A DNA stretch of 64,000 bases, taken from the NCBI GenBank assembly GCA_009921265.1, contig RFYV01000006.1:1-64000 (forward strand), in the 5' to 3' direction. The notes under the pieces were generated by a model, which saw only the letters and a list, made by a program, of their open reading frames with translations, was not told the DNA's origin and made no database searches. Source of the DNA: Betaproteobacteria bacterium. Lineage in GTDB: Bacteria; Pseudomonadota; Gammaproteobacteria; Burkholderiales; Burkholderiaceae_C. Positions within the stretch are counted from its first letter, which is position 1. Every line of letters starts with the position of its first letter. The position numbers and the translations under genes were made by a program. Below, piece by piece: positions 1-64,000 of this stretch.

Positions 1-273
1 AAAACCGATCGTTCTCTCGATCCTGCCAAATTAGAGGATTTTTTGGGCGCTATTGTCAATATTTATGGCCCTCGCATGTTGCGCTACAAAGGCGTGTTGC
101 ACATGAAAGGTACAGATAATAAGGTTATTTTCCAAGGTGTGCACCAACTCATGGGCAGTGATTTAGGTCCCAAATGGGCCGCAGGCGAGACCCGAACGAG
201 CAAAATGGTGTTCATTGGTATCGATTTGCCAAAAGATATTTTTCTTCAAGGCCTCCAACAGTGCCAAGCATGA
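1..273 (+). CDS. CobW/CobW_C family GTP-binding metallochaperone, C-terminal end only
   Basis: The reading frame is open from the first base and ends at 273, so only the last 90 residues are present. The stretch NIYGPRMLRYKGVLHMKG, followed by VIFQGVHQLMG and later FIGIDLP, resembles the CobW C-terminal domain that follows the G3E GTPase domain in YjiA/YeiR/ZigA-type proteins. These proteins are thought to deliver metal ions (often zinc) to client enzymes in the cytoplasm. The P-loop and metal-binding CxCC motif would lie upstream of the window, so substrate and subfamily cannot be judged. It is followed after 82 bases by dksA on the same strand; in other proteobacteria CobW-type and DksA-type genes are often neighbours and may share zinc regulation. 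Confidence 0.8.
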   Translation, partial: KTDRSLDPAKLEDFLGAIVNIYGPRMLRYKGVLHMKGTDNKVIFQGVHQLMGSDLGPKWAAGETRTSKMVFIGIDLPKDIFLQGLQQCQA

Positions 274-355
274 GTACAATGCCCGCGCACGACTCATTTC
301 GTTCATAACAAATTAAGCTTTACCGCTTACAAAAAATATTGCTAGGAGACATCAT

Positions 356-1327
356 TTGAAAGCCCCATCTAAGTCAAAAACTGTAAAAAAACCTTCGGGT
401 TCTGCTAAAAAAACGGCTGCTGCCAGTGTCAAAAAGCCTTTAGCTAAAAAACCTGTCGCAGTTGCAAAAAAACCTGCTGCAAAAGCAAAAACCTCTTCTG
501 TTAAAAAACCTGTTGTACCTGCCAAAAAAGTGATTTCTAAAAAACCTGCTCCCGCCAAAAAACCAACGCCTGTTAAAAAAGCGGCCCCTGCTAAATCAAC
601 GCCCGCTAAAAAAGTAGTTGCTGCCAAAAAACCAGCAGCGCCCAAAAAAGTTGAAGTTAAAAAAATTGAAGTTGAAAAAACAAAGCCAATTAAAGTTGTA
701 GGAAGCACCGATGTGAAAGCTACCGAGATACCTAAAAAATCTCCACGTGCTGCTAAAGCAATATCGATGATGCCACCGCCCCCTGGGCAGTTGGTTGCAT
801 CAACAACTGCAAAGGCCAGTTACGGGCCCATCGTTGTACCAACTATTTTGAATGTGGTCCCTGTGATGCATAAAAAAGATCCTAAACTTGCAAACAACTG
901 GAAATCAAAATCCTTTGATCAACTCACAGACGCTGAAGTGTTGGCAATGCCAGACAGCGAATACATGAACGAAACGCAGCTTGCGTTTTTTCGTATCAAA
1001 TTGGTTCAACTCAAAAACGATATTCTTGCTAATGCAGGTGAAACAACCGAGCATTTAAGAGAAGACACTGTGGTTGTTCCGGATCCAGCTGATCGCGCGA
1101 CGATCGAAGAAGAACATGCACTCGAATTGCGAACACGGGATCGTGAAAGAAAGTTACTTAAAAAAATTCAACAATCCATTACTTTGATCGATGCAGGTGA
1201 ATACGGTTATTGCGATGAAACGGGTGAACCGATTGGCGTGGGGAGACTCATTGCCAGACCAACCGCGACTTTGTCGCTTGAGGCTCAACAACGTCGTGAA
1301 CTCAAACAAAAAATGTTTGGAGATTGA
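356..1327 (+). CDS. dksA: DksA-type RNA polymerase-binding transcription factor with long Lys/Ala/Pro-rich N-terminal extension
   Basis: The C-terminal half is DksA: it inserts a coiled coil into the RNA polymerase secondary channel and, with ppGpp, tunes rRNA and amino-acid promoters. The coiled-coil tip motif DPADRA (D243 and D246, matching the two essential Asp of E. coli DksA) is intact, followed by ELRTRDRERKLLKKI. The zinc-finger region reads YCDETGEPIG...RPTATLSLEA, so only one of the four usual Cys (C286) remains, a low-Cys variant known in alpha- and betaproteobacteria. At 323 residues it is about twice the usual 140-150: residues 1 to about 125 are low-complexity KKPxAKK repeats like histone H1-like proteins. 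I chose the TTG start at 356 because AGGAG lies at 343-347. A terminator follows. Confidence 0.9.
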   Translation: MKAPSKSKTVKKPSGSAKKTAAASVKKPLAKKPVAVAKKPAAKAKTSSVKKPVVPAKKVISKKPAPAKKPTPVKKAAPAKSTPAKKVVAAKKPAAPKKVEVKKIEVEKTKPIKVVGSTDVKATEIPKKSPRAAKAISMMPPPPGQLVASTTAKASYGPIVVPTILNVVPVMHKKDPKLANNWKSKSFDQLTDAEVLAMPDSEYMNETQLAFFRIKLVQLKNDILANAGETTEHLREDTVVVPDPADRATIEEEHALELRTRDRERKLLKKIQQSITLIDAGEYGYCDETGEPIGVGRLIARPTATLSLEAQQRRELKQKMFGD

Positions 1328-1350
1328 GCTTCGTTGTAAAGGTCTGACGG

Positions 1351-1376
1351 CAGGCTCTTGGAGCCTGTTTTTTTTT
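1351..1376 (+). terminator. Rho-independent terminator after dksA
   Basis: The inverted repeat CAGGCTC (1351-1357) and GAGCCTG (1361-1367) is separated by a three-base loop and followed by nine T. It sits 24 bases after the dksA stop codon and separates dksA from the mraZ promoter region. Confidence 0.9.
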
Positions 1377-1509
1377 GCCCACTGATTAGAAGGAAAAATT
1401 ACTTTCACTATATCTTCTAAGTCATTATATTATATGAATAATTTTACTTTAAGACGCCTTGAGTGAGGCTTCTAAGTTGTTGATTTTATTGAAAAAATTC
1501 ACAAAATCA

Positions 1510-1538
1510 TTGGCATAAACGGGTTTTCCTGATAAAGT
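1510..1538 (+). promoter_or_regulatory. Probable sigma-70 promoter of the dcw cluster
   Basis: TTGGCA (1510-1515) and TAAAGT (1533-1538) are spaced by 17 bases. The -10 element runs into the first unit of the period-10 repeat described at 1531-1570, which would let MraZ block its own transcription. The rest of the 1377-1627 gap is AT-rich and shows no convincing gene; the minus-strand open frame across 1449-1649 overlaps the repeats and has no ribosome binding site I would trust. Confidence 0.5.
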
Positions 1539-1570
1539 GCAAATAAGTGCAAATAAATGCAAAAAAGTGG
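1531..1570 (+). promoter_or_regulatory. MraZ operator: four direct repeats with a period of 10 bases
   Basis: Four consecutive 10-base units fit WAAWAAGTGC: GATAAAGTGC (1531), AAATAAGTGC (1541), AAATAAATGC (1551) and AAAAAAGTGG (1561). The GTG core recurs once per helical turn, on the same face of the DNA, in three of the four units. MraZ is known to autorepress by binding short direct repeats of this kind upstream of mraZ (TGGGN repeats in E. coli, AAAGTG-type repeats in mycoplasmas). The array lies 58 bases before the chosen mraZ start and overlaps the predicted -10 element. Confidence 0.75.
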
Positions 1571-1627
1571 AAAAAGGTATTGGTGCCTGTTTCTGCTGCT
1601 TGTGTGTTGCAAAAAAGGAATGAATTC

Positions 1628-2056
1628 GTGTTTCAGGGTGCTTCATCAATCAGTCTCGACGGCAAAGGTAGGTTATCCATACCTACGCGGTATCGTGACG
1701 TCTTAAGCGTCACGGCACAGTGTCAACTCACGATGACAAGACATCCGCATGGTTGTCTCATGATATTCCCTCGTCCCGAATGGGAAAAATTTCGTGAACG
1801 AATTGCATCTTTGCCAATGAGTGCGCAGTGGTGGAAAAGAATTTTTTTAGGTAACGCCATGGACGTGGAAATGGACGGCACGGGACGCGTGTTGGTCTCT
1901 CCCGAATTGCGAGAGGCCGCAGGCATTACCAAAGACACCATGTTGCTTGGCATGGGCAACCACCTCGAGTTGTGGGACAAACAAACTTACGAATCAGGCG
2001 CGCAACAAGCCATGCAAGGCGAGATGCCGTCTGTGTTCCAGGATTTTTCTTTTTAA
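1628..2056 (+). CDS. mraZ: MraZ, transcriptional repressor of the dcw cluster
   Basis: MraZ is a ring-forming DNA-binding protein with two AbrB-like (SpoVT/MraZ) half-domains that represses the division and cell-wall cluster it heads. The two signature motifs are present: [16 protein letters not shown] near residues 9-24 and the second copy [17 protein letters not shown] near residues 80-97. I placed the start at GTG 1628 because it gives 142 residues, the family size, begins directly with the conserved [14 protein letters not shown], and has AAGGAA about 10 bases upstream; the longer frame from 1547 would run through the operator repeats. Ten bases separate it from rsmH. Confidence 0.93.
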
Positions 2057-2065
2057 AGGCAGACG

Positions 2066-2989
2066 GTGGAGCAAGCATGGACACACACCACAGTCATGTT
2101 GAGCGAAGCGGTGCAAGCGCTGGCCATTCAACCCGATGCGACTTACGTGGACGCCACGTTTGGTCGAGGGGGGCACTCCAAGCGCATACTCGAACAACTC
2201 TCTCCCAATGGAAAATTAATCGCATTCGACAAAGATCCCGAAGCAGTTGCAGTTGCACAAGCCATCAACGATGCGCGTCTATCGATTCGTCACGAAGGAT
2301 TTGCGCACTTGTCGCATCTACCCGCACAAAGTGTTGCGGGTGTGTTGATGGATCTGGGAATCAGTTCACCACAAATCGACAACCCCGCAAGGGGTTTTTC
2401 ATTTCGCTTTGAGGGACCGCTCGATATGCGCATGGATCCCACCCGAGGATTGAGTGTGCGCGATTGGTTGCAAGACGCAGAAGTTTCACAAATTGCGGAG
2501 GTCATACGTGATTACAGCGAAGAACGGTTTGCTGTCTCGATTGCAAAAGCGATTGTTGCTCGCCGACAGGAACGGGGCGTTCCTGCAACCACCCTTGAAT
2601 TGGCCCAGCTCGTGGCTGACACGGTCAAAACCCGGGAGTCGGGCCAGGACCCTGCAACGCGCACATTTCAGGCTTTTCGGATTTTCATCAATGCAGAACT
2701 TGAAGAACTGCAACAAGCGTTAGAGGCAAGTTTGCAAGTGTTGCAACAAGGAGGACGTCTCGTTGTCATCAGTTTCCATTCATTGGAAGACAGAATTGTG
2801 AAGCAATTTATTGCCAAGCACGCCAAGCAAGTGTTTGATAGACGCGCGCCGTTTGCATTACCCACGCCGTTGTTGCTGGGGGCAATCAGTCGCACAAAGC
2901 CAAGCGATGAAGAAGTGAAAAAAAATCCACGAAGTCGTAGCGCCATCATGCGCGTTGCCGAACTATTAGACGCGGGGGTGAGCGCATGA
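2066..2989 (+). CDS. rsmH: RsmH, 16S rRNA (cytosine1402-N4)-methyltransferase
   Basis: The enzyme uses S-adenosylmethionine to methylate N4 of C1402 in the decoding centre of 16S rRNA. The sequence opens with [13 protein letters not shown], the SAM-binding loop reads [12 protein letters not shown], and the conserved [29 protein letters not shown] block follows at about residues 100-128. A Class I fold C-terminus with [18 protein letters not shown] is complete. At 307 residues it has normal length. It starts with GTG, 10 bases after mraZ, and its stop overlaps the ftsL start (ATGA), so the two are probably translationally coupled. Confidence 0.96.
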
Positions 2990-3339
2990 CACGCGTCAAT
3001 ATATTGTTGTTTTTTGCAGTTTTAGGCACTGCACTTTTTTTGGTCAAAACACAATACGAATCGCGCCGTTTATTTTCTGAACTTGATCGTGCAAAAGCAG
3101 AAGCGCATCGTTTAGAAAGTGAACAAGATAAATTAGATGCAGAACGTGGTGCGCAAGCAACGCCTTTGCGTGTTGAAAAATTAGCGCGCGAGCAGTTACG
3201 CATGAGAACCATCACGCCTGCGATCACACAATACGCGTCTCCTCAATCAAATGCAGATGCTGTTGCGAATCAATCGCCACAAACCATTGAATTGCGTCAA
3301 CAAACGAATGCGATTACTACTGCCGAGGTCAAGCCATGA
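2986..3339 (+). CDS. ftsL: FtsL, cell division protein of the FtsQLB complex
   Basis: FtsL is a small bitopic inner-membrane protein that, with FtsQ and FtsB, activates FtsWI at the division site. The 117-residue product has one N-terminal membrane segment (about residues 3-20, [16 protein letters not shown]) and a charged coiled coil ([23 protein letters not shown]), followed by [10 protein letters not shown]-like sequence ([11 protein letters not shown]). The C-terminal tail is polar and variable. Identity rests mainly on this architecture and on the position between rsmH and ftsI, overlapping both by four bases. Confidence 0.9.
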
Positions 3340-5072
3340 GCAGTCGCAGTGTTCGTTACACGTCAAGCCCGTTGCTTGCTAGCAAAACGCCTATTTGGCG
3401 AAGTCAATTCATTGTTGCATTTATCGCATTGGGATTTTTAGGGTTGGTTGCACGTGCCGCTTATGTACAAGTGGTTGATAACGCATTTTTTAAACGACAA
3501 GGCGATGTGCGTTTTGTACGCAACCTCGATTTGCCTGCGAATCGAGGTCGAATATTGGATCGCAACGGCATGATATTGGCTACAAGCGTACCTGTGCCCA
3601 GTATTTGGGCCAGTCCTGATGACATCGAAAGACAACCCGAAAAATTAAAAGCATTGGCGGGCTTACTGGGTTTGTCGATCAAAGAATTAGAAAAAAAATT
3701 AGAAGACGAAGATAAAAGTTTTGTTTGGCTCAAGCGTCAGGTTGATGAATCGGTGGCGAAGCAAATTGCAGATTTAAAAATCAAGGGTGTTTTTTCACGC
3801 ATGGAATACAAGCGCATGTATCCTGAAGGTGAGGCTGCAGCGCATGTGGTTGGATTTACCAGTGTTGAAAATACAGGACAAGAAGGAATTGAGCTGGCAT
3901 TTAACAACGATTTGGGTGGAAAGCCAGGATCGCGTCGTGTGATTAAAAACCGATTAGGTCAAGTCGTCGAAGACATTGGTGAAATGGTGCCGCCCATCGA
4001 TGGTCGTGATTTGCAATTAAGCATTGATACCAAGGTTCAATTTTTTGCCTATCAAAAATTACGTGAAGCCGTTATTGATAACAAAGCTGCGGCAGGCAGT
4101 GTGGTTGTTTTGGATGTTCAAACGGGTGAAATATTGGCGTTAGTGAATTATCCAAGTTATGTGCCCGATAAGCGCATCAATCTCACAGGTGCACAACTGC
4201 GCAACCGTGCATTAACCGATACGTTTGAACCTGGATCCACAATGAAGCCTTTTGTGATTGGTCTTGCATTAGAAAAAGGTTTGGTCAATCCAGAATCCAT
4301 TATTGATACAGCGCCAGGAAAATTAAGTATGTATGGCGCAACCATTACCGATGCACATCCACATGGTGCGCTCAGTGTCAATGAAGTGATTCAAAAATCA
4401 AGCAACGTGGGCACAGTCAAAATTGCGATGCGCATGCCTGCTCACGATATGTGGGAAATGTATTCTAAAGTGGGCTTTGGTCAAAAACCACAGTTACCTT
4501 TTCCTGGTACAGTCGCAGGTCGTTTACGTCCTTACAAAACATGGCGACCTATTGAGCAAGCCACAATGAGTTATGGCTATGGTTTATCAGCGAGTTTGTT
4601 TCAACTCGCACAAGCGTATTCTGTGTTTGCTCGTAATGGCGAAATGTTGCCTGCCAGTTTAATTAAAGGACAAAACAGGTCAAACGCAACTCGCGCAATG
4701 AGCGAAAAAAATGCAGCGTCTGTTAGAAACATGTTGCATATGGTCACGATTCCTGGTGGAACAGCGCCCAAGGCACAAACCATGGGTTATGCGGTGGGTG
4801 GCAAAACAGGAACCGCACACAAAGTAGAAGGCAAAGGCTACGCTGGAAAAAAATACCGTGGATTTTTTGTCGGTATTGCGCCGATTGAAACCCCCCGCAT
4901 TGTGGTGGCAGTAATGATTGATGAGCCCACCAACGGCCGATATTTTGGTGGCGATGTAGCGGCACCTGTATTTAGTGAAACCGTTCAACAAACATTGCGC
5001 ATGATGGGTATCCAGCCCGATATGGCTGTGAAGCCACAAGTGTTTGCCAAATTAGAGCCCGAGTCTTTTTGA
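3336..5072 (+). CDS. ftsI: FtsI (PBP3), septal peptidoglycan transpeptidase
   Basis: FtsI cross-links septal peptidoglycan as the partner of FtsW. It has one N-terminal membrane anchor (about residues 22-45), a PBP dimerisation domain starting around NRGRILDRNGMILA, and a class B transpeptidase domain. All three penicillin-binding motifs are visible: SxxK in FEPGSTMKPF, SxN in KSSNVGT, and KTGT in VGGKTGTAHK. The 578-residue length is normal for the family. It overlaps ftsL by four bases, and the next gene starts within its stop codon. Confidence 0.96.
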   Translation: MSSRSVRYTSSPLLASKTPIWRSQFIVAFIALGFLGLVARAAYVQVVDNAFFKRQGDVRFVRNLDLPANRGRILDRNGMILATSVPVPSIWASPDDIERQPEKLKALAGLLGLSIKELEKKLEDEDKSFVWLKRQVDESVAKQIADLKIKGVFSRMEYKRMYPEGEAAAHVVGFTSVENTGQEGIELAFNNDLGGKPGSRRVIKNRLGQVVEDIGEMVPPIDGRDLQLSIDTKVQFFAYQKLREAVIDNKAAAGSVVVLDVQTGEILALVNYPSYVPDKRINLTGAQLRNRALTDTFEPGSTMKPFVIGLALEKGLVNPESIIDTAPGKLSMYGATITDAHPHGALSVNEVIQKSSNVGTVKIAMRMPAHDMWEMYSKVGFGQKPQLPFPGTVAGRLRPYKTWRPIEQATMSYGYGLSASLFQLAQAYSVFARNGEMLPASLIKGQNRSNATRAMSEKNAASVRNMLHMVTIPGGTAPKAQTMGYAVGGKTGTAHKVEGKGYAGKKYRGFFVGIAPIETPRIVVAVMIDEPTNGRYFGGDVAAPVFSETVQQTLRMMGIQPDMAVKPQVFAKLEPESF

Positions 5073-6565
5073 TGCAAGCTCTTCATACACCCCAACAAGC
5101 AGCGCAGTGGTTACGTACATGTGTCAATGGTCAACTGCATGTAGATAGTCGACGTATCAGCAAAGGTGATGGCTTTATTGCCAGGCCAGGTGGTATTCAT
5201 GATGGCAGACAGTATGTAGCGCAAGCCTTTGCCAATGGTGCGTCTGCCTGTTTGGTTGAAGCGCAAGGTTGTGAAGCCTTTGATTGGTCGCAATATCCGC
5301 AACAGATAGGCAGTTACTTCAATCTTAAGAAAGACAGTGGGCCGATCGCCGCTGCTTATTTTGAAAATCCAAGTTCACAACTCAGTGTATTAGGAGTAAC
5401 TGGCACCAATGGTAAAACATCGACTGCTTGGTGGTTGGCGCAAGCTTTGAAGCAATTGGGTACGCGTTGTGGAATAGTCGGCACTTTAGGTATCGGAGAA
5501 ATTAATAATTTGGACGGTACAGGTCTGACAACGCCCGACCCCGTTTTGTTGCAATCGCACTTGAGAAAAATGGTCGATAGCGGTGTCAGCGCTTGTGCGA
5601 TTGAAGCGTCCTCCATTGGCTTGGCCGAATATCGATTAGCAGGAACCGAAATTCGTGTGGGAATCTTCACTAATTTCACGCAAGATCATTTGGACTATCA
5701 CGGCAGTATGGATGCTTATTGGCAAGCCAAAGCTGTTTTTTTTGATGATCCCCATATGCAAATTGCAGTGATCAATATTGACGATGAAAAGGGACAACAG
5801 TTGGCTGAGCAGTTGGCTCACAAAAAACATCCTGCTGTAGTGTGGACTGTCGGCATAAAAAATAATGCACACATTCGTGCGCAATCGATTCAGCATTCAA
5901 GCGAAAAATCGATCGGGTTAACTTTTGATGTGGTTGAAGGCACACAAAGCATTCAACTCAAAACACAAATGTTGGGCCTTTATAACGTACACAATCTTTT
6001 GGGTGTGATTGCCAGTTTGTACGTTTGTGGATACGAATTAAAAGAAGCTGTTCAAGCCTGTGAATCGCTAACCCCCGTGCCAGGGCGCATGCAACGCATT
6101 GTGCAAGCAGACAAGCCGCAAGTCGTGATTGATTATGCGCACACGCCCGATGCGTTAGAAAAAGTATTGCAATCACTTCAAGTATTAGCACATCAACGCG
6201 ATGGAAAACTCATTTGTGTAGTGGGTTGTGGTGGCGATCGCGATAAAGCGAAGCGCGCACTAATGACGCAGATTGCCGAGCAATCATCTGACAGTTTGGT
6301 GTTAACCAGCGATAACCCTAGGCGCGAAAATCCAGAATCGATTTTGAATGACATGATCGTTGGTTTAACTCATAAAAACAAGGCACATACAGAGATTGAT
6401 CGAGCCAAAGCGATTGCACACAGCATTGCGCAAGCAAATAAAAACGACATTGTTTTAATTGCAGGTAAGGGTCACGAAAACTATCAAGAGATCAAAGGTG
6501 TGCGTCATCCATTTTCAGATGAGACGCATGCGCAACAGGCGCTGGATTCATGGTGGCGCATATGA
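5072..6565 (+). CDS. murE: MurE, UDP-MurNAc-L-Ala-D-Glu:meso-diaminopimelate ligase
   Basis: MurE adds the third residue of the peptidoglycan stem peptide in an ATP-dependent step in the cytoplasm. The P-loop is GVTGTNGKTST, and the central ligase domain carries TPDPVLLQ and AIEASSIGL motifs. DNPRREN near the C-terminus is the signature for meso-diaminopimelate rather than lysine specificity. I chose ATG 5072, which overlaps the ftsI stop as TGATG, instead of the TTG one codon earlier. The product has 497 residues, normal for the family, and overlaps murF by four bases. Confidence 0.96.
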   Translation: MQALHTPQQAAQWLRTCVNGQLHVDSRRISKGDGFIARPGGIHDGRQYVAQAFANGASACLVEAQGCEAFDWSQYPQQIGSYFNLKKDSGPIAAAYFENPSSQLSVLGVTGTNGKTSTAWWLAQALKQLGTRCGIVGTLGIGEINNLDGTGLTTPDPVLLQSHLRKMVDSGVSACAIEASSIGLAEYRLAGTEIRVGIFTNFTQDHLDYHGSMDAYWQAKAVFFDDPHMQIAVINIDDEKGQQLAEQLAHKKHPAVVWTVGIKNNAHIRAQSIQHSSEKSIGLTFDVVEGTQSIQLKTQMLGLYNVHNLLGVIASLYVCGYELKEAVQACESLTPVPGRMQRIVQADKPQVVIDYAHTPDALEKVLQSLQVLAHQRDGKLICVVGCGGDRDKAKRALMTQIAEQSSDSLVLTSDNPRRENPESILNDMIVGLTHKNKAHTEIDRAKAIAHSIAQANKNDIVLIAGKGHENYQEIKGVRHPFSDETHAQQALDSWWRI

Positions 6566-7956
6566 ACAGCTCCATGAACTTATCGTTGTCGCAAATTGCA
6601 AAATGGTTGCCTGAGTCGCAATTGATTGGCGACTCCACTGTTGTAGTTGATCGCGTTCATACCGATAGCCGAACTTTGCAAAACGGCGATTTGTTTGTTG
6701 CGCTAAAAGGTGAAAAATTTGATGCGCATGCATTTTTAAATCAAGCCAAACAAGATGGTGCTCGTGCGGCCATCGCACACAAAGGATTAAAGGAAGCACA
6801 GCTGTCAGGCCTTGAAGTGAAAGATTCAAAAAATGCTTTAGGCCTTTTGGCGCAATCGTGGCGTCATCAATTTCAAATTCCTGTGGTTGCAGTTACGGGC
6901 AGTAATGGTAAAACAACTGTGACACAAATGACTGGTCATATTTTTAAAATATGGGCTGGCAACGCTGCATTGGTGACCGAAGGTAATTTCAATAATGAAA
7001 TTGGCGTGCCGCTCACCCTGATGCGCATGCGTTCATCTCACACATGCGCGGTTGTCGAATTGGGTATGAATCATCCCGGAGAAATTGCACAACTCGCGCG
7101 CATGGCTCAACCCACAGTTGCATTGGTGAACAACGCACAACGCGAGCATCAAGAATTTATGCAAAGCGTACAAGCCGTTGCAATTGAAAACGCATGCGTG
7201 ATCGAAGCATCGCCTGCAAATGGTGTGGCTGTATTTCCATCGGACGATGAATTCACTCCGCTTTGGAAAAAAATAACAGGACAAAGAACAAGTATTTGTT
7301 TTGGCAAGGGCGGTGAGGTTCAACTCATTTCTGCAGATTGGCGTGTGGATCATTGGCAAGTAGAGATTCAAACGCCTGCAGGCCGCGTCAAGACGCAATT
7401 AAAAATTGCAGGCTTGCACAATGTTAACAACGCAATGGCTGCATTGGCTTCTGCGTGTGCAGCGCAAGCACCTTTGCAAGCGATGATCGATGGCTTGGCT
7501 TCGTTTGAGCCCGTCAAAGGGCGCTCGCGTGCAGTGGCCTTGCAATATCAGCAACAAAGTAAAACATTGATTGATGACACCTACAACGCCAATCCAGATT
7601 CTGTGATTGCCGCTATTGATGTATTGAAACAATTACCCGCGCCCCATTTGTTGGTGTTGGGAGATATGGGTGAAGTGGGCGAGCAAGGGCCTGCATTTCA
7701 TCAAGAGATTGGAAGTTATGCATTTAAAAATGGCATTGAGCACGTTTACACATTAGGTTTATTGTCAAAGCACACACACAGCACTTGTTCACATTCGATT
7801 CATTGGGATGAAATTGATGCGCTCAATCAAGCAGCGATTCAATTGTTGCCCGAAGTCAATAGCATATTGGTTAAGGGATCCAGGTTCATGAAAATGGAAC
7901 GCGTGGTGCAAGCCATTGAGCAAGCCACTCAAAACAAGGAGCCCACATGCTGTTGA
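6562..7956 (+). CDS. murF: MurF, UDP-MurNAc-tripeptide:D-alanyl-D-alanine ligase
   Basis: MurF completes the cytoplasmic UDP-MurNAc-pentapeptide by adding D-Ala-D-Ala. The N-terminal domain shows [27 protein letters not shown], the ATP-binding loop is [14 protein letters not shown], and later [12 protein letters not shown] and LGDMGEVGE are typical of MurF. I start at ATG 6562, which forms an ATGA overlap with the murE stop; a frame open from 6550 and an internal Met at 6574 are alternatives. The last 10 bases overlap mraY. Confidence 0.95.
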
Positions 7957-9125
7957 GTTTAGCTCAGTGGTTACAAAGTATTTCGCCAGAGTTTGGGTAC
8001 TTTCGTGTTTTCCAATACCTCACATTCAGAGCGGTGATGGCGGCGTTGACAGCGCTATTGATTGGTTTAATTGCAGGCCCTGCCGTCATTCGTTATCTTA
8101 CCTCCATCAAAATTGACCAACCTATTCGTGCGTACGGCATGGAGTCACATCTCAGTAAATCGGGCACTCCAACCATGGGTGGAGTTTTGATTTTGATTTC
8201 AATCGCGATCTCTACATTGTTGTGGTTTGATTGGTCCAATCGTTTTGTTTGGATTGTGTTGCTTGTGACCTTGGGCTTTGGCGCCATTGGTTGGGTCGAT
8301 GATTGGCGCAAAGTGGTCAATAAAGATCCCGAAGGCATGCGTTCACGAGAAAAATATTTTTGGCAATCGCTCATTGGTGTATTGGCAGCTTTGTATTTGG
8401 TTTTTAGTATTTCTGAAAACAGTAATTTTCGCGTGATGGAATTATTTATTTCTTGGATTAAGTCGGGCTTTGATGTGAATCTGCCGCCCAAAGCAGGCTT
8501 GTTCTTGCCGTTTTTTAAAGAAGTGAGTTATCCATTGGGTGTTTTGGGATTTGTGATCTTGACTTATCTGGTGATTGTGGGATCGAGCAATGCGGTCAAT
8601 CTCACCGATGGTTTAGACGGATTGGCCATCATGCCTGTGGTGATGGTGTGTTCTGCATTGGGTGTCTTTGCTTATGTGACAGGTAGTTCTGTTTACTCCA
8701 AATATTTATTCTTCCCCTATATTCCTGGCGCGGGTGAACTATTAATTTTTTGCGCGGCCATGGCTGGCGCTGGTTTGGCTTTTTTATGGTTTAACACGCA
8801 CCCGGCACAAGTGTTTATGGGCGATGTGGGTGCGTTGGCTTTAGGTGGTGCGCTTGGTACGATTGCTGTGATTGTTAGACAAGAAATTGTGCTTGCGATT
8901 ATGGGTGGTATTTTCGTTGCAGAAGCGGTCTCGGTGATGATGCAAGTGACTTACTTTAAATACACCAAGCGCAAATACGGCGAAGGCAGAAGAATTTTAA
9001 AAATGGCACCTTTGCATCATCATTTTGAAAAAGCCGGTTGGAAAGAAACTCAAGTGGTTGTTCGTTTTTGGATCATCACCATGCTGCTTTGCTTGGTGGG
9101 TTTGTCAACTCTGAAATTGCGTTAA
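7947..9125 (+). CDS. mraY: MraY, phospho-MurNAc-pentapeptide translocase
   Basis: This integral membrane enzyme transfers phospho-MurNAc-pentapeptide from UDP to undecaprenyl phosphate, making lipid I. About ten hydrophobic segments are visible over 392 residues. The family motifs are present: [21 protein letters not shown] with the DD pair, [10 protein letters not shown] with the catalytic Asp, and the C-terminal [14 protein letters not shown] histidine cluster. It overlaps the end of murF by 10 bases and is followed by murD after two bases. Confidence 0.97.
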
Positions 9126-9127
9126 AC

Positions 9128-10627
9128 ATGTTGCAACTCAAAGATCTGCAAGTTTTGATATTAGGCCTAGGAGAGTCAGGCCTGGCCATGGCGCGTTGGT
9201 GCGTGATGCATGGCGCGCAAATTACGGTGGCCGATACTCGTCAAGAACTTGCATTGCTGAGTCAGTTGAAACAAGATTGCCCTCAAGCTCAATTTGTATC
9301 GGGTCCTTTGAATCAAGAATTAATTGAAGGAAAAAGTATTCGTGCTGTGTTTAAGAGCCCTGGTCTCACGCCAGCCGATGTGTCGGGTGTGTGGAATGCC
9401 GCTGAGCAAATTGGATTGTGGATGGGAACAGAGCTCACTCTGTTTCAACAAGCCTTGGATGACTTGCAACAATCACAACAATACACGCCACAAATATTAG
9501 CCATCACGGGTACTAATGGTAAAACAACAGTTACATCGCTCACAGGTCAGTTGCTCGAGCGCGCAGGAAAAAAAGTAGCGGTTGCTGGCAATATCGGCCC
9601 CACATTGCTCGATACTTTGCGTATAAAGCTAGAAGATTTACCGCAAGTGTGGGTGTTGGAGTTATCGAGTTTTCAACTCAACGATATTAAACAGTTTAAA
9701 CCCACAATAGCTACCATACTTAATATTACGCAAGATCATTTGGATTGGCACGGTGATATGGCTTCTTATGTGAGGGCCAAATCCAAAATCATGGGAACAC
9801 ATGCCACCTTGGTATTGCCCGTTGATGATGAGCTGGTGATGAAACTGCTTCCAACCGAAGAACAAATCAAGAAAAAACAAAAAACAGTTCGCCATTGGAT
9901 TGGTTATGGTGCAGATGTGCCCAAACGCGCGGGTGACTATGGACTTGAAACAGTCAATGGTGTGACCTGGTTGGTTCGTGCGCACGAAGCCGATGAAACG
10001 CGCAAGCGTCGCCGCAACGAGGAAGAAGAGGAAATTTATATCCAGCGTTTGATGCCTGCAGATGCTTTGCGCATTCGGGGTCAACACAATGCGCTCAATG
10101 CGTTGGCTGTATTGGCGCTGGCTTGCAACACTGGCGCGGCATTGGGCCCGATGTTGTTTGGTTTGCGTGAGTACTTAGGTGAGCCGCATCGTTTGGAATC
10201 GATTGCTGTCATCAAAGATGTTGAATATTTTGAAGACAGCAAAGGTACCAATGTGGGGGCAACGGTTGCAGCTATTCAAGGTTTGGGCGTTGATCGGCGC
10301 TTGGTTGTGATATTGGGAGGCGATGGAAAAGGACAAGATTTTTCTCCTTTGTCTTCACAGATATCGCGATACGCCAGAGCTGTTGTGTTGATCGGTCGTG
10401 ATGCATCGTTAATTCAAGAAGCGTGCAGTCCAACATCTGTCAACATGCAACATGCATCAAGCATGCAAGAGGCCGTCGAGATGGCCAGTCAATTGGCACA
10501 AACGGGCGATGCGGTTGTCATGTCGCCTGCATGCGCAAGCTTTGATATGTTCGACAACTACGAGCATCGCGCAAAAGTATTTTGTGATGCGGTTCATGCG
10601 CTAGCTTTAGCGGAGGACACGGCATGA
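9128..10627 (+). CDS. murD: MurD, UDP-MurNAc-L-alanine:D-glutamate ligase
   Basis: MurD adds D-glutamate to UDP-MurNAc-L-Ala. It begins with a dinucleotide-like fold ([16 protein letters not shown]), has the ATP loop [16 protein letters not shown] near residue 130, the motif LELSSFQLN, and the C-terminal ligase part with [18 protein letters not shown] charged insert of Arg and Glu ([12 protein letters not shown], about residues 298-309) is seen in betaproteobacterial MurD and lengthens the protein to 499 residues. I start at ATG 9128, right after the mraY stop, rather than in the mraY overlap. The stop overlaps ftsW as ATGA. Confidence 0.95.
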
Positions 10628-11895
10628 GCTCGATAGCTCAGCGCTGGGATAGCATCAAATCTTTGTTTTTGGGGACAACTCCTCAAGAAGGACTAGACGC
10701 ATTACCTGTGCGCGTTCATGGCAATGAGTTTTCACGCACTCCTGCGATGCCTGTCAGTATCAAAGGTTTTGATCAGCCCTTATTGTGGGCCATCTTCACC
10801 TTGCTCGTGTTTGGTTTGATCATGGTTTATTCAGCGTCAATTGCGATGCAAGACAATCCTAGATTCAATGGAAATTATTCGCAAACGCATTATTTAATTC
10901 GTCATGTGATTTCGCTCAGCATTGCATTCATGGTGGGTCTGCTTGCATTTCAGGTCTCCATCGACAATTGGGAAAAAGCAGCGCCTTGGTTTTTTATTTC
11001 TTCATTAGTTTTACTCATTCTAGTTTTAATTCCATTCATTGGAAAAGGCGTTAACGGTGCGCGTCGTTGGATTTCATTGGGTGTGATGAATTTTCAGCCA
11101 TCGGAGTTGGTCAAATTAACCGTCTTGTTGTATGCGGCCAATTACATGGTTCGAAAAATGGAAGTCAAAGAAAAGTTTTTTACTTCTGTGATGCCCATGG
11201 GTGCGGCCGTTGCCGTGGTGGGTTCGCTGTTGCTGGCAGAGCCTGATATGGGAGCCTTCATGGTGATTGTTGTGATTGCCATGGGTATTTTGTTTTTGGG
11301 TGGTGTCAATGCCCGAATGTTTTTCTTAATTGCCTTGGTGTTGATTTTTGCATTTTCAATGATGATTTATTTTTCTGAATGGAGACGCGAGCGGATTTTT
11401 GCTTACTTAGATCCGTGGAGTGAAAAGCATGCATTGGGCAAAGGCTACCAACTGTCTCATTCATTGATTGCTATTGGTCGCGGCGAAATATTTGGCGTTG
11501 GATTGGGTGGTAGTGTTGAAAAATTGCATTGGTTACCCGAAGCGCATACCGACTTTTTATTGGCTGTGATTGGTGAAGAATTTGGTTTTGTGGGTGTGTG
11601 TGGTGTGATCGCTTTATTCATGTGGATCACACGTCGCATCATGTACATTGGTCGTCAAGCGATTGCGATGGATCGTGTGTTTGCTGGCTTGGTAGCGCAA
11701 GGTGTGGGTATTTGGATTGGTTTTCAATCCTTCATTAATATGGGCGTTAATTTAGGCGCATTACCGACAAAAGGTCTGACATTACCGTTTATGAGTTATG
11801 GCGGATCGGCTATTTTGCTCAACGTCATTGCTATAGCGATTGTTTTACGCGTCGATTATGAAAATCGATTGATGATGCATGGAGGTCGACGATGA
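10624..11895 (+). CDS. ftsW: FtsW, septal SEDS-family peptidoglycan polymerase
   Basis: FtsW polymerises lipid II at the septum together with FtsI. The 423-residue protein has about ten membrane segments and SEDS hallmarks: VYSASIAMQ in the first segment, [23 protein letters not shown], the large loop with [53 protein letters not shown], and the last segment [11 protein letters not shown]. An N-terminal cytoplasmic tail of about 50 residues precedes the first membrane span. A second SEDS gene, rodA, lies at 23903. Confidence 0.95.
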
Positions 11896-12959
11896 AGACC
11901 AAAATTGCATTGGTGATTGCGGGCGGCACAGGCGGACATATATTCCCGTGCTTGGCGGTTGCACAATCATTGCGTGATCGTGGTTGGCGTGTGCATTGGT
12001 TGGGTGGTGCAGAGCCCAGCATGGAGAGTCAACGCGTACCCATTGCAGGCTTAGCATTTCATGCGGTGCAGTTTGGCGGCTTGCGTGGCAAAGGTATTTT
12101 GACTTGGTTGAAGTTACCCGCGCGAATGATGCGTGCATTTCAACAAAGCAAACACATTATTCGGGATGTCAATCCTGATGTGGTGATCGGCTTTGGTGGT
12201 TACATCACATTTCCAGCAGGTGTGATGGCTGTGTTGCTTGGCAAACCTCTTATTGTTCATGAACAAAATGCACTGGCTGGAATGTCCAATCGGTGGTTAT
12301 CACTAATTGCCAAAAAAGTATTCACCAGTTTCCCGCGTGTGCTCTGGCGTGGTCAGTGGATTGGTAATCCATTGCGCATCGAATTTTTAAAGCAAGATGC
12401 GCCGAACATTCGTTTTCAGAATCGACAAGGCCCGCTTCAAATCTTGGTGATGGGTGGAAGCTTGGGTGCCAAAGCGTTGAATGATATCGTTCCACAAGCC
12501 ATTGCTTTGATTGATCCTTCGCATCGTCCTATGGTTACGCATCAAAGTGGCGAAAAACAAATTCAAGCCTTAGAAGCGTCATACGCGCAAGCAGGTGTAA
12601 CAGCTACGCTGACACCATTTATAGAAGATGCGGCATCAGCGATGGCCAAAGCCGATTTAATTATTTGCAGAGCGGGTGCGAGTACAGTGACCGAAATTGC
12701 TGCGATCGGTGGCGTGGCGATTTTTGTCCCATTCCCACATGCAGTGGCCGATCACCAAATAGTCAACGCTAATTTTTTGGCGAATCAAGGCGCAGCGTGG
12801 CTTACGCTGCAGCGCAGTTTGGACGCGCAGACATTGGCAACTCAAATTCAAAATTTGGACAGAACCATGTTGCAAGAAGTGGCACAACGCGCGTATGACT
12901 TACGCAAAGTGTCGGCTGCCAATCACATGGTGGCTGCGTGTGAGGAGTTGGTCGCATGA
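11892..12959 (+). CDS. murG: MurG, lipid I N-acetylglucosaminyltransferase
   Basis: MurG converts lipid I to lipid II at the cytoplasmic face of the membrane using UDP-GlcNAc. The N-terminal glycine-rich loop [15 protein letters not shown] is present, as are [44 protein letters not shown] and the donor-binding [16 protein letters not shown]. The 355-residue length is normal. It overlaps ftsW and murC by four bases at each end. Confidence 0.96.
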
Positions 12960-14389
12960 AACACGCGATTCGTCACATTCATTTTGTTGGCATTGGTGGC
13001 GCAGGCATGAGCGGCATTGCAGAAATTTTATTTAATTTGGGTTATGTGGTGACAGGCTCTGATATTTTTGACGGCCCTGTTTTGCAACGTTTAAAAGCAT
13101 TGGGTATTCAAAGTTTTGTTGGTCATAGCAGAGCAAACATTGTTGGTGCAGATGCGGTGGTCACATCAACAGCAGTCAAAGAGAACAACCCAGAAGTGAT
13201 TGCTGCGCATCAAAAATTAATTCCTGTGGTGCCACGTGCCGTGATGCTCGCAGAACTAATGCGTTTAAAGCAAGGCATTGCAATTGCTGGCACGCACGGC
13301 AAAACAACGACCACCAGTTTGGTGGCGAGTGTGTTGGCGCATGCGGGGCTTGATCCAACATTTGTGATTGGCGGAAAACTCAACAGCGCTGGTGCAAATG
13401 CCAAACTCGGACAAGGCGATTACATCGTCGTTGAAGCAGACGAGTCCGACGCATCATTTTTAAATTTAATTCCAATGATGTCAGTTGTGACCAATATAGA
13501 TGCAGATCATATGGAAACATATGACCACGATTTTGGAAAACTCAAAAATGCATTCATCGAATTTTTACATCGCATGCCTTTTTATGGTGCGGCTGTTTTA
13601 TGTGTCGATGATCTTGCACTTAGAAGTATCTTGCCGCTAGTTTCAAGACCGATTACCAGTTATGGCATGTCGGCCAATGCGCAGGTTCGAGCATTTGACA
13701 TAGTCGCCAAATCGGGTCGAATGCAATTTAAAGTATCACGCAAAAACGGTATTAAGTTGCCTGATATGCAAATCGATTTGAATCTGCCGGGTGAGCACAA
13801 TGTCAGAAATGCATTAGCAGCGATTGCAATAGCTGTGGAGCTTGGAATTGACGATGAAGCTGTTAAAGTCGCATTGTCGGAGTTCAAAGGTGTGGGTCGA
13901 CGTTTTCAAAGGCACGGCGACATACCAGCAAAACAAGGCGGCCTCTTTACATTGATTGAAGACTACGGACATCATCCGGCTGAATTGGACGCGACCTTGC
14001 AGGCAGCGCGTGGCGCATTTCCGGGTCGAAGATTGGTATTGGCTTTCCAACCGCATCGCTACACGCGCACACGTGATTGCTTTGAAGATTTTGTGAGAGT
14101 GATGCGAACAGCAGATGTGGTGTGGCTCACAGAAGTTTACGCGGCAGGCGAAGCGCCCATCGCTTCGGCAGATGGGCGTTCTTTGGCGCACGCACTGCGC
14201 GTTGCGGGACAAAATGATTTGGTGTTTGCACAAAGTTTGGATGAACTCACGCAACTCATTTCCGAACATGCCCAAGATGGTGACGTGGTGATGTGCCTGG
14301 GCGCTGGATCAATTGGAACAGTCCCTGCGCAAGTGGCTCTTAAAGCAAATCACAAAGAGCCCGTCAGAATCAAAGGGGGTGCACGATGA
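12956..14389 (+). CDS. murC: MurC, UDP-N-acetylmuramate:L-alanine ligase
   Basis: MurC commits UDP-MurNAc to peptidoglycan by adding L-alanine. The start [17 protein letters not shown] is the typical Rossmann-like fold, the P-loop is [13 protein letters not shown], followed by [23 protein letters not shown] and [12 protein letters not shown]. The C-terminal domain has [14 protein letters not shown]. At 477 residues it is complete. A paralogue acting in recycling, mpl, is at 27903-29315. Confidence 0.96.
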
Positions 14390-15360
14390 GGCCCTTTGAT
14401 ATTAATCAAGCGAAGGTTGCCGTTTTGATGGGCGGCATGTCAGCAGAGCGCGAAATTTCTTTGTTATCAGGAAATGGTGTTTTGCAAGCCTTACAAAGCA
14501 AAGGCGTTAACGCGCATACATTTGATCCTGCGAATCAACCATTGCAAAATTTGAAAACGCAGCAATACACGCACGTGTTTATTGCATTGCATGGTCGTCA
14601 TGGCGAAGACGGTACAGTTCAAGGCGCACTCGAATTGCTAGGTATACCGTATACAGGTTCGGGCGTGATGGCTTCTGCCATTGCTATGGATAAAACCATG
14701 ACCAAACGAATTTGGAATGCGCAAGGTTTGCAGTCACCTGCATTTGTTCATTTAACGCCAGAGGAACAAACACCACATAGCATTCAAAGAATTCCTGAGC
14801 AACTTCAGTTGCCACTGATTGTGAAGCCTCCACGTGAAGGCTCATCGATTGGCGTGACCAAGGTGATGACAGCAGATCAAATGCAAGCGGCAGTTGCATT
14901 AGCCACTCAATTCGATCCCGACTTGTTGTGTGAAGCATTTATTGATGGCGATGAAGTGACTTGTCCAGTTATTGGAGAAGGTTATCTTGCCAAAGCTTTA
15001 CCCGTGGTTCGTATTGCAGCGCCCCAAGGTGCTTACGACTACCAAAATAAATATTTCACCGATGTCGTCAAATACCATTGCCCCAGTGGATTGCCACCCG
15101 AAGAGGAAAAAAAGATTCAACAAATCACGTTCGATGCTTATCGCGCTTTGGGTTGTCGTGGATGGGGTCGTGCTGATTTGATGATTCGCAAAAGCGATCG
15201 ACAAGCGTTTTTATTAGAGATGAATACAAGCCCTGGCATGACAAGTCATTCCTTGGTTCCCATGTCGGCCAAGGCCTCAGGTATTTCATACGAAGATTTG
15301 TGTTTGCAATTGCTGATGAGTGCACAACTTGATCAACACAAGGGAGGGCGTGTGTCATGA
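14386..15360 (+). CDS. ddlB: Ddl (DdlB), D-alanine:D-alanine ligase
   Basis: This ATP-grasp enzyme joins two D-alanines for the stem pentapeptide. Motifs seen: [20 protein letters not shown] at the N-terminus, [39 protein letters not shown], the grasp loop [14 protein letters not shown], and the metal site [16 protein letters not shown]. It has 324 residues, normal for DdlB. The position between murC and ftsQ is the usual one in proteobacteria. Confidence 0.95.
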
Positions 15361-16163
15361 GAGCAACTGATGCAGCCCGCATGCAATTCAAGGAAGAAAT
15401 TCCATTGGACATTAAGCTGATGAATATCACAGCCACGTTGGTGTTTGCTGCGGTTGTATTGATGTTAATTGGATCGCTGATCTGGTGGGGCATTAGCCAT
15501 CCTGTATTTTCAATTTCACAAATTGTTGTATTGGGCTCATCTCAACACAACAACGAAGTCACATTGCGCGCCAATGTAACTCCTAAGATCAACGGTAATT
15601 TTTTCACCATTGATTTGGTACACACGCGAGCTATTTTTGAATCGGTTCCATGGGTAAGGCATGCAATCATTGAGCGCGAATTCCCCAATCAGTTAAACAT
15701 TCAAATTGTTGAGCATCAACCCGTTGCCTATTGGGGTCCAGAGTCTGAATCCAGATTACTCAATAGTGCAGGCGAAGTCTTTGTTGCTAACTTTGACGAA
15801 TTGGAAAACACCAAGTTGCCGCATTTGTACGGATCCGATTCTCAATCGACATTGGTTTTGCAAATGTTTGGTGAAGTTTCATTGCGACTCAAAAAATTAG
15901 ATTTGTCCATCAAAGGTTTGGAGTTAACAGGACGCGGTAGTTGGCGCGCTTTGCTTCAATCAGGCGCAGATATTGAATTGGGACGAGGTTCTGTGACGGA
16001 AGTGATGGCGAGATTAGATCGCATGACAAGCACCTTGGTGCAAGTTGCGGGTCGCTACAACCGAAAAGTCAGTGCTTTGGAATCGGCAGATTTAAGGCAT
16101 GAAAACGGCTATGCATTGCGATTGCGCGGTGTGAGCACGTTAGAGCCAGCTTTGAAGAAATAA
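15357..16163 (+). CDS. ftsQ: FtsQ, cell division protein of the FtsQLB complex
   Basis: FtsQ is a bitopic inner-membrane protein that recruits FtsLB and later division proteins. After a cytoplasmic tail there is one membrane span (about residues 25-45), then a periplasmic POTRA domain starting at [15 protein letters not shown] and containing [30 protein letters not shown], the typical FtsQ sequence. The 268-residue length is normal. It overlaps ddlB by four bases; ftsA follows after 14 bases with its own AGAGG-like ribosome site. Confidence 0.93.
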
Positions 16164-16177
16164 ATGAAGAGGTCCGT

Positions 16178-17407
16178 ATGGCAAAAGAATACAAAGATTT
16201 AGTCGTCGCGTTAGACATTGGCACCAGCAAAGTCATGGTGGTAGTGGCTGAGGTGTTGCCAGGTGGCGAATTAAAAATGGCTGGGCTTGGCATTGCGCCC
16301 AGTAATGGACTCAAGCGTGGCGTTGTGGTAAACATTGATGCAACGGTACAAAGCATTCAACAAGCACTCAAAGAAGCCGAGTTCATGGCTGACTGCAAAA
16401 TAACGCGTGTTTATACAGGTATTACAGGTAGTCACATTCGAGGTATGAATTCACACGGCATGGTTGCCGTTAAAGATCGCGAAGTCACAGCAGCCGACGT
16501 GGCGCGTGTAGTTGAAACCGCACGCGCAATCACGATATCAACCGATCAACGCTTGTTGTTGGTCGAACCACAAGAGTTTTTGATTGATGGTCAAGACGTC
16601 AAAGAACCGATCGGCATGAGCGGCATTCGATTAGAAGCCAAAGTGCATATCGTGACGGGCGCGCAAACCGCTGCAGAAAACATCATCAAATGCGTGCGAC
16701 GTTGCGGTCTTGATGTGGATCAATTAATGCTCAACCCATTGGCTTCAAGTCTTTCTGTTCTTACGCCCGATGAAAAAGAATTAGGCGTTGCATTGGTTGA
16801 TATTGGTGCAGGAACAACAGACGTTGCGATTTTTACGGGCGGTGCAATTCGTCACACAGCAGTTATTCCAATCGCAGGCGATTTAATCACCAGCGATATT
16901 GCGATGGCTTTGCGCACGCCCACCAAAGATGCAGAAGATATCAAAGTGGAGTCGGGTTATGCCAAACAGTTATTGGCCGATCCAGAAATACAAGTTGAAG
17001 TACCAGGCCTGGGTGACAGAGGGCCGCGCATGTTGAGTCGTCAAGCATTAGCGGGTGTGATTGAGCCGCGTGTTGAAGAAATTTTTGCTTTGGTTCAACA
17101 AGTGATTCGTGATTCGGGCTTTGAAGAAGTTTTATCGTCAGGCGTGGTGCTCACGGGTGGAAGCGCCATGATGCCCGGTATGGTCGAGTTAGGCGAAGAT
17201 ATTTTTCTTAAACCCGTGAGACGTGGCTTGCCGCATTATTCAAGTGCACTCTCCGATATGGTTTCACAAACACGCGCTGCAACAGTCATGGGTCTTCTTG
17301 AAGAAGCCCGAACAGGTCGCTTGCGCGGATTTAAGGTCGCACAAAAAAGTGGTTCAGTCACAACCGCATTGGGTCGTGTCAAAGACTGGTTTGTAGGAAA
17401 TTTTTAA
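16178..17407 (+). CDS. ftsA: FtsA, actin-like membrane tether of the Z-ring
   Basis: FtsA polymerises on the membrane and links FtsZ filaments to it. The actin fold motifs are visible: VVALDIGTSKVMVVVAE (phosphate 1), LVDIGAGTTDVAIFTGGAI (phosphate 2) and VVLTGGSAMMPG (adenosine). The 1C domain has RVYTGITGSHIRGMNSHG. The C-terminal end (GRVKDWFVGNF) is the expected amphipathic membrane-targeting helix. It has 409 residues and stands at the usual place before ftsZ. Confidence 0.96.
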   Translation: MAKEYKDLVVALDIGTSKVMVVVAEVLPGGELKMAGLGIAPSNGLKRGVVVNIDATVQSIQQALKEAEFMADCKITRVYTGITGSHIRGMNSHGMVAVKDREVTAADVARVVETARAITISTDQRLLLVEPQEFLIDGQDVKEPIGMSGIRLEAKVHIVTGAQTAAENIIKCVRRCGLDVDQLMLNPLASSLSVLTPDEKELGVALVDIGAGTTDVAIFTGGAIRHTAVIPIAGDLITSDIAMALRTPTKDAEDIKVESGYAKQLLADPEIQVEVPGLGDRGPRMLSRQALAGVIEPRVEEIFALVQQVIRDSGFEEVLSSGVVLTGGSAMMPGMVELGEDIFLKPVRRGLPHYSSALSDMVSQTRAATVMGLLEEARTGRLRGFKVAQKSGSVTTALGRVKDWFVGNF

Positions 17408-17570
17408 TCATGCAATTTTTAAATTTCATTCCTCAATCGCGTGGCAGTCCTGTTCAATCACAGAGACGCCGATGGCGACCTTGCTGTCGTGGTGCTCCTC
17501 CAGGTACTTAATTTTTTTAACAACAAAAAACCAAAACATCTCAGGCAACTGCACAAAACGGAGTAAAAAA
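17408..17570. other. ftsA-ftsZ intergenic segment with a GC-richer patch
   Basis: This 163-base gap is longer than any other in the dcw cluster. Bases 17434-17511 are about 58 percent G+C by hand count, clearly above the flanks. On the minus strand this patch reads as the peptide YLEEHHDSKVAIGV followed by SVIEQDCHAIEE, with even, protein-like composition, but it has no recognisable start or family; on the plus strand it gives a 33-codon frame from 17410. It could be a relic of a gene, or simply the region holding an ftsZ promoter. I cannot assign it. Confidence 0.35.
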
Positions 17571-18839
17571 ATGAGTATAGAAATGATTGAAACAAGCGAA
17601 TTTAAAGCGGGCACACAAATCAAAGTCATCGGCGTAGGTGGCGGTGGTGGCAATGCGGTGGAGCACATGATCAGAAGTGGTGTCAAAGGCGTGGAATTTA
17701 TTTGCGCCAACACCGATGCACAGGCATTGCGAGTCAGCAGTGCGGATCGCATCATTCAATTGGGCGATAGTGGATTGGGTGCGGGCAGTCGACCCGAGCG
17801 CGGACTGTCTGCAGCCGAAACAGCCATCGAAGAAATTCGAATTGCTTTAGAAGGCGCAAATATGGTCTTCATCACGGCGGGTATGGGCGGTGGCACAGGC
17901 ACTGGCGCGGCACCTGTCGTTGCACGCATTGCACGCGAGATGGGTATTCTCACGGTGGGTGTTGTCACCAAACCTTTTGAGTGGGAAGGCGGTCGCCGCA
18001 TGACCAATGCAGAAAGTGGATTGGCAGAACTTGAAGCCAATGTCGATTCACTTATCGTGGTCTTGAACGAAAAATTACAAGAAGTACTCGGTGACAATGT
18101 GTCGCAAGACGAAGCATTTGCATTTGCCAACGATGTGCTTCGCAATTCGGTCGGTGGTATTGCAGAAATTATCAACGTCGAAGCGCTGGTCAACGTCGAC
18201 TTTGAAGACGTTCGCACAGTGATGAGTGAACAAGGCAAAGCGATGATGGGAACGGCAACGGCCAGTGGCCCCGATCGCGCTCGCATTGCGGCCGAGCAAG
18301 CGGTTGCGTGCCCATTGCTCGAAGGCGTGGATATGACAGGCGCAAAAGGTGTGCTGGTTTTGATCACTGCATCCAAAGGTGGATTGAAATTGTCGGAGTC
18401 GCGTGAAGCCATGAATACGATTCGTGCATTTGCATCCGGTGATGCGCATGTGATTTATGGAACCGCCTATGACGATTCATTGAACGATCAAATTCGCGTC
18501 ACAGTGGTTGCAACGGGTTTGGCACAATCGGGCAAACGCGTTGCGCCACCTTTATCGGTGATACGCACAGGTACCGATAACGTTCCAATTTCTCAGCATA
18601 TGCCGATGCAAACTACGTCGGTGTCTGATAGTTCAACAATTCAAGCCAGCAGCGTAAGTCAATCGGCGGCATCTGCCCTGCAAACTGCAGCGCCTCGCAA
18701 CACCAGTTACGAAACATCAAGTGTTCCTAGTGTGTGGCGTACCAATCGAACGCATGCATCGGCCAAAGTCGACGCCATGTCCTCAGGCGGTATGGATGAT
18801 TATGAGATCCCTGCGTTCTTGCGCAAGCAAGCCGATTAA
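17571..18839 (+). CDS. ftsZ: FtsZ, tubulin-like division GTPase
   Basis: FtsZ assembles the cytokinetic ring at midcell. The GTP-binding tubulin signature is GGGTGTGAAP (about residues 105-114); the N-terminal KVIGVGGGGGNAVEHM and T7 loop NVDFEDVRTVM with the catalytic Asp are intact. A variable linker of about 80 residues leads to the conserved C-terminal peptide DYEIPAFLRKQAD, which binds FtsA. I start at ATG 17571, which has GGAG 7-10 bases upstream and gives 422 residues; the frame is open earlier but without conserved sequence. lpxC follows after nine bases. Confidence 0.97.
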   Translation: MSIEMIETSEFKAGTQIKVIGVGGGGGNAVEHMIRSGVKGVEFICANTDAQALRVSSADRIIQLGDSGLGAGSRPERGLSAAETAIEEIRIALEGANMVFITAGMGGGTGTGAAPVVARIAREMGILTVGVVTKPFEWEGGRRMTNAESGLAELEANVDSLIVVLNEKLQEVLGDNVSQDEAFAFANDVLRNSVGGIAEIINVEALVNVDFEDVRTVMSEQGKAMMGTATASGPDRARIAAEQAVACPLLEGVDMTGAKGVLVLITASKGGLKLSESREAMNTIRAFASGDAHVIYGTAYDDSLNDQIRVTVVATGLAQSGKRVAPPLSVIRTGTDNVPISQHMPMQTTSVSDSSTIQASSVSQSAASALQTAAPRNTSYETSSVPSVWRTNRTHASAKVDAMSSGGMDDYEIPAFLRKQAD

Positions 18840-18848
18840 AATAAGCGG

Positions 18849-19588
18849 GTGCTTAAACAAAGAACCCTTCAATCACTGACCAAGGCGGTTGGTGTCGGAC
18901 TACACAGCGGGCAGCGCGTTGAAATGACGTTGCGGCCCGCACCCGCTGACACGGGCATCGTTTTTAGAAGAGTAGACCTTCCCAATCCCATTGAAATACC
19001 TGTCAATGCAGTTGCAGCATTGCACTTCAAAATACACCCAAGCGTTTCATTCGAATCGTTCAAGAGGTCATGGTGAGTGAAGGTCAGGGCGATAAAGGCA
19101 AGTGGGCCAAACTCAGTCCCCATCACGGATACAAACTGAGTTTTGAAATTGATTTTCAACATCCCGCGGTCGATTCCACAGGTCAACGCGTTCAATTTGA
19201 TATGGAAACGGGTGTGTATGCGCGCGATATAGCTAGAGCGCGTACCTTTGGATTTACCAAAGACGTTGAGATGATGCGCTCCAATGGTTTGGTATTAGGG
19301 GGCGGATTAGACAATGCCATTGTGATGGATGATTACAAAGTACTCAACACAGATGGGCTTCGTTACGACGACGAATTTGTCAAACACAAAATACTCGATG
19401 CCATGGGCGATTTGTATATTTTAGGCAAACCCTTGTTGGCATATTACAGCGCATTTCGTTCAGGGCATGCACTCAACAATTTATTGCTCAGAGAATTATT
19501 AAGCAGACCTAATAGCTATGAAGTCGTTACGTTTGATGACGAAAACCTAGCGCCGCGTGGAGTCGCGCAACTCGCACCTGCTTGGTAA
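18849..19588 (+). pseudogene. lpxC: lpxC, UDP-3-O-acyl-GlcNAc deacetylase, broken by an internal deletion and frameshift
   Basis: LpxC performs the committed step of lipid A synthesis. The first part (GTG 18849) matches to about residue 55 ([20 protein letters not shown] ... [11 protein letters not shown]). The second part, in the -1/+2 frame, resumes at about 19019 with [17 protein letters not shown] and runs to 19588. Compared with E. coli LpxC, residues about 56-119 (roughly 64 codons) are missing, including the TVEHL motif with catalytic Glu78 and zinc ligand His79, and the frame is lost at the junction. The downstream zinc ligands are kept ([11 protein letters not shown] and SGHALNN). 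The first frame stops at 19076. No active enzyme can come from this copy as written. Either the gene is truly dead here, or the deletion is an assembly error. Confidence 0.85.
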
Positions 19589-19601
19589 TTGTATTGACGG
19601 T

Positions 19602-20159
19602 TTATCCGCTTCGACCCGATCGATACATGCCGCTGGCTTTGGTTCTAACACTGCCACCCAATGCCATCAAGGCCAATCCTTTGGCGGCATGCGCATGTGT
19701 GATAGCTAAACCCAAAGCGTCAGCTGCATCCGGGCCTGGTAAGCCAGGTAAATTAATCAAACGTTTGACCATTTCTTGCACCTGCGCTTTGCCCGCTTTG
19801 CCGTGACCTGCAATGGCTTTTTTCATTTGCAAAGCTGTGTATTCAGCTACCGATAAATTCTTGGTTACCAATGCGGTAAGACATGCACCACGCGCCTGAC
19901 CCAATAACAGTGTGGCTTGTGGATTCACATTGACAAAAATAATTTCAATGGCCGCGCAATCGGGTTGGTAGCGATCAACCACTTCATGAATGCCTTCAAA
20001 CAAAACTTTAAGCCTTGCAGGTAAATCACTGCGCGACAAGTGCGTGGTTTTAATCGTGCCACTCGCTACGTAATGCAGTTTTCCGCCATCAAACTGAACC
20101 AAGCCAAACCCCGTGGTTTGCAAACCAGGATCGATGCCAAGGACGATATTGGCGCTCAA
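19602..20159 (-). CDS. ruvC: RuvC, Holliday junction resolvase
   Basis: RuvC cuts Holliday junctions symmetrically, working with RuvAB. The four acidic catalytic residues are visible: [10 protein letters not shown] (Asp), [13 protein letters not shown] (Glu) and [13 protein letters not shown] (two Asp). The [19 protein letters not shown] stretch is the betaproteobacterial form. At 185 residues it is complete. The start is TTG at 20159, overlapping the mtgA stop as TTGA, so translation is likely coupled. ruvA and ruvB are not in the window. It converges with lpxC, 13 bases apart. Confidence 0.95.
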
Positions 20160-20899
20160 GGCAATACCGCGCCATTCATACGCGCCAAAATAATTTCGGT
20201 GCGATCGCTCAAATAAGGTGATTGAGGTAATTTTTCAAAATATTTAGGCCGAGGCAATATCACGGCCAAACGCGCCGCTTCCCATGGTGTTAATTGAGAA
20301 GCTGATTTTTGAAAATAATGACGCGCAGCGGCTTGCGCTCCAAACACACCTTGACCCCACTCCACATGGTTGAGATAAATTTCTAAAATACGTTGCTTGC
20401 TTAAAAACATTTCAAGACCGATGGTAAGAATAAATTCTTGGCTCTTGCGAAAAAAAGTTCTTTCGCCCGATAAAAAAAGATTTTTGGCCAGTTGTTGAGT
20501 AATCGTTGAACCGCCAACAATCTTCACCTTCTTTACATTTTTATTTTGCGTCTGTTGTTGTGATTTGATGTTGCTGTGCCATGCACGCTCAATTGCTTCC
20601 CACTGCACGCCATCATGCGTGGCAAAAATATCATCTTCGGAGGCAATTACCGCGCGTTTGAGGTGAGAAGAAATATCGCGTGAATCAACCCAATCTTGAC
20701 GCCATGGCAATTCTTTTTTTATTTGAAAAATTTGCCTCGCCTGTGAGCGCTGAAACGTGGTTGAAGAAGGATTGACATAACGCATCAAAGCAATATGACT
20801 TAAAAAATAGATTTGTAATGCAAACCATGCCAACACAAAAAGACCTAGCCATCTCAGAAATGGTTTGAAGCGAACAACCGTTGAGAAAGATTTTTTCAA
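20156..20899 (-). CDS. mtgA: MtgA, monofunctional biosynthetic peptidoglycan transglycosylase
   Basis: MtgA polymerises lipid II into glycan strands in the periplasm without a transpeptidase domain. It has one N-terminal membrane span (about residues 13-35) and a GT51 domain with motif 1 [17 protein letters not shown] (catalytic Glu), motif 2 [20 protein letters not shown], motif 3 [29 protein letters not shown]. The 247-residue length is typical. It overlaps both neighbours by four bases in the RNB-tonB-mtgA-ruvC operon. Confidence 0.95.
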
Positions 20900-21750
20900 G
20901 GCTCACTCCATTTGGTTTGCATTGAGCCATCGCGTGTGAAATTAAATCGAGTGACCAATGCGAGTTGATCGATTTGCTTGCGCATGTCGGACGTGAAGGC
21001 ACCAAAGGGCCCAGCGCTGGTGGCGATGGCTTGCGCACGACGATCCAACTCGGGTTGCCCAGAACTTTGCGCAACTTCGACGGCAATCACCAGGCCTCCC
21101 GAATTGATGGTGATTATCATGGTGAGCGTACCATATAATTTTTTGCCATCTATTTCTGGAAAATAAAGTGTGCCCTTGTCTTCAATTTTTTTTCGCATGA
21201 TGTCGTAATACTGCGCGTAAATCACTGCACGGGTGCTCGGACTGATGTAGAGCTTGCGTGGTTTAGCATTTTGTTCTTGAATGCGTTGCTCAATTTCGGC
21301 CAACATTTGTATGAATTGCTGGCGTTGGTTTTTACTTTCGGGTTGATTGGGTTCGGGTTGCGTAACAGGCATATTGGCTAGCAATTCTTTAACTTGCGTT
21401 AAAAGCTTTTCTTGTTGCTTTTGCATTTGAACCACTTGCTCGCGCAAATTGCTGTCTTGCTCTTTGCCCATTTGATTGCGTGGTGCATTGGGTAGGGGCG
21501 ATTGCGCTCGCACGTCTCTGTGATCGCCACCACCCGCTAAATTAACTTGTGCTAAAGCTTGTGGTTTTACATTTTTGGGAACATCGCTCAGGGTGTTAAT
21601 CAAAATGATTTCAAGAGGAAGATCTTGCATCAATCGATCAAAACGATCGGGTGCAGCAAAACGCAAAATCAATAAACCACCATGAACTGCCAATGACAAT
21701 GCAAATGCCCATTGCAAAATCGTGATGCGGGATAAAAAATCCTTGTTCAT
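20896..21750 (-). CDS. TonB-like C-terminal domain protein, membrane anchored
   Basis: The 284-residue protein has an N-terminal membrane segment (about residues 13-30), a long Gln/Glu-rich region with a coiled coil (QVVQMQKQQEKLLTQVKELL) and a C-terminal domain of TonB/TolA type (YISPSTRAVIYAQYYDIMRKKIEDKGTLYFP ... GTLTMIITINSGGLVIAVEVAQSSGQPELDRRAQAI). In Burkholderiales a gene of this kind regularly sits beside the RNB exoribonuclease and mtgA. No ExbBD partner is near, so energy transduction is not shown; a structural periplasmic role is as likely. It overlaps its neighbours by four bases on each side. Confidence 0.8.
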   Translation of the reverse strand: MNKDFLSRITILQWAFALSLAVHGGLLILRFAAPDRFDRLMQDLPLEIILINTLSDVPKNVKPQALAQVNLAGGGDHRDVRAQSPLPNAPRNQMGKEQDSNLREQVVQMQKQQEKLLTQVKELLANMPVTQPEPNQPESKNQRQQFIQMLAEIEQRIQEQNAKPRKLYISPSTRAVIYAQYYDIMRKKIEDKGTLYFPEIDGKKLYGTLTMIITINSGGLVIAVEVAQSSGQPELDRRAQAIATSAGPFGAFTSDMRKQIDQLALVTRFNFTRDGSMQTKWSEP

Positions 21751-23846
21751 GGCGAGATGGGGTTGCCTTTTTCCAAAATCGGAGTAGTCTGCGTAGTTTC
21801 TGTACTTTCGTCGGACATATCGATGGCAATTGCAATGGGGCCAGCCGATGAGTTGTCGTCTCCTTCTTCAATTTCATCTGTTTGTTTCAGACTTGCTTGG
21901 CCACTCATCAATGTTTCTAAATAATGCGCTTGCAAATCCAAACTTATGTCATCGATATCGCCGATGCGCACTTTGATCGGCGTGCCTCGATCCAATGGAG
22001 GTGCATTTAATATACTCAATACCAAGGGCAAGTGATCGGCACGTGCCATAGGCGGCGTGCCAGGAAAAGATTTAAAAACTTGCGCGTCGATTTGATCGAT
22101 TGAATGTTGTTTGACGTGTTGCAACGTCCAAAATCTTTCCATACTAGCTTGATGTTGGTTGTAAGCGGTGTAGGCAGCGTCAAACGAAGAAATAATTGCA
22201 AACAATTCAGTGTCTTTGGGTTTGAAAGGAGCAACCAATGCAGCCGTTGTGCCATTTTGCGCGCAAGCGATGATTTGCCATTGGTTGACCAAATCGGTGT
22301 AGCGTCGCAATGGTGATGTTGACCATGCATAACAGCCCACGCCAATTCCTGCATGCGGTAAAGCCTTGGTGCTCATGCGTACTTTGACACCAGGCGCTAT
22401 ACTGGCTTGACTGCGATAAATAGCGGGGACGCCCAAATCGGCCATCCATCGCCCCCACGTACTATTGGCCAAAATCATGGTCTCGGCCACAATTAAATCG
22501 AGGGGTGTGCCGCGTTGTCTTTGAGTGATGACAACGTTTTCTGTACCTAGTGGGCCATCTTCAGGTGCGTCAACGATGCGAAAGTTGTAATCGGGTCGAT
22601 TGAAATTTTCTGGTTTGCCACGCACTACCTCGCGTTTTGATTTGAGATTTTGTGCAAGTCGAAATAAGAAAGATAACTCGAGTTGCGGCAGATGAGGTGT
22701 TGTTGTTTGAGCAGCATCGCTTGGAGCGTTTGCACTTAACCAAGATTCGGTGACTAAATCTTCTAATTGATCATGACGCAAATTGGCAGTTATGGATACT
22801 TGCTCAATTTTTGTGATGGAGCTTAGAACTTCTAAGGTTTCTTCATTGAAGCTCACGTACAAAGAAACGGCAGGACAATTTTTTCCTTCTTGCAAAGTAA
22901 AAGACTCAACCACATGCGAGGGTAGCATGGTGATTTTGTGTCCTGGCATATATACTGTGGATAAACGCGTTCGTGCGCATTGATCGATGGCGTCGCTGGG
23001 TTTTAATGCGAGTGCGGGTGCGGCGATATGAATACCAACGGTGACGACGCCTGTTTGCAAACCTTGAACTGATAGCGCATCGTCAATCTCGGTGGTTTGA
23101 GAGTCATCGATGGAATAAGCTTGAACAGTTGCCAAAGGTAAATCCAGTTTGATTGCAGGCGAATGCAAATTTAGAAAGCCTGTTCCTTTTGGAAAATTTT
23201 CAAATAAAAATCGTTGCCAATGAAATTGATACGGCGAAGAGATAGCGCCAGTTTTTTGTAAAAGAGTCAGTGGTGCTATTTTAGTGGTCTTGGAAGCTTC
23301 AACAACCGCTTTGTATTCAGGCGCATTTTTGTCGGGCTTAAAAAGAATTTTGTACAACTGCTCGGCAATCGGTGTTGGACATTTTTCTTGCGCCAATTCT
23401 TGGGCCCACGTTTGAATTTGTTCTTGCAGTAATTTTTTCTTTTCGATGGTTGCCAAGGCTTGCTTCAAAATATCAGCCGATGCTTTTTTAAATCGACCCT
23501 TACCCACGCGTCGAAAATAATGCGGTGTGTCAAATAAGCGAAACAAACTCGCGGCTTGTTGAATCAAACTGGCACTGGCGTTGAAATATTCTTTGGCGAA
23601 CTCTTCAAATCCAAACTCTTCTTCGGGCGCAAATTCCCAAGCCAAGTCCAATTCGATTGACTCTGAGAGTGCAAGCCCGTCGGCCATTAATTCATGGGGC
23701 GACGGTTTTTCAAAACGAAGCATGACCTGCGTCAATTTGACTTTGAGGCGTTTGCCCGAATCGAGTTCAACCTGTGCGGATGTATCGGTCTCGGACAAGA
23801 CCCGACCGGTTAAAAATTTTCCAGAATCTTCAATTAATACGTACAT
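21747..23846 (-). CDS. RNase II/RNase R family (RNB) 3'-5' exoribonuclease
   Basis: The central RNB domain is recognised by SIDDSQTTEIDDALSVQGLQTGVVTVGIHIAAPAL, the acidic active site with several Asp, and by VAETMILANSTWGRWMADLGVPAIYRSQ and YAWSTSPLRRYTDLVNQWQI. It degrades RNA processively from the 3' end. The N-terminal part lacks the clear cold-shock domains of RNase R and resembles the betaproteobacterial RNase II-like group. I start at ATG 23846 (MYVLIEDSGKF, 699 residues), matching family starts; a TTG eight codons upstream is possible. First gene of a four-gene operon with four-base overlaps, divergent from rodA. Confidence 0.88.
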   Translation of the reverse strand: MYVLIEDSGKFLTGRVLSETDTSAQVELDSGKRLKVKLTQVMLRFEKPSPHELMADGLALSESIELDLAWEFAPEEEFGFEEFAKEYFNASASLIQQAASLFRLFDTPHYFRRVGKGRFKKASADILKQALATIEKKKLLQEQIQTWAQELAQEKCPTPIAEQLYKILFKPDKNAPEYKAVVEASKTTKIAPLTLLQKTGAISSPYQFHWQRFLFENFPKGTGFLNLHSPAIKLDLPLATVQAYSIDDSQTTEIDDALSVQGLQTGVVTVGIHIAAPALALKPSDAIDQCARTRLSTVYMPGHKITMLPSHVVESFTLQEGKNCPAVSLYVSFNEETLEVLSSITKIEQVSITANLRHDQLEDLVTESWLSANAPSDAAQTTTPHLPQLELSFLFRLAQNLKSKREVVRGKPENFNRPDYNFRIVDAPEDGPLGTENVVITQRQRGTPLDLIVAETMILANSTWGRWMADLGVPAIYRSQASIAPGVKVRMSTKALPHAGIGVGCYAWSTSPLRRYTDLVNQWQIIACAQNGTTAALVAPFKPKDTELFAIISSFDAAYTAYNQHQASMERFWTLQHVKQHSIDQIDAQVFKSFPGTPPMARADHLPLVLSILNAPPLDRGTPIKVRIGDIDDISLDLQAHYLETLMSGQASLKQTDEIEEGDDNSSAGPIAIAIDMSDESTETTQTTPILEKGNPISP

Positions 23847-23902
23847 GCGTGTATTGTCCCATGTTGACAAAACAGATCCGTTTCAGTTGATAATCGGTGC
23901 CA

Positions 23903-25057
23903 ATGAATATTGTCATTGAAAACGCTCATTTTCTTAGAAGAATCAGGCCTTTGCTCAAAGGTTTTGATGGACCGTTTGCGTTTGCGGTATTTTTATTGGT
24001 CTGCACAGGCTTAATTACTATGTTCTCTTCTGGCTTTGCCGATGGCCAGAGATTTTGGGATCATGGCCGCAATATGCTGATCGCTGGATTTATTATGTTT
24101 ATGGTGGCTCAAATACCGCCACAAAAACTGATGTTGCTTGCCGTTCCAATTTATACCGTTGGCCTGGCCCTGTTGGTTGCGGTCGCCTTGTTTGGACTCA
24201 CCAAAAAAGGCGCTCGTCGTTGGCTCAACATTGGCATCGTCATTCAACCCAGTGAAATCATGAAGATTGCCATGCCTTTGATGCTGGCTTGGTGGTTTCA
24301 AAAACGCGAAGGTCAAATGCGACCGCTTGATTTTTTGGTGGGCGGTTTAATTTTGTTGATACCCGTTGCTCTCATTGTCAGACAACCCGATTTAGGCACG
24401 GCTATTTTGGTTTTTTCAGCGGGCTTTTATGTTTTATTTTTTGCGGGATTGAGTTGGTATTTGATTATTCCGCCTTTGTTTTTTGGTTTAATTAGCTTAG
24501 TGTTATTGGTTGTTTTCGAGCCTACGCTATGCGCCGATGGTTTTCGATGGCCACTCTTGCACGACTATCAACAGCAAAGGGTTTGTACATTGCTCGACCC
24601 TGGGCGAGATCCCTTGGGGCGAGGATTTCACATTATTCAAGGGATGATTGCGATTGGTTCGGGCGGGTTTTGGGGCAAAGGCTTTATGCAAGGTACGCAA
24701 ACCCATCTCGACTTTATTCCTGAGCGAACCACGGATTTTATTTTTGCCGCTTATTCTGAAGAGTTTGGCTTGCTAGGTAATTTATTTTTAATCGGATCAT
24801 TTTTGTTTTTGATTTTGCGGGGCTTGGCTATTTCTCAAAATGGACCCACTTTATTTTCTCGACTCTTGGCAGGTAGTATCACCATGATTTTCTTTACCTA
24901 CGCCTTTGTCAATATGGGTATGGTGAGCGGTATTCTGCCCGTTGTGGGCGTTCCTTTGCCATTTATTAGTTACGGCGGAACGGCAATGGTAACGCTTGGT
25001 TTGGGTATTGGGATTTTGATGTCAGTGGCCAAGGCCAAGCAATTGGTTCAGTCCTAA
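23903..25057 (+). CDS. rodA: RodA, elongation-specific SEDS peptidoglycan polymerase
   Basis: RodA polymerises lipid II for side-wall growth with a class B PBP. The 384-residue protein has about ten membrane spans and the SEDS motifs GARRWLNIGIVIQPSEIMKIAMPLMLAW, RQPDLGTAILVFSAG, LLDPGRDPLGRGFHIIQGMIAIGSGGFWGKGF, QTHLDFIPERTTDFIFAAYSEEFGLLG and FISYGGTAMVTLG. It lacks the long cytoplasmic tail of FtsW at 10624. The mreBCD and mrdA genes that often accompany it are not here. ATG 23903 is preferred over a GTG two codons earlier. Confidence 0.92.
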   Translation: MNIVIENAHFLRRIRPLLKGFDGPFAFAVFLLVCTGLITMFSSGFADGQRFWDHGRNMLIAGFIMFMVAQIPPQKLMLLAVPIYTVGLALLVAVALFGLTKKGARRWLNIGIVIQPSEIMKIAMPLMLAWWFQKREGQMRPLDFLVGGLILLIPVALIVRQPDLGTAILVFSAGFYVLFFAGLSWYLIIPPLFFGLISLVLLVVFEPTLCADGFRWPLLHDYQQQRVCTLLDPGRDPLGRGFHIIQGMIAIGSGGFWGKGFMQGTQTHLDFIPERTTDFIFAAYSEEFGLLGNLFLIGSFLFLILRGLAISQNGPTLFSRLLAGSITMIFFTYAFVNMGMVSGILPVVGVPLPFISYGGTAMVTLGLGIGILMSVAKAKQLVQS

Positions 25058-25111
25058 TTTAAATAGTGGTCCGCATTCCAAGGTTTTTGCGCAAACCTCT
25101 ACAATCGCGAC

Positions 25112-26572
25112 ATGATCTCACGCGAACCCACCATTGAGCGATTAGCCATTGCTCGCAAATTATTGCTCGACCCCTATGGACTCGATGAATCTCATTTAAC
25201 GCGCGCGCTCTTGCATATTCGAGCGAATCGAGTAGATGATGCTGATCTTTATTTTCAATACACCCGCTCCGAAGGTTGGAGCTTGGAGGAAGGCATCGTC
25301 AAAACCGGTTCATTCAGCATTGATCAAGGCGTAGGCGTTCGTGCCGTGAGCGGTGAAAAAACTGCTTTTGCCTATTCGGATGATATTTCTTGGGCCTCGT
25401 TAGAAGACGCAGCGAGCACAGTGCGAACGATTGCAAGTGCGGGCAATAACGCCAAGATCAAAATTCCGAGTCAAAAAATTGCTGCAAGTCGCAGTCTTTA
25501 TCTTGGAGACGATCCCATTGGCTCATTGGATAGTGCGGCCAAAGTTCAATTGCTTGAGCGAATCGAAAAACAAGCGCGCGCGCGTGACCCGCGTGTGGTT
25601 CAAGTGATGGCGGGTCTTGCCTCTGAATACGATGTCGTGATGGTTGCGCGTGCCGATGGCACATTAGCAGCCGATGTTCGTCCCTTGGTTCGCTTAAGCC
25701 TTACTGTGATTGCCGAACAAAAAGGTCGTCGCGAAGTAGGATCTGCAGGCGGCGGTGGACGTTTTGGATTGGCTTATTTTGACGCCGAATGCCTCATACG
25801 TTATGTCGAAGATGCCGTTGGTGCGGCACTCACCAATTTAGAAGCGCGACCCGCACCTGCAGGTGAAATGACGGTTGTTTTAGGCCCTGGTTGGCCTGGC
25901 GTTTTGTTGCACGAAGCGATTGGACATGGTCTAGAGGGCGATTTCAATCGCAAAGGATCTAGCGCATTTGCAGGCAAGATAGGGCAACGCGTTGCCGCCA
26001 AGGGAGTTACGATTTTAGATGATGGAACCATCAACGACCGCAGAGGATCTCTCAATGTAGATGATGAAGGATGTGCAACGCAGCGCAACGTCCTCATTGA
26101 AGACGGTATTTTGCAAGGCTACATACAAGATTCGATGAATGCGCGACTCATGGGCGTTAAGCCCACGGGCAACGGGCGTCGTGAGAGTTATGCCCATGTG
26201 CCAATGCCACGCATGACCAATACATATATGTTGAGTGGACAACAAACGCCCGAAGAAATTGTGGCTAGTATCAACAAAGGTTTGTACGCCACCAATTTTG
26301 GCGGCGGGCAAGTCGACATCACCTCAGGCAAATTTGTTTTTTCTGCCAGCCAAGCCTATTGGGTTGAAAAAGGGAAAATTCTGTATCCCGTGAAAGGCGC
26401 AACTTTGGTTGGAAACGGCCCTGATGTACTTACACGCGTCTCCATGATTGGCAACGACATGGCATTAGACAGTGGTGTTGGTACCTGCGGCAAAGAAGGA
26501 CAGAGTGTGCCTGTTGGAGTGGGGCAGCCCACCCTGCGCATTGATGGGATCACAGTGGGTGGAACCGCCTAA
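25112..26572 (+). CDS. tldD: TldD, metalloprotease subunit of TldD/TldE
   Basis: TldD with TldE (PmbA) forms a zinc protease that degrades unfolded peptides; it is known from maturation of microcin B17 and control of CcdA. The zinc-binding motif is seen in PGVLLHEAIGHGLEGDFNRKGSSAFAG (HExxxH at about residues 265-270), the hallmark separating TldD from TldE. Other conserved parts are DQGVGVRAVSGEKTAFAYSDDIS near the N-terminus and the C-terminal VGTCGKEGQSVPVGVGQPTLRID. The 486 residues are normal. A tldE/pmbA gene is not in the window. The gene ends just before the aroG attenuator. Confidence 0.94.
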   Translation: MISREPTIERLAIARKLLLDPYGLDESHLTRALLHIRANRVDDADLYFQYTRSEGWSLEEGIVKTGSFSIDQGVGVRAVSGEKTAFAYSDDISWASLEDAASTVRTIASAGNNAKIKIPSQKIAASRSLYLGDDPIGSLDSAAKVQLLERIEKQARARDPRVVQVMAGLASEYDVVMVARADGTLAADVRPLVRLSLTVIAEQKGRREVGSAGGGGRFGLAYFDAECLIRYVEDAVGAALTNLEARPAPAGEMTVVLGPGWPGVLLHEAIGHGLEGDFNRKGSSAFAGKIGQRVAAKGVTILDDGTINDRRGSLNVDDEGCATQRNVLIEDGILQGYIQDSMNARLMGVKPTGNGRRESYAHVPMPRMTNTYMLSGQQTPEEIVASINKGLYATNFGGGQVDITSGKFVFSASQAYWVEKGKILYPVKGATLVGNGPDVLTRVSMIGNDMALDSGVGTCGKEGQSVPVGVGQPTLRIDGITVGGTA

Positions 26573-26573
26573 T

Positions 26574-26602
26574 TTGTGTCTCCTCACAAGCTGTGATATA
26601 TT
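26574..26602 (+). promoter_or_regulatory. Promoter of the aroG leader
   Basis: TTGTGT (26574-26579) and TATATT (26597-26602) are spaced by exactly 17 bases. The expected transcription start would lie near 26608-26610, at or just before the ATG of the leader peptide. No Shine-Dalgarno sequence is visible before that ATG, so the leader may be translated from a leaderless transcript, unless transcription starts further upstream. Confidence 0.5.
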
Positions 26603-26609
26603 ATTTACT

Positions 26610-26678
26610 ATGTACTCAGCGCATTTTTATTTTGGTTACTTTAGCTTCTCACGCTTTCATGGCGGTAGAGAGATCTGA
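26610..26678 (+). CDS. Phe/Tyr-rich leader peptide of the aroG attenuator
   Basis: A 22-codon frame with its own stop lies between tldD and aroG. Eight residues are aromatic amino acids Phe (5) or Tyr (3), seven of them packed into HFYFGYFSFSRF; the eighth is Tyr2. This composition is what attenuation leader peptides for phenylalanine and tyrosine genes show (compare PheL). The last Phe codon is directly followed by codons for His-Gly-Gly that form the antiterminator strand. Starved ribosomes would stall on the Phe/Tyr codons and leave this strand free. The function as a sensor is inference; the reading frame, aromatic density and base pairing are read from the sequence. Confidence 0.8.
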   Translation: MYSAHFYFGYFSFSRFHGGREI

Positions 26679-26739
26679 ACGTACCTAAAAAAACGCTCTG
26701 AACTCCCCAACCAACCGCCAGACCAGGCGGTTTTTTTTT
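26660..26739 (+). terminator. Attenuator of aroG: antiterminator strand plus intrinsic terminator
   Basis: The terminator hairpin is AACCGCC (26713-26719), a six-base loop and GGCGGTT (26726-26732), followed by a run of seven more T. The 5' arm, ACCGCCA (26714-26720), is perfectly complementary to TGGCGGT (26660-26666), located inside the leader peptide right after its last Phe codon. The two pairings exclude each other. AGAG (26667-26670) and CTCT (26696-26699) could extend the antiterminator inward. A ribosome finishing at the stop codon 26676-26678 would cover TGGCGGT and favour termination; a ribosome stalled upstream would allow read-through into aroG. Confidence 0.82.
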
Positions 26740-26772
26740 ACCTCCTAAACGGCATTCACCCACGAGGTTCTC

Positions 26773-27894
26773 ATGAAATCAAGCATCACAGATTCCAAAT
26801 ATCACTCGCACGATGACAAGACAAGCGAGACAGACGATCAACGCATCAAGGACATCACCGTGCTTCCGCCACCCGAACATCTCATCCGTTTTTTCCCAAT
26901 TCAAGATACGGCCGTTGAGACTCTCATCACGCATACGCGCAAATCGATTCAAAAAATCATGCACAGCAAAGACGATCGATTGCTGGTTGTGATTGGCCCT
27001 TGTTCCATTCACGATCCTGTAGCTGCACTTGAATATGCGCGTCGCCTCATCGGTGAGCGCGAACGTTTTTCCGATACCTTAGAAATTGTGATGCGCGTCT
27101 ATTTTGAAAAGCCACGCACAACGGTTGGGTGGAAAGGTTTGATCAATGATCCCTATTTAGATGAGACCTATCGCATCGATGAAGGACTGCGCATTGCACG
27201 TCAATTGCTGATCGAAATCAATCGCGTGGGCTTGCCAGCAGGTTCAGAATTTTTAGACGTGATTTCTCCACAATACATTGGCGACCTCATCAGTTGGGGT
27301 GCGATTGGCGCGCGCACGACCGAGAGTCAAGTGCATCGCGAATTGGCGTCGGGTTTATCGGCGCCGATCGGTTTTAAAAATGGCACCGATGGCAATATTA
27401 AAATTGCAACCGATGCGATACAAGCCGCGGCAAGAGGACATCACTTTTTATCGGTACACAAAAATGGACAAGTTGCGATTGTGCAAACGCAGGGCAACAA
27501 AGATTGTCATGTGATTTTGCGCGGCGGTAAAGCGCCCAATTACGACGCGGCCAGCGTTAACGCTGCGTGTCAAGATTTGTTATCTGCCAAATTGCCTGCG
27601 CATTTGATGGTGGACTGCAGTCACGCCAATAGCAGCAAGCAACACGAAAAGCAATTTGAAGTGGCAAGCGATATTGCCAAGCAAATTGCTGGTGGATCGA
27701 ACCAAATATTTGGCGTGATGGTGGAGAGCCATCTCAAAGGTGGCGCACAAAAATTCACACCAAGCAAAGACAAAGTTGGCGCATTGGAATACGGCAAGAG
27801 CATCACAGATGCGTGCATCGATTGGGATACATCTGTAGGCTTGTTAAACGTTTTTTCAGAGGGTGTGAAAGCACGTCGTCAACGCAAAAAATAA
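26773..27894 (+). CDS. aroG: AroG-type 3-deoxy-7-phosphoheptulonate (DAHP) synthase, class I
   Basis: This enzyme condenses phosphoenolpyruvate with erythrose 4-phosphate in the first step of the shikimate pathway. Class I (AroF/G/H) motifs are visible: LLVVIGPCSIHDPVAALEYA, VMRVYFEKPRTTVGWKGLINDP, LPAGSEFLDVISPQYIGDLISWGAIGARTTESQ, GFKNGTDGN and MVDCSHANSSK. The 373 residues are a little longer than E. coli AroG (350) because of the N-terminal tail. Which aromatic amino acid inhibits it cannot be read safely, but the leader upstream senses Phe and Tyr codons. It converges with mpl. Confidence 0.94.
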   Translation: MKSSITDSKYHSHDDKTSETDDQRIKDITVLPPPEHLIRFFPIQDTAVETLITHTRKSIQKIMHSKDDRLLVVIGPCSIHDPVAALEYARRLIGERERFSDTLEIVMRVYFEKPRTTVGWKGLINDPYLDETYRIDEGLRIARQLLIEINRVGLPAGSEFLDVISPQYIGDLISWGAIGARTTESQVHRELASGLSAPIGFKNGTDGNIKIATDAIQAAARGHHFLSVHKNGQVAIVQTQGNKDCHVILRGGKAPNYDAASVNAACQDLLSAKLPAHLMVDCSHANSSKQHEKQFEVASDIAKQIAGGSNQIFGVMVESHLKGGAQKFTPSKDKVGALEYGKSITDACIDWDTSVGLLNVFSEGVKARRQRKK

Positions 27895-27902
27895 TTTAAA
27901 TT

Positions 27903-29315
27903 TTATTTTTTTAAGGCATTCAATAATTTTTGATGAATGCCGCCAAAGCCACCGTTGCTCATGCACAAGATGTGATCGCCCGGTTGAACCGATTGCATTA
28001 CTTGTGCAATGACTTTATCAATCGTGTTTGCAACTTTTGCACGATGGCCCATAGGAGCCAAAACTTGTGAGGCGTCCCAGTCGAGTTCTGCACTATGGCA
28101 AATCGTCAGATCGGCCATCTCCAAACTCCAAGGCAGTTGCGATTTCATGGCGCCTAATTTCATGGTGTTACTGCGTGGTTCAAACACGGCCAAAATTCTG
28201 GATGAACCCACTTGTTTTCGCAATCCATGGATAGTGGTTCTGATGGCAGTGGGGTGATGAGCAAAATCATCGTAAACAGTAATGGCATCTGAGCCTTTGC
28301 CGATTACTCCGCGCACTTCCATTCGACGCTTGACGTTTTCAAATGTCGATAAGGACGCGCATGCATCGATGGGTGCCACGCCCACATGATGCGCCGCGGC
28401 GATGGCGGCCAACGCATTCATTTGGTTATGAACGCCTGTGATGTTCCAGCGAACTTGACCTTGACGCTTACCATTGAACGAAACTTCAAATTGTGAAGGT
28501 TCACCGTGCGCTTGGCATTGCGATTGGGTTGATTGACCAAAAGATATTTTGTCACTCCAGCATCCTTGTTCAATGACGCGCTTCAAGCTTTCTTCATCGC
28601 GATTAAAAATAATTTGACCCGAGGGTGGTACGGTGCGTACCAAGTGATGAAACTGTTTTTCTATCGTGCCTATATTTTCAAAAATATCGGCATGATCAAA
28701 CTCTAAATTATTTAATATAGCTGTGCGAGGTCTGTAGTGAACAAACTTGCTTCGCTTGTCAAAAAATGCGGTGTCGTATTCGTCGGCTTCGATGACAAAC
28801 AGTGGGCGTGTTTGATTTTTTGCTAATTGACCCAATCGTGCAGAAACGCCAAAGTTGAGTGGTACACCGCCAATTAGAAATCCAGGTGTGAGGCCTTGCG
28901 ACTCCAATATCCAAGTGAGCATGGCTGTGGTGGTTGTTTTCCCATGCGTACCTGCAATGGCCATGACGTGACGACTTTGATGCGGTGTGTGCAAGAGGTG
29001 ATCGCACATCCATTGGGGCCCACTGGTGTAAGGCAAGCCCTGATCCAAGATGGCTTCCATCAAAGGAAATTTGGGCTGACCGTTGTCGAGTCGACTGCGA
29101 CTCACCACATTGCCAATCACATGCAAATCAGCTTTGAGTTTGAGTTGATCGGCTCCAAAGCCTTCGATCAATTCGATGCCCAAACTTCGAAGCTGATCGC
29201 TCATGGGTGGATACACGCCTGCATCGCATCCCGTCACTTGATGACCCGCTTCTCGCGCCAACGCGGCCAACCCTCCCATGAAGGTGCCGCAAATACCCAA
29301 TATATGTATGTGCAT
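27903..29315 (-). CDS. mpl: Mpl, UDP-MurNAc:L-Ala-gamma-D-Glu-meso-DAP ligase (murein peptide recycling)
   Basis: Mpl reattaches the recycled tripeptide directly to UDP-MurNAc. It is a Mur-ligase fold related to MurC (12956): start MHIHILGICGTFMGGLAALAREAGHQVTGCD, P-loop [55 protein letters not shown] and the Mpl-specific FAHHPTAIRTTI and VFEPRSNTMKLG. I start at ATG 29315 (470 residues) because conserved sequence begins there; a TTG at 29381 would add 22 residues lacking similarity. Together with ampD at 40104 it indicates active peptidoglycan recycling. Confidence 0.93.
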   Translation of the reverse strand: MHIHILGICGTFMGGLAALAREAGHQVTGCDAGVYPPMSDQLRSLGIELIEGFGADQLKLKADLHVIGNVVSRSRLDNGQPKFPLMEAILDQGLPYTSGPQWMCDHLLHTPHQSRHVMAIAGTHGKTTTTAMLTWILESQGLTPGFLIGGVPLNFGVSARLGQLAKNQTRPLFVIEADEYDTAFFDKRSKFVHYRPRTAILNNLEFDHADIFENIGTIEKQFHHLVRTVPPSGQIIFNRDEESLKRVIEQGCWSDKISFGQSTQSQCQAHGEPSQFEVSFNGKRQGQVRWNITGVHNQMNALAAIAAAHHVGVAPIDACASLSTFENVKRRMEVRGVIGKGSDAITVYDDFAHHPTAIRTTIHGLRKQVGSSRILAVFEPRSNTMKLGAMKSQLPWSLEMADLTICHSAELDWDASQVLAPMGHRAKVANTIDKVIAQVMQSVQPGDHILCMSNGGFGGIHQKLLNALKK

Positions 29316-29363
29316 CCATGGATTGTAAAAGGCTAATGGCTGAATCGAAGGCACAATCGCTTG

Positions 29364-29957
29364 ATGCAAGATTTGGAGCAAGAATTATTGTCAACGGCCG
29401 CGCGATTTATTGTGGAAGAAGGCTTGAGCTATCAAGCCAGCAAAAAACGCGCGGTTAAATTATTGGGTTTGCCTTTGCGTACCGCATTGCCCAACAACGA
29501 TGACCTCGAAGAGCATGTAAGAGAGTACATCGCCTTGTTTTGTTCGGATACGCAACCTGGCGAGTTACTGGCTTTGCGTCAATTGGCGGTTGTTTGGATG
29601 CGTCGACTTGAAGAGTTCAAGCCGCACTTGGCTGGCGCAGTTTGGCGCGGAATGGCCACGCGCTTGAACGATATTCATCTCCAATTGTTTTGTGATGACT
29701 CCAAATCGGCAGAAATCAAATTGATTGATCAAGGTGTTTCCTATGATGTAAACCCCTCTTCGGGTATTCATGGCCAAACTGTTGATGTGCTGAGTTTGAG
29801 CAGTTGGTGCGAACCTCTCAACGAATATGTGGGCGTCCATCTTTCTATCTATGATTTGGACGATATTCGAGGAGCTTTGCAACCCGACTCCAAAGGTTTG
29901 ACCAAAAGTGGTTCGCTCAAAAGTCTTGAGCTTTTATTGAAAGATACCCATGAATAA
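29364..29957 (+). CDS. Conserved hypothetical protein, found beside mpl in Burkholderiales
   Basis: A 197-residue soluble protein without signal peptide or membrane span. The N-terminus (ARFIVEEGLSYQASKKRAVKLLGLP) is helical and rich in Lys, the middle contains LAGAVWRGMATRLNDIHLQLFCDDSKSAEIKLIDQGVSYDV, followed by DVLSLSSWCEPLNEYVGVHLSIYDLDDIRGAL. The LNDIHLQLFCDDSKSAE element with two Asp hints at a nucleotidyltransferase-like site, but this is only a resemblance. I recognise the neighbourhood (mpl, this gene, tlpA) as common in betaproteobacteria, without a known function. Start at ATG 29364; the end overlaps tlpA by eight bases. Confidence 0.7.
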   Translation: MQDLEQELLSTAARFIVEEGLSYQASKKRAVKLLGLPLRTALPNNDDLEEHVREYIALFCSDTQPGELLALRQLAVVWMRRLEEFKPHLAGAVWRGMATRLNDIHLQLFCDDSKSAEIKLIDQGVSYDVNPSSGIHGQTVDVLSLSSWCEPLNEYVGVHLSIYDLDDIRGALQPDSKGLTKSGSLKSLELLLKDTHE

Positions 29958-30495
29958 TGAGTTGACGGGCGATTCGAAGAGCCATTTGCTTCAAAGAAGA
30001 GGTTTGATGGCGGGCGTAGCGCTCTTGTCGGCCTTGGGTGGATATGGTTTGTGGCGCTTGAGTCAGCCCGAGCAATTGGACGCGGATACAGAAAAAAAAC
30101 TATGGTCTTCGGTGTTTGATACGCCTGATGGCAGCAGCTTGAGTCTTCAAGATCTGAAGGGAAAGCCCTTGGTGATTAATTTCTGGGCAACTTGGTGTGC
30201 GCCTTGTGTCGAGGAAATGCCTCTAATTAACGCTTTCTATCAACAAAAAAAGTCTAAAAGTTGGCAAGTTGTAGGCTTAGCCATTGATCAACCCAGTTCG
30301 GTTAAAAATTTTTTAAGCCAATACCCTGTTGAGTATCTGGTGGGCTTGGCGGGTTTAGAGGGGACTGAGCTTGCAAAAAACTTAGGAAATTTGGCGGGCG
30401 GATTACCGTTTACTGTGGTTTTAAATGCAAATGGGAGCATTTTGGCCAAAAAATTAGGTAAATTAAACGCAAATGACATCAAAAATTGGGTTTGA
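29950..30495 (+). CDS. TlpA-family membrane-anchored thioredoxin-like protein
   Basis: A thiol-disulfide oxidoreductase facing the periplasm. After a basic N-terminus (LLQRRG) there is one hydrophobic segment (about residues 18-33), then an AhpC/TSA-type thioredoxin fold with SLQDLKGKPLVINFWATWCAPCVEEMPLINAFY. The redox motif is WCAPC (Cys at about residues 83 and 86), typical of TlpA/ResA/CcmG. The cis-Pro region GGLPFTVVLNANG is present. It may serve cytochrome c maturation or general reduction of periplasmic thiols; partners are not in the window except a CcsA/YpjD-type protein at 40897. Confidence 0.87.
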   Translation: MNNELTGDSKSHLLQRRGLMAGVALLSALGGYGLWRLSQPEQLDADTEKKLWSSVFDTPDGSSLSLQDLKGKPLVINFWATWCAPCVEEMPLINAFYQQKKSKSWQVVGLAIDQPSSVKNFLSQYPVEYLVGLAGLEGTELAKNLGNLAGGLPFTVVLNANGSILAKKLGKLNANDIKNWV

Positions 30496-30580
30496 TCGGT
30501 GCACTAATTTGAGTTGATTTCTCAAAACAGGCGTTTTTTGGTGTAAATTCGCACTTTCTTATTAGCAAAGACACTAACTC

Positions 30581-31045
30581 ATGGATTTAAGAAAGCTCAA
30601 GACGCTCATCGACCTGGTGGCCGACTCCAACATTACCGAACTTGAAATCACTGAAGCTGAAGGAAAGGTCAGAATTGTCAAAAGCGGATCGCAAGCAGCC
30701 GCAACAACCGCGGCGCCCATGCAAATCGTCATTCCAGCCGCACCCTTGGTGGCTCAGCCTGCGGCCACTGCATCAAAATCACCCATTGCTTCTGCTGATG
30801 CCCCTCAATCTGGGCAAATTGTTAAATCCCCCATGGTTGGGACTTTTTATCGCTCAGCCAGTCCTGGCGGCAAACCATTTGTTGAGGTGGGCGACTCCAT
30901 CAAGCAAGGTGACACCATTTGTATTATTGAGGCCATGAAAATCCTCAATGAAATTGAATGCGACTTCACAGGAACCATCACAAAAATATTGGCAGATAAC
31001 GGGCTGGCCGTTGAATACGGCCAGCCTCTTTTTGTGATTGAGTGA
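30581..31045 (+). CDS. accB: AccB, biotin carboxyl carrier protein of acetyl-CoA carboxylase
   Basis: AccB carries the biotin that AccC carboxylates, for malonyl-CoA synthesis. N-terminal [32 protein letters not shown] is typical; an Ala/Pro/Gln-rich linker follows (about residues 45-75); the C-terminal biotinyl domain has [23 protein letters not shown] and the biotinylation site [11 protein letters not shown], where Lys of AMK is modified. The length of 154 residues is normal. The 85-base gap upstream probably holds the promoter of accBC. accC follows after 10 bases. Confidence 0.96.
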
Positions 31046-31055
31046 GCCTTTAGCA

Positions 31056-32405
31056 ATGTTCAAAAAAATTCTAATTGCCAATCGTGGAGAGATTGCATTA
31101 CGTATTCAAAGGGCTTGTCGTGAGCTCGGCGTCAAAGCGGTCGTTGTTTACTCCGAAGCCGATCGTGAAGCTAAATATGTCAAATTGGCTGAAGAAGCTG
31201 TTTGTATAGGCCCAGCCCCATCGGCGCAAAGTTATCTCAATATGCCTGCCATTATTTCGGCAGCAGAGGTCACCGATGCAGAAGCAATTCACCCAGGCTA
31301 TGGTTTTTTAAGTGAAAACGCAGACTTTGCGGAGCGCGTCGAAAAAAGTGGCTTTAGCTTTATTGGGCCCACGGCAGAATCCATTCGCATCATGGGCGAC
31401 AAAGTATCGGCCAAACAAGCGATGATCAAAGCTGGCGTTCCGTGTGTGCCTGGATCTGAGGGTGAATTGTCCGATGACCCCGTTGCAATACGCCGCATGG
31501 CAAAGTCAGTCGGCTACCCCGTCATTATCAAAGCGACAGGTGGCGGTGGCGGGCGCGGTATGCGTGTGGTGCATACAGAGGCTGCACTGATTCATGCAGT
31601 TCAAACCACCAAAGCAGAAGCAGGTGCGGCCTTTGGCAATCCTGCGGTTTATATGGAAAAGTTTTTACAAAACCCACGCCATATCGAGATTCAAATCATT
31701 GCGGATAAATTTAAAAATGCGGTTTATTTGGGTGAGCGCGATTGCTCTATGCAAAGACGCCACCAAAAAGTCATTGAAGAAGGTCCTGCACCTGGCATCG
31801 CTCGGAAATTAATCGAAAAAATCGGCGAGCGTTGTGTGGCTGCTTGCAAAAAAATCGGATATCGTGGTGCTGGCACCTTTGAATTTTTATACGAAAGCGG
31901 TGAGTTCTATTTCATCGAAATGAATACGCGCGTTCAAGTTGAGCATCCCGTCACAGAATTTATCACGGGCGTGGATATTGTTAGAACGCAAATCATGGTT
32001 GCTGCAGGTCAAAAATTACCCTTCAATCAAAAACAAATTGAAGTGCGTGGACACGCCATTGAATGTCGCATCAATGCAGAGGACCCCTACAAATTCGTGC
32101 CTTCACCTGGTCGCATCACCACGTGGCATGCGCCAGGTGGTCCGGGCGTGAGGGTTGATTCACATGTGTACACCAATTATTTTGTTCCTCCCAACTATGA
32201 CTCCATGATTGGAAAAATCATTGTTTATGCCGATACACGCGAGCAAGCCATTTTGCGCATGCGAACGGCTTTGTCAGAAACTGTGGTGGAAGGCATTCAA
32301 ACCAATATTCCATTGCATCGAGAAATCATGGTCGATTCAAAATTTATGTCGGGTGGCACCAATATCCATTATTTAGAAGAGTGGTTGGCAACCCACAAGC
32401 GTTAA
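31056..32405 (+). CDS. accC: AccC, biotin carboxylase of acetyl-CoA carboxylase
   Basis: AccC carboxylates AccB-bound biotin with ATP and bicarbonate. The sequence starts [25 protein letters not shown], with [14 protein letters not shown], the ATP-grasp glycine loop [50 protein letters not shown] and [14 protein letters not shown]. All are complete and the 449-residue length matches E. coli AccC. I start at ATG 31056, since residues before it in the open frame are not conserved. Next, prmA, follows after four bases, an order usual in Burkholderiales. Confidence 0.97.
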
Positions 32406-32409
32406 TGTT

Positions 32410-33294
32410 ATGTTTGAGATCTGCATTCTGTCACCGCAAGATCAAGTAGAAATCATTAGCGATGCGTTGATGGTACTAGATGCGTGTAGTCTGTACATCG
32501 AAGACGCAGACGCGCATACAGACGCAGAACTGGCTTTGTTTGGTGAACCAGGCATGCCACAGCATCAAGCGGGTTGGATTCATTCACGCGTTATTGCATT
32601 ATTCAATGAAAAAGAAGACGCAGAGCAAGCGTCGCAATGGCTCACTCAGCAAGAATTCATGGCGCAGTGCAAAATTTTGCAAGTCTCGCAAGTGCCCGAA
32701 CAAGACTGGGTGCGATTAACGCAATCGCAGTTTACGCCTGTTTCTATTACAGAAGATTTTTGGATTGTTCCCACGTGGCATCAGCCTCCCGCGCAGGCCA
32801 AAATCATGATTCGATTAGACCCAGGGCTTGCATTTGGTACGGGCACGCATCCAACTACGAGCATGTGCTTGCGATGGATTGCGCAACATATTCAATCTCC
32901 ACAGCGCGTTCTTGATTATGGTTGTGGTTCGGGCATCTTGGCGATTGGCGCTTACTTGCACGGTGCAAAACAAGTCGACGCGGTTGACATCGATCCTGAA
33001 GCATTGGTTGCCACTCAAAACAATGCGCTTGCCAATCATTGCGTGATTCAATCGGGCTTGCCTGATCAATGCATGGGTCCCTATGATGTTGTGTTGGCCA
33101 ATATTTTGGCCTCGCCCCTCAAAGTGCTGGCGCCTTTGTTGTGTGAGCAAGTACAGGCCAAGGGGCATTTGGTATTAGCGGGTATTTTGTCTCGACAAGC
33201 CGAAGAACTCCAACAAGCCTATCAACCTTATTTAAATTTGCGAGTGCACGACGAGCAAGAAGGTTGGATTTTGATGACTTCAACAAAGTCATGA
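32410..33294 (+). CDS. prmA: PrmA, ribosomal protein L11 methyltransferase
   Basis: PrmA trimethylates lysines and the N-terminus of ribosomal protein L11. The SAM-dependent domain shows IRLDPGLAFGTGTHPTTSMCLRW, VLDYGCGSGILAIGAYLHGAKQVDAVDIDPEAL and VVLANILASPL, all PrmA signatures. The N-terminal L11-recognition domain (about residues 1-100) is less conserved. Length 294 is normal. The stop overlaps the next start as ATGA. Confidence 0.95.
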   Translation: MFEICILSPQDQVEIISDALMVLDACSLYIEDADAHTDAELALFGEPGMPQHQAGWIHSRVIALFNEKEDAEQASQWLTQQEFMAQCKILQVSQVPEQDWVRLTQSQFTPVSITEDFWIVPTWHQPPAQAKIMIRLDPGLAFGTGTHPTTSMCLRWIAQHIQSPQRVLDYGCGSGILAIGAYLHGAKQVDAVDIDPEALVATQNNALANHCVIQSGLPDQCMGPYDVVLANILASPLKVLAPLLCEQVQAKGHLVLAGILSRQAEELQQAYQPYLNLRVHDEQEGWILMTSTKS

Positions 33295-33965
33295 ATTTTA
33301 TTACCCGTTGTCCCGAATGCAAAACTGCATTTCATCTACAAGCCGAGCAGTTAAGCGCTGCCAATGGTTGGGTTAGATGTGGCGCGTGTGATCACAGTTT
33401 TGAAGCCGATAAAAATTTATATGAACTAACCGATGAGCCTTGGCCCGATTTATCCTTGGGTGCCGCAGAAGAAAAACCAACTCTCAAAACGAAATCCAAA
33501 TCAGGTCTGTTTTTAAAAAGTTTGATTGTTTTAGCTATTACGGGTTTAGTTGTGGGGTTGCTTTTACAAATCGCTTTGGTTCAACGCAATTGGATCGCGG
33601 CCGTTGAGCCCAGCCTAAGTCCATGGCTTACTAAATTGTGCGATTGTCAATTGCAATGGCCAATGGACGCCAAGGCCGTGCATATCGAAAGCAGTCGTTT
33701 TGAGCTGCAAGAAGACGGTCGTTATTTGATGGAGTTTCAACTCAAAAATACGCTATCCTTTCCCCTCTCTACGCCTTCCATCGAATTACAATTAACTAAT
33801 TCAGATGACCAAGTGGTCGTTCAAAAAATTATTCGACCCGAACAACTGGGCCTCACGGATATGTTGCGACCGCAAAGAAATCAACTTGCAAAATTGATTT
33901 TTACTTTAAATGAATCGCTACCTGTTGAAGTGGTGGGTTTTAAGGTTGAATTGTTTTATCCATAA
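33291..33965 (+). CDS. Zinc-ribbon (MJ0042-type) DUF3426 membrane protein
   Basis: The first 45 residues form a zinc ribbon, FITRCPECKTAFHLQAEQL ... WVRCGACDHSF, with two CxxC pairs. A polar linker, one membrane span (about residues 72-95, SLIVLAITGLVVGLLLQIAL) and a C-terminal DUF3426 domain follow (VHIESSRFELQEDGRYLMEFQLKN ... LPVEVVGFKVELFYP). The function of the family is unknown; the location after prmA is conserved in betaproteobacteria. I start at ATG 33291, overlapping prmA by four bases, 224 residues. Confidence 0.86.
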   Translation: MNFITRCPECKTAFHLQAEQLSAANGWVRCGACDHSFEADKNLYELTDEPWPDLSLGAAEEKPTLKTKSKSGLFLKSLIVLAITGLVVGLLLQIALVQRNWIAAVEPSLSPWLTKLCDCQLQWPMDAKAVHIESSRFELQEDGRYLMEFQLKNTLSFPLSTPSIELQLTNSDDQVVVQKIIRPEQLGLTDMLRPQRNQLAKLIFTLNESLPVEVVGFKVELFYP

Positions 33966-33982
33966 TTAAAAAGGATTTTTAA

Positions 33983-34879
33983 ATGGCTGCGCTTATTTGT
34001 GGTTCTCTGGCATTTGACACCATCATGTCATTTGAAGGTCGATTTGCAGAACAAATCTTGCCCGATCAATTGCATATTCTCAATGTTTCTTTTTTGGTGC
34101 CTGCGTTGCGTCGAGACTTTGGTGGTTGTGCAGGCAATATTGCATACAGCATGAAATTGTTGGGCGGTGAACCCTTGGTCATGGCTACATTGGGAAGTGA
34201 TGGTGAAAGCTATCTCCAACGCATCAAAAATTTGGGCCTTTCAACCAAGCATGTTCAAACAGTGTCTGATCATTACACTGCACAAGCGATGATCATGACC
34301 GATCGCGACAATAATCAAATTACAGCTTTTCATCCTGGCGCCATGATGCAGGCTCACATCAATCGCATTGAAAAAGATTCAAACATTCGGTTGGGTATTG
34401 TGTCACCCGATGGACGTGATGCGATGCTGATGCATGCTGAACAATTTGCGCATGCAGACATTCCATTTGTTTTTGATCCGGGTCAAGGGTTGCCAATGTT
34501 TGATGGGGCTGATCTCAATCGATTCATCGATCAAGCCACATGGGTAACCGTCAATGACTATGAAGGAAAAATGTTGTCTGACCGAACAGGCCAAGACAGC
34601 TCGCAAATCTCTAAACGAGTCAAAGGTTTGATTGTGACTTTGGGTGCGCAGGGCTGTGAAGTTTGGATTGATGGTCATCAAACCATTGTGCCGCCTGCCA
34701 AAGCACAAGCGGTGGTCGATCCAACGGGCTGTGGCGATGCTTGGCGAGGCGCTTTGTTATTTGGTCTTGAAAAGGGATGGTCGCTTGAAAAATGCGCGCA
34801 TTTAGGCAATCAAGTCGGCTCCATCAAAATTGCAAGCAAAGGTCCTCAAAACTATTCGCTTGACGGTCTGAAGAAATAA
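33983..34879 (+). CDS. PfkB-family sugar/nucleoside kinase
   Basis: The 298-residue protein has the ribokinase fold: N-terminal LICGSLAFDTIMSFEGRF, the substrate region FGGCAGNIAYSMKLLGGEPLVMATLGSDGESY and the C-terminal PfkB signature VVDPTGCGDAWRGALLFGL, where the Asp is the catalytic base and the usual GAGD reads GCGD. Betaproteobacterial homologues are often labelled adenosine kinase or carbohydrate kinase; the substrate cannot be determined from sequence. It begins 17 bases after the DUF3426 gene and ends at a strong terminator. Confidence 0.87.
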   Translation: MAALICGSLAFDTIMSFEGRFAEQILPDQLHILNVSFLVPALRRDFGGCAGNIAYSMKLLGGEPLVMATLGSDGESYLQRIKNLGLSTKHVQTVSDHYTAQAMIMTDRDNNQITAFHPGAMMQAHINRIEKDSNIRLGIVSPDGRDAMLMHAEQFAHADIPFVFDPGQGLPMFDGADLNRFIDQATWVTVNDYEGKMLSDRTGQDSSQISKRVKGLIVTLGAQGCEVWIDGHQTIVPPAKAQAVVDPTGCGDAWRGALLFGLEKGWSLEKCAHLGNQVGSIKIASKGPQNYSLDGLKK

Positions 34880-34880
34880 A

Positions 34881-34905
34881 AAAAGCCCGCGATGAGCGGG
34901 CTTTT
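34881..34905. terminator. Bidirectional intrinsic terminator between the PfkB kinase and the H1-like gene
   Basis: AAAAGCCCGC (34881-34890), loop GATGA, GCGGGCTTTT (34896-34905) make a perfect ten-pair stem whose outer ends give a T run in both directions. It lies one base after the kinase stop and 23 bases past the end of the convergent H1-like gene, so it can serve both. Confidence 0.92.
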
Positions 34906-34928
34906 GAATGTGCCACTGATGGTTAAGA

Positions 34929-35378
34929 TCAGGGTCTGCTGGCTGTAGGAAATGGCCACGCTGCCTGAGGGTTGAGCGTGGTTTGTGCTACAGGTGCAGC
35001 ATGCAAGGGTGCAGTTGCCTTAACTACTGGTTTGTGAGCGACGGCCGGAGGTGCTGGCTTTTTTGCCACTGGTTTTTTTGCGGCCGGTTTGCTCGCTACT
35101 ACTTTTTTAGCCACTTTTTTAACTGGCTTTTTTGCTGCTGGTTTCTTCGCTGCTACTTTTTTGGCGGCTGGTTTTTTTGCAGTCACTTTTTTAACTGGCT
35201 TTTTTGCTGCTGGTTTTTTAGCAACTTTTTTAGCTGGTTTTTTTGCGACTGACTTTTTGACGACTTTCTTTGCTGCCGGTTTCTTAGTAGCTACTTTTTT
35301 GACGGCAGGCTTTTTCTTAGCTGCCACTTTTTTCTTTGCTGGGGCCTTTTTTGCGCCCGCTTTTTTTGCAGTTGCCAT
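34929..35378 (-). CDS. Histone H1-like Lys/Ala/Pro-rich DNA-binding protein
   Basis: This 149-residue protein is almost entirely KKPAAKK/KKVAKK repeats up to about residue 110, followed by a Pro/Val-rich tail ending LNPQAAWPFPTASRP. Similar basic, H1-like proteins occur in Burkholderiales, including Bordetella BpH1, and condense DNA non-specifically. No folded domain is visible. A clear ribosome site TAGGAG precedes ATG 35378. Upstream, 35415-35533 is strongly folded. The same type of repeat makes up the first 125 residues of DksA at 356. The reading frame is certain by start, stop and composition; the opposite-strand frames are composition shadows. Confidence 0.85.
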   Translation of the reverse strand: MATAKKAGAKKAPAKKKVAAKKKPAVKKVATKKPAAKKVVKKSVAKKPAKKVAKKPAAKKPVKKVTAKKPAAKKVAAKKPAAKKPVKKVAKKVVASKPAAKKPVAKKPAPPAVAHKPVVKATAPLHAAPVAQTTLNPQAAWPFPTASRP

Positions 35379-35414
35379 TGTTTTCTCCTAGATCGTGAGA
35401 TCGTTGGTTCGAGG

Positions 35415-35533
35415 CACTTGAAAACCTGCAAGAGGTTTCAAGTGATTCAAGGAGTTGAATCCGGGTTCAGCTCCTTGAACGGGTTGTGTTCTCACCGACA
35501 ACTTTTGAAAGTTGAGAGAGATTAGGTGAGAAC
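35415..35533 (-). other. Three consecutive hairpins upstream of the H1-like gene, possible structured 5' leader
   Basis: Between nrdB and the H1-like gene three inverted repeats follow one another: CACTTGAAAACCT/AGGTTTCAAGTG (35415-35444, twelve pairs, one bulge); TTCAAGGAGTTGAA/TTCAGCTCCTTGAA (35446-35479, fourteen pairs with one mismatch); and GTTCTCACC/GGTGAGAAC (35488-35533) enclosing CAACTTT/AAAGTTG. None is followed by a T run on the minus strand, so they are not ordinary terminators. They would form the leader RNA of the H1-like gene or a small RNA. I recognise no known riboswitch. Confidence 0.6.
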
Positions 35534-35554
35534 AAATTACAAACACAGTGAGTG

Positions 35555-36748
35555 TTAATCCCAGGAAAGTGCGCCACCTGTTTGATACTCGATCACACGA
35601 GTTTCAAAGAAGTTGCGTTCTTTTTTCAGATCAATCATTTCGCTCATCCATGGGAAGGGATTTTCTTCGTTAGGAAACAAAGGCTCGAGTCCAATTTGTG
35701 TGGCTCGACGATTTGCAATGTAGCGCAGATAGCCCTTAAACATCGATGCATTAAGACCCAATACGCCTCGTGGCATGGTGTCTTCTGCGTATCTGTATTC
35801 GAGTTCAACAGCCGTTTCAAACAATCCAACAATTTCAGCTTTAAATTCAGCGGTCCACAATTGAGGATTTTCAAGTTTAATTTGATTGATCAAATCAATG
35901 CCAAAGTTGCAGTGCATGGATTCATCGCGCAAGATGTATTGGTATTGCTCTGCAGCGCCCGTCATTTTGTTTTGACGACCCAAGGCCAAAATTTGTGTAA
36001 AACCTACATAAAAGAACAGGCCTTCCATGAGGCATGCAAACACAATCAAAGACTTGAGCAGAGTTTGATCGTTTTTGGGGGTGCCCGTATTGAAATGCGG
36101 GTCCATGATCGCATCAATAAACGGAATCAAAAATTCGTCTTTGTCGCGAATCGATTTAACTTCATGGTAGGCGCTAAAAATTTCGCTCTCATCCAAGCCC
36201 AACGATTCCACAATGTATTGGTAAGCGTGGGTATGAATCGCTTCTTCAAATGCTTGACGCAACAAAAACTGACGGCATTCGGGAGCTGTGATGTGGCGAT
36301 AGGTACCCAAAACAATATTGTTGGCGGCCAAAGAGTCTGCGGTTACAAAAAACCCAAGGTTGCGCTTGACCAAGCGACGCTCGTCTTCGGTCAATCCATT
36401 GGGATCTTTCCAAAGTGCAATATCACGCGTCATATTAACTTCTTGCGGCATCCAATGGTTGGCACAAGTAGCTAAATATTTTTCCCAGGCCCATTTGTAT
36501 TTAAAGGGGACCAGTTGATTAACGTCTGTTTGTCCGTTGATGATGCGTTTATCAGCCGCATTGACGCGACGTGAGATCTCTTTTTCAAGAGGCTTGTCTG
36601 CAGAGGCTACAACGGTAGGAGAAGGAATGGGGGCTCCATCATTGAGCATTCGTGGTGCAGGGCTGAGAGAGGGCGCTGTATCCGCCATGTTGGTATGCAT
36701 ACCATTGGCTGGAGGGGTAGGCTTAACTTCTTCGTCCCAGGTCAACAT
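35555..36748 (-). CDS. nrdB: NrdB, class Ia ribonucleotide reductase beta subunit
   Basis: NrdB holds the diiron-tyrosyl radical used by NrdA to reduce ribonucleotides. The ligand-bearing helices are seen in [36 protein letters not shown] (Glu, His and the radical Tyr in the EExxHxxxY arrangement) and [17 protein letters not shown]. The 397-residue length and the N-terminal Pro-rich region fit betaproteobacterial NrdB. It lies downstream of nrdA (124 bases) on the same strand and is expected to share its NrdR-controlled promoter. Confidence 0.95.
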
Positions 36749-36838
36749 AAAAATATTTCCATTAAAGAGATTATCGCAACTTCATGCAAAAAAAGCAAAT
36801 TGCTGATTTGCAAAGTACGCAAACGTTGTTGTTGCATT

Positions 36839-36862
36839 GCATCGTTGCCGAGACAACGATGC
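36839..36862 (-). other. Stem-loop in the nrdA-nrdB intercistronic region
   Basis: GCATCGTTG (36839-36847) and CAACGATGC (36854-36862) form a perfect nine-pair stem with a six-base loop, 11 bases beyond the nrdA stop. No T run follows on the minus strand, so it is more likely an RNA processing or stability element that adjusts NrdA:NrdB ratios than a full terminator. Confidence 0.5.
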
Positions 36863-36872
36863 GGCTTTGAAA

Positions 36873-39791
36873 TTATTGGCAGGCTTCGCAGGTGGGATCA
36901 TCAATTCCACAAAACTTCACATCGGTAGCTGGAGATGCACTCAGTTGTGCTCTTGCAGCAGCTGCTGCTGCTTCAAGTGCGATTGTTCCAGCAGCACCAC
37001 CAGCAGAGGACACTGAGTTGAGTTGTCCAGATTTGACGGTTGATTTTTCTGCTTGAGTAGCACTTGATGTGCGCAAGTAGTAGGTGGTTTTGAGGCCACG
37101 CAACCATGCCAACTTATAGGTCTCGTCGAGTTTTTTACCAGATGCGCCTGCCATATAGATGTTAAGCGATTGCGCTTGGTCAATCCATTTTTGGCGACGT
37201 GCAGCAGCTTCGACCAACCAATGGGTGTCAACTTCAAAGGCCGTGGCATACAAGGATTTGATTTCTTCTGGAACGCGATCAATGGGGCGCAATGAGCCGT
37301 CGAAATGTTTGAGGTCCATCACCATCACGTCATCCCACAAACCCAGACGTTTGAGGTCGCGAACCAAATAAGAGTTGATGATGGTGAACTCGCCCGACAA
37401 ATTGGATTTGACAGAGAGGTTTCCAAAGCAAGGCTCTATTGAAGCATCGACTCCCACAATGTTGGAGATAGTTGCTGTAGGTGCAATAGCGACGCAGTTG
37501 GAGTTGCGCATGCCGTCTTTGGCGATTTTATGACGCAAGGCATCCCAATCGAGGGTGGATGAGCGATCAACATCAACATAACCACCGCGGGCTTCTTGTA
37601 AAAGTTGCAATGTGTCTAGGGGCAAAATGCCTTGATCCCACAAAGAGCCTTTGTAAGTAGAGTATTTGCCGCGCTCACGTGCGAGTTCGGTTGACGCCCA
37701 ATAGGCGTAATAGCAAACCGCTTCCATCGATGAATCTGCAAAATCAACGGCTTCTTGTGACGAGTAAGGAATGCGCATAGCATACAAACTGTCTTGGAAA
37801 GCCATGATGCCCATGCCGACTGGGCGATGGCGTAAATTGGAGTCGCGTGCTTTTTTGACGGCATAATAGTTGATGTCGATGACGTTATCAAGCATGCGCA
37901 TCGCTACGTTGACGGTGCGTTTGATTTTGTCGTGATCGAGCTCTTTGCCGTTGGGGCCATCTTTTAAATGTTGAATTAAATTGATGGAGCCCAAATTGCA
38001 AACTGCGGTTTCGGTGTCGCTGGTATTGAGTGTGATCTCGGTACACAGGTTGGACGAGTGAACGACGCCGATGTGTTGTTGGGGCGAGCGCACATTGCAA
38101 GCGTCTTTGTAGGTGATCCATGGATGACCTGTTTCAAACAACATGGTGAGCATCTTGCGCCACAAATCGGAGGCCTGCAAAGATTTGCTGGGTTTAATTT
38201 CGCTTAATTTGGCTTTGGCTTCGTAGGCAACATAGGCTTTTTCAAAGTCTTTGCCAAATAAATCATGTAGATCGGGAACATCAGAGGGGGAGAACAAAGT
38301 CCACTCGCCTTTTTCCATGACGCGACGCATAAACAAGTCTGGAATCCAGTTGGCTGTATTCATGTCGTGGGTGCGACGGCGATCGTCACCCGTGTTTTTG
38401 CGCAACTCTAAAAATTCTTCAATATCTAAGTGCCATGTTTCGAGATAGGTACAAACGGCACCTTTTCGTTTGCCGCCTTGGTTAACAGCAACTGCGGTGT
38501 CGTTGACAACCTTGAGGAAAGGAACCACGCCTTGTGATTCGCCATTGGTACCTTTGATGTGGCTACCCAAAGCGCGCACACGTGTCCAGTCATTGCCCAA
38601 ACCGCCTGCAAACTTAGAGAGTAAAGCGTTTTCTTTGATGGACTCATAAATGCCGTCTAAATCGTCGGGCACGGTTGTGAGGTAGCAACTAGAAAGTTGT
38701 GAGCGCAAGGTGGCGCTATTGAACAATGTGGGTGTGCTCGACATGAAGTCAAAAGAAGACAGAACTTCGTAGAACTCGATGGCGCGTGCTTCGCGGTCAA
38801 CTTCGCTGAGCGCAAGACCCATTGCGACACGCATGAAGAACGACTGAGGTAACTCGATGCGTTGTTTGCGAACGTGAAGGAAGTAACGATCGTAAAGTGT
38901 TTGCAAACCCAAATAATCAAACTGCAAATCACGCTCGGCTTTGAGTGCCATGGCAAGTCTTGGTAAATCAAATTGCAACAAGCGCTCGTCGAGCAAGCTG
39001 TTGGTGACGCCTTTTTGAATCAGTTTTGGAAATTGCTCAACGTATTGAGCAGACATTTCTTCTTGCGTTACTTCTTTGCCAAAAACTTCTTTGGCAATCG
39101 TGTGCATCAACAAGCGTGCGGTGACGTAGGTGTAGTCGGGGTCTTTTTCGATTTTTGTGCGTGAAGCCAAGATAGCGGCTTTCATGACTTCTTCGATGGG
39201 AACGCCGTCGTAAAGATTGCGAAGGGTTTCGGTGATGATGGGGTCGGCTTGAATGTCATTGCCAAGACCTGCGCAGGCTGCGTATATCAGGCCTTTTAGT
39301 TTTTCGAGGTTGAGAGCAACGCGTTGGCCGTTATCAATAACGTGTAATTGGGGTTCGCTTGCGACAACAACTTCTTTTTGTGAGGCACGCTCTTGTGCAC
39401 GACGCTCGCGATAAAGCACATAGGCCCGAGCGACTTCGTGATGGCTGCCACGCATCAAGCCCAATTCGACTTGGTCTTGTACGTCTTCGATGTGAAAAGT
39501 TCCGCCGCCTGGACGTGAGCGAACGAGCGCGCGCATGACTTGCTGTGTAAGACCGTCAACGGTTTGACGCACGCTTGCAGACGCAGCCCCTTGAGTTCCG
39601 TGCACAGCTAAAAAAGCTTTCATCATAGCGACAGCAATTTTGGCGGGTTCGAAAGGAACTACTGCGCCATTGCGTCTAATAATTTGGTAGTTAGCGTATG
39701 TGGATATGTGCGCTGATTGCGAGGAGGGGCTTGCCGTTTCTGAGCCCTTAATATACGCGGATGGCTCAGAGGCGGGTGTTGCGATTTGCAT
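36873..39791 (-). CDS. nrdA: NrdA, class Ia ribonucleotide reductase alpha subunit
   Basis: NrdA reduces ribonucleoside diphosphates. It has an N-terminal ATP-cone (YQIIRRNGAVVPFEPAKIAVAMMKAFL, about residues 33-60), the catalytic barrel with SSCYLTTVPDDLDGIYESIKENALLSKFAGGLGNDWTRVR, NLCTEITLNTSDTETAVCNLGSINL and MRNSNCVAIAPTATISNIVGVDASIEP, and a C-terminal pair of redox cysteines in DPTCEACQ. The length of 972 exceeds E. coli NrdA (761), as in other betaproteobacteria with the longer form. A promoter with two NrdR boxes lies upstream. Confidence 0.96.
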   Translation of the reverse strand: MQIATPASEPSAYIKGSETASPSSQSAHISTYANYQIIRRNGAVVPFEPAKIAVAMMKAFLAVHGTQGAASASVRQTVDGLTQQVMRALVRSRPGGGTFHIEDVQDQVELGLMRGSHHEVARAYVLYRERRAQERASQKEVVVASEPQLHVIDNGQRVALNLEKLKGLIYAACAGLGNDIQADPIITETLRNLYDGVPIEEVMKAAILASRTKIEKDPDYTYVTARLLMHTIAKEVFGKEVTQEEMSAQYVEQFPKLIQKGVTNSLLDERLLQFDLPRLAMALKAERDLQFDYLGLQTLYDRYFLHVRKQRIELPQSFFMRVAMGLALSEVDREARAIEFYEVLSSFDFMSSTPTLFNSATLRSQLSSCYLTTVPDDLDGIYESIKENALLSKFAGGLGNDWTRVRALGSHIKGTNGESQGVVPFLKVVNDTAVAVNQGGKRKGAVCTYLETWHLDIEEFLELRKNTGDDRRRTHDMNTANWIPDLFMRRVMEKGEWTLFSPSDVPDLHDLFGKDFEKAYVAYEAKAKLSEIKPSKSLQASDLWRKMLTMLFETGHPWITYKDACNVRSPQQHIGVVHSSNLCTEITLNTSDTETAVCNLGSINLIQHLKDGPNGKELDHDKIKRTVNVAMRMLDNVIDINYYAVKKARDSNLRHRPVGMGIMAFQDSLYAMRIPYSSQEAVDFADSSMEAVCYYAYWASTELARERGKYSTYKGSLWDQGILPLDTLQLLQEARGGYVDVDRSSTLDWDALRHKIAKDGMRNSNCVAIAPTATISNIVGVDASIEPCFGNLSVKSNLSGEFTIINSYLVRDLKRLGLWDDVMVMDLKHFDGSLRPIDRVPEEIKSLYATAFEVDTHWLVEAAARRQKWIDQAQSLNIYMAGASGKKLDETYKLAWLRGLKTTYYLRTSSATQAEKSTVKSGQLNSVSSAGGAAGTIALEAAAAAARAQLSASPATDVKFCGIDDPTCEACQ

Positions 39792-39886
39792 CTTATTTCA
39801 ATTCCTTACTGACTTGTTTGAATGATTTTTTGAGGGAGAAATGCCCTGCCGAACTCAAAAACTGAATTTCTTTTTGTTCCAAGTCG

Positions 39887-39934
39887 ACACTATATATGGG
39901 GTTGGGTGATATTTCAAGACGCTACCCCTAGTGT
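39887..39934 (-). promoter_or_regulatory. nrdA promoter with tandem NrdR boxes
   Basis: On the plus strand ACACTATATATGGGGT (39887-39902) and ACGCTACCCCTAGTGT (39919-39934) fit the NrdR box consensus ACACWATATATWGTGT with their starts 32 bases apart, three helical turns, as is usual for this ATP/dATP-sensing repressor. On the minus strand a promoter TTGAAA-N17-TATAGT fits between and over them: -35 at 39917-39912, -10 at 39894-39889. The -10 element is inside the first box. The remainder of the 39792-40103 gap shows only AT-rich sequence and a weak A/T hairpin (39997-40018). Confidence 0.8.
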
Positions 39935-40103
39935 TTTCAAATATTTTAGGTGGAAAACTTTGGGCTGACTATTTGTCTAAGCTAATAGTTTTTATTTTTT
40001 TTGGTGAATACCAAAAAACTACGCGTAAGTGCTTGATTAATTTTAAAAAAGCCAATGAATATGCGCTTGACAAGTGCAAATACAAGTAAAAAAGCCTCAA
40101 TTG

Positions 40104-40679
40104 TCAATCGAAACGATTCAAAAAATATTTTTCAGGACAACCTGAGGACTGTTGAAATAATTTCCAATTAAATTGTTCGCCCGGATCTTTTTTTCTCTGA
40201 GGTGCAATATCTTGGTGCCCAACAAAATGCCCGATGGGGTACTTTAGTGTTAAAGATGAACACAAGCTACTTAATGTTTCATATTGTAGTTCTTCGAAGG
40301 CGTTGCCTTCAAGGCCTTCGAGTTCAATGCCAATTGAAAAATCATTGCATTGCGTGCGTTCTTTGAATGAGGACTCTCCTGCATGCCAAGCACGCTCGTC
40401 GCAACTGACAAACTGAATCAACTCACCGCCACGCTTGATATAAAAGTGGGATGAGACTTTGATATCTTTTATTCGGTTGAAATATGGATGCGCGGAGTGA
40501 TCAAGTTGATTCAAAAAAAGGGATTCAACTTGCTGGCCACCGTATTGGCCGGGTGGCAGGCTGATGGAATGAATCACAACCAGATCGACGGCGGTATTGG
40601 CAGGTCTTAGATTGAAATTGGGCGAATGCAAGTGGTGAGCAAAACGATACCAACCGTTTTGCCAGGCGGGAGGAGTCAC
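40104..40679 (-). CDS. ampD: AmpD, 1,6-anhydro-N-acetylmuramyl-L-alanine amidase
   Basis: AmpD releases the stem peptide from anhydroMurNAc in the cytoplasm during cell-wall recycling; the peptide is then reused by Mpl (27903). It is a zinc amidase_2: VDLVVIHSISLPPGQYGG (first His), VSSHFYIKRGGELIQFVSCDERAWHAGESSF and PIGHFVGHQDIAPQRKKDPGEQFNW with the last zinc ligands. I start at GTG 40679, which overlaps the preceding stop as GTGA and begins VTPPAWQNGWY as in homologues; an upstream ATG at 40718 lies within the preceding gene. Confidence 0.92.
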   Translation of the reverse strand: MTPPAWQNGWYRFAHHLHSPNFNLRPANTAVDLVVIHSISLPPGQYGGQQVESLFLNQLDHSAHPYFNRIKDIKVSSHFYIKRGGELIQFVSCDERAWHAGESSFKERTQCNDFSIGIELEGLEGNAFEELQYETLSSLCSSLTLKYPIGHFVGHQDIAPQRKKDPGEQFNWKLFQQSSGCPEKYFLNRFD

Positions 40680-40900
40680 GATGCGCTTTCGTGTTGTTGG
40701 CGATGCGCATGGCTGCAATAGTTACCTTTGATACCTGTGATAGCGTCATTGGCGGGGAGGTGAACACGACAGATTGCGCATTGCACCATGTCGATAGAGC
40801 CATCCGCTTTATTTTGTTGTTGGGTTTTTTTTGATGCAGAGGGTCGACGGATAAACCAGACAATGCCCAGCACAATAGCCAACAAAAAAAGATATTTCAT
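40676..40900 (-). CDS. PP0621-family small membrane-anchored zinc-ribbon-like protein
   Basis: A 74-residue protein with an N-terminal membrane span (KYLFLLAIVLGIVWFI) and a C-terminal metal-site candidate: MVQCAICRVHLPANDAITGIKGNYCSHAH, that is CxxC and YCSxxH. This matches the PP0621 family of unknown function, regularly encoded next to the YpjD-type protein in betaproteobacteria. The start ATG 40900 overlaps the upstream stop by four bases and the stop overlaps ampD. Confidence 0.8.
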   Translation of the reverse strand: MKYLFLLAIVLGIVWFIRRPSASKKTQQQNKADGSIDMVQCAICRVHLPANDAITGIKGNYCSHAHRQQHESAS

Positions 40901-41706
40901 GAGGCGCGATCCAAAATCACTTCCATCACAAAGCGTGATCCTGCATATGAGAGAAGCAAAAGCAAAGCGCCAAGATATAGAAACCGCGAAGCCTGACGTC
41001 CGCGCCAACCGTTGCGCCATCTGCCCCATAGCAAAATTGCAAAAGTGATCCAAGCCATAGTGGAGAAGACGGTTTTGTGGTTCCATTTGAATGAGCGTTG
41101 CGCGTCATACAAAACTTCGCCAAAGATAAATCCAGCTAATAAAGTAGCTGTGAGCAAGACAAAACCTGAGATGATGAATCGAAAGGTGAGTCGCTCGAGC
41201 GTTAAAAGGGGAAGTCCTGTTGGATTTTCTGCAGCCATTCTTATTTCTTGCTCTGCTCGGTTCATGAGCCAAGCGTGAATCACCGCCGCACCAAATAATC
41301 CATAAGAGGCCATTCCTAAAACCCAATGCAAGGGCAACCAAGGGGACGCATTGACGTGCAGGGGCTGGCCTGGAAATAAAACTGCCAATAGCAATGCGAC
41401 ACCACCCAATACATACATGCCCCATCGTGTTTTGAGTTGAGGGTACCAACGGTATTCCAGCAGATACACCAAAACGACCATCCATGCAGTGGCCGATAAG
41501 GCGGGCGCAAAACCAAACTGCGGCGCGCCATCTGTTGAAATGAGGCTGGCAAAAACACTCAATCCGTGAGAGGCACAAGCGAGTATCAGTATTTTTCTGG
41601 ACCCAGAAAAAGATAAGCGACGACTTAAAAAAGCGGCCAACGCATAAGCAATGAGTGCAATCAAAGCACTCACGGAACCAAAAGCATGCGCACTGTGTAG
41701 AATCAT
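40897..41706 (-). CDS. CcsA/YpjD-type cytochrome c assembly domain membrane protein
   Basis: About eight membrane spans and 269 residues. The region LPLHWVLGMASYGLFGAAVIHAWLM and later SFKWNHKTVFSTMAWITFAILLWGRWRNGWRGRQASRFLYLGALLLLLSYAGSRFV resembles the CcsA/HemX family, including conserved His residues. In betaproteobacteria the protein sits divergent from ffh and is usually annotated as inner-membrane protein YpjD. Whether it handles heme is not shown by sequence. First gene of a ypjD-PP0621-ampD operon with four-base overlaps. Confidence 0.83.
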   Translation of the reverse strand: MILHSAHAFGSVSALIALIAYALAAFLSRRLSFSGSRKILILACASHGLSVFASLISTDGAPQFGFAPALSATAWMVVLVYLLEYRWYPQLKTRWGMYVLGGVALLLAVLFPGQPLHVNASPWLPLHWVLGMASYGLFGAAVIHAWLMNRAEQEIRMAAENPTGLPLLTLERLTFRFIISGFVLLTATLLAGFIFGEVLYDAQRSFKWNHKTVFSTMAWITFAILLWGRWRNGWRGRQASRFLYLGALLLLLSYAGSRFVMEVILDRAS

Positions 41707-41781
41707 TCCAACAGTTTAGCGTTTTGCAACACGACTTGTTGCACCTTTAAAAAAAATCAGGATCCGACAACGGATAAAAGC

Positions 41782-43170
41782 ATGGCTTCGGCACTTTCTG
41801 ACAAACTTTCGCACCTCATCAAACAAATCAGCGGACAAGCGCGCATTACCGAATCTAATGTGAGCGATATGTTGCGCGAGGTGCGCATTGCATTGTTAGA
41901 GGCCGACGTGGCGTTGCCCGTTGTGCGCGACTTTATTGCGCGCGTGAAAGAAAAAGCATTGGGTCAAGAAGTGGTGGGCTCTCTCAATCCGGGTCAAGTC
42001 TTGGTGAGCTTGGTGCAACGCGAGTTGGCCGCCACCATGGGCGAGGGTGTGAGCGATATCAATTTGGCCGCGCAACCGCCCGCAGTGATTTTGATGGCGG
42101 GCTTGCAAGGTGCGGGTAAAACTACCACCACGGCAAAGTTGGCACGTCACTTGATCCAAAAGCGCAAGAAAAAAGTGTTGACTGTCTCTGCTGATATTTA
42201 TAGGCCTGCTGCGATTGAACAGCTCAAAACTGTAACTGCACAGGCTGGCGCCGAATGGTTTCCAAGTGAGGTTGGACAAAAACCAGTCGATATTGTGTTG
42301 GCTGCACTTGATCACGCCAAGCGTCATTACTTTGATGTCTTGTTGGTGGATACGGCGGGGCGCTTGGCCATTGACGCAGCCTTGATGACCGAGATCAAAC
42401 AATTGCACGCAGCTGTTCACCCTGTTGAAACTTTGTTTGTGGTAGACGCGATGCTCGGACAAGATGCGGTCAATACAGCCAAGGCGTTTAAGAATGCATT
42501 GCCGTTGACTGGCATTGTGCTTACCAAAATGGATGGTGATTCACGCGGTGGTGCGGCGTTGTCAGTGAGGCAAATCACAGGTGCTCCCATTAAGTTTGCG
42601 GGTACGAGTGAAAAAATTGATGGGCTTGAAGCCTTTGACGCCGATCGACACGCGGGTCGAATTTTGGGCATGGGCGACATTATTGCGCTCGTGGAACAAG
42701 TAACAGCTAATGTAGATGTAGCCGCAGCACAAAAGTTAGCAAATAAAATCAAAAGCGGCAACGATTTTGATTTAGATGATTTTTTATCGCAAATCATGCA
42801 AATGAAACAAATGGGTGGTTTGTCGAGTTTGATAGATAAGCTGCCCAGTCAAATGGCGGCCAAGGCCACCGAAGACCAATTGAGCCGCGCCGAAAAAGAC
42901 ATTGTGCGCAAGCAAGGCATCATTCACAGCATGACGCCGCTTGAGAAAAAAAAACCAGAGTTGATTAAAGCAACACGCAAGCGGCGCATTGCCGCGGGTG
43001 CGGGCGTTCAAGTACAAGATGTGAATCGATTGCTCAACGAATTTGAACAAATGCAAGGCATGATGAAAAAAATGCGCGGCGGTGGTTTGATGAAAATGAT
43101 GAAGCGTATGGGCGGTATGAAAGGCATGCCAGGTATGGGCAGCGGTGGGTTTCCAGGAATGCCGAGATAA
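41782..43170 (+). CDS. ffh: Ffh, signal recognition particle GTPase subunit
   Basis: Ffh binds 4.5S RNA and signal sequences of nascent membrane proteins and docks to FtsY. The NG domain shows GLQGAGKTTTTAKLARHL, VDTAGRLAIDAALM, LTKMDGDSRGGAALS and GTSEKIDGLEAFDADRHAGRILGMGD; the Met-rich M domain ends MMKKMRGGGLMKMMKRMGGMKG and a Gly/Pro/Met tail. The 462-residue length is normal. It is divergent from ypjD and converges with lspA. Confidence 0.97.
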   Translation: MASALSDKLSHLIKQISGQARITESNVSDMLREVRIALLEADVALPVVRDFIARVKEKALGQEVVGSLNPGQVLVSLVQRELAATMGEGVSDINLAAQPPAVILMAGLQGAGKTTTTAKLARHLIQKRKKKVLTVSADIYRPAAIEQLKTVTAQAGAEWFPSEVGQKPVDIVLAALDHAKRHYFDVLLVDTAGRLAIDAALMTEIKQLHAAVHPVETLFVVDAMLGQDAVNTAKAFKNALPLTGIVLTKMDGDSRGGAALSVRQITGAPIKFAGTSEKIDGLEAFDADRHAGRILGMGDIIALVEQVTANVDVAAAQKLANKIKSGNDFDLDDFLSQIMQMKQMGGLSSLIDKLPSQMAAKATEDQLSRAEKDIVRKQGIIHSMTPLEKKKPELIKATRKRRIAAGAGVQVQDVNRLLNEFEQMQGMMKKMRGGGLMKMMKRMGGMKGMPGMGSGGFPGMPR

Positions 43171-43184
43171 AAAGAGTTTTTAAA

Positions 43185-43700
43185 TTATGACGTGTGAGTT
43201 TTTTTAACACGCAAAATTTCATCCAAGATTAAACAAAACGCGCCCAAGCTGATGGCGCTATCGGCCACATTAAAACTTGGAAAAAATCCGCTAGGAAAAA
43301 GTGGCTCTAACCAAGACCAATGGAATTGTAAAAAGTCCACCACATAACCATAAATTATTCGATCGACTACATTGCCCACTGCGCCGCCCAAAATACATGC
43401 AATAGCAAATGAAAATAATTTTTGTGATGGATGTGATTTGAGCATCCACAACATAAAGATGGCCGCAACCGTGCCTAGTCCAATAAAAAACCAACGCTGC
43501 CAACCCGATGCAGATGCTAAAAAAGAAAAAGCCGCGCCTGTATTGTGAACGCGCACCAAATTAAAATATGAGGTGATGGTTTGGTTGTCGCCATATTGAA
43601 AAGATCCAACGATTAAAACCTTGGTGTATTGATCGATTAAAAAAATCACCAAAGATAAACCCAACCATAACCACAAATTGATTCGTGCGCGTGAAGTCAT
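43185..43700 (-). CDS. lspA: LspA, lipoprotein signal peptidase (signal peptidase II)
   Basis: LspA is an aspartic protease in the inner membrane that cleaves signal peptides of prolipoproteins. Four membrane spans are visible, and the two catalytic Asp lie in [20 protein letters not shown] and [19 protein letters not shown]. The motif [11 protein letters not shown] in the first span is typical. The length of 171 residues is normal. It begins five bases after the end of ileS, its usual partner. Confidence 0.96.
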
Positions 43701-43705
43701 AGGTA

Positions 43706-46594
43706 TTAAGCGAATTGACGCATTTCACCACTGCTGTACAAATTGCTGGTGCAACGTGAACAAATGGTGGGATGTTGGGAGTCATGACCCACATCGGCGC
43801 GGTAATGCCAACAGCGTTCGCACTTGGTGTAGCTTGAGGCTTTGACTTGCACTTTCCAATCGGAGGCGCTGATGAGTTCAACAGCCGATGTGATGAAAAT
43901 AAATTTGAGATCCTCACCCAGTGAGGCAAGCAAAGCGTGATCTTGTGGCGCAACGTGCAATTGAATATCGGCTTGCAAGGACGAGCCCACCAAGCCTTGC
44001 GCGCGCAGTGTTTCAATTTCTTTGTTAACGCTGTCGCGAAGTTCGCGAATGCGATTCCATTTGGTTAACAGTGGCTGATCGACAGAGACCAATTGAAAAT
44101 ATGTTTGCGTGAAGATGCTCGGACTGTTGCCAAACACTTGCCACGCTTCTTCGGCGGTAAAACTTAAGAACGGCGCCATCCATCGGAGCATGGCGTGTGT
44201 GATTTGCCACAATACCGTTTGCGCACTGCGTCTAGCGTGCGAGTTGGGTGCGGTGGTGTAGAGGCGATCTTTAAGGACGTCTAAATAAAACGATCCTAAA
44301 TCTTCAGAGCAATAAATTTGCAATTTGGAGACAACGGGGTGAAATTCATAAACACCAAAATGACCGCCTTCAAAAATTTGTTGACTGTTGTTCCAAGAAC
44401 CAACAATGTCTGTTTGCAGTTGGGTTGCGCGACTGAGTGCGTAGCGATCGATTTCAAGTAATTGGTCGAAGGGTATGGCGTCTTTGGCGTGATCGAAGTC
44501 ACTCACATTGGCGAGTAAAAAACGCAAGGTGTTGCGAATGCGGCGGTAGGCATCGACTACACGCGCCAAAATTTTGTCATCGATGTTGAGGTCGCCCGAA
44601 TAATCGGTGGATGCAACCCACAAGCGAACAATTTCTGCACCAAATTTTTCACTGATTTCTTGTGGAGCAACCGTGTTGCCCAATGATTTGCTCATTTTGC
44701 GGCCCTGGCCGTCGGTTGCAAAGCCGTGTGTGAGCAGTCCGCGATAAGGCGCTCTGTCGTACAAAGCACATCCGAGCAACAAAGAGCTGTGAAACCAACC
44801 GCGATGTTGATCATGACCTTCTAAATACAAATCTGCTTCGGGGCCGCTGATGTGAAAGGGCTCACGATCGTATGCGTGTTGATGACTGCCTCTCAACACG
44901 TGCTGGAAGGTGGATCCAGAATCAAACCAGACTTCGAGAATATCGGCGCTCTTGTTGTAATGCTGTGCATCGCTGGCGCCCAAAATTTCTTCAACGCTGA
45001 CACGACTCCATGTTTCGATACCACCTTTTTCGACGATGTTGGCGGCTTGGTCGATGAGCTCAAGTGTGCGAGGGTGCAAATCGCCCGTGTCTTTGTGCAA
45101 GAAAAATGGCAGGGGCACCCCCCAACTGCGCTGTCGAGAAATACACCAATCTGGTCGATTGGCAATCATGTCGCGCAAACGTGTTCGTCCGTTTTCTGGA
45201 TAAAACTGTGTGTTGTCGATTGCTTGTAATGCGAGTTGACGCAATGTTTGTGGCGCTTTGCATTGCGTGAAAACGCCCTCACCCTCATCCATGCGAATAA
45301 ACCATTGCGCAGCTGCTCTATATATAACGGGCGTTTTGTGTCTCCAGCAATGCGGGTAGCTGTGCGTGATGCCGTGTGTTGCCATGAGTCGATGGTTTTG
45401 ATTGAGAAGATCGATGACGCTTGGACATGCTTTCCAAATATTGAGACCTCCGAACAACGCTTGATCGGCGTTGTATTGGCCATTGCCTAAAACAGGATTG
45501 AGAATTTGATCGTAAGAGATGCCGTTGGCAACGCATGAATTAAAGTCATCAACACCGTAAGCGGGTGAAGAGTGAACCAAACCTGTGCCATCTTCTGCGC
45601 TGACGTAATCGGCTAAAAAGATTGGCGATAGACGTCGATAGCCTGCATCTACATCGTGCAGGGGATGTTTAAAAACCAAGCCGTCTAAATTTTTGCCAAT
45701 GGTTGTGGCGATCACTTGGCCCGTGAGTTGGTAACGCTCAAGGCACTTGTCTACCAATGATTGGGCCATCAGCAAATAGCCTTTGGGTGTGTCTACCAAT
45801 GCGTAGGTGAGTTCGGGATTGGCGTTGAGGGCTTGATTGGCAGGAATGGTCCAAGCAGTGGTGGTCCAAATAACTGCATATGCGGCTTGATTGGGGGAAG
45901 GCAATTGACCTAGACCAAATGCTTGAGCAAGTGCTTGTGCGTCGTTAGTTTCAAAAGCAACGTCGAGCGTGTCGCTTTTTTTGTCTGCGTATTCAATTTC
46001 AAACTCGGCAAGTGATGAGGCGCAATCAAAACACCAATAAACGGGTTTGAGGCCGCGATAAACAAAACCGCGCTCGACCACGCGTTTGAAGGCGCGAATT
46101 TCTCCCGCTTCATTGCCAAAGTCCATGGTTTTGTAAGGACGCGCCCAGTCACCCAATACGCCCAGTCTGCGAAAGTCTTCGCGTTGCTGGTCGATTTGTT
46201 CGGTGGCAAAGGCGCGACTCTTGGCTTGCATGTCGTCACGACTGAGTTTGCGGCCGTGTATTTTTTCGATGGCGTTTTCGATGGGCAAACCGTGGCAGTC
46301 CCAACCCGGTATGTATTGCGCGTCAAACCCAGCTAATTGTCGAGATTTGACGATCATGTCCTTAAGGATTTTGTTGAGGGCGTGGCCAATATGCAGCTTA
46401 CCGTTGGCGTAGGGCGGACCGTCGTGTAAAACAAATAGTGGCGCGCCTTTTCTGGCAAGACGCAACTGTTTATAGAGGCCTTGATCGGTCCAGTTTTTGA
46501 CCCACGCGGGCTCGCGCTTGGGCAGGTCGCCTCGCATAGGAAAGGCGGTATCGGGCAAATTGAGGGTGGTGCGAAGATCGTTGCTGGCAGTCAT
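43706..46594 (-). CDS. ileS: IleS, isoleucyl-tRNA synthetase
   Basis: IleS charges tRNA-Ile. The class I motifs are [23 protein letters not shown] (HIGH) and [10 protein letters not shown] (KMSKS, about residue 615); between them lies the editing domain, including [20 protein letters not shown] and [16 protein letters not shown]. The C-terminal zinc site is seen in [19 protein letters not shown] ... CSRCTSNLY. The 962-residue length is normal. ribF, which often precedes ileS, is not here; a decayed gene lies upstream on the other strand. Confidence 0.97.
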
Positions 46595-46719
46595 ACGGGC
46601 AGGGCGTGTAAAGGTTAGAAAACCCTCGATTGTCGCTCAGTTGGGTCTGCGTGGTTTGTGCGCCTTGCACAAATGCGTATCAAAACAATTCTGACTGCGG
46701 TTTATTTCAATTGCAACAG

Positions 46720-48250
46720 ATGAACCCTCCGCTGCCTAAGAAAGATAAAATTATTTTTGGTATTTGTTGGGCGGTTTAGCGTTGAGTGGTGCAGGCGCTG
46801 CTTAGTCAAAAAAAGCCAGCAGTTCAGGTGGATCTGGCGGTAGCTTCGGTGGTTCAAGCGGTGGCACTGGTTCAAATAGCAACTCATCAACTGACACCAC
46901 TGCACCAGAAGTAGTCGATCTTGACAAAAACTCAGCGGGTATTCAAGCAACGAGTAATGGAACCGTCAGTCTTATTCAGGGGCATGCAGGACATCTGATC
47001 GCTGCAGATATTGCTCAACCAAATGTAGCAGACATTGCACACATCAAAATTACCATCGGTGGTGGAGGGTTGGATAATTCGCTTGACCGACTCGTTTTGG
47101 ATGTTGATCAAGCTTTAAGTGCAAACTTTAGCGCAAGCAATATTATTTTGGGCGGTATTTCTGGGTTGAGTTATTCATATGTGTTGTTGACCCATTTGAT
47201 AATGATTAGCAAAACGGATGGCAGTAACTTCAATGCCAGTACTGTGGATGATGTGATTGCATCAAATGGTGTTAAGGCAACGAGCAATTCATATATGGTT
47301 CGCACCTATGAAATTTCTTTTGTGGATGCAGCAGGAAATACAAGTGCTTCAGCTATTGCAATATGGGGTGAGATGGTAAAAATTAATTTAAATGATGTGC
47401 ATGCTAGCTTAGGTGGTTTTGTGATCAATGTTGAATTGGGCGGTGACATTTCAGGTGGGTCTGTCAGCAATGCGGGTGATGTCAATGATGACGAATATGC
47501 GGATCTGCTTCTTGGTGCGGCGGGTCCTAATGGATACGCTGGTAAAATCTATGTCACATACGGCGGTGCAAATTTTTTATCTGCCAATAATAATTTATAC
47601 GGTACTTCTAGCAACAACTCTTTAACTGGAACAAGTGCTTCAGAATCTTTTTTGCTGCCGACGGTAAAGACACACTCATTGGCAATGGCGGCGCTGATGT
47701 GATGAATGGTGGCAAAGGCAATGACATCTTTCAAATCAACGCCAGCAACATCACGGCTTTACAAAATGTAGCGGGTGCAGGTGGTAACACCACGCAGTTG
47801 TCAAAAATAGATGGCGGCACAGGCATTTACACCTTGCAACTAACAACGGGTGCTGGCAATTTAGATCTCACACAAATAAAAAATGTGGGCGCAGGCACAC
47901 CTGATGGTTTATCTCGTCTGGAGTCGATAGAAATTATTTACCTCAGTGTAGACAATTTAGCCAATGTGTTGAGGTTGTAATTAAAAGATGTCCTTGATTT
48001 GTCGGGCATGAATATTTTCAATACAGCTACTACAGCTGCTGTTAGTATCGCTTCTATTGGTGTAAGCTTAGGTCGGGATCAAATGGCCATTTGTGGAATG
48101 GTGGCCGATACGGTGGATTTGTCCAATTGGACAGCTACGACAACAGTGGTGACCTACGGCAGTCACCAATTGAAGGTATATTCGGGAACCAGCAGTTACG
48201 CTCAATTGCTGATTGATACCCAAATCGTGAATGCCAGCCACATCCTCTAA
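46720..48250 (+). pseudogene. Decayed surface/RTX-like protein gene with FG-GAP motif
   Basis: A single coding trace runs over three frames. A start ATG 46720 gives MNPPLPKKDKIIFGI; a shift near 46765 leads to GGLALSGAGAA, a signal-peptide-like end, then a TAG stop at 46803; after it a Gly/Ser linker, then TAPEVVDLDKNSAGIQ and the FG-GAP-like NAGDVNDDEYADLLLGAAG. At a T6 run near 47646 the frame shifts again and gives FAADGKDTLIGNGGADVMNGGKGND, an RTX-like repeat. A TAA at 47978 interrupts VLRL-LKDVLDLSGMN, and the tail ends at 48250. About 510 codons in total with two frameshifts and two stops. Intact relatives would be secreted or surface proteins. Homopolymer errors could explain one shift, not both stops. 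Confidence 0.8.
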
Positions 48251-49148
48251 TCTCGCCTCCTACCGCTTAGGCTTGTTTTTTGCCATTACAGGTGCAATTG
48301 CATTCGCGGGTAAAGCCATCATCATTAAGTTGGCTTATCGCTACAGCGTCGATCCTGTAAGCTTGATTACATTGCGCATGGCTTTTGCTTTGCCATTTTT
48401 TATTGTTCTTTCTTTATGGGCGATGCGCCAAACGCACGCCATCAACAATCCTTTGAGCTTAAAAGACAAATGGGGCGTGGTGGGTTTGGGCTTTATTGGT
48501 TACTACTTATCGAGCTTTGTAGATTTTTTGGGCTTGCAATACATCACAGCGAGTTTAGAGCGATTGATTTTGTATTTGAGTCCAACCATGGTAATTTTAT
48601 TAAGTTGGATGCTTTATAAAAAACCCATCAAACCCATTCGCATGCTGGCGATGGTGGTGAGTTACAGCGGCGTGATTTTGGTGCTGGGGCACGAAATTCA
48701 AATCACGGGTGACGCAGTGGTGTGGGGCAGCTTTTTAGTTTTTTTAAGCGCGGTGTTGTATGCGTGTTATTTAGTTTTTAGTGGACAGATGGTCAAGCGC
48801 ATTGGTGCGATGCGTTTGGTTGGCTTGGCTTCCACAGCTGCGTGCATTTTTACAATTACACAATTTTTTATATTAAATAATACTTCCAATATTGTTGTGC
48901 CTTTGCCTGTCATCCACTTGTCTATTCTCAATGCTTTGGTCTGTACCGTTGCTCCCATCTTGTTGGTGATGCTGGCGATCGAAAAAATAGGCGCGGGGTT
49001 AACATCACAGGTCGGCATGATTGGGCCCTTCGCAACCATTGGCATGGGTGTTTTTATTTTGGGTGAACCTTTCACTGCTTGGATTTTTGCAGGGACCGCT
49101 TTGGTTTTGGGCGGTGTATATTTGGCTTCTAAATATGGAGACGCATGA
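48231..49148 (+). CDS. EamA-family (DMT) transporter
   Basis: A 305-residue membrane protein with ten predicted spans in two EamA halves. GAIAFAGKAIIIKLAYRYSVDPVSLITLRMAFALPFF and the end-of-domain pattern GVILVLGHEI are typical; the second half ends with GPFATIGMGVFILGEPFTAWIFAGTALVLGGVYLA. Members export amino acids or metabolites, but the substrate cannot be told. The start overlaps the tail of the decayed gene, so this gene may have gained a new upstream region when that gene decayed. It overlaps the following gene at ATGATG. Confidence 0.88.
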   Translation: MPATSSNLASYRLGLFFAITGAIAFAGKAIIIKLAYRYSVDPVSLITLRMAFALPFFIVLSLWAMRQTHAINNPLSLKDKWGVVGLGFIGYYLSSFVDFLGLQYITASLERLILYLSPTMVILLSWMLYKKPIKPIRMLAMVVSYSGVILVLGHEIQITGDAVVWGSFLVFLSAVLYACYLVFSGQMVKRIGAMRLVGLASTAACIFTITQFFILNNTSNIVVPLPVIHLSILNALVCTVAPILLVMLAIEKIGAGLTSQVGMIGPFATIGMGVFILGEPFTAWIFAGTALVLGGVYLASKYGDA

Positions 49149-49942
49149 TGGACTTCGGAATCAAAGGTAAATGGGCATTGGTAGGAGGCGCGAGCAAGGG
49201 CTTGGGCCTAGGTTGTGCAACAGCTTTGGCCAAAGAAGGCTGCAATGTGGTGATCGTGGCGCGAGGTGCAGAGGCTTTAGTGCAAGCTGCAGCAACGCTT
49301 CGCACATGCGGCACTCAAATTTTGACAGTGGCCATGGATATCACGTCTGAGCAAGGGCGTGATGCAATTTGGAATGTCAAAGGCGGTCCTGGTAAAAACT
49401 TTGACATTGTGGTGACCAACGCAGGAGGCCCACCGCCTGGAGATTTTCGCGAATGGAATCGTGATGAATGGATTAAAGCGGTTGATGGCAATATGCTCAC
49501 ACCGATTGAATTAATAAAGGCAACAGTCGATGGAATGGCAGAGCGTGGCTTTGGTCGAATCGTCAACATCACATCGAGTTCTGTTAAAGCACCGATTGAT
49601 ATTTTGGGATTGTCCAATGGCGCGCGTAGTGGACTGACTGGTTTTGTTGCAGGTGTTGCACGCACGACTAAATTGGCTTCACGCAATGTCACCATCAACA
49701 ATTTATTACCAGGCGCTTTTGATACCGATCGACTCAAAAGCACTTTGCAAGGCGCGGCCAAAAAAACAGGTCAATCACAAGAGACAATTAGCGAAGCCAG
49801 AAAAAAAACCATTCCTGCGTTGCGTTTTGGTAACCCCGAAGAGTTTGGTCAAACTTGTGCATTTTTATGCAGTGCACAAGCCAGTTACATCACAGGTCAA
49901 AATGTGTTGATTGATGGTGGCGCTTACCCTGGCACTTATTGA
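49148..49942 (+). CDS. Short-chain dehydrogenase/reductase (FabG-like), atypical active site
   Basis: The Rossmann part is clear: ALVGGASKGLGLGCATALAKEGCNVVIVAR (cofactor glycine motif) and VTNAGGPPPGDF (the NAG motif). After NITSSSVKAPIDILGLSNGARSGLTGF the catalytic YxxxK is not seen: the aligned residues read SNGAR, so Tyr and Lys are replaced by Ser and Arg. The C-terminal ALRFGNPEEFGQTCAFLCSAQASYITGQNVLIDGG is normal. A 264-residue protein; often annotated 3-oxoacyl-ACP reductase, but that activity is doubtful. Start ATG 49148 or the adjacent 49145. Confidence 0.85.
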   Translation: MDFGIKGKWALVGGASKGLGLGCATALAKEGCNVVIVARGAEALVQAAATLRTCGTQILTVAMDITSEQGRDAIWNVKGGPGKNFDIVVTNAGGPPPGDFREWNRDEWIKAVDGNMLTPIELIKATVDGMAERGFGRIVNITSSSVKAPIDILGLSNGARSGLTGFVAGVARTTKLASRNVTINNLLPGAFDTDRLKSTLQGAAKKTGQSQETISEARKKTIPALRFGNPEEFGQTCAFLCSAQASYITGQNVLIDGGAYPGTY

Positions 49943-50859
49943 TTCGGTTTACGCGACGAAACATAAATGCCGCCCACAATTAATAGAAAGGCAATGGCGT
50001 GATAGATTTTGGGTGTATCACCTAATGCCAGTGAAGAAAAAATCGCTGCAAACAATGGGGTTAGGTTGCTAAAAAATCCTGCAATGTTGGGGCCTACGCG
50101 TTGCACGCCTAAGCCCCAGCATCGATAAGCCAAAATCGCAGGGCCAAGTGCCACGTAAATCAATGCCAAAGCTACAGGCCACCCCCAAACGATATGCGCA
50201 TCGGTGAGAGTCCATTCGGCGGTTGTTAGTGCGCTGGTCCAAACCAATCCCATTGTCACTTGTGCCATTAAAAAATAAGCCCAGTTGCTGCGTAACTCTG
50301 CAGGGTCTTTGTTGATGGATAGCATCCAACTGTAAACAGCCCAAGCAATCGTTGCAAGTATCACATACAAGTCACCAATCACCCATTTGACTTGAAGCAA
50401 ATTGTGCCAATCTCCGCGACTGAGCACCCATATCACCCCCATGATCGATAAACATGCGCCTGCGATTTGTCGCATCTGTATGGTTTGTTTAAAAAACAAG
50501 GCACCAACAGCCAGCATGAAAACAGGAGAGCTTGATGCAACCAATGTGACGTTGATGGGTGACGAGGTATGCAAGGCCATGTATTGAAATGTGTTGTAAC
50601 AGCCCACTCCAAGTAAAGATAAAACCGCATAGCGTCTCCAATTGGGCCAAAGCGGACTGCTGAGTCTGAGTACTGGATAGGCAAGGGGAAGCAGAAATAC
50701 AAAAGCCGTGGCCCATCGTAAAAAATTAAGGGTAACGGGCGGTACTAACTCATAAATGAGGCGACCGACCACGGCATTACCCGCCCATAAAAGAGCGGGA
50801 ATCACCAATAAAAAAGCGTTAAATGGGGTGAGTGCTGATGTTGTGCTGGATGTAGTCAT
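49936..50859 (-). CDS. EamA-family (DMT) transporter
   Basis: A second EamA protein, 307 residues with ten membrane spans: LLVIPALLWAGNAVVGRLIYELVPPVTLNFLRWATAFVFLLPLAYPVL, GVGCYNTFQYMALHTSSPINVTLVASSSPVFMLAVGALFFKQTIQMRQIAGACLSIMGVIWVLSRGD, and GFFSNLTPLFAAIFSSLALGDTPKIYHAIAFLLIVGGIYVSS. It belongs to a different branch than the exporter at 48231. Its end overlaps the dehydrogenase end by seven bases on the opposite strand. Confidence 0.88.
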   Translation of the reverse strand: MTTSSTTSALTPFNAFLLVIPALLWAGNAVVGRLIYELVPPVTLNFLRWATAFVFLLPLAYPVLRLSSPLWPNWRRYAVLSLLGVGCYNTFQYMALHTSSPINVTLVASSSPVFMLAVGALFFKQTIQMRQIAGACLSIMGVIWVLSRGDWHNLLQVKWVIGDLYVILATIAWAVYSWMLSINKDPAELRSNWAYFLMAQVTMGLVWTSALTTAEWTLTDAHIVWGWPVALALIYVALGPAILAYRCWGLGVQRVGPNIAGFFSNLTPLFAAIFSSLALGDTPKIYHAIAFLLIVGGIYVSSRKPNQ

Positions 50860-50991
50860 AGGGGGTGACTCTATCTGATTTTTTTACTAGAGCGACAAGC
50901 AAGGGATAATGATTCGTGGCAGGATAGATGCCTTGCATTTGCATGGTGCAACTGTTCATACGGTTCAAAAATAAGATCAAGGAGTTTTTTT

Positions 50992-51975
50992 ATGAGTAAA
51001 GCCATACGCATTGACCAAATCGGTGGTCCAGAAGTTTTAAAAATGGTTGACGTGACGGTGGGTGAGCCAGGAGATGGCGAAATTCGCATTCGTCACAAAG
51101 CAGTGGGTTTGAATTTCATCGACGTCTATCAACGCTCGGGTTTGTATCCATTTCCTATGCCCTTGCGTTTGGGTATGGAAGCCTCTGGCGTTATCGAGGC
51201 CGTTGGCAAAGGCGTAACACATTTAAAAGTCGGCGACCGCGCCGCATATGCCAGCCAGCCACCCGGAAGCTATTGTGAAGAACGCGTGATGCCCGCCAAA
51301 TGCGTTTGCAAATTACCCGATGACATTAGTTTTGAAGAAGGTGCGGCCATGATGCTCAAAGGTCTTACCGCGCAATATTTGCTCAAGCGAACATTGCCAC
51401 AAGGTGGACTTCAAACGGGTGACTTCGTGTTGTTTCATGCAGCCGCTGGTGGTGTGGGCTTGATTGCGAGTCAATGGGCCAAAGCATTGGGTTATCAACT
51501 CATTGGCACTGCTGGTAGTGATGAAAAATGTGCGCTTGCTAAAGCGCATGGTGCATCGCATGTCATCAATTACAGCAAAGAAGATTTTTTAGTCAAGGTT
51601 AAAGAAATCACTGGCGGTAAAGGTGTCAAAGTGGTTTATGACTCAGTGGGTAAAGACACTTGGGATAAATCATTGGATTGTTTGTCACCGTTTGGTTTGA
51701 TGGCAAGCTTTGGTAATGCGTCTGGTCCAGTCGCGCCGTTTGCGCCTGGTATTTTGGGTGGCAAAGGTTCGATCTATGTAACGCGCCAAACTTTGTTCAC
51801 ACACATCACATCGCGTGAAACCACACAAGCGATGGCTGACGATTTATTTTCAGTGGTGAGTAGTGGTAAAGTCAAAATCAGAATTGATCAAACTTTTCCG
51901 CTTGAACAAGTGAAAGAAGCGCATATTGCATTAGAAGCGCGCAAAACAACGGGTTGCACCATACTGACGCTATAA
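50992..51975 (+). CDS. Zinc-independent quinone oxidoreductase (Qor family)
   Basis: A medium-chain reductase of 327 residues using NADPH. Signatures: AVGLNFIDVYQRSGLYPFPMPLRLGMEASGVIEAVGKGV, KLPDDISFEEGAAMMLKGLTAQYLL and the cofactor loop LFHAAAGGVGLIASQWAKALGYQLIGTAGSDEK. The zinc-binding residues of alcohol dehydrogenases are absent, as in quinone reductases of the QOR1/crystallin type. An AAGGAG sequence lies about 10 bases before ATG 50992. It converges with miaB. Confidence 0.92.
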   Translation: MSKAIRIDQIGGPEVLKMVDVTVGEPGDGEIRIRHKAVGLNFIDVYQRSGLYPFPMPLRLGMEASGVIEAVGKGVTHLKVGDRAAYASQPPGSYCEERVMPAKCVCKLPDDISFEEGAAMMLKGLTAQYLLKRTLPQGGLQTGDFVLFHAAAGGVGLIASQWAKALGYQLIGTAGSDEKCALAKAHGASHVINYSKEDFLVKVKEITGGKGVKVVYDSVGKDTWDKSLDCLSPFGLMASFGNASGPVAPFAPGILGGKGSIYVTRQTLFTHITSRETTQAMADDLFSVVSSGKVKIRIDQTFPLEQVKEAHIALEARKTTGCTILTL

Positions 51976-51992
51976 GTGTTACGAAGTGGAGT

Positions 51993-53324
51993 TTACACCA
52001 CCACTTCGCCTCGCAAGGAATGGGGCAAGGCTTGTGTGATGCGCATATTCATGAGTTGCCCCACCAAGCGGGCACTTTGCGGGCCGCCATCAAAATTAAC
52101 AATGCGATTGCAAACGGTGCGACCCATTAATTCGGTCGCACTTTTGCGTGATGGCCCTTCCACCAAAATTCGCTCGAGTGTGCCCACTTTGCTTTCGCTG
52201 ATGCGACGAGCATTGGCTTCGATGGTGGTTTGTAAATGTTGCAAGCGTTGAAGTTTGATGTTGTGCGGTGTGGTGTCTTCTAAATTGGCCGCAGGTGTGC
52301 CAGGGCGTGGACTAAAAACAAAACTGAATGACGCGTCAAAACTCAAATCGTTGATGAGTTTCATCATCTGATCAAAGTCGGCTTGCGTCTCACCCGGAAA
52401 ACCCACAATAAAGTCGGAGCTCAAAGACAAGTTGGGGCGAATAGCACGTAATTTTTTAATCGTGCTTTTGTATTCCATCGCTGTGTAACCGCGCTTCATG
52501 GCCATCAAGATGCGATCGCTGCCGTGTTGAACGGGCAAATGCAAATGACTGACGAGTTGCGGAATTTTGGCGTACACGTCGATGAGTCGTTGTGTGAATT
52601 CATTGGGATGACTTGTGGTGTAGCGAATGCGCTCGATACCTGGAATTTCTGCCACGTATTCGAGTAGCAATGCAAAGTCTGCAATCTCTGAGGTGTTGCC
52701 CATGGGACCGCGATACGCATTGACGTTTTGACCCAGCAGTGTGATTTCTTTGACGCCTTGCGCAGCGAGGCCCGCCACTTCGGTGAGCACGTCGTCAAAG
52801 GGTCGATTGATTTCTTCGCCGCGCGTGTAAGGCACAACGCAATAACTGCAATATTTGGAGCAACCCTCCATGATGCTGACAAATGCCGAAGAGCCTTCAA
52901 CGCGCGCAGGTGGCAAGTGATCAAATTTTTCTATTTCGGGAAAAGAAATATCGACTTGTGGACGCTTTTGTAACTCGCGTTGATTGAGTAGATCGGGCAA
53001 GCGATGCAAAGTTTGCGGACCAAACACAACATCCACATAAGGCGCTCGCTCAATGATTGTGGCGCCTTCTTGACTGGCGACGCACCCACCCACAGCAATC
53101 TTGACGCCTTTTTTCTTCAGATGTTTGACGCGGCCTAAATCTGAAAAAACTTTTTCTTGCGCTTTTTCTCGCACCGAACACGTGTTGAAAAGTATCAAGT
53201 CAGCTTGATTGACGTCGGTGGTTTGTTCGTAACCTTGGGCTTGGTGCAAAACATCGGCCATTTTGTCCGAGTCGTACACATTCATTTGGCAGCCGAATGT
53301 TTTAATAAAAACTTTGGGGCTCAT
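51993..53324 (-). CDS. miaB: MiaB, tRNA-2-methylthio-N6-dimethylallyladenosine synthase
   Basis: MiaB is a radical-SAM methylthiotransferase that thiomethylates i6A37 in tRNAs. The N-terminal UPF0004 domain has [30 protein letters not shown] and [10 protein letters not shown] (three Cys for the auxiliary cluster); the radical-SAM motif is [22 protein letters not shown]; the C-terminal TRAM domain has [12 protein letters not shown]. Length 443 is normal. The partners ybeZ/ybeY, commonly downstream in Burkholderiales, are not seen here. Confidence 0.96.
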
Positions 53325-53360
53325 GATTGAGCCCTAAAGAGGGGGTGCGGGCAGCGGTTC

Positions 53361-53659
53361 ATGGTGTTGATCCAGAGGCTGTTGATGAAGAGGAGAATTG
53401 TAGCGGAGCTTTTTTTCACAAAAGGAAGCTACAAAGGTATTCCCGCCCAATACAGTGTTCGAATTGAACTAATGTTGGACCGTTTCGTCGTCTCCAAGGA
53501 GGCTGAAGATATGAATTTGCCTGGCTATAAATTCCATAAACTTAAAGGCGTGATGAAAAAGGAATACGCCGTTTCAGTCACTGGACAGTGGCGAATTACT
53601 TTTTACTTTTAAATTTTTTAGCGAGGATGCCCAACGTTAATTTGAAGGACTACCACTGA
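53361..53659 (+). pseudogene. higB: higB toxin gene remnant (RelE/HigB family), frameshifted
   Basis: The readable part ELFFTKGSYKGIPAQYSVRIE ... EDMNLPGYKFHKLKGVMKKEYAVSVTGQWRITF matches HigB, an mRNA interferase acting on the ribosome. After WRITFYF the frame ends at 53612, but the family C-terminus continues in two other frames: KFFSEDA (53611 onward) and NVNLKDYH (53633-53656), then a stop at 53657-53659. So two frameshifts break the end, and the N-terminal 10-15 residues also do not match. The stop overlaps the antitoxin start as in intact higBA pairs. Confidence 0.78.
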
Positions 53660-53733
53660 TGAAGTCATTACGAAATCCCCATCGCAAGTCGCCCACTAAT
53701 CTTTCATTAGGTTGCGTATTTGGAAAAAACTAA
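53659..53733 (+). pseudogene. higA: higA antitoxin remnant
   Basis: MKSLRNPHRKSPTNLSLG is the beginning of HigA-type antitoxins (usually MKSLRNP followed by PTHPGE and a helix-turn-helix domain). Here the frame stops after 24 residues; the helix-turn-helix is absent. It overlaps the end of the higB remnant by one base, the gene order of the intact module. It is too short to act as an antitoxin. Confidence 0.65.
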
Positions 53734-53741
53734 ATTCCAAC

Positions 53742-53855
53742 TTACCACTCTAATGTCCGTTTGCTTTTGGTTAGTGGCTCGGGGCCATTGCCTCTTTGAT
53801 CGATTAAACGATATAGGTCAGCGCGAGCTTCGCTTGCAGTGAGTGTGGTGGCCAT
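53742..53855 (-). pseudogene. Phd/YefM-type antitoxin remnant
   Basis: MATTLTASEARADLYRLIDQ is the N-terminal DNA-binding part of YefM/Phd antitoxins. After it the sequence departs from the family and stops at residue 37, while intact proteins have about 80-90. No YoeB/Doc toxin follows. An upstream frame in the same phase begins at 53930, but the conserved start is ATG 53855. It lies tail to tail with the higBA remnant. Confidence 0.65.
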
Positions 53856-53952
53856 GAATGCTTCTCCTGAAACTATAGTACGCAAAAGCGTACGTCGTGC
53901 TAAGCCAAAGAAGTTGGGCTCTATTTGCAAAATATCCAGTTAAGATGTTTCT

Positions 53953-54336
53953 ATGACTACTTTTACAAAAACCATTCTCTTTACCGACACCGATGGACGC
54001 GCTCGCTTCAAGCATGAAGAGATCGCACTCTCTGAAGGTTCCCCGCAATCCATGCTTTCGCAATTAATGCCCAGCGGCGGAATGCAGCTGCGCATGAGTC
54101 CCGTTGGATTTCGCAGTCAATTTCATGTGAGCCCACATCCACAATGGGTTTTTATCTTGCAAGGGCAGATGGAAATCTTTTTGCAAGTCGGCACGTCAAA
54201 GGTATTTTCGCCAGGCGATCATTTTTATTCGGCTGACGTATTGCCACAAGGCGCTACTTTTGATCCAAAGGTGCACGGTCATTGGAGTCGCCAAGTGGGC
54301 CCCGACCCCTTGCAAACCTTGTTTGTGCGCGCTTAA
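53953..54336 (+). CDS. Cupin-domain protein of unknown substrate
   Basis: A 127-residue small cupin. The first motif is approximated by FRSQFHVSPHPQWVFILQGQMEIFLQVG, giving two His and a Gln/Glu position, and the second by FSPGDHFYSADVLPQGATFDPKVHGHWS. Such small cupins bind a metal and range from isomerases to sensors; no substrate can be assigned. Upstream lies the toxin-antitoxin graveyard, downstream the carbonic anhydrase gene. Confidence 0.75.
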   Translation: MTTFTKTILFTDTDGRARFKHEEIALSEGSPQSMLSQLMPSGGMQLRMSPVGFRSQFHVSPHPQWVFILQGQMEIFLQVGTSKVFSPGDHFYSADVLPQGATFDPKVHGHWSRQVGPDPLQTLFVRA

Positions 54337-54391
54337 ACAAAGATTAAATTTTTAAATGAATTGATAAGTATTCATTTTATTAAATGAGAGT

Positions 54392-54419
54392 TAAAGATTT
54401 TGGGGATAAGTGCCGATAC
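54392..54419 (+). promoter_or_regulatory. Sigma-28 (FliA)-like promoter before the carbonic anhydrase gene
   Basis: TAAAGATT (54392-54399) and GCCGATAC (54412-54419) match the flagellar sigma-28 consensus TAAAGTTT/GCCGATAA at seven of eight positions in each half. The distance from TAAA to GCCGATAC is 16 bases rather than the optimal 15. The predicted start of transcription lies about 70 bases before the gene at 54496, and fliA itself is at 63745. Confidence 0.5.
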
Positions 54420-54495
54420 GGTAGCACTGACCTAGCGTTCGGCACGACAATGTCGTTCATTGGTGTTTTCGTTCACTCAATTTTTAAGTGCGACC

Positions 54496-55707
54496 ATGAA
54501 AAAGTATCTCAGAATTATTTTAGAAGTCCTCTTGGCCATGTTGTTGGTTGGAGCCGCTGCTATGGCGTATTGGAACTATGCCGGTAAAAAGCATATTTCA
54601 TATGAACTTGCCGAAGTAACGGAGCAAGTGGATGAAGCCAAAGAAGCTCTTGAAAAAGCCGAAGAGGAGATGAAAGAGCTCAAAGAAAATATTGAAAAAC
54701 TCGAAACCAGCGTTCGACAGATCGATTCACTTAAAGCTGCTTTTGCCAACGGTATTGTTTTGCAAGATGTTGAAACTTCTTATAAAGGACAAAAAACTTT
54801 GAGTGCAGAGCGTCAAGTGGGTATTGCTGCGTTGCGATTGCTCACCAACGGTGTAAACGATCCTGAAACAGTTGCGGCATTTCAAAAATCATTAGAAATG
54901 TCGGAGTGGGGCAAAAATCTTCAAACCGTTTGCGCTGCGCAAAATGCGTTGGCCGCAGCGGGTCAAAAAGTTCAAGTCTTGTCTGATTGCAAAACGCCAG
55001 AAAAAGATCAGCACGGCGGCAAAGAAAAATCAGCTAAAAACGCGCACGATGTTCATTGGGGCTACGAGGGCGATAACGGTCCTGAGCATTGGGGCGCTAG
55101 CTTTCCAATTTGCGGAAAAGGTAAAAAACAATCTCCACTTAATATTGTTGGCCCATTTGAAAAATCAAAAGACGTGTTGTCTTTGAGTTACAAAGAAGGC
55201 CCACTCAAAATATTAAACAACGGCCATACGATTCAGGTGAATGTGGAGCCAGGTAGCAAATTAACGATTGGCAAAGAAGAGTTTGACTTATTGCAATTTC
55301 ACTTCCATCGCCCCAGCGAAGAGCAGGTTGATGGAAAAAATGCAGCCATGGTTGCGCACTTTGTTCACAAGAGCAAGGAAGGTAAATTGTCCGTGATTGG
55401 TGTGTTGCTTAACGAAGGCAAAGACAGCGCTGCCATTAAAACTTTGTGGGCTAACTTGCCACCCAAAGAAGGTGAAGAGTATTTGCCTGCGAAGGTTGCA
55501 TTCAATCCAGGTACGATGTTGCCAAAAGATTTAGGCTTTTATAACTATGAAGGTTCGCTCACAACACCTCCCTGTACAGAGGGTGTGAATTTTTATATTC
55601 TTAAAACACCAGTTGATATTTCTAAAGCACAGTTGGCAAAATTCCCGTTCAAGATGAACGCGCGCCCTGTGCAAAACCTCAACGGTCGCAAAATAAGCGC
55701 GGGTTAA
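54496..55707 (+). CDS. Membrane-anchored alpha-type carbonic anhydrase with coiled-coil stalk
   Basis: The C-terminal half (about residues 183-400) is an alpha carbonic anhydrase: HWGYEG ... PEHWG, KQSPLNI, zinc ligands H269 and H271 in LLQFHFHRPSEE, third ligand H288 in AMVAHFVHK, and SLTTPPCTEG for the substrate pocket. The enzyme interconverts CO2 and bicarbonate, here on the outer side of the inner membrane. Residues 5-27 form a membrane anchor, residues about 36-80 a charged coiled coil (EVTEQVDEAKEALEKAEEEM), then a helical spacer. This stalk is unusual; bacterial alpha enzymes are mostly free periplasmic proteins of about 240 residues. Start ATG 54496 is chosen for the anchor. Its stop codon abuts that of fliN with no gap. 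Confidence 0.9.
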   Translation: MKKYLRIILEVLLAMLLVGAAAMAYWNYAGKKHISYELAEVTEQVDEAKEALEKAEEEMKELKENIEKLETSVRQIDSLKAAFANGIVLQDVETSYKGQKTLSAERQVGIAALRLLTNGVNDPETVAAFQKSLEMSEWGKNLQTVCAAQNALAAAGQKVQVLSDCKTPEKDQHGGKEKSAKNAHDVHWGYEGDNGPEHWGASFPICGKGKKQSPLNIVGPFEKSKDVLSLSYKEGPLKILNNGHTIQVNVEPGSKLTIGKEEFDLLQFHFHRPSEEQVDGKNAAMVAHFVHKSKEGKLSVIGVLLNEGKDSAAIKTLWANLPPKEGEEYLPAKVAFNPGTMLPKDLGFYNYEGSLTTPPCTEGVNFYILKTPVDISKAQLAKFPFKMNARPVQNLNGRKISAG

Positions 55708-56055
55708 TTAGATAGATTTAAGGCGTTCGGTTGACGGCACTACGCGCGTTAATCGAATGCCGTAACGATCGTTGACTAAAACCACTTCGCCTTGCGCAAC
55801 AACAGTATCGTTAACCAATAAATCAAGCGGCTCGCCAGCGATACGGTCAAGTTCAACCACACTGCCTTGGGTTAAGCGCATTAAATCTTTGATTCGTATT
55901 TGAGTGCGTCCCACTTCGATTGATAAATTGACGGAAATATTTTGCAACACATCGGGGTTGATGTTGCTCGGATGACTCATATCAAAGTCATCGGGTGTCG
56001 GCAACTTATCTTCCTCTGCGGATTGTTCTGTTGGGTTTTCTGTGGTGTCGTTCAT
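55708..56055 (-). CDS. fliN: FliN, flagellar motor switch protein
   Basis: FliN with FliM and FliG forms the switch (C-ring) of the flagellum. The 115-residue product has the SpoA-like C-terminal domain: VLQNISVNLSIEVGRTQIRIKDLMRLTQGSVVELDRIAGEPLDLLVNDTVVAQGEVVLVNDRYGIRLTRVV; the N-terminal 45 residues are acidic and variable. I start at ATG 56055 since upstream residues are not conserved. It is the last gene of fliK-fliL-fliM-fliN; fliM ends 13 bases upstream. Confidence 0.94.
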   Translation of the reverse strand: MNDTTENPTEQSAEEDKLPTPDDFDMSHPSNINPDVLQNISVNLSIEVGRTQIRIKDLMRLTQGSVVELDRIAGEPLDLLVNDTVVAQGEVVLVNDRYGIRLTRVVPSTERLKSI

Positions 56056-56068
56056 GGTTAATCCTATC

Positions 56069-57064
56069 TCAATGATGTCCAGGGATGATTTGTTTTTCAA
56101 TGCGAACTGCGACATTGGATCCCTTGTTTCCAATATTGACGCCAAACGAGGGCACACCATGTGCCATTAAATGTGCTAATTCGGGTTTTTTGAAGAAGAG
56201 CAAATCGCCTTCTTTCATTGAATTTAAATGATGCAATGTAGTTTTGATTTGTCCCATGACGACGCGAACATCAATATGTGCATCGCCAACAGCAATGGCC
56301 AAATCTTCACGCCATAATTTATCGGACTCAACGTCGCCATCACTGCTTTGTACGCGATTGCTCAGCACTTCTCGCAAAGGTTTGAGTGTGGCATAGTTGT
56401 AAACCAAGTCGATGAATCCTTTGCCGCCTGATGTGGAGGACTCCGATTCGAATCGGCTTAATACGACCATATCGTTTTCGTCGGCGATTTGAGCAAATTG
56501 CGGATTAATTTCTGCGCTCACTGTTTCGCACTCAATGTCCAAAATGGGTGACCATGCGTCTTTTAGTGAACGATAGAAAACGTCCAAAATAATATTGATG
56601 ATGCGCGATTCGGTGGGTGTGAATAAACGTCCAGGTGGTAATTCGCCAACGCCTTTTCCAAATCCACCAAAAAAACTATCGAGCGAACTAAAAACTACAT
56701 TGGGGTCGATCATGATGACCGAGAAGCCGCGCAATGGATTGATGCGAATGGTGTTGACAGACAAGGGTGGTTTGAGCATCTTGAGGTAGTCACCAAACTT
56801 CAGCATTTGTACACGCGTTGGATTGACGCGTGGCGTTGTGCGCAAGACTTCGAGTAAACCTAAACGAAACATGCGAATGAAACGTTCGTTGATCATATCA
56901 ATCGAAGAAACATTAACGCCCAAGCTGCTGTTTTCGCTTGCAAGGTCGTGTTTTTGCACTCGTAAGCGCGTGTTAAAGCCCGTGTCGGCTTCAATGGAGC
57001 CGTCTTTGAGACCTTCAGCGAGAGCTGAAAGTTCTTCCGGACTTAATAGGTTATCGCGTGCCAT
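56069..57064 (-). CDS. fliM: FliM, flagellar motor switch protein
   Basis: FliM binds phosphorylated CheY and sets rotation direction. The N-terminal LLSPEELSALAEGL corresponds to the CheY-binding LSQEEIDALL peptide; the middle domain shows FGDYLKMLKPPLSVNTIRINPLRGFSVIMIDPNVVFSSLDSFFGGFGKG with the GGxG motif; the C-terminal SpoA domain has IKTTLHHLNSMKEGDLLFFKKPELAHLMAHGVPSFGVNIGNKGSNVAVRI. The length of 331 is normal. It follows fliL with four bases between. Confidence 0.95.
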   Translation of the reverse strand: MARDNLLSPEELSALAEGLKDGSIEADTGFNTRLRVQKHDLASENSSLGVNVSSIDMINERFIRMFRLGLLEVLRTTPRVNPTRVQMLKFGDYLKMLKPPLSVNTIRINPLRGFSVIMIDPNVVFSSLDSFFGGFGKGVGELPPGRLFTPTESRIINIILDVFYRSLKDAWSPILDIECETVSAEINPQFAQIADENDMVVLSRFESESSTSGGKGFIDLVYNYATLKPLREVLSNRVQSSDGDVESDKLWREDLAIAVGDAHIDVRVVMGQIKTTLHHLNSMKEGDLLFFKKPELAHLMAHGVPSFGVNIGNKGSNVAVRIEKQIIPGHH

Positions 57065-57068
57065 GGGT

Positions 57069-57656
57069 TTATTGCATTACAAATGAATTGAAATAGACTT
57101 CTTCGATGCCGCCAAAATCTTCATACTCTTCAAGGCGCTTGTTCATCACCTCTTTGAGTTTTTCGGCGAGTTCTTTTCTAAAATCGGGTTTTTTGGTTTC
57201 TTCGTCAGTGGTTTGACGCATGATGTCGAGCATGGCTGAGCGCAATGCAAACTCATGTTTCTTGACGTTATCAAACACGCGTGTGTCGTAATGTGTCATC
57301 AATGCAATATTGACCACCATGACTTTTTTGGATCCGGTGATGTTGGTCATCAAATCTTTTTCGAGCTGAAGGTAGTTCTTTTCAAAGCGTGTGGCCTCAG
57401 GCGCTTCTTTGCGCAGTTTGGCGGGCGCTTCATCTTTGGCCTTGGTAGCAGCGGCTTCCAATTCCTCTAATTTATCCATGGCGGCTAGCTCGGCTTTTTT
57501 CTCGTAGAACCCTGAGAAATAAAGTGTTCCGAATGCAATGCCGACCATCACCACAATAGATCCGACTGCAATGCCGGCAATCAGAAGAATGGGTTTCTTC
57601 TTCTTGGGCGCTGCTTCTGCGCCTGCGTCTGGTGCTGCTTCTGGTGCTGTTGCCAT
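57069..57656 (-). CDS. fliL: FliL, flagellar basal body-associated protein
   Basis: FliL surrounds the stator units and supports torque. A Pro/Ala-rich N-terminus is followed by a membrane span (about residues 24-48, ILLIAGIAVGSIVVMVGIAFGTLYF) and a periplasmic domain with YLQLEKDLMTNITGSKKVMVVNIALMTHYDTRVFDNVKKHEFALRSAMLDIMRQT and the typical end FGGIEEVYFNSFVMQ. The length of 195 residues is normal for betaproteobacteria. Confidence 0.93.
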   Translation of the reverse strand: MATAPEAAPDAGAEAAPKKKKPILLIAGIAVGSIVVMVGIAFGTLYFSGFYEKKAELAAMDKLEELEAAATKAKDEAPAKLRKEAPEATRFEKNYLQLEKDLMTNITGSKKVMVVNIALMTHYDTRVFDNVKKHEFALRSAMLDIMRQTTDEETKKPDFRKELAEKLKEVMNKRLEEYEDFGGIEEVYFNSFVMQ

Positions 57657-57680
57657 ATCTAACTCCTCTTAATGCCTGTA

Positions 57681-59201
57681 TCAGGCGTAAATATCCAAGT
57701 TTGAATCGTTACTTTGTTGAACAATTGCGGCCGACCCTGTGGAGGAATCGTCTACCGCTGCGAGTTTGACATGATTTTCTTCTGATGGGTGAGAAGAATC
57801 ATGCGATTGTCCTTGTCGGCTTTGTGAGTTTCCTTGGCCTACATGAACAGATGTATGGGCGTGTCCCATTTGATTCAAGGAGTCTTTGAGTCTTTGACTG
57901 CCTGATTGAAGGAGATCTTGCGTCACTGGATTGTCTGTCTGGAATAAGGCAGAGAGTTTGCCGTCGCGCATTTCCAGTTGTACATCAACTTGACCTAAGC
58001 TGGCGGGTTTCAGTGCGAACTTCATTTTCCATTCGCCGTCGGCCAGTTGTTGATGAATACGCGCAGCCATTTCTGTTGCCAACTTTTGGTTTAATTTTTC
58101 AAATGTTTCTGTCAAATTAGCAGCCACAGTGGGTGCTACTGCCTTTGCTGCCACTATTTCACTGGGTTTGCTGGTGGCCGATGTGGTGTTTTGCAAAGGT
58201 GTTGAATCGTTTGATGTGTCGATCGAAGTAACCGATTGATCGCTGTTATTTTTTTCGTAAGATTTGACCAATGCTTCAATATCTTGGGGGCGCAGTTGTG
58301 CGTCCATGAGCGACAACACGGCCAATGTGCTGGGTATGCTGATGTTGGCCATCTCTTGCGTTACGGGTGGCAAACTGGCTTTACCCAGTTCAAGCGTTGT
58401 ATTTTGTAGTGCTTGAAAGAGTTGTGTTTTGGCGCCCAATTCATTGGTGGTGTCCAATGTTTTTGCGCTGTTGGTGATGTTCGAGTTGGCAAGTTGTGCC
58501 AATGCGTTGAGATCACTTGGGGCTTGGCCCATGGTGATTAAGGGAGTGTTGGACTGCAACACTTGTGCGGTGGTCGGTGTTGGAGTAGGGGCTGGGGCCG
58601 TTGCATTTTGTGCTGCACCCAATAAATTTTGAATTTGCTGTTCATCCAAGCCCATGGTTCTTGCAAAATCAGCCAAACTGGAGTCATCAGGCTCCGCGTC
58701 ATGGGTGGTGACAATTTGCACCTTATCACTTAATGCAATAGTTTTGAGAGGCGCACGATCAGCATGTGACTTCACATCAGAGTCCTTTGTGTCTTCTGTT
58801 TGATACTGTGCGTCTTTGATGTCTTGTTTCTTATTCACCGTGTGATCGTTGGCGCGTTGGCTTGATTGGGCCGATTGTGTCGGCTGCCTTGGATTGCTTG
58901 CTTGTGGCAAGCGGCGATTAAATGTTTCAGAATGGTTTTTGATCTCAGCCAAACTTTTTTGAGAAAAATGGTTTTCTTCTGGCATTGTGTTGTCATGTGA
59001 CTCGTCATTTTGGCTTCTGGCGGCAAAATCTTGCCGTTTTTGCGAATTGACCGCTTGCAATTGCCGCTGGAAAAATTCACCAAAATCAAGGCCGCCTAAT
59101 GCTGGTTTTTCTGCGCGCGCAGACCCACTTGCCGAGCTATTTGAATCGGTCGCAGGTGCGATTGACGCAGTATTTGTCGCATTCAAAGGAGACATGTTCA
59201 T
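57681..59201 (-). CDS. fliK: FliK, flagellar hook-length control protein
   Basis: FliK measures the hook and switches the export apparatus to filament substrates. The first 390 residues are low-complexity, rich in Gln, Asn, Ser and Thr, as in other FliK proteins; the C-terminal Flg_hook domain (about residues 385-465) is conserved: AARIHQQLADGEWKMKFALKPASLGQVDVQLEMRDGKLSALFQTDNPVTQDLLQSGSQRLKDSLNQMGH. The 506-residue length is in range. First gene of the fliKLMN operon; a near-consensus sigma-54 site lies 42 bases upstream. Confidence 0.9.
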   Translation of the reverse strand: MNMSPLNATNTASIAPATDSNSSASGSARAEKPALGGLDFGEFFQRQLQAVNSQKRQDFAARSQNDESHDNTMPEENHFSQKSLAEIKNHSETFNRRLPQASNPRQPTQSAQSSQRANDHTVNKKQDIKDAQYQTEDTKDSDVKSHADRAPLKTIALSDKVQIVTTHDAEPDDSSLADFARTMGLDEQQIQNLLGAAQNATAPAPTPTPTTAQVLQSNTPLITMGQAPSDLNALAQLANSNITNSAKTLDTTNELGAKTQLFQALQNTTLELGKASLPPVTQEMANISIPSTLAVLSLMDAQLRPQDIEALVKSYEKNNSDQSVTSIDTSNDSTPLQNTTSATSKPSEIVAAKAVAPTVAANLTETFEKLNQKLATEMAARIHQQLADGEWKMKFALKPASLGQVDVQLEMRDGKLSALFQTDNPVTQDLLQSGSQRLKDSLNQMGHAHTSVHVGQGNSQSRQGQSHDSSHPSEENHVKLAAVDDSSTGSAAIVQQSNDSNLDIYA

Positions 59202-59242
59202 ATTGTTTCAGTGCTTCAAAAATCAATTGTTTCTCTGATTAA

Positions 59243-59258
59243 GCAAAAACCGTGACAG
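59243..59258 (-). promoter_or_regulatory. Sigma-54-like promoter of the fliKLMN operon
   Basis: Read on the minus strand the site is CTGTCACGGTTTTTGC. It matches the -24/-12 consensus CTGGCACGNNNNTTGC at all defined positions except one: the second G of the -24 GG is T. Spacing between the -24 and -12 dinucleotides is correct. Transcription would start near 59232, about 30 bases before fliK. Confidence 0.5.
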
Positions 59259-59271
59259 GTTTGTAATTGCC

Positions 59272-59451
59272 ATGTTCATGGATACAGCAAATAGCGTTCC
59301 AGCATGCTTCTATAAAGATCGTTGCAAAGCTTTGTATTTAAACATCAGCATTGAGGGGCTGGCACATCCATTGCTTAATCGATATATCTACGCTTCAAAA
59401 GCGTTTAAAATGAGTTCTAAAGAATTCAAAAAATGGAATAAACTGAAATGA
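59272..59451 (+). CDS. Possible small ORF overlapping the flhA start
   Basis: An open frame of 59 codons begins at ATG 59272 (second ATG 59278) and ends with a TGA overlapping the flhA ATG as ATGA. An internal ATG at 59410 gives a 13-codon version, MSSKEFKKWNKLK, lying downstream of the sigma-54 start site. The longer version would contain the sigma-54 element and would need another promoter. I recognise no family and see no good ribosome site. The exact four-base coupling to flhA is the only support for translation. Confidence 0.3.
   Translation: MFMDTANSVPACFYKDRCKALYLNISIEGLAHPLLNRYIYASKAFKMSSKEFKKWNKLK
59359..59375 (+). promoter_or_regulatory. Sigma-54 (RpoN) promoter of flhA
   Basis: CTGGCACATCCATTGCT (59359-59375) matches the sigma-54 consensus YTGGCACGNNNNTTGCW at nearly every defined position, with GG at 59361-59362 and GC at 59373-59374, exactly ten bases between. 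The expected start of transcription is near 59386, about 62 bases before flhA. Confidence 0.78.
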
Positions 59452-61583
59452 GCACACTGTCCCTGTCAACGATTCGACAGAATTTAGTTAAGTTTGACTA
59501 CTCCGGTCTGGGAATTCCCCTGCTGGTGTTGTTGATCATGGCTATGTTGGTGTTACCTTTGCCAGCCATTTTGCTGGACTTTTTGTTTACTTTTAATATT
59601 GTGGCCAGTCTTGTGATCATCATGATCGCTATTAGTAACCGCAATCCCTTGGATTTTTCTTCATTCCCCTCGGTTCTTTTGTTTGCAACGATGTTGCGCT
59701 TGGGTTTGAACGTGGCTTCCACACGGGTTATTTTGGTTCACGGTAATGAAGGTCATGAGGCTGCTGGAAAAGTGATTGCTGCTTTCGGTGAGTTTGTGAT
59801 CGGCGGCAACTACGTTGTGGGTTTCATTATTTTTGGTATCCTGATGATTATTAACTTTATTGTGGTCACCAAAGGTGCAGGACGCGTATCTGAAGTGAAT
59901 GCGCGTTTTACATTGGATGCAATGCCTGGTAAACAAATGGCGATTGATGCTGATTTGAATGCAGGCGTGATCGATCAAGCAACGGCTAAAAAACGTCGCC
60001 AAGAATTATCACAAGAGTCTGATTTCTTCGGATCCATGGATGGTGCTTCTAAATTTGTAAGCGGCGATGCTGTTGCTGGCTTATTGATTCTTCTTATTAA
60101 CCTTATCGGTGGTTTGGCCATTGGTGTATTGCAACACAATATGTCTGTGAGCGAAGCGAGTAAGTTGTACGTACTATTAACCATTGGTGACGGTTTGGTT
60201 GCTCAAATTCCATCTTTGTTATTGTCCTTGGCAACCGCCATTATTGTGACGCGTGTCACAACGACACAATCAATGACTGAACAGGCCCAATCACAGTTGT
60301 CTAATCCAGTTGCATTATTTATTTCTGGTGGCATTTTATTATTATTAGGCTTGGTTCCTGGAATGCCACACACCATGTTTATTACATTAGCCGCAGCCAC
60401 TATTGGCTTGGGCTTAATGGTCATTCGAAGTGAAGTGGTGGAAGAGGCGACACAAGAGGCTGCTGCACAAGCTGCAGCAAGCAGCGAAGGACCCAAAGAA
60501 CTGGATTGGGATGACGTCGATCAGGTTGATTTGATCGGTCTTGAAATTGGTTATGGTTTGATTCCTTTGGTCAATGCTGAAACTGGCGGTGAATTGATGA
60601 ACCGTGTCAAAGGTGTGCGTAAAAAATTAACAGCTGAATTGGGCTTTCTTGTTCAGCCTGTTCGCATTCGCGATGATTTAAATATCGATCCTGACTCCTA
60701 CAACATTGTTTTAAAAGGTGTTGTGCGCGGCAAAGGTGAAGTCAAAGTGGGTCGTGAATTAGCGATTAACCCAGGACACGTCTATGGTGAATTGCCTGGT
60801 ACGCCCACTAAAGAGCCTGCATTTGGTTTGGATGCTGTTTGGATTGAGCCTTCACAACGCGATCAAGCGCGTACATTGGGTTACACAGTGGTGGATGCCA
60901 GCACAGCGATTGCCACACATTTGAATAAAGTATTGCGTGAAAACGCATCTGATTTGCTCAAAGTATTGCGTGAAAACGCATCTGATTTGCTCAGTCAAGA
61001 TGAAGTTCAACAATTGTTGGATAAATTAGCGGCTAAATCACCTAAGTTGGTGGAAGACATGGTGCCAAGCAAAGTGAGCTTGGGAACATTGACCCGTGTA
61101 TTGCAAAACCTGTTGATTGAAGGCGTATCGATTCGCGATATGCGCAGTATTGCAGAAACACTCACTGATGCAAGCTCCAAGAGTACCGATCCAGAACAAT
61201 TAACAGCGTCTGTCAGGCCTAAATTAGGTCGCATGATCATGCAAAGTTTGGTAGATGAACAAAACAACTTATCAGTGATGACGCTCGACCCCAGTTTGGA
61301 GCAGTTGCTTCACAATGTGTTGCAACAAAGTCAGCCTGGTCAGCCCGTTGTTCTGGAGCCTGGATTGGCTGAAAACTTATTTGCAGCATTGCGTCAATCT
61401 GCTCGCTCCATGGAAGATGATGGCATGGCCGCTGTTTTGGTGGTTTCACCATTGATTCGCGGTTGGTTGTCGAAAGCAGTTAAATATCGCGTGAGTGATT
61501 TAACGGTCTTGTCATACAGCGAAATTCCAGATGACCAGTCTGTCAAAGTCGTTCAAACGGTTGACGCCAAAAACACACAGTAA
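59448..61583 (+). CDS. flhA: FlhA, flagellar type III export gate protein
   Basis: FlhA is the nonameric export gate of the flagellar secretion system. The N-terminal half has about eight membrane spans and the FHIPEP-type block PSVLLFATMLRLGLNVASTRVIL and GAGRVSEVNARFTLDAMPGKQMAIDADLNAGVID. The cytoplasmic half includes GLEIGYGLIPLVNAETGGELMNRVKGVRKKLTAELGFLVQPVRIRDDL and VDASTAIATHLNK. At residues 494-515 the 11-residue unit KVLRENASDLL occurs twice in a row, encoded by an exact 33-base duplication; family members have it once. Length 711, slightly long. flhF follows after 37 bases. Confidence 0.95.
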   Translation: MSTLSLSTIRQNLVKFDYSGLGIPLLVLLIMAMLVLPLPAILLDFLFTFNIVASLVIIMIAISNRNPLDFSSFPSVLLFATMLRLGLNVASTRVILVHGNEGHEAAGKVIAAFGEFVIGGNYVVGFIIFGILMIINFIVVTKGAGRVSEVNARFTLDAMPGKQMAIDADLNAGVIDQATAKKRRQELSQESDFFGSMDGASKFVSGDAVAGLLILLINLIGGLAIGVLQHNMSVSEASKLYVLLTIGDGLVAQIPSLLLSLATAIIVTRVTTTQSMTEQAQSQLSNPVALFISGGILLLLGLVPGMPHTMFITLAAATIGLGLMVIRSEVVEEATQEAAAQAAASSEGPKELDWDDVDQVDLIGLEIGYGLIPLVNAETGGELMNRVKGVRKKLTAELGFLVQPVRIRDDLNIDPDSYNIVLKGVVRGKGEVKVGRELAINPGHVYGELPGTPTKEPAFGLDAVWIEPSQRDQARTLGYTVVDASTAIATHLNKVLRENASDLLKVLRENASDLLSQDEVQQLLDKLAAKSPKLVEDMVPSKVSLGTLTRVLQNLLIEGVSIRDMRSIAETLTDASSKSTDPEQLTASVRPKLGRMIMQSLVDEQNNLSVMTLDPSLEQLLHNVLQQSQPGQPVVLEPGLAENLFAALRQSARSMEDDGMAAVLVVSPLIRGWLSKAVKYRVSDLTVLSYSEIPDDQSVKVVQTVDAKNTQ
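60927..60992 (+). repeat. Exact 33-bp tandem duplication inside flhA
   Basis: The 33 bases at 60927-60959 are repeated without a single difference at 60960-60992. The unit starts AAAGTATTGCGTGAAAACGC and ends GATTTGCTC. Being a multiple of three, it preserves the reading frame and adds 11 residues to the cytoplasmic domain. Absence of any synonymous change suggests a recent event, or an artefact. Confidence 0.95.
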
Positions 61584-61620
61584 AACGTAAACAACACTAC
61601 CCTTGAAAACGAGAAACGAT

Positions 61621-62931
61621 ATGGAACTTAAACGAATCATTGCACGAGATGCCAAAATGGCCAGGGAGAAAGCCGTATCGATGTATGGCCCTGATGTGCT
61701 CGTCATCTCTTCAGGGAAAGTACGCGGACAAGCGGAACTGATTGTTGCGGTTGATGTGGAACCGATGAATCAAGAGTTGGCAGTTGCTGAAGCTTTTGTT
61801 CCCACAGAAGTGACCTATCAAAATCCCATTCAGTCGCCCGTTAATTTTAGCGATGTACTCGTTGACACGATGAACAAGAACAAGCGTCAAGAGAAGAAGG
61901 AAAAAGTGATTGAAGAGGACAGCTTGCCAGACAATACAAACATGAAGATCGATGCAAGCAGTAATCGTGAAGCACTACGTGGGCGAGAAATTGTCGATAT
62001 GGTGCGCGAAGAACTCGCAACGCTGCGAAAAGAATTCAAACTCAGTCAACAAATGGCCATGTGGCAAGGTGTACCCATCTCGCGCGCATTGGTGCCGCTC
62101 AAAAATGCGTTGCAAGAAGCGTCTATACCCGTGAGTTTGCGCGCTTTACTCATTGATAGTATTCAAAATTTTGAAGATGCTGAGCCTGCGATTGAAGAAA
62201 TTCGTCGCTTACTCAGTCATGCACTCAAAGACGCCATCAAGCCCTTGCCTTTAGAGGGTGTTCAGGTGATTGCAGGCCCATCAGGAACAGGAAAATCATT
62301 AATGGTGGCGCGATTGGCGCAACTCGCCAGTGTGAGCATGGGCGCACAATCGGTGGCGGTGATCAGTTATAACGATATGCGCGCTGGCGCTTGGAATCAA
62401 ACCCAGTTATTGAGTGCACAATCAGGGGTAGACTGTTACCGTGCAAATAACGCGGGAACACTCAAGTTGTTGATTGAAGAACATGCACAACGCAAACTCA
62501 TCATCATTGATACCCCTGGTGTGCAAATGGCCGAACGATTAAATGAAGTCATTATGGTTTGTCCACAGGCGCAGTGTCACGCAGTGGTTTCGGCAGACGC
62601 TTCACAATCGACCTTGCGCCGCATTTTGCAAACACTACAGATTCAATGGCACAGCTTCATGGTCACCAAAATGGATGAGGCCACTCAACCATGGGGATTG
62701 ATCCAACTCTTGATTGACGGTAATGTCAGTGTGAGTGCATGCAGTCGTGGTGAGGGTATCAGCGATTGGATGCAACAAATGGCAACGGTTGATTTGGTTC
62801 AAGTGGGTATTAGCAATTTGAACCTCAGCAGTAATGATCAACACGCAGAAGATATACGAAGCAACTTGGCCATGAGCAGTTCACGAATTGCACAATTGGC
62901 TTCACAACAAACAGGCGCAATCTATGAGTGA
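61621..62931 (+). CDS. flhF: FlhF, SRP-type GTPase for flagellar placement
   Basis: FlhF is related to Ffh and FtsY and marks the flagellation site, usually at the pole. The N-terminal MELKRIIARDAKMAREKAVSMYGPDVLVISSGKVRGQAELIVAVD is typical, followed by a charged linker and an NG domain with the P-loop AGPSGTGKSLMVARLAQLA (a variant of GPTGVGKTT) and IIIDTPGV. The GTPase motifs are less canonical than in Ffh (41782), for example TKMDEATQPWGLI for the G4 region. I start at ATG 61621; 436 residues. It overlaps flhG. Confidence 0.92.
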   Translation: MELKRIIARDAKMAREKAVSMYGPDVLVISSGKVRGQAELIVAVDVEPMNQELAVAEAFVPTEVTYQNPIQSPVNFSDVLVDTMNKNKRQEKKEKVIEEDSLPDNTNMKIDASSNREALRGREIVDMVREELATLRKEFKLSQQMAMWQGVPISRALVPLKNALQEASIPVSLRALLIDSIQNFEDAEPAIEEIRRLLSHALKDAIKPLPLEGVQVIAGPSGTGKSLMVARLAQLASVSMGAQSVAVISYNDMRAGAWNQTQLLSAQSGVDCYRANNAGTLKLLIEEHAQRKLIIIDTPGVQMAERLNEVIMVCPQAQCHAVVSADASQSTLRRILQTLQIQWHSFMVTKMDEATQPWGLIQLLIDGNVSVSACSRGEGISDWMQQMATVDLVQVGISNLNLSSNDQHAEDIRSNLAMSSSRIAQLASQQTGAIYE

Positions 62932-63748
62932 AATAAAAAACACAGAAGTGATTGGCATCGCCAGTGGTAAAGGTGGCGTGGGTAAAACCACGATTGCCAT
63001 TAACCTGGCGGTTGCATTGTCACAGAGTGGAAACAAAGTCATGCTCTTTGATGCTGATTTGGGTTTAGCCAATGCTCAAATTGCTTTGGGTGCTCGCGCC
63101 GAATACAACTTGAGTCATTTTTTGGCAGGTCAAAAAACATTAGAAGAAATCACTATCACAACGCGCCAAGGCATTCGTCTTATTCCTGGTGCGTCGGGTG
63201 TTCAAGAATTAGCAGGTTTATCGCATGTGCAAGCTGCCAGCATTGTTCAATCCTTTAGCAGCTTGGCTGGCAACATCGATTATTTAATTGTTGACGTTGC
63301 TGCTGGCATATCGCCATCGGTGTTGGCTTTTCTCAGTGCGTGTCAACGACGATTCATTGTTGTACAAGACGATCCTTCATCAATTGCCGATGCATACGGA
63401 ACGATCAAAGTGTTAACTCAAGAAATGAATTTGGGAGAAATTTATTTACTTCCCAATCACGTGCGAACACAATCTCAAGGCTGGAAACTGTATCAACGTC
63501 TCAATGATGTTTGTGCAAGGTTTTTAGGTCAATCGATTCAATATCTCACTGCCATTGAGCAAGATGAAATGGTATTGGCTGCACTCAAAAAGTACCAATC
63601 GGTACTTGAGTTAGCTCCAGGCACGGCCGCTGCACGCGACTTTAGACGCTTGGCTGAATTAACCACACAACTGCGACCGATCAACTATCCGTCGGGCGGC
63701 ATGCAGTTTTTCATGGAGCGGTTGTTGAATCGTCCAAATACACCATGA
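62924..63748 (+). CDS. flhG: FlhG (FleN/YlxH), MinD-like ATPase controlling flagellar number
   Basis: FlhG limits flagellar number and opposes FlhF. The deviant Walker A is VIGIASGKGGVGKTTIAINLAVALSQSG, the switch region FDADLGLANAQIALG, and YLIVDVAAGISPSVLAFL, where most relatives read DTAAGIS. VVQDDPSSIADAYGTIKVL and LLPNHVRTQSQGWKLYQRLNDV are also typical. The start ATG 62924 overlaps the flhF stop by eight bases; 274 residues. Its stop overlaps fliA as ATGA. Confidence 0.93.
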   Translation: MSEIKNTEVIGIASGKGGVGKTTIAINLAVALSQSGNKVMLFDADLGLANAQIALGARAEYNLSHFLAGQKTLEEITITTRQGIRLIPGASGVQELAGLSHVQAASIVQSFSSLAGNIDYLIVDVAAGISPSVLAFLSACQRRFIVVQDDPSSIADAYGTIKVLTQEMNLGEIYLLPNHVRTQSQGWKLYQRLNDVCARFLGQSIQYLTAIEQDEMVLAALKKYQSVLELAPGTAAARDFRRLAELTTQLRPINYPSGGMQFFMERLLNRPNTP

Positions 63749-64000
63749 GACAACAATCTCCTGTACAAATGTACCAACAAGCCCAACCCACGGGCGATGA
63801 ATTGGTCATGGCCCATTTAGGTATGGTCAAGCGCGTGGCTTTACATCTCAAAGCGCGAGTCCCTGCTTTTATGGAATTAGATGAATTGATTCAAGTTGGC
63901 ATGATTGGCTTATTAGAAGCGTCACGCGCTTTTGATTTGGCCAAAGGTGTTGAGTTTGAAAATTTTGCTCATAGTCGTGTGCGAGGTGCCATGCTCGATG
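63745..64000 (+). CDS. fliA: FliA, flagellar sigma-28 factor, N-terminal part cut by the window end
   Basis: The first 85 codons are present. After a short variable start the sequence HLGMVKRVALHLKARVPAFMELDELIQVGMIGLLEASRAFDLAKGVEFENFAHSRVRGAMLD is region 1.2-2.2 of a sigma-28 type factor, including the core-binding segment. FliA directs late flagellar and chemotaxis promoters such as the site proposed at 54392. It overlaps flhG by four bases. The DNA-binding regions 2.4-4 lie outside the window. Confidence 0.93.
   Translation, partial: MRQQSPVQMYQQAQPTGDELVMAHLGMVKRVALHLKARVPAFMELDELIQVGMIGLLEASRAFDLAKGVEFENFAHSRVRGAMLD

Follow-up and report, generated by a model that had tools for sequence, protein, structure and literature searches.

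We report that in the window, by which we mean the whole 64-kb stretch of DNA that was analysed, a tldD gene is followed on the same strand by aroG, and that the interval between the two genes holds a short reading frame rich in aromatic codons, two alternative RNA pairings and an intrinsic terminator. The features are as follows, in window coordinates:

25112..26572, plus strand: tldD, the upstream gene (NF008006 TldD, 659.5 bits against a cut-off of 513)
26592..26602, plus strand: extended -10 element TGTGATATATT, with the hexamer TATATT at 26597-26602, the end of which is 7 nt 5' of the leader ATG
26608..26610, plus strand: predicted transcription start, at or adjoining the leader ATG, judged from the -10 spacing
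26610..26678, plus strand: leader peptide frame MYSAHFYFGYFSFSRFHGGREI, including the stop, with the decisive codons at about 6-13 (26625-26648)
26646..26672, plus strand: hairpin 1:2 (TTCTC/GAGAG plus CGCT/GGCG), from folding, with changes on both sides at 3 of 8 pairs when 28 leaders were aligned
26660..26666, plus strand: region 2, TGGCGGT, the 5' side of the antiterminator (sequence, folding and leader comparison)
26670..26705, plus strand: inner antiterminator helix, 26670-26682 paired to 26693-26705, with changes on both sides at 4 of 10 pairs
26713..26739, plus strand: intrinsic terminator (stem 26713-26719/26726-26732, then a T run; terminator scan and folding)
26714..26720, plus strand: region 3, ACCGCCA, common to antiterminator and terminator (sequence, folding and leader comparison)
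26764..26767, plus strand: likely Shine-Dalgarno sequence GAGG of aroG, by eye
26773..27894, plus strand: aroG-type class I 3-deoxy-7-phosphoheptulonate (DAHP) synthase (TIGR00034, 531.6 bits against a cut-off of 173.2)

The aroG product also scores 542 bits with NF006723 (AroG), which is under the cut-off of that model (568). The leader ATG (26610) is located 37 nt after the tldD stop and the frame ends with TGA at 26676-26678; it has 22 codons, five for Phe and three for Tyr, in keeping with the first-pass annotation, a reading of the DNA sequence by itself. The same annotation had placed a strong terminator just before aroG, and this was confirmed: a 7-bp stem (26713-26732) with the loop AGACCA and a T run to 26739, 33 nt from aroG, which folded alone has an energy of -11.7 kcal/mol that was equalled by one of 200 shuffled sequences. 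The seven-base complementarity to the 5' arm of the terminator that it had pointed out is exact, TGGCGGT at 26660-26666 being the reverse complement of ACCGCCA at 26714-26720, and the position given for TGGCGGT, right after the last Phe codon, is true within 3 nt since its first base is the last base of the CAT codon that follows that Phe codon.

According to the folding, region 3 can pair with either region 2 or region 4, so that antiterminator and terminator are mutually exclusive. The 2:3 antiterminator folded alone has an energy of -13.6 kcal/mol (3 of 200 shuffles equally good), and hairpin 1:2, at -10.2 kcal/mol (z -1.25; 22 of 200 shuffles equally good), is weak by itself. Among the 464 ATG frames of 15-30 codons in the window the leader is the sole one with at least 35% Phe, Tyr and Trp codons, and with an aromatic background of 7.4%, as calculated from 23 long frames in the window, the probability of at least eight aromatic residues among 21 codons is 7.6e-5. 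A stricter terminator scan of the window gave four hits at three sites, of which the aroG leader alone is associated with an aromatic-rich frame and alone has the 7-nt match to a region 2. The arrangement in front of aroG is not a product of chance.

The genome to which the window belongs is 3.56 Mb and 95.8% complete. Its relatives were examined at several levels. In the same-genus sample 34 genomes had an aroG match and 30 loci were taken, one of which (L021) has no upstream DNA; at the other 29 the leader frame, region 2 and the terminator are present without exception. A covariance model (R1) made from 28 same-genus leaders gave matches at E 0.01 in 41 of the 399 genomes sampled from the order, and all 30 of the matched genomes that were taken contain aroG. 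A second model (R2), made from 50 leaders, 29 of whose loci came from the R1 search, gave 102 matches at E 0.05 in 101 of the 399 genomes, covering 56 of 159 genera, and 101 of these matches are positioned upstream of aroG on the same strand, at about 150 nt or less as judged from extrapolated gene starts. Thus the element is found in about a quarter of the sampled genomes of the order, nearly always at aroG. The weakest R2 match (L157; E 0.04), which is partial, lacks aroG and was taken as a chance match. In a class-wide draw of 274 genomes six matched: three are from the same family, two (L066, L067) are from another family and have aroG downstream, and L068 (E 0.005), where aroG is missing, was likewise taken as chance.

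Of the named aroG loci (the best 80 of at least 589 candidates) 64 carry the element, and the idea in the first-pass annotation that homologous aroG leaders would hold the peptide thus stands both there and in the genus. The carriers include Limnohabitans, Polaromonas, Variovorax, Acidovorax, Hydrogenophaga and Rubrivivax, further Caballeronia, Paraburkholderia, Cupriavidus lacunae, Massilia and Janthinobacterium, and beyond the order Dyella and Xanthomonas. The 16 named loci with no covariance model match belong, among others, to Polynucleobacter, Thauera, Azoarcus, Rhodocyclus, Accumulibacter, Methylotenera, Thioalkalivibrio and two Cupriavidus copies; they also include L173, which is truncated, and L231, where a leader (MRVSQSFYFWHF...) and a terminator before aroG can be seen by eye and were missed by the model, so that its negatives, as well as the prevalence figures, are lower bounds. 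Among genomes of the order from other genera, 20 had aroG; at the level of the covariance model 7 of these have the element and 13 do not. Second aroG copies within the genus (L091, L092) gave no match in their upstream slices. In L054, L063, L095 and L097 a second aroG-like gene is located directly 3' of the attenuated aroG, and one leader may therefore control two DAHP synthases. At the Undibacterium locus L236 (860-1500), one of the 64 named carriers, the leader and terminator are intact and are followed by about 450 nt of other sequence before aroG.

For the comparison of leaders, 237 loci were reduced to 191 with a terminator-like stem, 171 with a complement of at least 6 nt, 165 that passed the anchors and 159 that are distinct (27 same-genus, 52 named and 80 others); in some of the 171 the longest complement is an A/T or a GGTTCT stretch instead of GGCGG. 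In addition 28 same-genus leaders were aligned using MAFFT. In this alignment the structure with hairpin 1:2 and the terminator has 91.8% standard pairs compared to 85.5% in shuffles, and 21 cells changed on both sides compared to 6.0. The corresponding values for the antiterminator are 85.4% versus 81.2% and 26 versus 10.5 cells, but two of its five measures do not exceed the shuffles, since pairs with changes on both sides (5 versus 5.1) and further pair types (16 versus 16.2) show no excess. MAFFT seemingly shifts L022, L023, L029 and L030 by one column at region 2, and the helix 1 figures therefore understate the pairing; the anchor-based count with 159 leaders is free of this shift.

In the anchor-based count the five core pairs (GGCGG/CCGCC) are paired in 89-100% of the leaders and are nearly invariant, and the core of the 2:3 helix consequently says little by covariation. 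The -1 flanking pair is paired in 81%, mostly as C-G (60) or T-A (58), compared to 60% in shuffles, with none of 2000 reaching the observed value; for the -3 pair the values are 42% and 31% (2 of 2000) and for the -2 pair 67% and 63% (48 of 2000), and at positions -4, +5, +6 and +7 the pairing is not above that in the shuffles. These shuffle tests ignore phylogeny and for that reason changes were also counted on a tree of 155 aroG proteins, where the signal is weaker: the -1 pair shows five both-sided and three one-sided changes from pair to pair, 17 losses and eight gains, core offset 2 six one-sided changes, all to U-G, with no loss, and the first core pair (offset 0) four losses and two gains. 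The compensatory changes in TGGCGGT/ACCGCCA that the first-pass annotation had looked to are accordingly present in part: pairing is kept, but the five-base core is near invariant and the changes are modest and located at the edges and in the inner helix. Taken together, covariation modestly supports the 2:3 pairing. The locus L002 (aroG 95% identical) differs from the window by a C-to-T change in region 3 and a matching G-to-A change in region 4 (ACCGTC/GACGGT), which keeps the terminator and gives the antiterminator a G-U pair and would thus be a recent coordinated change.

The positions of the aromatic codons were compared to the expected geometry of a ribosome on the leader. With codon offsets aligned on region 2 and binned to 3 nt, the fraction of Phe, Tyr and Trp codons at A-site positions -36 to -15 in the 159 leaders is 0.63, 0.76, 0.83, 0.64, 0.77, 0.82, 0.60 and 0.69; it falls to 0.24 at -12 and lies between 0 and 0.05 throughout the stretch -9 to +12. 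Aromatic codons make up 20 of the 1376 codons located at -9 or beyond (1.5%), with a small Tyr bump at +21 (0.10 of 42). The height of the peak arises partly by construction since the leader caller favours aromatic-rich frames, and it is sometimes wrong (L024). When folding was done with a ribosome assumed to cover up to 13 nt past the first base of the A-site codon, the mean probability of the antiterminator rose from 0.74 (A site at -48) to 0.98 (-15) and then dropped to 0.45 (-12), the zero from -9 on being imposed by definition once the footprint covers region 2. For the leader in the window the values are 0.99-1.00 at -39 to -15 and 0.05 at -12. The aromatic-codon profile and the antiterminator profile hence stop at the same place, and the model predicts that stalls up to -15 would free the antiterminator and that later ones would block it; the Phe at codon 16 of the window's leader is outside the predicted stall window. 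In the folding with no ribosome the mean probability is 0.50, so that a leader that is not translated would not be clearly switched off. The abrupt stop of the aromatic codons at 12-15 nt 5' of region 2 may act as a natural ruler for the leading edge of the ribosome.

Within -37 to -12 all 159 leaders have Phe codons, 141 have Tyr and 80 have Trp codons, the latter mainly at -18 (34 of 159) and -15 (17 of 159), and the window's own leader has no Trp codons. Where the decisive positions of a relative's leader include Trp codons, the device would read Trp too, and the leaders of some relatives probably sense Trp.

The first-pass annotation had also noted a promoter-like pair. A pair scan of 26400-27000 revealed no sigma-70 pair promoter, and what stands of that claim is the extended -10 TGTGATATATT, which is conserved but has a poor -35. 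Among the 28 same-genus leaders the -10 ends 7 nt before the ATG in 22 and 6 nt in four, and in the other two it is 1 nt before the first ATG and 7 nt before an in-frame ATG two codons further on; L005 was not placed by the script. In the larger set of 159 leaders 86 have an extended -10 (TGnTAnnnT) no more than 40 nt before the ATG, 74 of these at 6-8 nt, compared to 39 of 3180 control windows farther upstream. A start about 7 nt after the -10 would let transcription begin at or adjoining the leader ATG. No Shine-Dalgarno sequence precedes the leader ATG in the window, and an SD-like 4-mer was found 5' of the leader ATG in 5 of 159 leaders; the frequency at aroG itself (27 of 159) is unusable as a control because the aroG starts are extrapolated. 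The -10 spacing together with the missing Shine-Dalgarno suggests that the leader frame is leaderless, i.e. read from a 5'-terminal AUG, and we infer both the transcription start and the leaderless translation in this way. The motif is lacking in 73 of the 159 leaders, so a leaderless start is not general. In passages of the respective papers leaderless transcripts are described for B. cenocepacia (PMC4603805), and the S. meliloti rnTrpL RNA is described as beginning at its leader ATG (PMC7298713). The view that all parts of a classical attenuator are present thus holds for the leader frame, antiterminator and terminator, with the qualification that the promoter comprises only the extended -10 and that the leader has no Shine-Dalgarno. 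The seeming translation with no Shine-Dalgarno would make the leader a natural system to study leaderless initiation coupled to transcription.

Judged by all features that could be tested here, the aroG leader looks like a classical ribosome-mediated attenuator. Its parts were observed and are conserved, they are linked almost exclusively to aroG, and the codon positions agree with the folding; we consider it very probable that a ribosome-mediated leader-peptide transcription attenuator controls aroG, which encodes the enzyme at the entry to the shikimate pathway. From the extended -10 RNA polymerase would begin at or adjoining the leader ATG, and a ribosome would start on the leader peptide. 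When charged tRNA-Phe or tRNA-Tyr is short the ribosome would stall over codons 6-13 and cover the 5' arm of hairpin 1:2, so that region 2 (GGCGGU) would remain available for pairing with region 3 (ACCGCC); the terminator would then be unable to form and aroG would be transcribed. When the amino acids are plentiful the ribosome would reach the stop codon and cover region 2, region 3 would pair with region 4 and transcription would end at the T run. With no stalled ribosome hairpin 1:2 would hide region 2. The amino acid response of the leader is likewise something that we infer.

Other explanations of the same parts were considered. A terminator between two genes on the same strand is of a usual form, and the hairpin might be a mere tldD terminator or a fixed roadblock, with aroG transcribed from its own promoter and the aromatic frame being incidental. 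However, just 33 nt separate the T run from aroG, and the promoter scan found none there; moreover, the aromatic frame, region 2 and the terminator recur before aroG under different upstream genes (the end of groEL in L067 and a tRNA in L069; by eye), all parts are present at every same-genus locus that has upstream DNA, and the spacing between region 2 and region 3 stays within 43-59 nt in the parsed loci, which together make this reading very unlikely. Even less probable is that the product of the leader is a small protein that has a function of its own and that the RNA pairing is secondary. The recurrence of a C-terminal GGREI/GGREV within the genus speaks for such a protein, but relative to the leader frame the GGCGG region is found in each of the three phases (82, 54 and 23 of 159), giving peptides such as GGRE, AVGR and LAEE, which indicates that it is the RNA and not the peptide that is conserved; in addition the leader stop ranges from -4 to +32, and 11 of the 159 frames end at or before region 2.

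We give an equally slight chance to a metabolite-binding riboswitch or a protein-bound RNA working on the same terminator. There are conserved RNA segments outside the frame (the inner helix), as such a reading would have it, but no Rfam family reached its gathering score in the window or at the element in 20 related loci, the conserved structure found comprises three alternative hairpins only, and the codon map fits the geometry of a ribosome. In these 20 loci SRP RNA, located away from the element, was the sole Rfam family, and two sub-threshold hits (E 0.17 and 0.49) are to a microRNA and a lncRNA family. An addition to the cis role, rather than a replacement of it, would be that the terminated leader acts in trans as a leaderless mini-mRNA or small RNA by analogy to S. 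meliloti rnTrpL/peTrpL (as presented in parts of PMC7298713). The predicted 5'-AUG start and this precedent favour the idea and nothing beyond anatomy speaks for it; we regard it as unlikely, if less so than the readings above. The attenuator remains our preferred reading in what follows.

In E. coli aroG is under the control of TyrR, and the first-pass annotation took the leader to be a different regulatory solution. This fits the present genome, where the TyrR HTH (TIGR04381) was not found, and the order, where it was above the cut-off in 1 of 150 genomes (the E. coli control was positive in both searches); but it was also absent from all 94 genomes of the class draw, and its absence is therefore not special to the order. 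According to sections of PMC5343134, TyrR and TrpR are conserved across many groups of gammaproteobacteria, whereas other classes lack them. In the window's genome one copy of an aroG-type synthase was found (95.8% completeness) and no type II DAHP synthase (PF01474). The pheA and trpE loci of the same genome have no terminator with at least seven pairs and five T, which leaves the aroG leader as the sole control of this type found on these loci; a gyrA-like frame ends 16 nt 5' of pheA and a tyrA-like frame follows it (both by eye).

The pheA and pheST attenuators of gammaproteobacteria have a short Phe-rich leader, alternative antiterminator and terminator structures and an intrinsic terminator before the gene. 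The aroG leader shares all of these; unlike them it targets the DAHP synthase at the pathway entry and not the Phe branch or a tRNA synthetase, the aroG leaders have Tyr and often Trp codons, and it has no Rfam match and a predicted leaderless start. The pheA attenuator is named in passages of PMC5343134 and the pheST attenuator in passages of PMC1262725. As far as parts of PMC7298713 describe it, the S. meliloti trpLE(G) system with rnTrpL/peTrpL also combines a leader RNA starting at the leader AUG (predicted in our case) with ribosome-mediated attenuation, but there a Trp leader precedes trpE(G) in an alphaproteobacterium whereas here an aromatic leader precedes aroG. The uORFC-13-1 motif of Acholeplasma aroF, which is predicted only, resembles it in having an upstream frame with Phe codons, a terminator and a DAHP synthase gene, and differs in that it comprises 24 sequences from Acholeplasma and environmental DNA and has an RBS (portions of PMC8632094); Burkholderia, Ralstonia, Neisseria and Xanthomonas do not occur in the main text of that paper. 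Two upstream frames of shikimate genes with Phe and Tyr codons are presented in Fig. 6b of PMC6429828, and as far as the relevant parts of that source go they come from five genomes with no betaproteobacterium among them. The putative attenuators tabulated in parts of PMC1173090 are associated with tyrA, among them those of Vibrio aroA-tyrA and of a Bordetella gyrA-serC-pheA-tyrA cluster, and in those parts none of the tabulated attenuators is before a Burkholderiales aroG. The main text of PMC2965389 does not mention aroG, and in the literature covered, mainly open-licence, we found no earlier description of attenuation at aroG for these bacteria. With E. coli TyrR and TrpR control (regulons in sections of PMC5343134) the leader has in common that aromatic amino acids feed back on the expression of DAHP synthase; there the regulators are DNA-binding proteins, here the device is RNA, in an order where, as noted, the TyrR HTH is rare.

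What stands out is the combination of the first committed step with mixed Phe, Tyr and often Trp codons in an element that lacks an Rfam match. Tentatively, and with somewhat less than even confidence, we suggest that a leaderless attenuator sensing all three aromatic amino acids might be the ancestral DAHP synthase switch in much of Burkholderiales and in gammaproteobacteria of the Xanthomonas-Dyella type, and that it was narrowed to Phe and Tyr in the window's species. If true, a single RNA leader performs the task for which E. coli uses TyrR, TrpR and three isozymes. The attenuator also gives a testable answer to how an order in which nearly all sampled genomes lack TyrR could tune the entry to the shikimate pathway.

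Finally, some minor observations concern the surroundings of the leader and the rest of the window. In L003, L004, L006 and L017 the stretch TTGTCA(G/T)CAAACTGCCAGA, an imperfect inverted repeat, is found about 25-45 nt before the leader ATG, and a similar stretch is present in Limnohabitans L170; it may be an operator for some regulator. Directly 3' of the terminator the five bases ACCTC (within 26740-26745) are complementary to GAGGT, located at the likely Shine-Dalgarno sequence of aroG (within 26764-26769), as is also the case in L002, and this might constitute a weak second layer of control, on translation. Elsewhere a frame of 149 aa on the minus strand (34929-35378), rich in Ala, Lys and Pro and with KKPAAKK repeats, overlaps a tandem repeat array at 35123-35275 and resembles bacterial histone H1-like proteins. 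At 60927-60993 a perfect 33-bp tandem duplication, a multiple of three, is present within a gene of the FHIPEP family (FlhA-type; 59448-61583).
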